Shown here piece after piece: positions 1 to 36,388 of a stretch of DNA of 36,388 bases; positions within the stretch are counted from its first letter, which is position 1, and each line of letters starts with the position of its first letter. This DNA comes from Candidatus Hydrogenedentota bacterium. Lineage in GTDB: Bacteria > Hydrogenedentota > Hydrogenedentia > Hydrogenedentales > SLHB01. The stretch is from contig JAIBAQ010000045.1 in the NCBI GenBank assembly GCA_019695095.1, positions 1 through 36,388 on the forward strand, given 5' to 3'. The notes under the pieces are model-generated. The model ran no database searches, had not been told where the DNA came from, and worked only from the letters and a program-made list of their open reading frames with translations. Made by a program: the position numbers and the translations under genes.

Positions 1-8
1 GCCTTAAG

Positions 9-46
9 CCAGATTCTTCGTCCGCCGGAGGCGGAATCAGAATGAC
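9..46. repeat. Short inverted-repeat element
   Basis: A hairpin with arms TCCGCC (21-26) and GGCGGA (30-35) around a GGA loop is flanked by ATTC (13-16) and GAAT (40-43), giving a nested dyad. The flanks resemble a type of short dispersed intergenic repeat common in environmental bacterial genomes; that resemblance is from memory. Only one copy is seen in this window, so repeat status is inferred. Confidence 0.3.
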
Positions 47-88
47 AATTCCCAAGTCGTCGTGTTGATAGTCATTCGGCCCGTCTGC

Positions 89-117
89 TTGCTCTGGGCC
101 GTTCAACCGTCTACTAT
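89..117 (+). promoter_or_regulatory. Candidate sigma-70 promoter for the YhhN gene
   Basis: TTGCTC (89-94) is separated by 17 nt from TACTAT (112-117). The predicted start of transcription is about 35 nt before the ATG at 159. It is called by pattern only. Confidence 0.35.
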
Positions 118-158
118 CCCTTCGTTCCGCTATGTTCCACGGGGGGGAGGTATCTGCT

Positions 159-794
159 ATGTATGTCGCTGCAATTGTTTTGGCGATTGCCCTTGCAGGC
201 ACGCTGTATTTCGACCACGCGGGCAAGCCCGTGATTTCCGGGGTCTGCAAGATGATTGCATCCACCGCATTCATGGCAGCGGCGTGGATCGGCGGGGCGA
301 TGGACTCGTTCTACGGCAAGGCCATCTTTGTGGGTCTCTTTCTATCGTGGTGGGGCGACCTCCTGCTCATCTTCAAGGACAAGCGGCCCTTTCTGGCTGG
401 TCTGGTGGCGTTTCTCGCGGCGCACCTTGCGTATATCGCCGCGTTCTTTGGACGAGGCGTCCATCCGTTTGGCGCGGCCATGGCGGTTGTCGTTCTCATG
501 CCGTTCGTGTGGATCATCGTCCGCTGGCTGAAGCCGCATCTGTCCACCGAAATGAAAGGGCCGGTTTACGCCTACATGGTGGTCATTTCGTCCATGTTGG
601 TGTTGTCGGTGGGAGCATGGCGCGCGGGCGGCGCGTTGTTGATCCCGTGCGGTGCGCTTGCTTTCTACCTTTCGGATCTGTCGGTCGCCAAGGAGCGCTT
701 CGTGTCTCCCGGGTACCTGAACCGCCTGTGGGGGTTGCCCATGTATTTCCTGGGGCAGATCCTCCTGGCCTTCAGCATCGCTTCGAGCACATAA
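159..794 (+). CDS. YhhN family membrane protein (lysoplasmalogenase-like)
   Basis: The 211-residue protein is almost entirely hydrophobic, with about seven to eight membrane segments. It matches the YhhN/TMEM86 family in length and layout, including the family-like stretches around SWWGDLLL (near residue 60) and YLSDLSVAKERF in the C-terminal half. Eukaryotic members hydrolyse the vinyl-ether bond of lysoplasmalogens; bacterial members are poorly characterised, so the enzyme activity is inferred. An upstream in-frame ATG at 132 exists, but the G-rich AGG ribosome binding site at 141-150 lies 8 nt before the ATG at 159, so 159 is preferred. The gene converges on the hydrolase gene, with only 4 nt between their stops. 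Confidence 0.8.
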   Translation: MYVAAIVLAIALAGTLYFDHAGKPVISGVCKMIASTAFMAAAWIGGAMDSFYGKAIFVGLFLSWWGDLLLIFKDKRPFLAGLVAFLAAHLAYIAAFFGRGVHPFGAAMAVVVLMPFVWIIVRWLKPHLSTEMKGPVYAYMVVISSMLVLSVGAWRAGGALLIPCGALAFYLSDLSVAKERFVSPGYLNRLWGLPMYFLGQILLAFSIASST

Positions 795-798
795 AAAG

Positions 799-1989
799 CT
801 ACTTCAACCAGCGATCCAGCCACGCAATCGCGTCGTCCTGTGCGGGCACCTTGAACGAATGAGGTTCGTCATAGTACTTGCACAGAAAGTGGTCGCGCGC
901 CCCCATCTTTTCGTAGACCTCGGCGAGCTTGTGCTCGGCATCCCCCATGCCCTGAAGCGTAAACAGGATATCCTTGTTGCAGTTGATAACCATGAGCGGC
1001 CTGGGCGCATTGAGCGAAGCAACGTCGGGCAAATCCAAGAAGGCGAGCTGCCGCGGCACATAGATCATCCACGTGTGCCATTCCAGATGATCGAAAAGCA
1101 GCGAACGGTACGTGGTCATCCACCCGGCGACAACACCGCACGCAATGCGCGGATCCAGTCCAAGCAGGTGCGCGCTGCGAAATCCGCCGATGGACAGGCC
1201 GACGCATCCAATCCGGTTCCCATCAACTTCCGGGCGCGAGAGCAGATAGTCCACGCTCGCGCGATCTCCCTGGAACAGAATACCGGGCCACGTGGCGCCG
1301 GAATCGAAGATAGTCTTCGCGACAATCGCCTCGTGCCGGTTCGCCATTTCGTTGAAGGCCGCAATATAGGCGTCGCTGCCTTGAGGGTGTTTCTGCAGCT
1401 CGGCAGTGAACTTTTCGGGCAACTGGCCGGGATCGAGCCGCTGAGAACCAAAATAGAATCCGTCGGGTACCAAAACCACGTACCCGCGACGGGCAAGTTC
1501 ATCGGCAAAAGCACGCCCTCCATAAGCAGTCTCGATATGCTTCAACAAGATGCCGGGGGCGTCTTCCGTTTCGGTAATCTTCTCCTTGCCAAAGTAGTAG
1601 AAGCCGCCATGATCGTGTATGGCGATTACCGCGGGCGCAGGCCCAGTCAGCCCGTCGGGTATGAGCAGGAATGCCTCGGTGCTCCGGTCCTTTGTCACAA
1701 GAAATCGAACACGAAGCCGGGTGTAGCCCTGCTTGTGGACTGTCTCGATCACTTCTTCGGAGGGGGCTACGGGCTCAGGACTATAGGAAAGCAGCTCCAG
1801 CATTTTCGCCCGGCCTTGCGCGCGCCAAGCCTCCGTGTCGGGCCAAGGCCGGGAGAGATAGGACAACGAACAGGGCGAAGCTTCTGCATATGACCTGAGG
1901 AACGGGTAGAGATTACCGACGTGGCTTCGCTCGTCACCTGCGGCAAGAGAAAACATCATAGGCACGGCAGCCAGCATATACACACTCAT
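799..1989 (-). CDS. Secreted alpha/beta hydrolase (dienelactone hydrolase / acetyl esterase-like)
   Basis: The 396-residue protein starts with a short hydrophobic signal-like segment and carries an alpha/beta hydrolase fold. The nucleophile elbow GLSIGG puts the serine at about residue 266. A likely acid is Asp340 (NCNKDILF) and the histidine is His377 (DEPHSF), so a complete catalytic triad is visible. An oxyanion-type HDHGG motif precedes them. The family includes acetyl xylan esterases and dienelactone hydrolases; the substrate is unknown. The frame stays open upstream to 2133, but the ATG at 1989 has a GGGAAGGGG ribosome binding site and begins the signal peptide. It is divergent from the MFS gene and shares a 231-bp intergenic region with it. 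Confidence 0.8.
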   Translation of the reverse strand: MSVYMLAAVPMMFSLAAGDERSHVGNLYPFLRSYAEASPCSLSYLSRPWPDTEAWRAQGRAKMLELLSYSPEPVAPSEEVIETVHKQGYTRLRVRFLVTKDRSTEAFLLIPDGLTGPAPAVIAIHDHGGFYYFGKEKITETEDAPGILLKHIETAYGGRAFADELARRGYVVLVPDGFYFGSQRLDPGQLPEKFTAELQKHPQGSDAYIAAFNEMANRHEAIVAKTIFDSGATWPGILFQGDRASVDYLLSRPEVDGNRIGCVGLSIGGFRSAHLLGLDPRIACGVVAGWMTTYRSLLFDHLEWHTWMIYVPRQLAFLDLPDVASLNAPRPLMVINCNKDILFTLQGMGDAEHKLAEVYEKMGARDHFLCKYYDEPHSFKVPAQDDAIAWLDRWLK

Positions 1990-2155
1990 TTCGGATTCCC
2001 CTTCCCGCATGCATTGCGAACCGACCCGCACGCAAAATCGCACAAACACCCGCCGGCAAGTACATCCAATTCTAAGTTGCGTACCCAAACCTATCAAGAT
2101 TTTGGGGCTTTGCGCATGAATCGCGAGTCTCAAAATTGCAGCGAATGTGGTCGAG

Positions 2156-2185
2156 TCAACAACGCGAGGGATTTCGATCTACAAT
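2156..2185 (+). promoter_or_regulatory. Weak candidate promoter for the MFS gene
   Basis: TCAACA (2156-2161) and TACAAT (2180-2185) are spaced 18 nt apart, 35 nt before the chosen MFS start. This is in the divergent region 1990-2220, where no other gene or repeat is visible. The -35 box matches the consensus poorly. Confidence 0.25.
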
Positions 2186-2220
2186 CATCAATAGGTGGCC
2201 ATACTTATCGGGAAATGCGC

Positions 2221-3402
2221 ATGAACCGTTTGCCGCGTACTGTCGTTGTCCTCGGAGTTGCGAGCCTCTTCACGGACATGTCGAGCGAGATGATCTACCC
2301 CTTGCTCCCCTTGTTCCTCACGACGACGTTGGGCGCATCGGCGCTGGCGTTGGGCGTAATCGAAGGCATCGCGGAAACCACCGCGTCCGTGCTCAAGATC
2401 GCATCCGGATACTGGACAGATCGCGTCGCAAAACGAAAGCCCTTTATCTTGGCCGGATACGGTCTCGCGGGGATTGTCCGGCCGCTCATCGGCTTGGCCG
2501 CGGGCTGGCCTTTTGTACTGACGATGCGCTTCCTCGACCGCATAGGTAAAGGTTTGCGCACGTCTCCGCGCGACGCGCTTATCGCCGATTCTGCGGAGCC
2601 CGGCCGCCGTGGGCAAGCATACGGTTTCCATCGGAGCATGGACCACGCGGGCGCGGTGTTGGGTCCGCTCATTGCCGCGGCGTTGCTCACCTTCGCCGGG
2701 TTCTCGCTGAGAACGGTCTTCTTGCTCGCTGCCATTCCTGCTGCCATCGTCCTTGTTGTGTTGATAGTGGGCGTGAAGGAAAACCCATCGATTGCCCCTC
2801 GCGAGCGAAAGACTACAGAGGGCGAGGCGTCCTGGGGTTTGTTTGACCGCAACTTCCGACTCTATCTCGCGGCGCTGCTAGTGTTCACGCTCGGAAATTC
2901 CACCGACGCCTTCATACTTCTGCGCCTATCCAACTCCGGAGTGCCCGAGGCGTGGATAGCGATACTCTGGGCGCTGCATCACATCGTGAAGATGGTGTTT
3001 GCCTACGCTGGCGGAACGGTCTCGGATACGCTGGGCCGCCGCCGGGTCATTCTGCTCGGATGGTTCGTGTACGCGCTCGTGTACTTGGCGTTCGGCATGC
3101 TGACTTCTCCCCTGCTGCTCGTCGGGGTCTTTCTGGTCTACGGACTGTACTTTGGTTTGACGGAGCCGTGCGAGAAGGCGTGGGTGGCAGACCTCGCGCC
3201 CGCTCAGGCACGCGGCGCAGCTTTGGGATGGTACAACGGCATCGTCGGAATAGCCGCGCTTCCGGCCAGTCTGCTTTTTGGATTCATTTGGGACCGGTTT
3301 GGGATTTTCGAAGCGTTTGCCACCGGCGCCGGTTTTGCGCTTTGCGCGTCGATCCTGCTGCTGTTCGTACGGGATGGCACTCGCGAGCCCGCTCGTTCAT
3401 GA
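2221..3402 (+). CDS. Major facilitator superfamily transporter
   Basis: The 393-residue protein has about twelve hydrophobic segments. The cytoplasmic loop between helices 2 and 3 has the form GYWTDRVAKRKP, the MFS signature-type loop, and a second copy (GTVSDTLGRRRV) follows the eighth segment, as expected from the two-fold repeat. RIGKGLRTSPRDALIA after helix 4 is typical of a large group of uncharacterised bacterial MFS proteins. The substrate cannot be read from sequence. ATG codons at 2215 and 2221 are both possible; GGGA at 2210-2213 is better spaced for 2221. The upstream open frame to 1921 overlaps the divergent hydrolase gene and lacks membrane character, so it is not included. Confidence 0.85.
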   Translation: MNRLPRTVVVLGVASLFTDMSSEMIYPLLPLFLTTTLGASALALGVIEGIAETTASVLKIASGYWTDRVAKRKPFILAGYGLAGIVRPLIGLAAGWPFVLTMRFLDRIGKGLRTSPRDALIADSAEPGRRGQAYGFHRSMDHAGAVLGPLIAAALLTFAGFSLRTVFLLAAIPAAIVLVVLIVGVKENPSIAPRERKTTEGEASWGLFDRNFRLYLAALLVFTLGNSTDAFILLRLSNSGVPEAWIAILWALHHIVKMVFAYAGGTVSDTLGRRRVILLGWFVYALVYLAFGMLTSPLLLVGVFLVYGLYFGLTEPCEKAWVADLAPAQARGAALGWYNGIVGIAALPASLLFGFIWDRFGIFEAFATGAGFALCASILLLFVRDGTREPARS

Positions 3403-3522
3403 ACGGATTGCGCCCTCGACTGAAAGGTATCAAGGTGATATCGTAGCCGCGTGTGTCTTTGTTCTCTGCAACAAACCATGTCGTAATGACCCAGTTATTT
3501 TGGGCCTTGGAAGATCGTTCCC

Positions 3523-4857
3523 ATGAAAACACAATTCCGAGCTTCCCTACTCTTGCTCTGTTCGCTTCTGGCGTTAGTCGGTTTAACGGCTCAGGCGTAC
3601 GCAGCCAACACGGCTGTCGTGCCTATTGCCGGAACCAGCGAGAAGTGGCAGGCCCGCCATAACGCCATGAACGAACGCGTGAAGCAAGGCAATGTAGACC
3701 TGATCTTCATCGGCGATTCAATCGTCCAGAACTGGGAGAAGCAGGGCAAGCCCGTTTGGGACGAGTACTACGGCGACCGCAACGCCGTGAATCTTGGCAT
3801 CAGCGGCGACCGCACGGAGCACGTGCTATGGCGGCTCGATCACGGCAACATCGACGGCATTGCTCCCAAACTTGCCATTGTGATGATCGGGCAGAATAAC
3901 GGAAGCACCAACACCGGAGAAGAGATCGGAGAAGGTGTGACCGCCGTTGTGAACAAACTGCGGGAGAAGCTGCCCAGCACCAAGATTTTGCTGTTGGCGA
4001 TCTTTCCGCGCCACGAGAAACCCGATGCGGAACGCGATATTCTCGCCAAAGCGAACGAGATCGCGTCGAAAACCGCCGATGGCAAGAACGTCTTCTATCT
4101 GGACGTGAACCGTATCTATCTCCAACCTGACGGTTCCCTGCCGAGTTCCTTGTTGCCCGACTTCGAACATCCAAACGAACAGGGGCATCGGTTGTGGGCA
4201 GAGGCCATCGAGCCCAAAGTCGCCGAGCTCATGGGAGATATCGCGGAGGGTAAAGCACCCAAAGGCTATACGGCCCTGTTCAACGGAAACGATCTCACGG
4301 GCTGGAAAGGCCTCGTTGAAAATCCCGAGAAACGCGCCTCGATGACGCCACAAGAGTTGGCCGACGCTCAAGCCAAAGCGGACGAGAGCATGCGGGCGCA
4401 CTGGTCCGTTGTGGATCGCGTCATCAATTTCGACGGCCAAGGCGAAGCCCTGTGCACCGGGCGCGACTACGCGGACTTCGACATGTTGGTGAGTTGGAAG
4501 ATCGAGGAAGGCGGCGACAGCGGCATCTATCTTCGAGGAAGTCCCCAAGTACAGATCTGGGATTTCAACAAGAATCCGGCCGGATCGGGTGGTCTGTACA
4601 ACAACCAGAAGGGAGCGCACGACCCGCTGGTTGTCGCGGACAATCCGATTGGCGAGTGGAACACGTTTCGCATCACAATGATTGGCGAGAAAGTGAGCGT
4701 GTGGCTTAATGACAAACTGGTGGTCGATGGCGTAGTGCTTGAGAATTACTGGAATCGGGAGAAGCCTATCTATCCTTCCGGCCAGATCGAACTTCAGAAT
4801 CACGGCTCGCACTTGTGGTTCAAAGACGTCTTCATTCGAGAGATTCCGCGCAACTAG
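3523..4857 (+). CDS. Secreted SGNH/GDSL esterase fused to a DUF1080 domain
   Basis: The 444-residue protein has a signal peptide (about residues 1-27) and two domains. Residues ~35-240 form an SGNH hydrolase like the platelet-activating-factor acetylhydrolase group. Block I is FIGDSIVQNW with Ser66, block II contains GISGDR (92-97), block III contains GQNN (123-126), and the C-terminal DFEHPN supplies Asp213 and His216. Residues ~249-444 form a DUF1080 (3-keto-disaccharide hydrolase type) beta-sandwich, recognised by FNGNDLTGW, GDSGIYLRG and the closing QNHGSHLWFKDVFIREI. DUF1080 proteins are abundant in Planctomycetes-like bacteria and act on or bind sugars. Together this suggests deacylation plus carbohydrate recognition or hydrolysis outside the cytoplasm. 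The gene is followed closely by an exported oxidoreductase. Confidence 0.85.
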   Translation: MKTQFRASLLLLCSLLALVGLTAQAYAANTAVVPIAGTSEKWQARHNAMNERVKQGNVDLIFIGDSIVQNWEKQGKPVWDEYYGDRNAVNLGISGDRTEHVLWRLDHGNIDGIAPKLAIVMIGQNNGSTNTGEEIGEGVTAVVNKLREKLPSTKILLLAIFPRHEKPDAERDILAKANEIASKTADGKNVFYLDVNRIYLQPDGSLPSSLLPDFEHPNEQGHRLWAEAIEPKVAELMGDIAEGKAPKGYTALFNGNDLTGWKGLVENPEKRASMTPQELADAQAKADESMRAHWSVVDRVINFDGQGEALCTGRDYADFDMLVSWKIEEGGDSGIYLRGSPQVQIWDFNKNPAGSGGLYNNQKGAHDPLVVADNPIGEWNTFRITMIGEKVSVWLNDKLVVDGVVLENYWNREKPIYPSGQIELQNHGSHLWFKDVFIREIPRN

Positions 4858-4956
4858 CCGGCAGCGTTCGGCAAGTGTCTTTTGTATCATGTGAAGTCAA
4901 GACGGTGTAGAATGCCACGGGCAGTCAACGTGAACCTTTAGGCGGGGAGTAGACTC

Positions 4957-6303
4957 ATGGACACGAAGCGCGCAGTGACTCGCAGGCAGTTTCTTTCGGG
5001 GGCGACGAAACTTGGCGCAGCCGCCATCGTCGCGCCGAACATCATCACCAGCGGAGCCTTGGCGGCCCAGGGACGCCGCGGCGCCAACGACAAAGTACAG
5101 GTTGCGTACATCGCAATCGGCCGGCGCGCGAGTCAGTTGCGGAGTCTGCCCCAAGACACCAAGGTCGTCGCGCTGGCGGACGTGAATCCGAAGCGCCTCG
5201 AAGAGTGGCAAGGGAAGTACTACAAGGACGCAAAGCTTTATCCCGATTATCGCGAACTGCTCGCTTCCGATGAGGTCGACGCGGTCGTAATCGCGTCTCC
5301 CGATCATTGGCACGGTCTGCACACGGTGCATGCGTGTCAGGCGGGCAAAGACGTCTACATCGAAAAGCCGCTGAGTCTCACCGTGCACGAGGGCCGCGCG
5401 ATGGTCGATGCGGCGCGCAAGCATGAGCGAATCGTGCAGACCGGCAGCCAACAACGCAGCCTGAGCACCTGCCAAACGGGAACGCGCATGGTTCGCGAAG
5501 GGGCATTCGGGAAGATAAGCGTGGTGCATGGCGCGAACTATCCGAGTCCGTGGGAATGCGATTTGCCTGAAGAGCCGGTGCCGGATGGGCTGAATTGGGA
5601 TATGTGGTGCGGCCAGACGCAGCCTCGCGCTTATCACACCGACCTCTACCTGCCGCGCGCGGAAGGACGCACGTATCCCGACGGACGGCCCTACGGCTGG
5701 ATCTCGTACACCCCCTATTCGGGCGGTGAGATGACCGGTTGGGGAGCGCACGGACTGGACATCATTCTATGGGCGTTGGGCGAAAAAGGGCCGGTCGAAG
5801 TGTGGCCGGAACTTGAAGGCGATTCGGGACCCATCATCTACATCGGCAAACCGCTCGATCCGGAAAAGTCGAAGGCGTGGGTCGAAGGCAAGCGCCTCAC
5901 ATGCCCTGTGAACTTCAAATTTGCCAGCGGAATCATTGTGAAGCTCGATGGCAAAGGCCCTGGCGGAGGCGCGATATTCGAGGGCGAGGGCGCGTCGATT
6001 ATGATCGACCGCGGCAAATACGCCATCAAGAAAGGCGACGCGGAACCGGAGATGCATACGGAACCTGGCGGGGTCGATGATACCGCCTTGCACCTTAAGA
6101 ATTGGATCGAGTGCATTCGTTCGCGCGAACGCTCCGTGGCCGATGTGGAGACGGGACACCTCGCGGCAAACATGTGTCACGTCGGCAATATCGCGCGGTG
6201 GGTTGGAAAGAAACTCACGTGGAATCCGGATACGGAACGGTTCGCCGAAGAAGAGGCCAACGCGTTCTTGAAACGCCCCATGCGCGAACCGTGGGTGATT
6301 TGA
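4957..6303 (+). CDS. Tat-exported Gfo/Idh/MocA family oxidoreductase
   Basis: The 448-residue protein opens with a twin-arginine signal (RRQFLSG at residues 9-15 followed by an Ala-rich segment), so it is probably exported folded with its cofactor. A Rossmann domain follows. ALADVNP and the EKPL motif (residues 136-139), which holds the conserved Lys-Pro, identify the Gfo/Idh/MocA family; the C-terminal half is the alpha/beta substrate domain. The nucleotide loop reads AIGRRAS rather than the usual GxGxxG/A, so cofactor binding may be altered. Exported members of this family often act on glycosides or keto-sugars, which fits the DUF1080 neighbour. A GCGGGGAG ribosome binding site precedes the ATG. 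Confidence 0.85.
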   Translation: MDTKRAVTRRQFLSGATKLGAAAIVAPNIITSGALAAQGRRGANDKVQVAYIAIGRRASQLRSLPQDTKVVALADVNPKRLEEWQGKYYKDAKLYPDYRELLASDEVDAVVIASPDHWHGLHTVHACQAGKDVYIEKPLSLTVHEGRAMVDAARKHERIVQTGSQQRSLSTCQTGTRMVREGAFGKISVVHGANYPSPWECDLPEEPVPDGLNWDMWCGQTQPRAYHTDLYLPRAEGRTYPDGRPYGWISYTPYSGGEMTGWGAHGLDIILWALGEKGPVEVWPELEGDSGPIIYIGKPLDPEKSKAWVEGKRLTCPVNFKFASGIIVKLDGKGPGGGAIFEGEGASIMIDRGKYAIKKGDAEPEMHTEPGGVDDTALHLKNWIECIRSRERSVADVETGHLAANMCHVGNIARWVGKKLTWNPDTERFAEEEANAFLKRPMREPWVI

Positions 6304-6312
6304 CCGCTCTGC

Positions 6313-6621
6313 TTATTCTTCGGGAAACGATACTTCTGCGTCCCGCGCCGCATGCAGCACGCGAATGATTTCGATTGTGTGCGTGCCCGTCTCGCGGTAG
6401 TAGATCACGTACCTCGCAATCGGAAAACTGCGCAGACCTTGCGTGATCTCGTTTCGATTCCTGCCTATGGATGGGTTCTGCGAGAGCATTCGGCACTGTT
6501 GCAGAAGACGCGTTATGAATCGCTCCGCCGCGCGAGGTTTGTCTGATGCGATGAAGTCGCGGATGGACTCAATATCATTTGCCGCTTGGCGCGATAGTGA
6601 GAAACTACTCGTATACGACAT
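6313..6621 (-). CDS. parE: ParE-like toxin (RelE/ParE superfamily)
   Basis: The 102-residue protein has the RelE/ParE fold pattern: an N-terminal strand (YTSSFSLS), two helices rich in charged residues (AANDIESIRDFI...AERFITRLL), then GRNRNEI..GLRSFPIARYVIYY and IEIIRVLHAARD. The RSFPIxxYVIYYR segment and the closing VLHAARD are typical of ParE toxins, which poison DNA gyrase. Its start overlaps the antitoxin gene by 17 nt, so translation is probably coupled. It converges on the exported oxidoreductase, with 9 nt between stops. Confidence 0.85.
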   Translation of the reverse strand: MSYTSSFSLSRQAANDIESIRDFIASDKPRAAERFITRLLQQCRMLSQNPSIGRNRNEITQGLRSFPIARYVIYYRETGTHTIEIIRVLHAARDAEVSFPEE

Positions 6622-6874
6622 TCGACTGCTCTGCTACACGGGCGCGCAAGTGTTCAAAAAACGCCTCTCCATCCAGTGTTTCACCCCGGTCCGCCTGTTC
6701 GATGCCTATGGCGATTTCTTTTCGGAGAGACTCGAGCTTGATGGCCTGAAGCTGATCGTGATCTTGGAGCAAGCGCAGGGCCTCGCGCATGACTTCGCTC
6801 GCAGAAGAATACCGCCCCGACGCCACCTTTTCTTGGATGTATGCTTCGAGTTCAGGAGTGAGCGACACGTTCAT
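6605..6874 (-). CDS. parD: ParD-like ribbon-helix-helix antitoxin
   Basis: The 89-residue protein begins MNVSLTPELEAYIQEKVASG, a ParD N-terminal ribbon-helix-helix. SSASEVMREALRLLQ forms the second helix, and a charged C-terminal half probably wraps the toxin. It lies directly upstream of parE in the usual antitoxin-first order. The frame stays open to 6931, but the ATG at 6874 has a GAAGAGGG ribosome binding site and begins the conserved domain. ParD proteins normally repress their own operon; candidate operator sequences lie at 6947-6981. Confidence 0.87.
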   Translation of the reverse strand: MNVSLTPELEAYIQEKVASGRYSSASEVMREALRLLQDHDQLQAIKLESLRKEIAIGIEQADRGETLDGEAFFEHLRARVAEQSNVVYE

Positions 6875-6896
6875 GGCTGGACCCTCTTCAATAGGA

Positions 6897-6919
6897 GCGC
6901 CTGCCCCGAAGGCAGGCGC
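6897..6919 (-). other. Perfect hairpin in the parD leader
   Basis: Nine-bp arms GCGCCTGCC (6897-6905) and GGCAGGCGC (6911-6919) enclose a 5-nt loop. On the parDE transcript it would sit just upstream of the parD ribosome binding site. There is no T-run on the minus side, so it is not a standard terminator for the upstream gene. It may be an attenuating or stabilising structure. Confidence 0.5.
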
Positions 6920-6946
6920 TTTAACCGACACTTCCCGATTTCAGCG

Positions 6947-6981
6947 TAGCATACTTTGCTATTTTTTGCTATTCCTTGCTA
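6947..6981. promoter_or_regulatory. Candidate parDE operator: 10-bp iterons plus palindrome
   Basis: TTGCTA occurs at 6956, 6966 and 6976, an exact 10-bp period. The first copy is also the right arm of the imperfect palindrome TAGCA-TACTT-TGCTA (6947-6961). The spacing puts each site on the same DNA face, as expected for cooperative binding of a ribbon-helix-helix dimer such as ParD. Assignment is by position and pattern. Confidence 0.45.
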
Positions 6982-7008
6982 CAAATCGCACCAATTTGGA
7001 ACGACTAC

Positions 7009-8724
7009 CTATTTCCAGAAGTAATGCCATGCATACTCCAGTACCGCCGGCTGTCGCGGCTGCAACGTAGCCTTCCACGTAATCTCGCCGCGTCCATTCA
7101 ACCAGACATATGGCCAGGAACCGCGTGTACTGGAAGGGTCGGCATCCTCAATGGCGTTCACCTTCCGGATCTTGCCGTCCTGACCCGCCGAATCAATCTC
7201 TCCGTAAAGGTGGCGCGTGACCTCGACCTCGACCGGCTCGCTTCGGAGGCTAAACAGCGTAAGCTTTCCGGACAGGGCAATGCGCTGGAATTGCTGCCCC
7301 ATCCATTGGGTCGCGTTTGGCGTCCGGCCTGACTCCTGATCGTCGAGGGCAACCTGTATGTCGACAGCTTTGGTTACATCCAGATCGACCTCCGCGCCGA
7401 CGGCCGCATAGGTCATCATCGACTGCGCGAGCACGGTCCCTTCCTGGAGCAACAGGGCCGGGGCAGTCGTGAAGGGATGGGGTCCAGCATTCGTGAGACG
7501 TATCCGGTGCATGACCCTGGGCTCCTTGAGTGCGTGCGCAATTTGCGCGGATGCGTCGTCCGAAACAGACGGACCGTTCTCGGTCGTATATCCGACCGGA
7601 ATATCCAGCGCGTAGACGTCCCTGTACGCAGCGTCGTATTCGGCAATGCGCATAACCATGCGCTCACCGCGCTTCAGAGTGACTCCAGTTGCCCGAAACA
7701 CAAAGAGCTCTTCGCGCTGGTCTGCAGCACCAACTTCCGGGCCGAGATTGACGGCGCCACCCGCCGTCGAACTCTCCGGATTGAAGCCGCCATTGCCGCT
7801 GACCTGAGTCATGAGCACGTTGTTCGAGAAAGTATTGGAAGTGTTGCTGAACAGGTTCCCGCCTTCCGTTGAAGCCACTACTCGCACCGCAAGCGACTGA
7901 AGCGCCATGGGATCCGTCTCGTTTGCGAACTTTATCGAGGGCACGCCGACTACGAAGTTGACGTTCGCATTCTCCAGATCCGTGAGTTCGTTGACGAGCG
8001 TCCCCTGCAAAATGAGACGAGCTTTGCCTGCTCCATCCAGTTCGATTTTATAGCTGGGAATCCAGCGCAGGCCCCTTTGAAAATACACCATGCCCACGCG
8101 TGCCTCGGGTGCAGGCGCAGCGCCGCCCCAATCCAGCTTGAGCACAAGCCGATTGCGAATCTCGTCTTCCTTTATCGTCTTAACCGGATCGCGGAGGAAG
8201 ACCACGTCGCGGATCCGCTCGAGCGGCAGCACCTTCGTGCCTGCCTCGGTTTTTAGGAAGACTACGTCTCCCTTTACTGGCTGCGGCACTGCGGTACCCG
8301 GCGGGTTTGTCCGCTCCATCTCCTCAGAACTGCGAACCGGGAGACCTTGAATCGTGGCACGATACGAAAGTCCGTCCTGTTCGGTAATCGTGCAGTCCTG
8401 ATTGGGATTGGCCTCGATGAGTTGCCTCAACTGCAGCGCGGTCCGCTCAATGGTCACATGCCGTTGCGCGGCCACAACCGCTTTGAGTGTTGCTCCCTCC
8501 TGCAAACAGGCGCTCCAAAACGTCCCAAGTACGGGCGTGGGCAGGTAGTCAAGAGCGACGTTGCCGTCGCTATCGGTCTTCACCACACCCTCGTGCGCGA
8601 CAAAAGCGTGACCGTCTTTGAACACGGTCACTTCCGTGACCGGTATGGTGGCTGGATCATCGCCCGCTACCGCCGCAAGCGCGACGCCCATAAGCGTCAA
8701 TGGCCTCAAAAGCCGCATAACCAT
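7009..8724 (-). CDS. Secreted DUF4139-like protein
   Basis: The 571-residue protein has a signal peptide (about residues 1-20). An N-terminal beta-rich region begins TEVTVFKDGHAFV and a long C-terminal region contains YFQRGLRWIPSYKIEL. The last pattern, with ADGV-like strands and WxPxY, resembles the DUF4139 domain of MuiA-type proteins, whose function is not known. A low-complexity Asn/Ser/Gly-rich stretch (NLFSNTSNTFSNNV, about residue 290) lies between halves. The ATG at 8724 has GGAGGA 8 nt upstream; the open frame to 8847 is not needed. It is divergent from the dihydrodiol dehydrogenase-like gene. Confidence 0.65.
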   Translation of the reverse strand: MVMRLLRPLTLMGVALAAVAGDDPATIPVTEVTVFKDGHAFVAHEGVVKTDSDGNVALDYLPTPVLGTFWSACLQEGATLKAVVAAQRHVTIERTALQLRQLIEANPNQDCTITEQDGLSYRATIQGLPVRSSEEMERTNPPGTAVPQPVKGDVVFLKTEAGTKVLPLERIRDVVFLRDPVKTIKEDEIRNRLVLKLDWGGAAPAPEARVGMVYFQRGLRWIPSYKIELDGAGKARLILQGTLVNELTDLENANVNFVVGVPSIKFANETDPMALQSLAVRVVASTEGGNLFSNTSNTFSNNVLMTQVSGNGGFNPESSTAGGAVNLGPEVGAADQREELFVFRATGVTLKRGERMVMRIAEYDAAYRDVYALDIPVGYTTENGPSVSDDASAQIAHALKEPRVMHRIRLTNAGPHPFTTAPALLLQEGTVLAQSMMTYAAVGAEVDLDVTKAVDIQVALDDQESGRTPNATQWMGQQFQRIALSGKLTLFSLRSEPVEVEVTRHLYGEIDSAGQDGKIRKVNAIEDADPSSTRGSWPYVWLNGRGEITWKATLQPRQPAVLEYAWHYFWK

Positions 8725-8905
8725 ATCGAATATCCTCCGAAGTGTTTCTGGAAAGTCTGGCTTCAATGTACCTGCTCGCGTGACGTGATGTGTCAGAAAT
8801 ATGCAAAAGATCCGTCGCGAAATAGTCACAACTCGACATGCGCACACTCACTTCAAGCGCTGTGATATCATGCCTATCTCCACTTGAAAAGAGAAAGGCA
8901 CTGTA

Positions 8906-9892
8906 ATGATTAAGAAGATTCGCTGGGGCATCTTAGGAACCGGTTCTATTGCACATCAGTTCGCGCGAGGACTGCGCGCAGCTGAAGGCGCGGAACTCAG
9001 CGCGGTGGGTTCCCGTGCCGCGAAAACGGCTGAGGCGTTCGGGAACGAATTCGACATCCCGCGCAGGCACGCCACGTACGAAGCCTTGGCAAGTGACCCC
9101 GAAGTGGACGCGATTTACGTAGCCACGCCGCATCCAATGCATAAGGAATGCACGCTTCTTTCGCTCAATCACGGCAAGGCCGTGCTATGCGAGAAGCCGT
9201 TCGCGGTAAACGTGCGCGAGGCGGCGGAGATGGTGAAGACGGCCCGCGACAAGAAACTGTTTCTTATGGAAGCAATGTGGACGCGGTTCATTCCCGTTGT
9301 GGTGAAAGCCCGCGAATGGGTGCGCCAAGGGAAGATCGGCGAAGTGCGCATGCTCCAGTCGGACTTTGGATTTCGCGCGGGATGGGACGAAACAAGCCGC
9401 TTGCTGGACCCGAAGTTTGCGGGAGGCGCGCTGCTTGACGTCGGCATCTACCCGATTGCGCTCGCCTATTTCTTCCTGGGCGGCGGACCACAGCGCATCG
9501 TCAGCACCGCCACGCTGGGTGACACCGGCGTTGACGAGCAAAACGCCATTGTCTTCGAGTATGCCTCGGGCGCGCTGGCGCTGCTGTCGTCGGCCGTGCG
9601 CACCAATACGCAGCAGGAGGCCTTCATTCTCGGGACCGAGGGCAATATCAAGTTGCATGCCCCGTTCTGGAAAGCCACCAAGGCCACACTGACCGTAGAC
9701 GGCAAAGGCGAAGAAACGTGCGAGATTCCGCATAAGGGAAACGGCTACGAATACGAAGCGGAAGAAGTCATGCAGTGCATGCGCGCGGGAAGGCTCGAGA
9801 GTCCGGTGATTCCGTTGGATGAAACGCTCGCCATGATGGAAACGATGGACGCCATCCGCGCGCAATGGGGTATGAAGTATCCATTCGAGTAA
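8906..9892 (+). CDS. Gfo/Idh/MocA family oxidoreductase (dihydrodiol dehydrogenase-like)
   Basis: The 328-residue cytoplasmic protein carries a complete Rossmann loop (GILGTGSIA, residues 8-16) and the family motif CEKPF (95-99). EAMWTRFIP after it is characteristic of the dimeric dihydrodiol dehydrogenase / sugar dehydrogenase subgroup. It has no signal peptide, unlike the exported homologue at 4957-6303. It probably performs NAD(P)-dependent oxidation or reduction of a sugar or sugar-like compound. An aldo/keto reductase and MtfA follow on the same strand with short gaps, suggesting one transcript. Confidence 0.85.
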   Translation: MIKKIRWGILGTGSIAHQFARGLRAAEGAELSAVGSRAAKTAEAFGNEFDIPRRHATYEALASDPEVDAIYVATPHPMHKECTLLSLNHGKAVLCEKPFAVNVREAAEMVKTARDKKLFLMEAMWTRFIPVVVKAREWVRQGKIGEVRMLQSDFGFRAGWDETSRLLDPKFAGGALLDVGIYPIALAYFFLGGGPQRIVSTATLGDTGVDEQNAIVFEYASGALALLSSAVRTNTQQEAFILGTEGNIKLHAPFWKATKATLTVDGKGEETCEIPHKGNGYEYEAEEVMQCMRAGRLESPVIPLDETLAMMETMDAIRAQWGMKYPFE

Positions 9893-10010
9893 GATGATGT
9901 CACAAAAATGGATCAACCGCGGCCGCCGGGTGGCAGCACGCGTACGAGCGCGAGTTGCGCGGAAGGTGCGCAGGTTGGTTCGCGATAGACTTGGAGTTGG
10001 GGGACATTGC

Positions 10011-10961
10011 ATGCAATACGGTACCGTTTCCGGTGTCACGAAACCTGTTTCACGCCTCGTTCAAGGTACGGTAATGGTCGGTTCCGCGGAGCCGGACATG
10101 TACATGCCGTTGCTCGACGATGTGTTCGAGCAGGGCTGCAACACGTTCGACACGGCGCACATTTACAACGGCGGCGAGAACGAGCGAGGTGTGGGACGTT
10201 GGGTGAACTCGCGCGGCATTCGCGACAAGGTGGTCATCATCGGCAAAGGGGCGCATCACAACCCCGACCGCAAACGCGTGACGCCCTACGACATTACCGC
10301 GGACATCTGCGATTCGCTGGCGCGATTCAAGTTCGACTACATCGATCTGTATTTGCTGCACCGGGATGATCCAAGCGTGCCGGTGGGGCCCATTGTCGAA
10401 ACGCTGAATGAGCATATGAAAGCGGGCCGCATTCACGCGTTTGGCGGATCGAACTGGAGCGCGGCACGCGTTCGCGAGGCCAATACGTACGCCGCCGAAC
10501 ATGGCCCTACACCCTTTGTTGCCAGCAGCCCGCAATTCAGCCTTGTCGAGATGATCCAAGAACCGTGGGAAGGGTGCATCAGTATCGGTGGCCCGAAGTC
10601 CGTTTCGGACCGTGCGTGGTATCGCGAACAAGGCCTGCACTTGTTCACGTGGTCGGCGCTTGCGGGCGGGTTCCTTTCAGGCCGGCTGACGCGCGCAAAC
10701 GCAAGCGAGCACGCAGAGACGCTGTATCACCAGTCGTACATGTCGCCTGCGAATCTTGACCGGCTGGATCGCGCTTTCGAACTGGCGAAAAAGAAGGGCA
10801 TCACGGTGCCGCAACTTGCCCTCGCCTGGCTGTTAAATCAGCCGCTGAATCTCTTTCCGCTTGTGGCAGCGTACTCCGGCGAAGAATTCCGAATGTTATC
10901 GAAGGCGCTGGAAATTAAGCTTACCGAAGAAGAGCTTGCGTGGCTGGAAGGGTCGGCCTAG
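10011..10961 (+). CDS. Aldo/keto reductase
   Basis: The 316-residue protein has the AKR (beta/alpha)8 pattern. Catalytic residues are visible: Asp and Tyr in FDTAHIYNGGENE, Lys in VVIIGKGA, and His in LYLLHRDDP. AKRs reduce carbonyls with NADPH. An upstream ATG at 9894 in the same frame would add 39 Arg-rich residues, but GGGGGA just before 10011 and the family-like start (YGTVSGVTKPVSRLVQGT) favour 10011. It probably works with the preceding oxidoreductase on the same sugar or keto-sugar; that link is inferred from adjacency. Confidence 0.85.
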   Translation: MQYGTVSGVTKPVSRLVQGTVMVGSAEPDMYMPLLDDVFEQGCNTFDTAHIYNGGENERGVGRWVNSRGIRDKVVIIGKGAHHNPDRKRVTPYDITADICDSLARFKFDYIDLYLLHRDDPSVPVGPIVETLNEHMKAGRIHAFGGSNWSAARVREANTYAAEHGPTPFVASSPQFSLVEMIQEPWEGCISIGGPKSVSDRAWYREQGLHLFTWSALAGGFLSGRLTRANASEHAETLYHQSYMSPANLDRLDRAFELAKKKGITVPQLALAWLLNQPLNLFPLVAAYSGEEFRMLSKALEIKLTEEELAWLEGSA

Positions 10962-10977
10962 ATGAAAGGTCTCGGGC

Positions 10978-11757
10978 ATGTCCTGGCTTAAGCGGCGACG
11001 CCGCGATCGGCTCCGCCGGCAACCCTTTCCGCCCGAGTGGGAGGACATCCTCTCGCACAACGTGCTCTACTATTCGCTACTGCCCGATAATGTGAAAGCC
11101 GAGTTGCGCGGACATGTCCAGGTGCTGATCGCAGAGAAGAACTGGGAAGGCTGCGGCGGTCTAGAAATGACCGACGAGATCAAAGTCACTGTCGCTGGGC
11201 AGGCGGCAGTGCTCTTGTTGCACCGCGAAACCGACTACTTCCCGGAATTACGGTCCATACTCGTCTATCCGGAGGCATTTGTCGCGCCGACCGTCGAAGA
11301 GAATCTCGGCGACGAGTTCGTGGAAGGCGAAGACGTTCACTACGGCCAATCGTGGGATTGGGGCACGGTGGTGTTGTCGTGGCGGCACGCGCTGCGCGGC
11401 ACACGAAATCGCGACGACGGCAACAACCTGATTCTTCATGAGTTCGCGCACCAACTCGATCACGAGGACGGCGTCACAAACGGCACCCCATTGCTGGACG
11501 ACGAAGATGCGCAGGCCGAATGGGGGCGCGTGTTATCCGGCGAGTTCGAGCAACTCTGGCGCGACGTGGAACAGAATCGCCGCACCCTCATCGACGATTA
11601 CGGCGCAACCGACCCTTCCGAATTCTTCGCGGTCGTCACCGAGTGCTTCTTCGAACGCCCGCATGCCTTGCAGAAACGCCATCCAGAACTCTACGACGTG
11701 CTGCGCCAGTTCTACCGGCAAGATCCGGCAGCGCTGAGAGATTCAGCGGGGAAATGA
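10978..11757 (+). CDS. mtfA: MtfA-type zinc metallopeptidase
   Basis: The 259-residue protein matches MtfA (Mlc titration factor A, DUF980). The zinc site is HEFAHQLD, with His154, Glu155 and His158, and a C-terminal TECFFERP segment supplies the likely third ligand (Glu222). RSILVYPEAF and the tryptophan-rich YGQSWDWGTVVLSW stretch are family features. In Escherichia coli MtfA binds the glucose repressor Mlc and has aminopeptidase activity; no Mlc homologue is visible here, so a role in sugar signalling is only possible. It starts 16 nt after the aldo/keto reductase stop. Confidence 0.9.
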   Translation: MSWLKRRRRDRLRRQPFPPEWEDILSHNVLYYSLLPDNVKAELRGHVQVLIAEKNWEGCGGLEMTDEIKVTVAGQAAVLLLHRETDYFPELRSILVYPEAFVAPTVEENLGDEFVEGEDVHYGQSWDWGTVVLSWRHALRGTRNRDDGNNLILHEFAHQLDHEDGVTNGTPLLDDEDAQAEWGRVLSGEFEQLWRDVEQNRRTLIDDYGATDPSEFFAVVTECFFERPHALQKRHPELYDVLRQFYRQDPAALRDSAGK

Positions 11758-11859
11758 ACCTGTCGGGCGGTCTCAGAGTGAAGAATTGGTTGCAGCAAAA
11801 CCTTGCGCGAACCAATAAGAACCAATAAGCACCGGACTGACCAGATAAGTCGAACAGGA

Positions 11860-12204
11860 CTACTCGGAAACCTGTCCGCGAAAAAGCTGAAGAACCGCTT
11901 CAATTACCATTTGAAACACATCCAACCGTAAATGGCCGAGGTTTGCAACGCACAGATCTTGATGTGCCGTGAACAATTTGCCGGGCCGCGCAAAACTTGA
12001 CCTGTGGAGAGAACCTTCTCCGAAACAGTCCTGTGTCAACGGTATGGCCCTCGCGTCCCCGTACTCGACACTTGTGATTTGACAGAGTATCCAGTCACCG
12101 CGCCCGACGTCCGCAAGTGCCAATGCTGGTCGCAGTTTGGACCCGGATAAGTCGGAGAAAGGGAACGGCACAAGAACTACCGAGCCTGCTGCAAGTGGGC
12201 CCAT
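11860..12204 (-). CDS. PemK/MazF-type toxin
   Basis: The 114-residue protein has the N-terminal signature AAGSVVLVPFPFSDLSGSKLRP of the PemK/MazF family, with the conserved Arg-Pro. These toxins are usually sequence-specific mRNA interferases. The ATG at 12204 lies 28 nt inside the end of the antitoxin gene and has GAAGAGGA 6 nt upstream, so translation is coupled to the antitoxin. The longer frame to 12267 lies wholly within the antitoxin and is not used. Confidence 0.85.
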   Translation of the reverse strand: MGPLAAGSVVLVPFPFSDLSGSKLRPALALADVGRGDWILCQITSVEYGDARAIPLTQDCFGEGSLHRSSFARPGKLFTAHQDLCVANLGHLRLDVFQMVIEAVLQLFRGQVSE

Positions 12205-12398
12205 GCGGCATCCTCTTCTGGTCGATTCCAATCGTACGCCAGCGCGTGTTCGCTTGCTATAGCGCACTCCAAGTAAGTCGCATCTGGAACATCGTTCAGT
12301 ATTGTGACGAGGGCGCGTCGTTTCCCTGGCAATTCAACCGCTTCGAGAAGGCGCACGTTTCCGCGTTCATCAATCACTGCTTCGAAGGTGCGAACCAT
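12177..12398 (-). CDS. Antitoxin partner of the MazF-type toxin
   Basis: The 73-residue protein begins with a short beta-rich segment (TFEAVIDERGNVRLLEAVEL) like the swapped-hairpin or DUF104-type antitoxins that pair with PemK/MazF or PIN toxins. Its C-terminal half is acidic and probably disordered until bound to toxin. The ribosome binding site GGAGGA is made by the last two sense codons of the upstream HD-GYP gene, whose stop lies 3 nt before this start. Confidence 0.75.
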   Translation of the reverse strand: MVRTFEAVIDERGNVRLLEAVELPGKRRALVTILNDVPDATYLECAIASEHALAYDWNRPEEDAAWAHLQQAR

Positions 12399-12401
12399 AT
12401 C

Positions 12402-13163
12402 TTATCCTCCAACTTGCCCCACGCCTGCGTCGATGAATACCTTCAGCAACTCCGGATGGAAATGCGCGCCGGATTCGGATTGCAGGTAATCAAGCACGGA
12501 TTCGTGGCTGTGGACTTCCTTGCGGTAGTGGCGGACACTGGTCATGGCGCAGTACACATCAAGGATGTGGGCCGCTTGCGCCAAGTACGGTATCTCGTCG
12601 CCTTCAAGGCCGTTGGGATATCCGTTGCCGTCCCAGCGCTCGTGGTGATAGTGGACGATGTCTTCGATATCGGCGATGGCCGGCGTGTCGCGCACAACTT
12701 CGGCGCCCGTCACGGAATGCTTGTAGATGGTTTCCCATTCGTCGTGGGTCAATAGATCGTACTTGAGCAGAATGCGGTTCGGGATGCGCAGCTTGCCAAT
12801 ATCGCGCAGCAAAGCACCGCGCTCGAGCGTCGCTTGATCCTTCACGGATAGCTTGAGGGCCTTCGCAAACCGCGTTGCGTGTTCCTTCACCCGCAGCGAC
12901 GATCCCGGCGCCAACTCTTCGCGGCTGTCGATGGCCGTTGCAAGGAGATAGAGCAAATCTTCCTGCCGCGTTGCCAACGCGTCGGCTATGGAAACCGTCA
13001 GCGATGCCTTGGCATCGTCGGCCACGGCGACCACGACCGCGGGCGGGATCTTGGCCTTGGAAGCCACCTTCACCAACTCGATTTCTTTGCCCTTAACGGC
13101 CTTCGCCAATTCCTCGGACGCCTTCGCCTCTTTCCCACCGATTACCGCAATCCGCTTCAGCAT
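12402..13163 (-). CDS. HD-GYP domain protein with altered metal site
   Basis: The 253-residue protein has an N-terminal ~85-residue region of unclear fold and a C-terminal HD-GYP domain. The GYP signature is intact (HHERWDGNGYP, 173-183), as are Glu94/His95, His149, His173/His174 and Asp202. The first His of the HD pair is Arg120 (LLRDIGK), and the usual DVYDAMTS reads DVYCAMTS. HD-GYP proteins hydrolyse cyclic di-GMP; loss of a metal ligand suggests weakened or no catalysis, possibly a binding role. No GGDEF or sensor domain is attached. It is first in an operon with a toxin-antitoxin module and overlaps the antitoxin ribosome binding site. Confidence 0.85.
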   Translation of the reverse strand: MLKRIAVIGGKEAKASEELAKAVKGKEIELVKVASKAKIPPAVVVAVADDAKASLTVSIADALATRQEDLLYLLATAIDSREELAPGSSLRVKEHATRFAKALKLSVKDQATLERGALLRDIGKLRIPNRILLKYDLLTHDEWETIYKHSVTGAEVVRDTPAIADIEDIVHYHHERWDGNGYPNGLEGDEIPYLAQAAHILDVYCAMTSVRHYRKEVHSHESVLDYLQSESGAHFHPELLKVFIDAGVGQVGG

Positions 13164-13310
13164 AGGTTTCTCCCCAGTTGATCGACACCCATACTATTCC
13201 GGTCGCCGCGCGGAGGCAAATGGAATGTTGCGCGCGGCCAGCGAATACTAGCCGACACAGATTACGGGGCAGCCCTATCTCACTTTCGAGTCTCGTGAAC
13301 ACTTCTTATT

Positions 13311-13399
13311 TATAGGCGCGAGTTCGTTGCATTGCCTAAAGAGAGGGACTTGTCAACAAGGATACACAGGATATCCAGGATGAGGCCGGGGAACAGAAG
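13311..13399 (+). repeat. Dispersed repeat, copy A
   Basis: In the 315-bp gap between the DUF6882-like stop and the HD-GYP start. It aligns without gaps with copy B (14211-14299), exactly 900 bp away. The core has AGGAT units at a 9-nt period (about 13359, 13368, 13377) followed by GAGGCCGGGGAA. The left half begins TATAGGCGCG and contains CGTTGCA. Confidence 0.8.
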
Positions 13400-13478
13400 A
13401 CCGCTCGGAAAACGAGGGAGTTGCGGGACGGGGTGGTCTTCCTGTCGAAACGGGCGGAGCGGCAACACGTGTCGCGCT

Positions 13479-14048
13479 TTACGATGCGTCTCGGGGATTC
13501 CTTAAGAGCAGGTAGATCTCCAGGTTATCGCTCTTCGCAATGTAGACTCCGGCGGACTCGGAGATCTTTAGGGCGATGCTGCTCACGTAATAGGCAAACT
13601 CTTCGTCATCTACTGGTGCAAAGCCTTCCTTCAGATACGGTAAGCCGAAACGCTCACCGATGATTTTGACATTGGCGCTTTCACGGCTGATGTTCGCCGG
13701 TATGCTGGGATTGTTCCAGGCCCATTCCCAATTATTGTACTCGCGGCTCACACTACCGACAGCTTGGATGTCGAACGCAAGTGCGGGTTTCCCTGGCCGA
13801 TTGAAGTGGATAACGCCTGTGTCAAAATCGATATCGTAACTACTAACGCCTTTCAAGTACTTGGATTCCAGTTCCTCTTGTTTTGCCATGTATTCTGCTT
13901 TGCAGACAGCGAGATATTCCTCCGCTTCTTTCGACAGCGGCGCGCCGAACATGGGAGTATCGGCGGGAGCCTGCTGAGTGGCCCGTTCGCATGAAAAGGC
14001 TAATAGCACAGGCAGGATAGCCGTAATCGCGTTGCGCCGTAGCGCCAT
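13479..14048 (-). CDS. Putative exported DUF6882-like protein
   Basis: The 189-residue protein has an N-terminal signal ending LLAFSC. This could be a lipoprotein site at Cys20, but the -3 residue is Ala, so it is marginal. The mature part contains NWEWAWNNPSIP, the Trp-rich motif of the DUF6882 family, whose function is unknown. The ATG at 14048 has GAGGGGGGA just upstream; the longer frame to 14108 adds no recognisable sequence. It is flanked on both sides by copies of the dispersed repeat. Confidence 0.6.
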   Translation of the reverse strand: MALRRNAITAILPVLLAFSCERATQQAPADTPMFGAPLSKEAEEYLAVCKAEYMAKQEELESKYLKGVSSYDIDFDTGVIHFNRPGKPALAFDIQAVGSVSREYNNWEWAWNNPSIPANISRESANVKIIGERFGLPYLKEGFAPVDDEEFAYYVSSIALKISESAGVYIAKSDNLEIYLLLRNPRDAS

Positions 14049-14210
14049 GAGTCCCCCCTCACCTCTGGGAATCACGAATGACAGAATACTCGTTTGATAG
14101 TAGCGCATATGGGCATAATTTTCAATTGGAGGGCACTCTGGACTCTAATGATCCATGCGCAAATGCAACGGGGCGATGTACACGACTGTGCCATGATCAC
14201 ACTGCCCAGA

Positions 14211-14299
14211 TATGTGCGCGTGTTTGATGCACTGAAGAAAGGGGAAGGACTTTATACAAGGATGTACAGGATATTCAGGATGAGGCCGGGGAAGTGAAG
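14211..14299 (+). repeat. Dispersed repeat, copy B
   Basis: Between the arylsulfotransferase-like stop and the DUF6882-like start. It aligns without gaps with copy A. AGGAT units recur at a 9-nt period in the right half (about 14259-14281), followed by GAGGCCGGGGAAGTGAAG. On the minus strand it lies immediately after the stop of the upstream gene. Confidence 0.8.
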
Positions 14300-14320
14300 G
14301 TTGCGAGCGAATCGAGAAAT

Positions 14321-15652
14321 CTATGGTTTCGGGAGCCAGGAGGCGCAGTAGTCTTCGGGTAGGCGGACCACTTCGAAAAGAGCGGCGACGAGTGTGGCGC
14401 CGTTTTCGGTGAGCTGATTGGGATTGACGAACTCCCACGCGATACGGTGGTCCGGGGTCACTTCGAGGGCGCGCCCATTGTCGGTTTCGGTGATGAGGGT
14501 ATTGCCGTTCGGGAGGCGCGCACTTGAGCCGCACCATTCCGAGTAGAACGGGGGATCGCCGTCGCCGGGGTATTGCCATACAACTTCTTGGGTGAGTGGA
14601 TTCACTTCCAACACGCGGGAATGGGTGACTGCGCCGCGATTGTCGAAGACGAGGATGTTTCCGTTGTCCAACAGTTCCGGTTGGTGCTGGGCGTGCCACA
14701 TTCCGGTCATGACCCACGGCACGGTTTGTCGTTCGATGTCTATCACCGCAACGGCGTCGAGACCTAGAACCGAAACCAACACATTCCCCGCGGCAAATGC
14801 CGGACCCAGATTCGTGTGCGAACCCGAAAGTACGGTCAGGGTATTCACATGAAGCAGATCGCCTTCTTTCGGCAACCGCTTCAGCAACGGCGCATAGGCG
14901 GAATTGCGGAAACAGTCCAACATGCTGACTCGCTTTTTCTCCTGACCTTTTGCATCGAGCACGGCAATGGAGTTGTCGATATAGCGATACTCGGCCTGGA
15001 GCCACGAAGGCTGCACGAGTTCGCTCGTCAGCACGTAGATGTCGCCGCTGGGCGTCATGAACACGTCGTGATGACATCCCCCTCGATAGGACCACAAGAG
15101 GTTGGAGTCTTTGTCCACCTTGATAAGGCCAATCCCCTCGAAGATCGCCAGCAGGTCGCCGTTCGGGTAGAGGTAGGCGCGGCGCCAGTATTGCAGCGAC
15201 GCCTCGCGCACGTAGTCGGGCCGGGATGAAACAGGCCACACAGACGCGAATTCGCGGCGCCACGTGTGGAGCACGCGGCCGTCCATATCCATGAGCACGG
15301 CCTCGGGCGCGTGACCGGAGGTGTACAGGTTGAGTCCCTTGCTCGCAAGATCCGTGTCGTGCAACGTCACGCCGGACGTCTCGGTGGCGGGCTTCGATGC
15401 CTGTAGGTAGCCGATTGAAAGTATGGCCTCGTCGTCCGGTGTCGCCGTTGCCGCCGTCCTCAAGGGGAACATATCACCGCGCGGAGTGGCGGCAGGCGCC
15501 TGATTATTGCCAAGCAGCTTCGACGCCGTCTCGCGTACCATCGAACGCCATGTCAGCGGAATCAGTCCGTTGCGGTGGCTCATGTAACCGAGCACAAACG
15601 CGGCTGCCAATGCGACGCCCACTAGAAAGGCGATTGCTATACGTTTGCCCAT
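14321..15652 (-). CDS. Arylsulfotransferase (ASST)-like beta-propeller protein
   Basis: The 443-residue protein has one N-terminal membrane segment or uncleaved signal (residues ~4-23) and a large extracytoplasmic domain. GLNLYTSGHAPEAVLMDMDG followed by HTW, and repeated blades with PNGDLLAIFE, LDNGNILVFDN and LPNGNTLITETDNGR, match the ASST propeller family. Classical ASSTs transfer sulfate between phenols using a His nucleophile; HVNTL, HTN and MWHAQHQPE are candidate active-site regions. The actual donor and acceptor are unknown. GGGAG lies 5 nt before the ATG. Confidence 0.75.
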   Translation of the reverse strand: MGKRIAIAFLVGVALAAAFVLGYMSHRNGLIPLTWRSMVRETASKLLGNNQAPAATPRGDMFPLRTAATATPDDEAILSIGYLQASKPATETSGVTLHDTDLASKGLNLYTSGHAPEAVLMDMDGRVLHTWRREFASVWPVSSRPDYVREASLQYWRRAYLYPNGDLLAIFEGIGLIKVDKDSNLLWSYRGGCHHDVFMTPSGDIYVLTSELVQPSWLQAEYRYIDNSIAVLDAKGQEKKRVSMLDCFRNSAYAPLLKRLPKEGDLLHVNTLTVLSGSHTNLGPAFAAGNVLVSVLGLDAVAVIDIERQTVPWVMTGMWHAQHQPELLDNGNILVFDNRGAVTHSRVLEVNPLTQEVVWQYPGDGDPPFYSEWCGSSARLPNGNTLITETDNGRALEVTPDHRIAWEFVNPNQLTENGATLVAALFEVVRLPEDYCASWLPKP

Positions 15653-15836
15653 TCAGACTCCCACGGCGAATTCCGGAATTGGCCGGACTCTGCGCAACGC
15701 GTTGCGGTCATACGCGACTCCGCGCGCCGACGCCCGACCGATAATGCATCAAAGCAGCACCGCAAAGCCACGGTCAGGGCGATGACGATCGACAGATGTC
15801 GGGCACGAACACCGGCTCGCGTGAACAGATCCCATA

Positions 15837-15913
15837 TATATGCGCGAAGTCGTTGCACTAGGAATCGGAAGAATCTTTAACAAGGATGTACAGGATTCAC
15901 AGGATGGGAAGAG
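15837..15913 (+). repeat. Dispersed repeat, copy C
   Basis: Begins TATATGCGCG, contains GTCGTTGCA and ACAAGGATGTACAGGAT, and then AGGATGGGAAG. It aligns to copies A and B with a 2-nt deletion in the middle and a diverged right end. Same strand orientation as A and B. Confidence 0.7.
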
Positions 15914-16045
15914 GAGATTTACCGCGAAAGATCGCAAAGTGCTCATAGGTCTATCGTACGAACCTGAAAGTTCCGGGGAACGGGCGGATTGAGAGACCCT
16001 GACACATCCGCAATTCAAGTTCTGCTTCTTGGTTTTCAACTCTAA

Positions 16046-16078
16046 ATGGACAGGATTCACATGATGAACAAGATGGGA
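16046..16078 (+). repeat. Dispersed repeat relative D (partial)
   Basis: Units AGGATTCAC, ATGATGAAC and AAGATGGGA keep the 9-nt period of copies A-C, but the left half of the element is absent. Confidence 0.45.
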
Positions 16079-16551
16079 ATTGGACAACGCGACTCGTCCC
16101 TTCCTAACCGAGTGCAACGAACCCGCGCATATCTATAGGAGGCAACACTTGAAGAAAGACAAATTTCACTCCAGAGAAACACGGCTCTCTTCCTTCCATG
16201 TATCTTCTCCGGCAAGCACAACGGGTACTCGACGTTGTGCTGAAAGGCTCGGGCAACACCCCGCTCCCTGCGCCTCCGCGGCTCTGCGGGAAAGTCTCTT
16301 CTTCCGGGACACCCCCTTGAATCGTCAAATCCGTTTAGGGGTACACCCCCAGCGGAGACCGTCCGGTCTGGTCCGCCCGGCTGCCGAAAAGTGTGTCGGC
16401 GGAGGCCGGGCACTACCAAATACGTAATGCCTTTATCGGGGTTCATCGGTGGTTGAATGCTCCGTCCTCGAACCTTGCCTACCTCACGGTGTCTCAGTGG
16501 GTGTGCAAGTAACCCGGTGCGGGCGGAAGCCCGAGCGTGGAGGATACCGTT

Positions 16552-19128
16552 ATGAATCGGAAGATGCGTTGGTTGGCCGGCTTAGCGGCGATAGTGACCG
16601 TGATGGCAGGCGTGGCGTGGGCCGAACCGCAGCCTATTCTCCCTGGCGGCTGCGTGGTGGTGTATGACAAGGAGAACAAGCCCCAGGGTGAGTGTCCGTT
16701 GGAGCATACGGACGTGTCGGTGGACATTTCGGGGTTTCTGGCGCGGGTCACGCTGACGCAGCGGTTCGGCAATCCGTTCAAAGAGCCCATCGAGGCGGTG
16801 TACACGTTCCCGATGTCGGAGCGGGGCGCGGTGGACACCATGACGATGGCAATCGGCAAGCGGTTCATTCGTGGCGTGGTGAAAGAGCGGGAAGAGGCGC
16901 GGCAGATCTATGAGAAGGCGCGTAACGAAGGCAAGGCGGCAAGTCTGCTGGACCAGGAGCGTCCGAACATCTTCACGCAGTCGGTGGCGAACATCCTGCC
17001 GGGCGACACGATCACGATTACGATTTCGTACGTGGAGTATTTGAAGTACGAGGATGGCGAGTACGAGTTCAGCTTTCCAATGGTCGTCGGGCCGAGGTAC
17101 ATCCCCGGCAATCCGACCACTCCGGGACCGAACGCCATCGTGCCGGACGTAAATACGGGGTTGCGGCCGGGTCCGGCGAGCACGGATCAGGTGCCGGATT
17201 CGAGCCGGGTCACGCCGCCGGTCACGCCCGAAGGCACGCGCGCGGGGCACGACATTTCGCTGGAAGTGCACATCGACCCGGGATTCCCGATTCGGGAATT
17301 GGAATCGAAGCTGCACGAGATCGAGGTCCAACCGAATGGCACTACCACCGTGGTCCGGTTGAAGGATAAGAAGGAAATCCCCAACCGTGACTTCATCCTC
17401 CGGTATGCCGTGGCGGGTGAGGGAATCGGCGACGCGGTCCTCACCCACCACGGTGACAAAGGCGGGTTTGTCACGCTGATACTGCAACCGCCGGACCGGG
17501 TGGCTCCCGAAACCGTGACGCCGAAGGAGATGATCTTCGTCATCGACAAGAGCGGGTCCATGAGCGGGTTCCCCATCGAGAAGGCAAAGGAGACGATGAA
17601 GCTGTGCGTCGAGGGGATGAACCCCGACGATACGTTCAACCTGGTGTGCTTCTCGGGCGGGCTGGGCTATTGCTTCGAACGGCCCGTGGCGAATACGGCG
17701 GAGAACCGGCGTAAGGCGTTGGAGTACCTCAAGAACCTGGACGGCGGTGGCGGCACGGAAATGATGCAGGCGATCAACGCTGCCCTCGGCGGACAGGACG
17801 ACCCGAAACGGTTGCGCGTGGTGTGCTTCATGACGGACGGGTTCATTGGCAACGACATGGCGATCATTGACGCGATCCAGAAGAACGTGAAGACCGCGCG
17901 GGTGTTCGCGTTTGGGATCGGGAATTCGGTCAACCGCTTCCTCATTGAGGGCATGGCCCGCGCGGGACGCGGCGCGTCGGAGATCGTCACGCTGGAGTCT
18001 CAGGGAGACGACGCGGCGAAGCGGTTCCATGAGCGGATTCAGAGCCCGGTGTTGACGGACATAACCGTCGACCTTGGCGGGCTGGGCATCCATGGCATGT
18101 TGCCCGCTCCGAACGCAATTCCGGACCTCTTCTCTGCGCGGCCGTTGATCCTGACGGGACGGTTCGACGGGGCAGCGAACGGAAAGATCACCGTTCGTGG
18201 GCAGACGGCCAATGGCCCATTCGAGCGGACCATTGACGTCGACCTGCCCGGCGATCAGTCTGAACATGACGTGCTCGCCACGCTGTGGGCGCGGGAGCAG
18301 GTGGAGTCGATTATGAATCAGAATTGGCTCGGCGCGCAGTTGGGTAACCCAGACAAAGATGTGAAGGGCGCGATCACCCAGCTTGGCATCGAGTTTGGTC
18401 TTGTGACGCAATACACAAGCTTTGTTGCAGTCGAAGAACGCGTTGTTACCGAAGGTGGCAAGCCCAAGACCGTCCAGGTGCCGGTCGAGATGCCGGACGG
18501 TGTGAGCTACGAGGGAATCTTCGGGAAGGAAGGCGATAGCGGCAGCTTGGCGGCGGGAACACAGCTCATGTCCCTTGGCATTACCGCCGGGAGACCAGCC
18601 GCTGCCCCGGCGTCTCCGGTGCCGACGAAAGCCGGAGCCGCAGGCGAATATGACTACGCCAGGGGCGGGGGATCCGCGTCTGGGCGCCGGGGAGGAGAAT
18701 CGCCATCCACGCAGGCAGAACCGGCACCGATGCCTTCCGTACCCGAGCTGGAAACCAAAGACCGCATGAATATAGAGAACCTCCCGGAGAGTGAATCAAA
18801 GAAACCGCAGTCGACTGCTCAGGACGCGCCTGCGACGGATAAGAAGGGCTCGCCCAAGCTGGATGCCGCGCTTCAAGGTTTGGCCGAGAAGGTCAAAAAC
18901 GGTTCGTACGAGAGCGGCAAGGTGAAGGTCACCAATGGGCTGGTCCGGGTACTGGTCAATGTCAGTAGCTTCCCGGAGGGATACATGGACGAGTTGAAGA
19001 AGATTGGTGTGCGCGTGCGCACGGAGCTGCGGTCGCGGAAGGCCTTCCTGGCCGAGGTTAGGGTGGAAGATCTGGAGCGGCTGGCATCGCTGGCTTACGT
19101 GAGCCGCATAGAACCGGCGAGTTTCTAG
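16552..19128 (+). CDS. Secreted VIT-VWA domain protein
   Basis: The 858-residue protein has a signal peptide (about 1-24) and a VIT domain (~28-165, with HTDVSVDISGFLARVTLTQRF and YTFPMSERGAV). A proline-rich linker leads to a von Willebrand factor A domain whose MIDAS is DKSGS (Asp332, Ser334, Ser336) with later TDG. The region after it contains ERVVTEGGKP and MPDGVSYEGIFG, typical of inter-alpha-inhibitor-like bacterial proteins. A Gly/Ser/Ala-rich low-complexity linker (~680-760) precedes a separate ~90-residue C-terminal domain. It probably mediates metal-dependent adhesion outside the cell. GGAGG at 16539-16543 fixes the start; a GTG at 16537 is inside this site. Confidence 0.9.
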   Translation: MNRKMRWLAGLAAIVTVMAGVAWAEPQPILPGGCVVVYDKENKPQGECPLEHTDVSVDISGFLARVTLTQRFGNPFKEPIEAVYTFPMSERGAVDTMTMAIGKRFIRGVVKEREEARQIYEKARNEGKAASLLDQERPNIFTQSVANILPGDTITITISYVEYLKYEDGEYEFSFPMVVGPRYIPGNPTTPGPNAIVPDVNTGLRPGPASTDQVPDSSRVTPPVTPEGTRAGHDISLEVHIDPGFPIRELESKLHEIEVQPNGTTTVVRLKDKKEIPNRDFILRYAVAGEGIGDAVLTHHGDKGGFVTLILQPPDRVAPETVTPKEMIFVIDKSGSMSGFPIEKAKETMKLCVEGMNPDDTFNLVCFSGGLGYCFERPVANTAENRRKALEYLKNLDGGGGTEMMQAINAALGGQDDPKRLRVVCFMTDGFIGNDMAIIDAIQKNVKTARVFAFGIGNSVNRFLIEGMARAGRGASEIVTLESQGDDAAKRFHERIQSPVLTDITVDLGGLGIHGMLPAPNAIPDLFSARPLILTGRFDGAANGKITVRGQTANGPFERTIDVDLPGDQSEHDVLATLWAREQVESIMNQNWLGAQLGNPDKDVKGAITQLGIEFGLVTQYTSFVAVEERVVTEGGKPKTVQVPVEMPDGVSYEGIFGKEGDSGSLAAGTQLMSLGITAGRPAAAPASPVPTKAGAAGEYDYARGGGSASGRRGGESPSTQAEPAPMPSVPELETKDRMNIENLPESESKKPQSTAQDAPATDKKGSPKLDAALQGLAEKVKNGSYESGKVKVTNGLVRVLVNVSSFPEGYMDELKKIGVRVRTELRSRKAFLAEVRVEDLERLASLAYVSRIEPASF

Positions 19129-19192
19129 GGCGCTAACCGGCAGCGCCTAGCCTCCGGAAGACTATCCCTCTTCCGGGGGCCTTCAATTTGTA

Positions 19193-19245
19193 AGTGATGG
19201 ACGATATGGACTTAGTGGACGTAATGGACGGAGGACACAGGACGG
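19193..19245 (+). repeat. 9-bp tandem repeat array (TGGAC units)
   Basis: TGGAC starts at 19198, 19207, 19216 and 19225, an exact 9-bp period, with decayed GGAC units at 19233 and 19240. It lies between the VIT-VWA stop and the rlpA terminator. Confidence 0.65.
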
Positions 19246-19249
19246 CATG

Positions 19250-19299
19250 AAAACAACAAACACCGTCATTCGACCCGATTTCGGGGCGAATGACGGTGT
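19250..19299 (-). terminator. Rho-independent terminator of the RlpA-like gene
   Basis: Thirteen-bp perfect arms (19260-19272 and 19287-19299) enclose a smaller CCCG/CGGG stem. On the minus strand the hairpin is followed by TTTGTTGTTTT. It begins 19 nt after the rlpA stop. Confidence 0.88.
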
Positions 19300-19317
19300 C
19301 CGCGTACTGCCAGGCTT

Positions 19318-19677
19318 TTAGCCGAACGGTCCCTCGGGCGTATCGTCGCCCACCCGGTAGACCCTTACTTTTAAGGTTCCCGCTCTCGGGTGGAGCGCTC
19401 TCATCGCCGTCTTGGACAGGTCGACGATTCGTCCGCGCACGTGCGGACCACGATCTGTGATCCGGCACACAACCGATTTCCCGTTTTCGGCGACGACCAG
19501 GACCTTGGTCCCGAATTCTCCGTACGGCATTGCGCACGTGAACCCTTCGTCGCTTAGCGGGACGCCCGAGGCTGTCAGGGTACCGTTCTCTCGGACGGAG
19601 TAGAACGAGGCCACGCCATCGGCCATGGGCATAATCGGTTGTTGCACGAACATAATCAGTGCAAGAACTTCCAGCAT
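19318..19677 (-). CDS. rlpA: RlpA-like double-psi beta-barrel protein
   Basis: The 119-residue protein has an N-terminal hydrophobic export signal and a double-psi beta-barrel. GVASFYS opens the barrel, and ITDRGPHVRGRIVDLSKTAMRAL contains the conserved DRGP and RIVDLS. RlpA proteins are septal lytic transglycosylases that cut denuded peptidoglycan. This copy is short, lacks the SPOR domain that targets classical RlpA to the septum, and has no obvious lipobox. The ATG at 19677 has GGAGG 8 nt upstream; a GTG at 19686 lies within that region. Control may involve the structured leader described next. Confidence 0.87.
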   Translation of the reverse strand: MLEVLALIMFVQQPIMPMADGVASFYSVRENGTLTASGVPLSDEGFTCAMPYGEFGTKVLVVAENGKSVVCRITDRGPHVRGRIVDLSKTAMRALHPRAGTLKVRVYRVGDDTPEGPFG

Positions 19678-19889
19678 GCTTAGCACCTCCGCTGCTGGTT
19701 TCGGTTAACGGGGACCCGCCATCCCCTCACCTACCGTCTGGTAGGATACCCAGACCAGCACCCCATGTCAACTTCGTTGACGGGGGGTCGAAATCGGGCT
19801 TGCCCCGATCCAGCCTACGACTTCCGGCAGAGGCCACCCCCAACGTGTCGTGGGCTTGAGCACATACCCCCAAGGGCTGGCCAACAGCC
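19678..19889 (-). promoter_or_regulatory. Structured 5' leader of rlpA (riboswitch-like)
   Basis: On the minus strand the leader contains consecutive hairpins. In plus coordinates they are 19793-19798/19804-19809 (ATCGGG), 19767-19772/19776-19781 (GTCAAC), 19736-19741/19750-19755 (GTCTGG) and 19710-19714/19722-19726 (GGGGA). A further 5' hairpin lies at 19875-19879/19885-19889. A possible closing stem pairs 19827-19834 with 19685-19692, which contains the ribosome binding site. The architecture resembles a regulatory RNA. Cyclic di-AMP (ydaO-type) riboswitches commonly control RlpA/Rpf-type wall enzymes, but their conserved motifs are not recognised here. Confidence 0.5.
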
Positions 19890-19988
19890 AAGCTCAGTGC
19901 CGACCGTACGCTGGCCTTGGGATTGGCTGTGTGTGTATGCTTGCGCGAAGATTTGGACCATTCACTTCACTGACTGGGGTGCTCACCG

Positions 19989-20693
19989 ATGCGAATTCAC
20001 TACGTGCAGCATGTGGCATTTGAGGGACTGGGGTCTATCGAGGCTTGGGCGAAGGGAAAGGGTCACACGCTGACAGCTACGCGCCTGTTTCAGGGAGAAG
20101 CCGCGCCTCAGCCGAGCGAACTCGACTGGTTGATTGTCATGGGCGGCCCGATGGGCGTACACGACGAAGCCATGTTTTCGTGGCTTGCGGACGAGAAGCG
20201 GGCCATCGAACGGGTAATCGAAGCGGGGAAGCCGGTGCTGGGCGTCTGCCTGGGGGCGCAACTCATTGCGGACGTGCTGGGAGCGCGGGTCTATCCCAAC
20301 GCGCACAAAGAAATTGGCTGGTTTCCCATTGAGTTGACCGCGGAGGGCCAGGCTTCTCCGTACTTCGCGCACATGGCGCCCAAGTCGGAGGTATTCCATT
20401 GGCACGGAGACACGTTCGAGTTGCCCGCCGGCGCGGTCCACGCCGCCAAGAGCGAGGCCTGCCAAAACCAGGCCTTTATATATAAGGATAGCGTCGTCGC
20501 GCTTCAGTTCCACATGGAGACCACGCCGCAGAGCGCGGGAGACCTGCTCCAGCATTGCTCGGACGAACTGGTCCATGCCCCATATATCCAGTCGGCTCCG
20601 GAGATTCTGGCGGAGCCGGAGCAGTTCCAGGAGATTAACAACGCGATGACCGGTTTGTTGACGGCAATGGAAAAGAAGGCAAAGTCAGTATGA
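19989..20693 (+). CDS. Class I glutamine amidotransferase-like protein
   Basis: The 234-residue protein has the class I amidotransferase fold. VMGGPMGVHDE forms the oxyanion region, GVCLGAQL holds the nucleophile Cys, and the C-terminal FHWHGDTFELP and QFHMETTP supply the His. It resembles GMP synthase-like stand-alone amidotransferases, whose substrate is usually unknown. It overlaps the glycosidase gene by 4 nt (ATGA), so the two are translationally coupled. GGGGTG lies about 10 nt upstream of the ATG. Confidence 0.85.
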   Translation: MRIHYVQHVAFEGLGSIEAWAKGKGHTLTATRLFQGEAAPQPSELDWLIVMGGPMGVHDEAMFSWLADEKRAIERVIEAGKPVLGVCLGAQLIADVLGARVYPNAHKEIGWFPIELTAEGQASPYFAHMAPKSEVFHWHGDTFELPAGAVHAAKSEACQNQAFIYKDSVVALQFHMETTPQSAGDLLQHCSDELVHAPYIQSAPEILAEPEQFQEINNAMTGLLTAMEKKAKSV

Positions 20694-22798
20694 GAAGGAT
20701 GTCATCATCTCTCGGAATCCGGGTGCTTATCCTTGTTGCGGGCGCCAGCTATGCCCTCCAAGCGATGGCTACTGCCGCCGCACCCTCGGACGACCCGTTC
20801 GCGTTCGACCTGCGCAAACTGACCCATGAGGAAGACCATTTTGGAATCGTCAACGGACTCGTGTCGGCAGGCATAAACTATAAATCCTTGGGCGACGTGA
20901 ACGGTCTGTACTCCCCCCCTTATGTCAGTTCGGATTTCCGTCTGCGCATCTTGGTGGACGGTCAGCCAATCGCCATGGAAGGTGGTTACTGGCAGACTCA
21001 TCGTGTGGAAGCGCAGAGAGAATCCGACGGAGTGGTGTTTTCGTCGGATTCCACGCTGTTGAACGGGCGACGGGCATTGGTGGTCGCTCTGACCATCGAG
21101 CCTCGCGACGGTTCACGCGAGTTTTCGATCGAGTGTCACGTTTCCGGCACGCTTGACAGGAACACGTCGTGGGAATTCGCTCGCCCTCAGAGTCAGACGG
21201 CCACGACGCCCGAGATCGCAGACACTCTGCTGACCTTGGCTCAAGGCGATATGGCGGTAGGAGTGTTGCCCGTAGACGACGGCGCGTGGGACGCTACGGG
21301 GTCCATCTGGAAGACGACGGTGCACGCGGGCAAGAATGAGCCCGCAAGAGTCCGCTTCATCGTTACCATAGGATCAAAAGTAGAAGCGCAAAAGTCCTGC
21401 CGGGACATCTTGGGCCGGGGCGTGACTGGGGCGCTTGATGAAGCCGACAGCGAACATGCGTCTCGTGTCGACAACCTGCCACTGCCGCGTTTCTCAAGCG
21501 ACAACCAGGAACTTACGGACCTTTACAACCGCTCGCTGGTGCACGCGTTAACCAACCGGTGGGACGTGCCGGAGTTCAAGCTGAATCCCTACTACTCGAC
21601 CGGCAGCATCAAGGGCGGGTGCGTCTGCAACTACCTGTGGAATTTCGGGGAAAACTGGGAAATCATGCCCCTGTTCGACCCCGAGGCGTCCAAGACACAC
21701 ATCAAGCAATTCCTATCCATCGACCTGACCAAGCACTTCGCTTTTCTTCCGCTTACCGGCGAAGGGTTCGGTCCTTGGTATATGGTCAATCAGGAAAAGA
21801 TCCTCGGCCTTATATATTATTATGTGCTCATAACGGGTGACACGGCGTTCCTGGATGAAAAGGTCGGGGATAAAACCATTTTCGACTTGGTCTTGTACCA
21901 TGCGACGGTCCTCGACGACACCTCCAAGCCGGTGGCGCTCATCGACTACGGTCCCTCCAACAGCCACCTCGAGTTGCGGCGGCAGTACGCCTATAACCAC
22001 GTCATGCCGGATCTGAATGGGCGGCGCTACACCAATTATTGGTACGCGGCGCGTATCGGGGAGATGGCGGGCAAGCCGCAGCCGCAATTGATGGAGCGGG
22101 CGGAGCAGCTCAAGCAGGTGCTGAACGCTGAGCTCTGGGACCCTCAGGCGAAGTGGTACGCCTTCCGTAATGAGAAAGGCGAGAAAGAGCTCCGGTACAC
22201 TTGCCAGATCTTCAAGCTGTTCAACAGCGCGGTGCTCACGCCGGAGACCGAAGCGGGGCTGCTTTCCCATCTGAATACCCACGAATTCCTGGGCGAATAC
22301 GGGCTGCACAGCCTGTCCAAACTCGACCCGGCCTACGACCCCGCGGACGTGGACAACGGCGGGCCGGGGGCGTGCACGTGTTTCCCGCCGCAAATTGCCG
22401 AACGGTTGTACAAGTCGGGTCATGCTGCTGAGGCGGACGACATGATCAAGCGTATCCTGTGGTGGGGACAAAAGATGCCGTATTGGGGCGATTCAATCTA
22501 TGCCGATCGTCAGGACTACCGGAAAGACACGCCGCTGCAGTGTACGTTCGACGGTCTGACGGTCGCGCAATGCATCATTTTCGGCATGTTCGGGATTGCG
22601 CCGAATGCGGACGGCACGGTAGTCATTTCCCCGCACCGGCCGGATTATTTAAATACGCTTTCCTTGAAAGGGCTCAACTTACGCGGTCATTCGTTTTCGG
22701 TTACCGTGAAAAGCGACCACTTTGAGGTAAAGGAAGGCAAGCAGGTCACGCGGTCGCCGCTAAGCAAGCCAGTCACCCTTCCAGCGCTAACGAACTGA
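20690..22798 (+). CDS. Secreted six-hairpin glycosidase-like protein
   Basis: The 702-residue protein has a signal peptide (about 1-30), an N-terminal beta-rich domain and a C-terminal (alpha/alpha)6 toroid. The toroid has motifs typical of six-hairpin glycosidases: NLWNFGENWEIM, ALIDYGPSNS, YTNYWYAARI and a final beta-sandwich-like tail. The family contains GH63, GH78, GH37 and similar enzymes that use acidic residues in these loops; the specific family and substrate are not clear. The ATG overlaps the amidotransferase stop. An alternative ATG at 20699 exists. Confidence 0.7.
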   Translation: MRRMSSSLGIRVLILVAGASYALQAMATAAAPSDDPFAFDLRKLTHEEDHFGIVNGLVSAGINYKSLGDVNGLYSPPYVSSDFRLRILVDGQPIAMEGGYWQTHRVEAQRESDGVVFSSDSTLLNGRRALVVALTIEPRDGSREFSIECHVSGTLDRNTSWEFARPQSQTATTPEIADTLLTLAQGDMAVGVLPVDDGAWDATGSIWKTTVHAGKNEPARVRFIVTIGSKVEAQKSCRDILGRGVTGALDEADSEHASRVDNLPLPRFSSDNQELTDLYNRSLVHALTNRWDVPEFKLNPYYSTGSIKGGCVCNYLWNFGENWEIMPLFDPEASKTHIKQFLSIDLTKHFAFLPLTGEGFGPWYMVNQEKILGLIYYYVLITGDTAFLDEKVGDKTIFDLVLYHATVLDDTSKPVALIDYGPSNSHLELRRQYAYNHVMPDLNGRRYTNYWYAARIGEMAGKPQPQLMERAEQLKQVLNAELWDPQAKWYAFRNEKGEKELRYTCQIFKLFNSAVLTPETEAGLLSHLNTHEFLGEYGLHSLSKLDPAYDPADVDNGGPGACTCFPPQIAERLYKSGHAAEADDMIKRILWWGQKMPYWGDSIYADRQDYRKDTPLQCTFDGLTVAQCIIFGMFGIAPNADGTVVISPHRPDYLNTLSLKGLNLRGHSFSVTVKSDHFEVKEGKQVTRSPLSKPVTLPALTN

Positions 22799-22834
22799 AA
22801 GCACCGGGCCGCTGCCCCATGAATGTCATGCAAT

Positions 22835-22930
22835 TTGAGTTGAGCAGTAGTATTCCGCTATACTTGTGGCGCAAGGGTTTCTGGTGACCATTTTGGTCAA
22901 TAACGGATTTAGTGAAGGAGAAGTTTGCTC
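22835..22930 (+). promoter_or_regulatory. Promoter and 5'-UTR of microprotein gene 1
   Basis: TTGAGT (22835-22840), an 18-nt spacer and TATACT (22859-22864) form a sigma-70-like promoter. The UTR carries a small hairpin TGACC-5 nt-GGTCA (22885-22899) and an AAGGAGA ribosome binding site. The same arrangement recurs before microprotein 2. Confidence 0.6.
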
Positions 22931-23068
22931 ATGCGTCATATCAAGACCCTGACAAAGACATCGACACCCGCGCTCGCAGGAAGCGGCCTCAGCGGCTGCT
23001 ATGAGTACTTGTTGTCGGGTGATTTTTCGAGCTTCTGGAACTGCAAAGTGGGCGTCAAGTACGTCTAG
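22931..23068 (+). CDS. 45-residue microprotein 1 (unknown family)
   Basis: A 45-residue protein too short for usual gene calls. It shares with the next gene the N-terminal pattern MRHIKxLxKxSxPAxAG, then CxxYLLxGDxSxFxxCK, with cysteines at 23 and 38 in both. About 23 of 44 positions are identical and most other changes are conservative (T/S, L/I, E/D), supporting real coding. No known family is recognised. There is no obvious signal peptide; the N-terminus is basic. Possible roles are a peptide precursor, a small redox or metal-binding protein, or a regulator. No modification enzyme is adjacent. Confidence 0.75.
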   Translation: MRHIKTLTKTSTPALAGSGLSGCYEYLLSGDFSSFWNCKVGVKYV

Positions 23069-23189
23069 TCACCAAAGTGAGCGTTGTTCGAGGTCGCTCT
23101 GAAACTGTTGTTTTAGGGCGGCCTGTCATTTTGTCATGCGGGCGGCTGCCGGCATAACGCGCCCGTTTCTGCTGCACAATCCCTGTGGA

Positions 23190-23280
23190 TTGACTCTGCG
23201 CGAAATTTCTGAGTAGGCTTCGCGCGCAAGGAATCTGGTGACCTCAACGGTCAAAACAAATGCTGTGAAGGAGAGTGTTC
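23190..23280 (+). promoter_or_regulatory. Promoter and 5'-UTR of microprotein gene 2
   Basis: TTGACT (23190-23195), an 18-nt spacer and TAGGCT (23214-23219), with CGCAAGG following as in copy 1. The hairpin TGACC-5 nt-GGTCA (23237-23251) has the same arms and loop length as copy 1 but a different loop sequence. AAGGAGA precedes the ATG. Confidence 0.55.
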
Positions 23281-23415
23281 ATGCGTCACATCAAGAATTT
23301 GTCCAAGGTATCAATGCCAGCGATAGCAGGGCCATCGCCCAGCAGTTGTCTTGATTACCTTTTGGCGGGCGACCTGTCCACGTTCAAAGAATGCAAAGCG
23401 GACAAGAACCACTAA
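23281..23415 (+). CDS. 44-residue microprotein 2 (paralogue of microprotein 1)
   Basis: The 44-residue product matches microprotein 1 end to end without gaps. Cysteines 23 and 38, YLL (26-28), GD (30-31) and Phe35 are conserved. The C-terminal tail after CK is variable and polar (ADKNH). The promoter, UTR and gene were evidently duplicated together. A strong terminator follows, so the two genes form a self-contained unit between the glycosidase and the leucine operon. Function is not known. Confidence 0.75.
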   Translation: MRHIKNLSKVSMPAIAGPSPSSCLDYLLAGDLSTFKECKADKNH

Positions 23416-23435
23416 TCGTCAGATTGTAGCTTCCT

Positions 23436-23480
23436 CGTCGCCGTTTCGCGGGAATGCCTGCGGGACGGCGACGTCTTTTC
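23436..23480 (+). terminator. Rho-independent terminator after microprotein 2
   Basis: Arms CGTCGCCGT (23436-23444) and ACGGCGACG (23465-23473) pair perfectly. An inner GCGGG/CCTGC stem extends the hairpin, and TCTTTTC follows. Confidence 0.8.
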
Positions 23481-23527
23481 GGTGGCAATCGCCGCAGGTC
23501 CGAACGCAGCTCGGCAGACAGGTCGAT

Positions 23528-23556
23528 TTGCCAATTTGCGCCGTCTGTGCTATCAT
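23528..23556 (+). promoter_or_regulatory. Promoter of the leucine attenuator leader
   Basis: TTGCCA (23528-23533), a 17-nt spacer and TATCAT (23551-23556). The predicted transcript begins near 23563, about 17 nt before the leader peptide ATG. Confidence 0.6.
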
Positions 23557-23579
23557 TTCTGCAACTTTGGAAACGGTGT

Positions 23580-23666
23580 ATGTGTAATTCGATGCAGTTA
23601 ACGGGCTTGCTACTCCCACTCCTCCTCGTGGAGGAAGGCGGGCTCGTTGTGCCTCGAATTATCTAA
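23580..23666 (+). CDS. Leucine-rich leader peptide (leuL-like)
   Basis: The 28-residue peptide has 8 leucines, including LLL at 10-12 and LLL at 14-16, plus three Val and two Ile. The LTGLLL core recalls the enterobacterial leu leader peptide. Codons CTC-CTC-CTC form one arm of a hairpin TCCTCC/GGAGGA (23620-23625/23630-23635). A later segment (23649-23655) can pair with the left arm of the terminator (23692-23699) with one bulge, giving an antiterminator. A ribosome stalled for leucyl-tRNA would therefore favour read-through into leuA. It has no other function expected of it. Confidence 0.82.
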   Translation: MCNSMQLTGLLLPLLLVEEGGLVVPRII

Positions 23667-23691
23667 TCAATAACCGGCAACGGTTCAGATA

Positions 23692-23729
23692 GAGGCCACG
23701 GGCCCAGGCCCGTGGCCTCATTGTTTTTT
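23692..23729 (+). terminator. Attenuator terminator upstream of leuA
   Basis: A near-perfect palindrome with 13-nt arms (23692-23704 and 23707-23719, top of stem forming the loop) is followed by TTGTTTTTT (23721-23729). It lies 25 nt after the leader peptide stop and about 190 nt before leuA. Confidence 0.9.
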
Positions 23730-23774
23730 CCGGCAAGTATTTGGTTCAACCGCGCGCCAGACGGCGATGCAAGG

Positions 23775-23845
23775 GTCTCGCGGAGGTTACGCGAGACATC
23801 GAAGGGAGGTGGTTTCTCATGGATTTGGGGCTTGTTTCGCTCTAA
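23775..23845 (+). promoter_or_regulatory. Second leader element: hairpin and 8-codon ORF
   Basis: A hairpin with arms GTCTCGCG (23775-23782) and CGCGAGAC (23790-23797) is followed by GGGAGGTGG (23804-23812) and an ORF, ATG at 23819 to TAA at 23843-23845, encoding MDLGLVSL. The ribosome binding site is much stronger than that of most genes here, and three of eight residues are Leu. It lies 76 nt before leuA and may tune leuA translation. Confidence 0.4.
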
Positions 23846-23921
23846 TCCACGCGCTTGAGCCTTTGCGTTTCGGACTGGTCTGAGTAAAACGACAATGAGT
23901 TACGCAAAGGAGAATTGAGTC

Positions 23922-25067
23922 ATGACTAAGCACGTGCGATTTTTCGATACCACGATGCGCGACGGCGAACAGACGCCGGGCGTGCACATTACCGCCGATC
24001 AGAAAGTTGAGATTGCCCAAGCCCTGGAAGCCTTTGGCGTTGCGACCGTCGAGGCGGGTTTCCCGGCGTCGTCGCCTGGAGACTTTGCGGCGGTGGAGCG
24101 CGTCGCGGAGACGGTGCGGCGTTGCGAGGTGGCGGCGCTGGCCCGCTGTGTGCCCGGCGACATCGAGGCGGTAGCGCGCGCGCTGGAGCACGCCGTTCAC
24201 CCGGTTATCCATGTCTTTCTGGGAGTCTCCGATGTCCACCTGACCCGGAAGCTGGGCATCACCCGATCCGACGCGATCCGGACCATTGAAACCTGCGTTC
24301 AACAAGCGCGGCAGTATTGCGAGCGCGTGCAGTTCAGCGCGGAGGATGCCACGCGCACGGACCGGATCTTCCTGCGTCAATGCATCGAGACGGCCATCAC
24401 GGCCGGCGCTTCCCGGGTCAACATCCCTGACACCGTCGGCTATGCCATGCCGCACGAATACGGCGATTTGATCGCCGAGGTCGTGCGCTTCGTGGAGGGC
24501 CGGGCCATCGTGTCCGCTCACTGCCACGACGACATGGGCATGGCGACGGCGAATTCTGTTGCCGCGGTTGAAGCAGGGGCACGCCAGGTGGAAGTCACGG
24601 TGAACGGAATCGGCGAGCGCGCAGGCAATGCATCCGCTGAGCAGGTGGCCGTCGTTCTGGCGTTGAAGGCGGTGGCCGAATCGGGTGTGGACCTGTCGCG
24701 CATCACGGCCATCAGCAGGAGGGTGGCGGAGGTCACGGGCGTGCCGATTCAACCCAACACGCCTATCGTCGGCGCGAACGCTTTCGCGCATGCCTCCGGA
24801 ATTCACCAGGACGGAATCATCAAGGACCCGGAAAACTACGAGTTTGTCCCTCCCACGTTGGTGGGTGCGCCGGGACACAAGTTTGTGTTTACGGCACGGT
24901 CCGGGCGCAGGGCCATTGCGCATCGCGCCGCCGCGATGGGACGTCCGCTGGACGCGAGGACGGTCGATGCGGTCTACCGGGATTTTCTGCAAGTAGCCGA
25001 GCAGCGCCGGGGCGAAGTGCCCGATGAGGAGATCGCGGCGATGATTCAGCGGGCCGCCTGTGTGTAG
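23922..25067 (+). CDS. leuA: 2-isopropylmalate synthase-like enzyme without regulatory domain
   Basis: The 381-residue protein is a DRE-TIM aldolase-like enzyme. DTTMRDGEQTPGV (residues 9-21) is the first signature; the metal-binding HCHDDMGMA and the GIGERAGNA signature follow. It condenses acetyl-CoA with a 2-oxo acid. Length equals the catalytic and linker parts only: the C-terminal LeuA allosteric domain (total ~510 residues in standard enzymes) is missing, as in NifV homocitrate synthases. The leucine attenuator upstream argues for 2-isopropylmalate synthase and leucine synthesis rather than homocitrate. AAGGAGA precedes the ATG. It converges on an exported hydrolase gene with 18 nt between. 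Confidence 0.82.
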   Translation: MTKHVRFFDTTMRDGEQTPGVHITADQKVEIAQALEAFGVATVEAGFPASSPGDFAAVERVAETVRRCEVAALARCVPGDIEAVARALEHAVHPVIHVFLGVSDVHLTRKLGITRSDAIRTIETCVQQARQYCERVQFSAEDATRTDRIFLRQCIETAITAGASRVNIPDTVGYAMPHEYGDLIAEVVRFVEGRAIVSAHCHDDMGMATANSVAAVEAGARQVEVTVNGIGERAGNASAEQVAVVLALKAVAESGVDLSRITAISRRVAEVTGVPIQPNTPIVGANAFAHASGIHQDGIIKDPENYEFVPPTLVGAPGHKFVFTARSGRRAIAHRAAAMGRPLDARTVDAVYRDFLQVAEQRRGEVPDEEIAAMIQRAACV

Positions 25068-25085
25068 GGTTCGACGAGGCGCAAT

Positions 25086-26078
25086 TCATTCTCTCCTTTG
25101 GCGGGAGAGCCAGCGCATGGCGGCGGGCACATCGATGGTGTGCCCGCCTTCGAATACGGTGACGCGTGCGGGACCGGCGGTACGCTGGAAAAGCATCGTG
25201 TGGTCGCGAAACGGTTCATTGCGCCGTTCGCCGCGCAATTCTTTGGGCACAGTCTGCCGTTCAGTGAAGGTTGCGATTTGCTCGTCGGTAAGCCGCTTCT
25301 CGGGTGTACCGTTGGCCTCGGCGAGTGCATTGAAGGCCCAGAGGCTGTGATGCACGGGAACGCTGCCCGTATGACCGTCATGAATCCCCACACCGATGTC
25401 GATGGGAAGTCCCTTCGCATTTTCGAGGAACCACAGGGACGAGCGTTCGCGATATTCGCGGTCAACTTCCGGCGACGCTCCGGGGACGCCGCCGCACACG
25501 GCCTTCATATTGGCGGCGTACCTTGAACCGCGGCGCGAACTCTCGTCGTGCCACGCAGCCAAATCCGTGATGGGGACCCATGCCGAGACGCCCGCCCACA
25601 GGTTTGGCGCGCGCGCGGCCATGACCAGCGACATGTGCCCTCCCCCGGAACTGCCAACGGCATAGATTCGCGCGCGATCAACGTTGGTCTTGCCACACAC
25701 GTATTCGACGGCATCCAGCACATCTTGTATCGCTTGCGGAGAAGCACAGGCTTGGGGATTCCGGTTTGGTCCGCGAAAGTTGGGTTGCACGAATACCCAG
25801 CCCCGGCGCACGCATTCCGCGAGTACGGCGAGCGCGGGATCGTCTTGGAGATAGTCTGCGCTCCACGAATGCAACAGCACGACGAGTGGCCGTGAGCCGC
25901 ACGAGAGGGACGGAACATACAGGCGGGCGGGCTGGTCTGTGCCATCAAGCGTACTTGGAATCTGCACAACGTTAAGTTTTGCGCGCAGTGCCTCGTCGCG
26001 AGAATGGTATGGAGCCGCGTTTGCCAGCAGCGATCCCGCGAACAATACGCCGAATGCGGCGGTAAACCACGTGCGCAT
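25086..26078 (-). CDS. Secreted alpha/beta hydrolase (S9 / esterase-like)
   Basis: The 330-residue protein has a signal peptide (about 1-22) and an alpha/beta hydrolase core. LVVLLHSWSADY gives the oxyanion region, VGSSGGGHMS contains the nucleophile Ser144, and FEGGHTID near the C-terminus holds the catalytic His. It resembles prolyl-oligopeptidase-like and acetyl-esterase proteins of Planctomycetes-like bacteria. The substrate is unknown. GAGGTGA upstream of the ATG at 26078 supports this start over the longer frame to 26102. Confidence 0.8.
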   Translation of the reverse strand: MRTWFTAAFGVLFAGSLLANAAPYHSRDEALRAKLNVVQIPSTLDGTDQPARLYVPSLSCGSRPLVVLLHSWSADYLQDDPALAVLAECVRRGWVFVQPNFRGPNRNPQACASPQAIQDVLDAVEYVCGKTNVDRARIYAVGSSGGGHMSLVMAARAPNLWAGVSAWVPITDLAAWHDESSRRGSRYAANMKAVCGGVPGASPEVDREYRERSSLWFLENAKGLPIDIGVGIHDGHTGSVPVHHSLWAFNALAEANGTPEKRLTDEQIATFTERQTVPKELRGERRNEPFRDHTMLFQRTAGPARVTVFEGGHTIDVPAAMRWLSRQRRE

Positions 26079-26135
26079 AGAAATCACCTCGCGTTTTGGC
26101 AAGACAATATCAGACTCTTGTTACGATGACCAGAA

Positions 26136-26155
26136 TGGTATGGACGGTATGGACG
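26136..26155 (+). repeat. Short 9-bp TGGAC repeat
   Basis: TGGAC at 26141 and 26150 keeps the 9-bp period of the array at 19193-19245, with a TGGTA half-unit before. It lies between a divergent hydrolase start and the fucosidase start. Confidence 0.4.
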
Positions 26156-26266
26156 GGCTGAAGAGATAGGGTGTCTTTGCTCGACTCTTGGTGCGATTGC
26201 CTTGGGAGTCTGGGCGCTTCACTCTCCTCTCGACTTTCGTTATGCTGAAAACGGAGGGGAAAACCG

Positions 26267-27631
26267 ATGACACCACCTAAACCTTCGAGACGCGATGTAT
26301 TGAAAGGACTTGGGGCGGGCTTTGTGCTTGCGAGTGCCGCATCGGCGGAAGAGGCGGTCACGAAAGACACTAAGAAGGAGAGCGATACGAGTATGGAGAT
26401 GCCTAAACCGGAACCGCGTGTTGCGCAGTACGAATCGCTTGCATACGGGATGTTTCTGCATTGGGGACTGTATTCGCAGTTGGGACGCGGCGAATGGGTC
26501 ATGCACATGGAGAAGATTCCGCCGCAAGAGTACAAGAAGCTGCGAAACACGTTCACGGCGTCGGAGTTTGACGGAATCAGGATTGCGCAGACCGCGAAGA
26601 AGGCCGGGATGAAATACATCACGCTTACGACGCGGCATCACGAGGGTTTCAGTCTTTACGACACGCGCGGGTTGTCGGACTACGACGCGGTGCATTCGCC
26701 GGCGAAGCGCGATTTGGTTGCCGATTTTGTGAAGGGCTGCAATGCGATGGACATCAAGCCTTTCTTCTACCACACGACGCTGGATTGGTATCAGGAGAGT
26801 TTCGAGAAGGACTTCAATGCCTACCTGGATTACTTGCTGCAGTCGGTCGAGATTCTCTGCACGCAGTACGGGCCGATTGGCGGGCTGTGGTTTGACGGGA
26901 ACTGGAGCAAGCCAGAGGGCACGGACTGGAAAGAGGATCGGCTCTACGCAATGATCCGAAAGCATCAGCCCGAGGCCATGATCATCAACAACACGGGGCT
27001 GCACGCGCGGGGAGCGGTGGGCAATCCGGAGATCGATTGCGTGACTTTTGAGCAGGGTCACCCCACGCCGATGGATCGTCGAGGGATGCCGAAGTATCTG
27101 GCGGCCGAGATGTGCCAGACGATGAACATGCATTGGGGCATCGGGTACAGAGATTTCTGTTACATGTCGCCGAAGGAAATCATCACAAATCTGTGCGCGT
27201 GCAGAAAAGTCGGGGCGAACTACTTGCTCAACATCGGCCCGACCGCGGAAGGCGCGTTGCCGGATTATGAGACGGCCGCTGTTATCAGGACCGGAGATTG
27301 GCTCAAGTTGTATGCAGAAGTCATCTACAGCGGAAAGCCTTGCGGCGTGACGTCGGCAGGTAAGGACTTTGCGTTGGAAGCGGACGGCAAGACGTATCTC
27401 TTCGTGCACGACCTCTCCGTGAGTGGAAATGCGCACGTGACCGCGGACATGCAGGGGCCGGGTCCAAGAAAATTCGCCGGGCTCACGAAGTCCATCTCCA
27501 AGGCGGAGTGGATCGACACCGGTGATGTGCTCAAGTTCGAACAGGATGCCGCGTCGGGACAGTTCACCTTAGAGACAACAGGGTTCCCCTACGGGACGAA
27601 TACCGTCGTGCGCGTGGCACGATTGACATAG
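26267..27631 (+). CDS. Exported GH29 alpha-L-fucosidase
   Basis: The 454-residue protein carries a twin-arginine-type signal (SRRDVLKGLGAGF) and a GH29 catalytic domain. FLHWGLYS, TLTTRHHEGFSLYDT and GGLWFDGNW match the family; the Asp in WFDG is the expected nucleophile of this retaining enzyme. LLNIGPTAEG is a further GH29 signature, and a C-terminal beta-sandwich ends the protein. It should release L-fucose from fucosylated glycans in the periplasm or outside the cell. GGAGGGG lies 9 nt before the ATG. Confidence 0.9.
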   Translation: MTPPKPSRRDVLKGLGAGFVLASAASAEEAVTKDTKKESDTSMEMPKPEPRVAQYESLAYGMFLHWGLYSQLGRGEWVMHMEKIPPQEYKKLRNTFTASEFDGIRIAQTAKKAGMKYITLTTRHHEGFSLYDTRGLSDYDAVHSPAKRDLVADFVKGCNAMDIKPFFYHTTLDWYQESFEKDFNAYLDYLLQSVEILCTQYGPIGGLWFDGNWSKPEGTDWKEDRLYAMIRKHQPEAMIINNTGLHARGAVGNPEIDCVTFEQGHPTPMDRRGMPKYLAAEMCQTMNMHWGIGYRDFCYMSPKEIITNLCACRKVGANYLLNIGPTAEGALPDYETAAVIRTGDWLKLYAEVIYSGKPCGVTSAGKDFALEADGKTYLFVHDLSVSGNAHVTADMQGPGPRKFAGLTKSISKAEWIDTGDVLKFEQDAASGQFTLETTGFPYGTNTVVRVARLT

Positions 27632-27721
27632 GAGAACCCAGACGTCTGGCGTGCGCACGGCTCGGACTCACTGTACCGTAAGTGATATGCCGGAGCGCGC
27701 GTAGACCTTTTCGGCTATGGA

Positions 27722-28276
27722 TCAAGGTTGCGGCGTCAGGATCAGCTTGCTGGTATCGAAACCTTTGGCTTCCAGGCGCGAGAGAATGCCGTCGTAGACG
27801 CCCTGATCGATTTGGGGAGTCCGGCACAGGATGAACAAGGTACTGCGCCTGGAATCCGACACGGCTGCGTATTGGTAGAACGTCGTATCCAGATCGACAA
27901 TCCAGTATTCGCCCTTGAGGAGTTGTCCGAGCGGGAAGTCGAAGGCGACTTCAAGCTTGGCGTTGGTGTCGGTATCCACAACGCGCGCCTGCCCCGTAAT
28001 GGAGACTTCCGTCCCGTCGAGCGATCCCTCAAAGCCTTTGTTCAGAACGTCGACAAGCCCCACGTCAACAAGCGTGTACTCTGCTGTGACGCCGACGAGA
28101 TTGCGGTTGAAGAACGTGGGATAGGCCGAAATCTGGTACCAGGTGCCGACATAGAGCGTCAGGTCAACCGATGGAACGACTTGAGGTGGTGTAGGACATC
28201 CCGTCAGGCAGATGGTTGTCAATAGTGCGAGCGTTGCGAATGCAATGCGTGGACGGAGTTGTGTAAAGTGACGCAT
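27722..28276 (-). CDS. blc: Blc-type lipocalin lipoprotein
   Basis: The 184-residue protein has a lipoprotein signal with lipobox LTGC (Cys27) and the lipocalin signature GTWYQI (44-49). Strand features such as YWIVDLDTTFYQYAAVSD and the C-terminal FILCRTP match bacterial lipocalins (Blc). These outer-membrane lipoproteins bind fatty acids or lysophospholipids. GAGGT before the ATG at 28276 supports the start. It is divergent from the beta-propeller gene. Confidence 0.87.
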   Translation of the reverse strand: MRHFTQLRPRIAFATLALLTTICLTGCPTPPQVVPSVDLTLYVGTWYQISAYPTFFNRNLVGVTAEYTLVDVGLVDVLNKGFEGSLDGTEVSITGQARVVDTDTNAKLEVAFDFPLGQLLKGEYWIVDLDTTFYQYAAVSDSRRSTLFILCRTPQIDQGVYDGILSRLEAKGFDTSKLILTPQP

Positions 28277-28386
28277 CGGAAGTACCTCTTTATAGAATGC
28301 CAATTCTACTGCCTTGCAGCCCCGCCGAGTTCGGCGAGTGAAGTTAGTCTAGCACGCGAAGAGACGCGACGTATAGGGGGCGGGTC

Positions 28387-29637
28387 ATGAAGAAGTTCGC
28401 AGTCTTTGGTTCGCTGGCGCTTACGGTCTTGGCGGCTGTGAAAGCGTATGCGCAAGAGTCATACGCTCAGACAGAAGACGTCATCGTCCCAATCAGAGCC
28501 GTAACGCACGGACCCAAGGCGCATTGGTTCGCTTATTACGACAAGCTACAGTTTGACTCAACGAATCAGCGGTTGCTGGGCATGGAGACCGACTTCGAGG
28601 GCCGCAAGCCTACCCCGGATGACGTCATTCGTCTCGGGGTAATCGATCTGGCTAACGGCGATACGTGGACGCAGATAGGCGAATCCCGATCGTGGTGTTG
28701 GCAGCAGGGCTGCATGCTGCAATGGCTGCCGGGATCGGACTCGAAGGTGATTTACAACGATCGCGAGGGGGATCATTACGTCGCCATCATCAAGGATCTG
28801 AATACGGGAGAATCGCGCACGCTTCCGCGCGCTGTCTATTGTGTCAGTCCCGATGGGAAGATCGGACTAAGTATTCCTTTTGCGCGATTGGATGACACGC
28901 GTCCGGGATATGGATACAAAGGCGTGGTCGATCCGTGGGCAGACGACCCTCATCCTGCTGAAGATGGGATCTACTCGGTGAATTTGGAGACTGGGGAATC
29001 GAAACTCATCATCTCACTCGATCGGACGGCAGCGATTGCGACGGGCGCAAATCCGGATACGAAGCATTGGTTCAACCACTTGTTGTTCAACACGGACGGC
29101 ACGCGCTTCTCGTTTCTTGAGCGCGCCTTCTTGAAGACGACGGACAGGAATGGACGCTCGACAAGCCTGTTCACCGCGAATCCCGATGGTTCCGATCTAT
29201 ATTGTCTCAACGATCACGGAATGGTTTCGCACTACATCTGGAAGACGCCGGCGATCCTCATGGGTTGGTCGAAAGAACCCGCGGACGGAGCGAAGTTCCA
29301 CATATACACGGACAAGACGGAGAATGTGGAGACCGTCGGGGCAGACGTTTTGAAAGTAGACGGACACTGTACGTATTCGCCGGATGGCAATTGGATACTG
29401 ACCGACACGTATCCCGATGCGAAGCGAATGATCATGCTCATGCTCTACCGGCCCGCGGACGGGAAGTTGATTAAGTTTGGACGGTTCTTTCATCCGCAGG
29501 TTTCGGATCTGGAGTTTCGGTGCGATTTGCATCCACGTTGGAGCAGAGACGGTCGGTGTGTCAGCATTGATTCGCTGCACGCGGGTCAGCGGCAGATCTA
29601 TGTGTTGGACGTAGGCGAGATTATGCAGAAGGGGTAG
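28387..29637 (+). CDS. Secreted beta-propeller protein of unknown function
   Basis: The 416-residue protein has a signal peptide (about 1-22) followed by repeated beta-propeller blades. Blades show patterns such as CMLQWLPGSDSKVIYND, LLFNTDGTRFSFLER, CTYSPDGNWILTDTYPD and LHPRWSRDGRCVSIDS. The layout resembles TolB-like or oligogalacturonate-lyase-like propellers, but no catalytic motif is identified. It is followed after 4 nt by a TIM-barrel gene, so the two are probably co-transcribed and may process the same glycan. Confidence 0.7.
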   Translation: MKKFAVFGSLALTVLAAVKAYAQESYAQTEDVIVPIRAVTHGPKAHWFAYYDKLQFDSTNQRLLGMETDFEGRKPTPDDVIRLGVIDLANGDTWTQIGESRSWCWQQGCMLQWLPGSDSKVIYNDREGDHYVAIIKDLNTGESRTLPRAVYCVSPDGKIGLSIPFARLDDTRPGYGYKGVVDPWADDPHPAEDGIYSVNLETGESKLIISLDRTAAIATGANPDTKHWFNHLLFNTDGTRFSFLERAFLKTTDRNGRSTSLFTANPDGSDLYCLNDHGMVSHYIWKTPAILMGWSKEPADGAKFHIYTDKTENVETVGADVLKVDGHCTYSPDGNWILTDTYPDAKRMIMLMLYRPADGKLIKFGRFFHPQVSDLEFRCDLHPRWSRDGRCVSIDSLHAGQRQIYVLDVGEIMQKG

Positions 29638-29641
29638 CCAC

Positions 29642-31444
29642 ATGAGGACGGGGCTTTGGTTCGCTGCTATCGGCATGTATATGTTTTCCGTCGTCGGGTA
29701 TGCGCAGAATGCGCCGGATTTGCGGGTAGGAGCATCGTTTCACGCCTTCGATCACTTGCATGCGTTCGGACACCAGGCTGAAGCTGCTGCCGCATGCGGC
29801 GTCACGATCATCTACGCGAGCGGGTTGGGTGGCGACGGGTACAGTGGCCTGCCGCCCTCCGACGAATGGGCGAAGCGGCAAAAGGCAGAGGCCGAATACG
29901 CAAAGCACGCCAAGGAACTGGGCATTCCAACGGTTCTCGGCTACCTGTGTTCGACGTCAATCGTGGGTCTTGAGACGTTCGCAAAGAATTGGACACCGGA
30001 ACAGCGCGCGGAGTTCCGTAGCACGCCGGACACATGGCTTCAGTTGGACGTGAACGGCAAACCGTTGGCGTCCTGGTACGGGGGCGAATACCAGCCCGCC
30101 TGCATGAACAACCCGGATTGGCGCTCCTATGAGAAGTATATGGTTCGCGTGCAACTTGAGACGGGGCACGACGGCATCTTCTTCGACAATCCTACTGTGC
30201 ATAAGAACGGCTGCTATTGCGTGCACTGCATGCAAGGTTTCGCGTCTTACCTTCGCGAACAAGGAGAGGTTCCCGAAGACGGGTCCGTTGAGGCGTTGCG
30301 CAAGTTGGCCCAAGATCATTCCACCGAATTTAAGCGTTATCGGTGCACGATTGCCCGAGACTTCTTCAAGGAAATCCGCGACTACGCGCGCACCATTAAC
30401 CCGAACGCCGTGATTACGGCCAACAACAGCCTGAATTCGCCGAGCGTGTTCTACAGTCAGAATCGGGGGTTCGCTTACAACATCCATGAGATGAGCAAGA
30501 CTGAGGACTTCGTCGTTATCGAGGACACGGGGACTCAGCCACGTATCATGCCCGACGGAAAGACGATTGAGTACGGGCCCACGTACACCCTGCTGCAATC
30601 CATTGTTCACAACAAACCGGTGGTGGCGGTGACCATTGCAGAGGGCGACTACCACACGCCGGCGCACCTGGTTCAGCTCGCCATGGCCGAGGCGGCGGCG
30701 CACAAAGCGTCGTACATGCTTTGGTCAACATGGCCGGATGACGTGCGCCCAGGGATGATCTCCGCCGTGCGGCCGTATGCGGATTGGTTGAAGTCGCACA
30801 CGGACCTTCTCAATGCGTCGGTTCCCCGCCGCGATGTGTGTCTCTACTTGCCGTTCCAGCGGTGGATTGAAACGGACGAGTGTGTCGCATTGAGGCTAGC
30901 CGCCGAAATGCGCGCTGCCAACATCCAGTTCGAGGTGCTCAGCGAGGACGACTTCACGGAGCAGCGTGCGGGTGAATCTCGTGTCACGTTGATTGAAAGC
31001 AAAGAAGTGGCTGCCGAGCCTGCGAGCAATGTATTGCGGGCACTGGAAGCCGCCGGTAAGCCTGTGGTAACCGCGGAATCGGCCACGTGGTTGGATTCCG
31101 TTCGAAAGGCGATCGGGACGCCATCGCTGACGATGACGGGGCCTGCCACCGTACGCGCGGTTGCGCGCGACACGTCCACCGTAAGCGTGGTTCATCTCTA
31201 CAACCTGAACGTACAGCGCAAGTCATCGTTTGAAGACTTTGTCACTCCGGCAGAGAACCTCGTGGTATCGGTGTATGTGCCATTTCCCAGCGTAAAGGAA
31301 GTACGGTTCTCCAGCGCAGACGCGGAGACTCCTTCGAGCAGCATAGAATTCACGTCAACAGCGTCAGGCACCGGGTCACGCGTTGATGTCGCGATTCCCA
31401 AGCTCGTGGTTGCCGCGATGCTGGTCATCGAATCCGGCGCCTAA
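29642..31444 (+). CDS. Secreted TIM-barrel glycosidase-like protein
   Basis: The 600-residue protein has a signal peptide (about 1-22). The catalytic-like part resembles the barrel of GHL/beta-galactosidase-like proteins: ACGVTIIYASG near the start, GHDGIFFDNPTV, then a CYCVHC cluster and ITANNSLN. A C-terminal half resembles a beta-galactosidase trimerisation-type domain followed by a beta-sandwich. Activity and substrate are not certain. It follows the propeller gene by 4 nt. Confidence 0.65.
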   Translation: MRTGLWFAAIGMYMFSVVGYAQNAPDLRVGASFHAFDHLHAFGHQAEAAAACGVTIIYASGLGGDGYSGLPPSDEWAKRQKAEAEYAKHAKELGIPTVLGYLCSTSIVGLETFAKNWTPEQRAEFRSTPDTWLQLDVNGKPLASWYGGEYQPACMNNPDWRSYEKYMVRVQLETGHDGIFFDNPTVHKNGCYCVHCMQGFASYLREQGEVPEDGSVEALRKLAQDHSTEFKRYRCTIARDFFKEIRDYARTINPNAVITANNSLNSPSVFYSQNRGFAYNIHEMSKTEDFVVIEDTGTQPRIMPDGKTIEYGPTYTLLQSIVHNKPVVAVTIAEGDYHTPAHLVQLAMAEAAAHKASYMLWSTWPDDVRPGMISAVRPYADWLKSHTDLLNASVPRRDVCLYLPFQRWIETDECVALRLAAEMRAANIQFEVLSEDDFTEQRAGESRVTLIESKEVAAEPASNVLRALEAAGKPVVTAESATWLDSVRKAIGTPSLTMTGPATVRAVARDTSTVSVVHLYNLNVQRKSSFEDFVTPAENLVVSVYVPFPSVKEVRFSSADAETPSSSIEFTSTASGTGSRVDVAIPKLVVAAMLVIESGA

Positions 31445-31498
31445 CCCGGCCCCCGCTATTCGAGCGCCCTATAACGGTATTGCAGCATCCGGCGGCTC

Positions 31499-31538
31499 TT
31501 GACACGCCCCCAACGCGCCGTCAGAATTACGGCGTTTT
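31499..31538 (+). promoter_or_regulatory. Overlapping promoter-like and terminator-like signals
   Basis: TTGACA (31499-31504), 17 nt, CAGAAT (31522-31527) could serve the CocE-like gene at 31592. The same bases contain a short hairpin CGCCGT/ACGGCG (31516-31521/31529-31534) followed by TTTT, which could end the upstream operon. Which one works cannot be told from sequence. Confidence 0.35.
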
Positions 31539-31591
31539 GCAGGTTTCAAGGGTAGGGCGCAAGCTCCATTCAGTACAGGATTTCTCTTTCC

Positions 31592-33499
31592 ATGACTCTG
31601 TCGTTCCGAGGATGCTCCGCACGCGGCGTGTGCCGTATGCTTGCAGTTGCACTTGTGTGTTCCGCGCTTGCCTGGTGCGAGACATTGGTGCCCACCCCCG
31701 CGGGGCTGCCACGAAATCAAGCTTTGTACGTGGCCATGCGCGACGGGGTCAAGATCGCCATCGATGTCTGGCTTCCGGCGACGCTAGAACCAGGACAGCG
31801 CGTGCCCACTATCGTGAAACATACCCCCAACTGGCGCGCCATCGGGTTGGTAAAACAGACCGGGGCCATGAAGTTGCTGTCGTACACGGGAGTGGTGCCC
31901 ACCGATGACTTCAACCTTGAAGAGGCGAACGCGGTGGGCGCGGCCGGTTACGCGATCGTCTACGCGGATGCGCGCGGGACGGGCGCGTCTTTCGGAGTGC
32001 GCACGCAACCATTCTCGACAAACGAAATCTCCGACTTCGGCGAGATCGTGGAATGGATATCCAAGCAGCCGTGGTCGAATGGAAAGGTTGGGGCGCTCGG
32101 TATCCAATACGACGGTACCGCCGCGGAGTTGGTCGTGGGGCTGAAGCGCCCGGCGTTGAAAGCGGCCGCGCCGCTGTACAGCGATTTCGACCCGTGGGTC
32201 GACAACATTGCGCCGGGCGGTGTCCTCAATGATTGGTTTCTTCGATTCTGGCGAGACGGCGCCCGCATGCTGGACACCAATGATCTCGTCGCCGTCGCAA
32301 AATACCGCAACAAAGACTACGACATGCTCAAGCGGGTGATTTCGGGCGTGAAGCGCGTGGACGAAGACCCGGAAGGAGTTCAGCTCGCCGCGGCTATCAA
32401 AGAGCGCTCGGCCAATGTGGACATCTACGAAGCCGGGCGCAAACTCGAATTCCGAGACGATCCTTTTGGCGCGACCGGCGTCGCGTTTGATGCCTTGAGC
32501 CCTTGCGGGCTTCGGAGCGCGATTGAGGGTTCAAACACGCCCATGTATGTCAGCGCGAGCTGGCTTGATGCCGGCACGGCACGCGGGGCGCTGTCGAGAT
32601 TCGCTACGTTTAAGAACCCCCAGATTGTCGTGATTGGCCCATGGAGCCACGGTGGCAAGACGGATGTCGATCCGTTCAAGCCCGTGGATGCGGCCATTCA
32701 GCCGGGTAAGGAGCAGCGGCTCGCTGAGTATCTGGCTTTCTTCGACGCGTACCTCAAGGACAATGCGAGCGGTGCGGCCATGCACGAGGTCCGGTATTAC
32801 ACCATGGGAGAGGGTAAGTGGAAGAAGACTCCGGCTTGGCCTCTGCCTAGTACGCGGATGGAACGCTGGTATTTTGCGCCCGAGGGAGGGCTGTCTCGGA
32901 CCGCGCCCACAGATCCGAATGGCGCAGACACGTATACGGTGGATTTCACGGCGACGACCGGAAATTCGAATCGCTGGCGAACCCAGGCCGATGGTGAAGA
33001 CGTGGTGTATTCCGATCGCGCTGCGCAGGATGCGAAGTTGTTGGTTTATACGAGCGCGGCTCTTGAGACTGACACGGAGATCACGGGGCATCCGGTCATC
33101 ACGTTGAATGTCGCTTCGACGGCATCGGATGGCGCATTCTTCGCGTATTTGGAGGCAGTCAACCCTGACGGAACGGTGACGTACTTGACGGAAGGCATGT
33201 TGCGCGCTGTTCACCGCAAGGTCTCGACCGACTCGCCGCCATATGCGGTATTTGGACCTTACCATACGTTTAATCGTGCGGACGCGTTGCCGTTGGTTCC
33301 CGGAGAGCCGGCGGAAATTGCGTTCGACCTCTTCCCCACTTCGGTACTTCTGAAAAAGGGAAGCCGTCTTCGCGTGGCGGTCGCGGGACACGATGCGTCC
33401 GTCTTCGCGCGGTATCCGGCTGGCGATGTACCCACCCTCACCGTGAATCGATCAGCTCAGAATGCATCCCACATCGACATCCCAACGATTCCACGCTAA
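31592..33499 (+). CDS. CocE/NonD family hydrolase-like protein lacking the nucleophile Ser
   Basis: The 635-residue protein has an export signal (hydrophobic from residue 16) and an S15/CocE-type alpha/beta hydrolase followed by the C-terminal jelly-roll (X-Pro dipeptidyl-peptidase C-terminal domain, ~400-635). MRDGVKIAIDVWLP, YADARGTGAS and IGPWSHGG are family motifs. The expected nucleophile elbow GxSYxG reads GIQYDG, with Gln172 (CAA, 32105-32107). Asp326 (SWLDAG) and His353 are retained. It may be a pseudoenzyme or bind its ligand without hydrolysis. The start lacks a clear ribosome binding site; ATG at 31637 is an alternative. Confidence 0.8.
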   Translation: MTLSFRGCSARGVCRMLAVALVCSALAWCETLVPTPAGLPRNQALYVAMRDGVKIAIDVWLPATLEPGQRVPTIVKHTPNWRAIGLVKQTGAMKLLSYTGVVPTDDFNLEEANAVGAAGYAIVYADARGTGASFGVRTQPFSTNEISDFGEIVEWISKQPWSNGKVGALGIQYDGTAAELVVGLKRPALKAAAPLYSDFDPWVDNIAPGGVLNDWFLRFWRDGARMLDTNDLVAVAKYRNKDYDMLKRVISGVKRVDEDPEGVQLAAAIKERSANVDIYEAGRKLEFRDDPFGATGVAFDALSPCGLRSAIEGSNTPMYVSASWLDAGTARGALSRFATFKNPQIVVIGPWSHGGKTDVDPFKPVDAAIQPGKEQRLAEYLAFFDAYLKDNASGAAMHEVRYYTMGEGKWKKTPAWPLPSTRMERWYFAPEGGLSRTAPTDPNGADTYTVDFTATTGNSNRWRTQADGEDVVYSDRAAQDAKLLVYTSAALETDTEITGHPVITLNVASTASDGAFFAYLEAVNPDGTVTYLTEGMLRAVHRKVSTDSPPYAVFGPYHTFNRADALPLVPGEPAEIAFDLFPTSVLLKKGSRLRVAVAGHDASVFARYPAGDVPTLTVNRSAQNASHIDIPTIPR

Positions 33500-33536
33500 C
33501 TCCTTATTTTAGAAACACATACACCTCATCCTCGAA

Positions 33537-33625
33537 CATGTCCTGCGGGGAACGACATGTCTTGTGTAGACATTCGTTCCGGACACGGGTCCGAGCGTAA
33601 CCGGTCTCGGGTCCGAAGGGACATG
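33537..33625. other. Possible three-way-junction structured region
   Basis: CATGTCC (33537-33543) pairs with GGACATG (33619-33625). Inside lie one hairpin of 7+5 bp with a bulge (33549-33580; GGAACGA/TCGTTCC and ATGTC/GACAT) and a second (33591-33595/33606-33610; CCGAG/CTCGG). It sits in a 393-bp gap with no gene. An imperfect palindrome TTGTCA-4 nt-TGACAA follows at 33652-33667. Structure could be RNA or DNA; strand is not known. Confidence 0.4.
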
Positions 33626-33892
33626 AGCGGCATATGGTCCGGACATCCCCCTTGTCAGAATTGACAATCCCGATCTAAACTGACACAAAAGTTGGCGCTG
33701 TATTGACGCCGCGTCCACTTATGGTCACCGCCACACTCAATTTGAACGCTAACCCGAGGTGTTTGGGGAACTACACGGGCACAGGCTTGGTTCGCCACGA
33801 AGGAGGTGATGCCGCGATCATCTTGTGCGCCCACCAATTGACTTATGAATATCCAATAGGGGTCAGTTACAAACGTGAGGGGACTTAATCCA

Positions 33893-34783
33893 ATGCGTAA
33901 GAGAGGTTTTACACTCATTGAATTGCTAGTCGTAATCGCGATTATCGGCATATTGGCCGCGATACTCCTTCCCGCACTTGCACGCGCCCGCGAAGCTGCT
34001 CGCCGTTCGAGCTGCCAGAACAACCTGAAGCAGCTCGGTGTAGTTTTCAAGATGTACGCCAACGAGAGCAAAGGCGAGAAATATCCCAGTATGTCGAAGA
34101 TCTATGTGGATTCATGCGACGACGCTGTAAAAGAACCCAACTACAATCACATGTTCTTTGATGGACCCGCCGTGTATCCGGAGTACTTGACGGACGTGAA
34201 TGTCTGCCAATGCCCGTCGGACCCTGATGCTCACAACTATTTCGAAAACTACTTTAGAGGTGGTGGTGGCACCATCGATCCATGCGAGTTCTGGGATGTA
34301 TCGTACCAGTACCTAGGATGGGCCATAGATGCGGAATACTATCTACTTCCCGGAGCAGATGAGAACGCGCTCCCGGCAGCCGACGCAATTCGCCCTGACT
34401 TCTACACCGTGGACGCCGCAAAGCTAATCACAGATGGTTACGCAAACGATCAGAATTTCAGTGAATTCCACGAAAATGACATCGAGTTCTCCATCGGGAA
34501 GACTGCCTACAGACTTCGCGAAGGCATCGAGCGCTTCTTTATCTCCGACATCAACAATCCCGCCGCTTCGAACCAAGCGCAGAGCGACATCGCGATCATG
34601 TGGGACATCACCCACTCGACAGGCTACTTCGATCAGCCTTCCTACAACCATGTTCCCGGCGGTGGCAATGTGCTGTACATGGACGGTCACGTATCGTTCG
34701 TCAAGTATCCAGGGAAATTCCCAATTTGCACGACGTTTGTTCAGGCGCTCACAACCATGGCGGAGTTGGTCAGCCTACTCTAA
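33893..34783 (+). CDS. Type II pseudopilin-like protein (DUF1559-type)
   Basis: The 296-residue protein starts [20 protein letters not shown], a canonical prepilin N-terminus: G5|FTLIE with Glu at +5 of the mature form and a long hydrophobic helix. The globular part is Cys- and acid-rich, and near the end [19 protein letters not shown] matches the H-X9-DG type ending of DUF1559 proteins. These are very numerous in Planctomycetes-like genomes and are thought to be exported surface or secretion-associated proteins. GAGGGG at 33876-33882 supports the ATG at 33893. A strong terminator follows. Confidence 0.88.
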
Positions 34784-34838
34784 TGGTCTGTTGAGGACCT
34801 GCAAGCCCGTATAGACTTTGGGGGCGGTTGGGATACAA

Positions 34839-34896
34839 TCCGCCCAGTCCCTTCGGTTCTTCCAATGAACCGGAGAGGCTGGGCGGACCGCTTTTT
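34839..34896 (+). terminator. Rho-independent terminator after the pseudopilin gene
   Basis: Arms TCCGCCCAG (34839-34847) and CTGGGCGGA (34879-34887), with an inner CGGTTC/GAACCG stem, are followed by ACCGCTTTTTG. It separates the pseudopilin from the redoxin-sialidase gene. Confidence 0.85.
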
Positions 34897-34922
34897 GTAT
34901 AGCTTCAAGGAGACCTAGTCCT

Positions 34923-36388
34923 ATGTTCAGAGGAAGTGGAATTGCATTGTGTATGCTTGCATGCATGTCTGGCGCACATGCGCTGTCCGTGGGAGAGATT
35001 GCCGAGCCGGTGACGTTAGAGACACTCGACGGTTACGCGCGGACAATGGACAATTACGCGGAACGGAATGGGACCGTCGTCGTGTTCTTGTCGGCGCGTT
35101 GCCTCGCAACCGCGGACCAAATCAAGGCCATTAACACGGTCCACGAAAAGTATCGCGAGGAGGAAGTCCTCTTCGTGGGGGTATGCTCCAATCCCGAGGA
35201 AAGCGGAGAGGAACTGCGCACGTTTCAGCAGAACGGCGGGTGTATTTTCCCCATCTACCGCGATCCGGCGCGGGCCGTTGCCAATCAGTTCGGGGCGAAG
35301 GTTACGCCTGAGTTCTTTCTGCTCGACAAGGCAGGCAAGGTCCTTTACCACGGTGGTTTGGGCTCGGAAAAGAAAGGACTCGAACCAGCAATTGTATCGC
35401 TGCTGGGGCGCAAGCCGATCGCAGTAACCGAAGCGGAAGCACAGGGAACGGCTATCGATCAACCCGGACCCAAACGGGAGATTCCCGATCCCTATGGATC
35501 TTTCGCGTTTTCATCGGAACTAATCTTCACGAAAATACCCGGCGTTGCGGTGCATCATTGCTCGACAATCACGGAAGCGCCGAATGGCGACTTGTTGTGC
35601 CTGTGGTACGCAGGCAGCTACGAGTCGGCGGAAGACCAGGCCCTCTACATGGCGCGTCTGGTCAAGGGGCAAAGAGTGTGGTCGACGCCGCAACGGCTTC
35701 TACAAAACCCGGAGGCTCCTCCGGGCAATGCGGTCATCTTCACGGGACCGGATCGACGCGTGTGGATCGTGTGGGGCCGTATGGAAGGCAGCAGGCCAAC
35801 GCGCCGAGGGTCGGGCTGGTCGAAGTGCCGTCTGATGGTTCGTACGTCGACCGATAACGGAGAGACGTGGAGTACCGATTCGGAGATGCCGGACAGTTTT
35901 GCGTGGCTGCCTCGAAATGCGCCGCTAACGCTCAACGACGGACGGTTCGCGTTACCCATCAGCGGACACGTGGATGGAGCGTACGCAGGATTTTTGCTGA
36001 TTCTCGATCCGGCGCAGCAGACGTGGAACCGGATCGGGTTGATGCCGGGCGGGGAACAGCCGACGGTCGTTCAGCGCGACAACGGCGACTTGCTGTGTCT
36101 GATGCGGGGCCATCCGAGAATTCTTCAGAGCACGTCGAGCGACGGAGGCGTTACGTGGACAAAGCCCACGCGCGCGGAGTTGAAGTGTCCCGATTCAGGG
36201 ATAGCGATGACGAAGCTGAAGAGCGGTCGCTTGCTTCTGGCTTACAACGACACCGACCAATGGGATCGCACACCCTTCACAGTGATTCAATCCACGGACG
36301 ACGGGAAGACGTGGAGTGATATCCGGGTGCTGGAACAAGACTGGGGCGAGTTCTCCTATCCATGCATCATCCAGTCATCCGACGGCAT
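34923..36388 (+). CDS. Secreted redoxin-like / sialidase (BNR) fusion, 3' end outside window
   Basis: An open frame of at least 488 codons runs off the window without a stop. A signal peptide (about 1-20) is followed by a thioredoxin/AhpC-like domain (~25-165) with VVVFLSARCLATADQ and VTPEFFLLDKAGKVLYHGG. The active site has one Cys (ARCLA) instead of CxxC, so classical disulfide exchange is unlikely. From about residue 195 a sialidase-like propeller begins, with Asp-box motifs TDNGETWS, SDGGVTWT and TDDGKTWS. Such domains hydrolyse or bind sialic acids or related glycans; catalytic residues cannot be checked fully. AAGGAGA precedes the ATG. Confidence 0.82.
   Translation, partial: MFRGSGIALCMLACMSGAHALSVGEIAEPVTLETLDGYARTMDNYAERNGTVVVFLSARCLATADQIKAINTVHEKYREEEVLFVGVCSNPEESGEELRTFQQNGGCIFPIYRDPARAVANQFGAKVTPEFFLLDKAGKVLYHGGLGSEKKGLEPAIVSLLGRKPIAVTEAEAQGTAIDQPGPKREIPDPYGSFAFSSELIFTKIPGVAVHHCSTITEAPNGDLLCLWYAGSYESAEDQALYMARLVKGQRVWSTPQRLLQNPEAPPGNAVIFTGPDRRVWIVWGRMEGSRPTRRGSGWSKCRLMVRTSTDNGETWSTDSEMPDSFAWLPRNAPLTLNDGRFALPISGHVDGAYAGFLLILDPAQQTWNRIGLMPGGEQPTVVQRDNGDLLCLMRGHPRILQSTSSDGGVTWTKPTRAELKCPDSGIAMTKLKSGRLLLAYNDTDQWDRTPFTVIQSTDDGKTWSDIRVLEQDWGEFSYPCIIQSSDG

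Follow-up and report, generated by a model that had tools for sequence, protein, structure and literature searches.

Prochlorosins and synechococsins combine one conserved leader (ProcA/SyncA) with diverse cores, and their precursor genes, some in tandem and others dispersed across the genome with unrelated neighbors, are served by one promiscuous enzyme, ProcM/SyncM (PMC10783134). In Bacillus, the SKF (skfABCEFGH) and epipeptide EPE (epeXEPAB) systems consist of a precursor, a maturase of the radical-SAM family, a membrane or putative protease, and an ABC transporter (PMC8172795, PMC12871923), with EpeP being an M50 metalloprotease (PMC10885120). GNATs of RiPP pathways acylate side chains or N termini, and those encoded beside the precursor genes of selidamides and nostolysamides acylate lysine or ornithine side chains (PMC13060382). 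In the structure of CteB, residues -1 to -18 of the CteA leader are bound via the RRE (PMC6231123).

The DNA analyzed here (the window) is a stretch of 36,388 nucleotides from Candidatus Hydrogenedentota (order Hydrogenedentales), a group represented in this analysis through MAGs alone. Its source genome, G000, is a 6.77-Mb MAG of 405 contigs that is 95% complete. Two short tandem ORFs in the window, A and B, are probably dispersed ("orphan") precursors belonging to a Hydrogenedentota-specific, RiPP-like system, with a leader read by a machine encoded on contig C70 of the same genome. As in the prochlorosins, the Hydrogenedentota peptides comprise many dispersed precursors with one leader and diverse cores. 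Unlike the prochlorosins, they belong to another phylum, their leader is about 17 rather than about 60 residues long, their cores are not lanthipeptide-like, and the operon associated with them has no LanM-type synthetase. Among the members scanned against NCBIfam and Pfam, none significantly matched a Nif11/NHLP leader, the type carried by selidamides and nostolysamides, which are lanthipeptides; the placement of GNAT genes beside precursor genes is common to both systems. The SPASM protein of the operon resembles CteB over most of its length, including a PqqD-like N terminus, but it lacks the CxxxCxxC motif and bears a C-terminal GNAT-like extension, and the cores do not have the six cysteines in 45 residues of SCIFF peptides. 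The operon logic is that of SKF and EPE, with a protease and an ABC transporter present, but the Hydrogenedentota system has two to three GNATs, a pseudo-radical-SAM protein, several precursors per operon and many dispersed ones, and a CPBP/Rce1-type protease rather than one of the EpeP type. The SKF/epipeptide set of radical SAM enzyme, protease, and ABC transporter is incomplete in this operon, as the radical-SAM motif is missing. Because GNAT acylation and scattered precursors are known in other RiPPs, every element of the system has a precedent; their combination has none in the literature searched, and searches of open-license papers found no account of such a system in Hydrogenedentota. 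We call it RiPP-like, and place it outside every named class, because modification is only predicted and a radical-SAM maturase is absent.

The ORF pair and its flanking elements

ORF A (45 aa, 22931..23068, sequence MRHIKTLTKTSTPALAG followed by SGLSGCYEYLLSGDFSSFWNCKVGVKYV) and ORF B (44 aa, 23281..23415, sequence MRHIKNLSKVSMPAIAG followed by PSPSSCLDYLLAGDLSTFKECKADKNH) lie on the plus strand, as do all elements of the two units described below, and are too short for most gene finders. They align without gaps at 23 identical residues of 44, compared with a maximum of 12 in 20,000 shuffles, and both have cysteines at positions 23 and 38. Their divergence is of the coding type, with a pS of 0.66, a pN of 0.30, and a dN/dS of about 0.24 (Nei-Gojobori, NG86), and their differences by codon position (15/12/23) are in excess at the third; this signal disappears when the pair is read in either of the other frames. 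The coordinates, the alignment, and the purifying-type differences, which are confined to the claimed frame, all agree with the original prediction, made from the letters alone. Neither ORF has a significant match in Pfam, NCBIfam, or PDB, in keeping with the prediction that they belong to no recognized family, and the window region has no match in Rfam. AlphaFold2 models based on the two-sequence alignment give the N-terminal leader segment low confidence (block mean pLDDT, 52-56) and fold the core of ORF B into two short helices, at residues 24-28 and 32-41 (block mean pLDDT, 79-82).

The core of this type can be written as C-X14/15-C, or "CLxYLLxxGDxSxFxxC," and amounts to six members in three genomes. 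Outside the window, it occurs on contig C67 of G000, in a tandem pair on contig C412 of G024, and on contig C4 of G004. Homologues in relatives had been named in advance as decisive, with their absence, or the presence of frameshifts and stops, counting against the genes; the search recovered them, and their reading frames are all intact. The G024/G004 pair likewise differs in a coding-type manner (pN, 0.30; pS, 0.83), and the third copy on C67, along with the homologues in two further genomes, bears out the suggestion that the genes are multicopy. ORFs A and B are real coding genes. No conserved neighborhood was seen at the four sites (C45 and C67 of G000, C412 of G024, and C4 of G004), where the genes sit between unrelated genes, and no maturation gene occurs near the window pair.

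Each ORF is flanked by a similar series of elements, most of which had been predicted. A promoter-like site precedes both, although the two differ in strength: that of unit A (TTGAGT-N18-TATACT, 22835..22864) was found by a scan and agrees with the consensus at 9 of 12 positions (shuffle mean, 0.2), whereas that of unit B (TTGACT-N18-TAGGCT, 23190..23219) is weak, visible by eye and below the scan threshold. The CGCAAGG block (22870..22876 in unit A and 23225..23231 in unit B) and the Shine-Dalgarno sequence AAGGAGA (22915..22921, 9 nt ahead of the ATG of ORF A, and 23268..23274 ahead of ORF B) are present in both units, as expected. Between them lies an inverted repeat, CTGGTGACC-N5-GGTCA (22881..22899 and 23235..23253), whose 5-bp arms, TGACC-N5-GGTCA, occur at only two sites in a genome-wide pattern search, both in the window. 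These arms had been interpreted as a 5'-UTR hairpin; the repeat itself is confirmed in both units, but its fold as RNA is no better than that of shuffled sequences (z = 0.2 and -0.7); it is not a stable RNA hairpin and could equally be an operator. The terminator predicted to close the pair is present after ORF B (23436..23473), but a second terminator-like hairpin follows ORF A (23091..23124; both from a scan), so that termination is not a property of the pair alone. Four 5'-UTR blocks, CGCAAGG, TCTGGTGACC, GGTCAA, and GTGAAGGAGA, are kept between the units despite near-saturated synonymous sites, suggesting that the blocks are under selection.

The CGCAAGG block also occurs upstream of both members of a tandem leader-peptide pair on contig C9 of G000 (L064 8885 and L064 9050). 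It may be a regulatory element shared by the two pairs, or its recurrence may be due to chance.

A leader family and its operon in Hydrogenedentota

In profile searches, the first 16 to 17 residues of the window ORFs (MRHIKxLxKxSxPAxAG over residues 1-17; 22931..22981 in ORF A and 23281..23331 in ORF B) recur on many short ORFs with unrelated C termini. About 190 such ORFs have in common the N-terminal motif MKHxxxxSKxxxPAxA, with the consensus M-[KR]-H-[VIL]-[KR]-x-[IVL]-[ST]-[KR]-x(1-4)-P-A-x-A, in which the histidine at position 3 is not independent evidence because it was used in the extraction filter. The leader profile A3 (109 rows, 18 positions; cutoff, E ≤ 0.02) has matches in 60 of the 68 genomes of the order, including 13 in G000, and in 0 of 184 genomes of other groups. 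Single-linkage clustering of the sequence after residue 17 divides the 190 distinct members from the fetched loci into 75 core clusters, 49 of which are singletons. The leaders are nearly as similar between core clusters as within them (45% versus 52% identity over the first 10 aa), and a Shine-Dalgarno sequence precedes 127 of 195 members, as opposed to 4.1% of background ATGs.

One leader with some 75 core clusters is the arrangement of conserved leader and variable core expected of RiPPs. Most of the cores have no common modifiable residue, and some, such as those of the RADAFxxFxNAxWRAW type, look better conserved than their own leaders, unlike typical variable RiPP cores. Cysteines, of which the window ORFs have two, are few or lacking in most members; the leader, and not the two cysteines, is the defining feature of the family. 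The window-type core was considered as a key to the family and rejected on account of its six members in three genomes, the leader being the wider feature. The original prediction had placed its emphasis on the cysteine pair and the 5'-UTR hairpin, both of which are particulars of one core type. With regard to function, its suggestion of peptide precursors is strengthened by the third same-type copy, by the homologues in two other genomes, and by at least 13 leader-sharing ORFs in this genome, while nothing came to light in support of small regulators. The leader family is missing from Pfam and NCBIfam, probably owing to the very short length of its ORFs, and its MKH leader would offer a search key to hidden genes in Hydrogenedentota genomes.

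Neighbor clustering, followed by a second round of locus retrieval, uncovered a conserved operon headed by leader peptides, with the order peptides-GNAT-GNAT-CPBP-ABC-ABC-SPASM, in more than 20 genomes of several families. Its leader peptides number from two to six, and one of them very often has the core RADAFxxFxNAxWRAWxxFxxxKKNE. The copy on contig C70 of G000 (L224) encodes two peptides, GNAT1, an extra GNAT, GNAT2, the CPBP protease, both ABC proteins, and the SPASM protein. The ABC genes specify an ATPase and then a permease, and the CPBP/Rce1-type protease (Pfam, E = 1e-12) has conserved EExxxR and His motifs; from the presence of these genes, removal of the leader and export of the peptide are predicted. 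Precursors thus lie beside maturation and export genes in the family as a whole; the window pair is not adjacent to such genes.

The SPASM protein, about 600 residues long (6787-8709 of L224 on C70 in G000), occurs in 62 of the 68 genomes of the order and in 0 of the 184 others, usually as a single-copy gene and in some cases split across contigs. Its residues 5-410 align to residues 6-421 of CteB (PDB 5WGG; E = 1.9e-17), and its C terminus is GNAT-like (1NSL; E = 0.0035). It scores 38.5 bits against the NCBIfam SPASM domain TIGR04085 (cutoff, 27), and falls under the NCBIfam cutoffs for the QhpD, SCIFF, and Nif11 maturases. A PqqD-like/RRE domain is indicated by homology alone, through the CteB alignment and a weak N-terminal match to RumMC. 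In 18 of 18 orthologues checked, the radical-SAM CxxxCxxC motif is absent and a SPASM CxxCWA-type motif ending in CGG is present; 17 of the 18 have a CxCxxC motif (mostly CFCFEC) in the PqqD-like part, which does not belong to the canonical radical-SAM motif. An active radical SAM maturase was therefore rejected, as CxxxCxxC is missing.

Members of the leader family also occur in other gene contexts. In three genera, including contig C14 of G000, a leader peptide is encoded inside a sulfate-uptake operon (L066 6277, L163 6950, and L197 6537) made up of a porin, the leader peptide, a sulfate-binding protein, and CysT/CysW/CysA-like proteins. At 11 loci (L076, L077, L153, L155, L158, L161, L167, L171, L178, L184, and L199), up to three leader peptides with recurring core types lie directly 3' of a large anti-sigma-like gene, which adjoins an ECF sigma factor where this was checked (L077). 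A further core, LLILxLxxFFxxWxNxxxVxxNLxKFYxKT (L079, L152, L159, L183, L194, and L205), is found near genes for apparent PilC-type pilus/type II secretion proteins or peptidyl-prolyl isomerases. Members placed among sulfate-uptake genes or next to an ECF sigma factor hint at roles that may extend beyond one natural product.

Proposed recognition of the dispersed pair and competing readings

Scored with a leader model built only from the operon peptides of other genomes, ORF A (16.9 bits) exceeds all 3,482 background ORFs (maximum, 14.6), and ORF B (13.9 bits) exceeds their 99.9th percentile (10.9) but not the top background score. Leader and SPASM protein co-occur within the order, with 58 genomes having both, 4 the SPASM protein only, 2 the leader only, and 4 neither (P = 0.0012, Fisher exact test, uncorrected for phylogeny, the genomes with neither being one family). 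Of the two leader-only cases, G027 encodes its peptide next to GltD at the end of a contig, a position where another genome carries the operon, and the genome of G057 is 60% complete. By analogy, the shared segment matches the 18-residue CteA leader in size. Resemblance of a leader this short could not, by itself, prove recognition.

These observations are consistent with a pathway in which residues 1-17 would be the leader and residues 18-44/45 a short core that contains two cysteines and is probably helical. The single CteB-like SPASM protein, encoded on C70 in G000, would bind the leader through its PqqD-like N-terminal domain, after which the peptide would be modified by the GNAT domains and/or the SPASM module, with the GNATs suggesting acylation. 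The CPBP-type intramembrane protease would then cleave close to PAxA, where the leader ends, and the ABC transporter encoded with it would export the peptide. More tentatively, and with the balance of probability somewhat against it, one pseudo-radical-SAM protein (PqqD-like domain, degenerate radical-SAM barrel, SPASM, and GNAT), together with the GNATs, the CPBP protease, and the ABC exporter, might process dozens of scattered precursors whose cores are unrelated, forming a phylum-defining RiPP-like class and a general peptide-acylation/secretion pathway rather than a single natural-product cluster. A large peptide family and a conserved CteB-homologue machine without the radical motif would together constitute a new route of peptide modification and export and a source of new chemistry. 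The peptide/SPASM system would also provide testable candidates for the role of a pseudo-radical-SAM/SPASM protein.

The most serious alternative, which we regard as unlikely though deserving of weight, is that the shared N terminus acts as a signal for the sorting or docking of small proteins that stay unmodified (of the membrane or envelope, or subunits of complexes), with the operon being either one client of this signal or a path of export that involves no RiPP chemistry. This reading stays alive because the SPASM protein has no radical-SAM motif, several cores, including those of the operon, are strongly conserved, and members lie within the sulfate-uptake operon and beside ECF sigma/anti-sigma genes; the cores, moreover, are very diverse, and many are hydrophobic or helical. 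Against a sorting signal stand the size of the leader, which is that of an RRE-binding segment, the union of a CteB homologue with a PqqD-like N terminus, a protease, and an ABC transporter in one peptide-headed operon, and the phylogenetic limits that leader and SPASM protein share.

It is improbable that the pair encodes stand-alone small regulators or toxic peptides unlinked to the C70 operon, with the likeness of the leader reflecting shared ancestry only. Such independence accords with the makeup of each unit (a promoter-like site, a unique inverted repeat that is a possible operator, and a terminator), with the tandem layout that recurs on C412 of G024, and with the absence of maturation genes from the neighborhood, but the leader is kept across about 75 core clusters whatever the core type, which is hard to explain without common selection on the leader itself. 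That A and B are chance ORFs inside a duplicated noncoding element, as might be supposed from UTR blocks that are also conserved between the units, has a negligible probability, being refuted by the frame-specific dN/dS, with its coding-type substitutions, and by distant homologues with intact frames, and being at odds with the Shine-Dalgarno sites and the order-wide leader profile.

Other genes in the window

Downstream of the pair, a Leu-rich short ORF (MCNSMQLTGLLLPLLLVEEGGLVVPRII) lies within 23577-23740, upstream of a LeuA-like gene at 23922-25067. It is followed by a very strong terminator at 23692-23719 (fold z = -5.8) and then by ATTGTTTTTT, and from its sequence the region 23577-23740 looks like a leucine attenuator. 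The LeuA-like synthase is closest to proteins encoded by MAGs of Candidatus Hydrogenedentota, with identities of 67, 65, and 58%. At 6313-6931, two overlapping genes on the minus strand have, judged by eye from their translations, the look of a ParE/ParD-type toxin-antitoxin pair.
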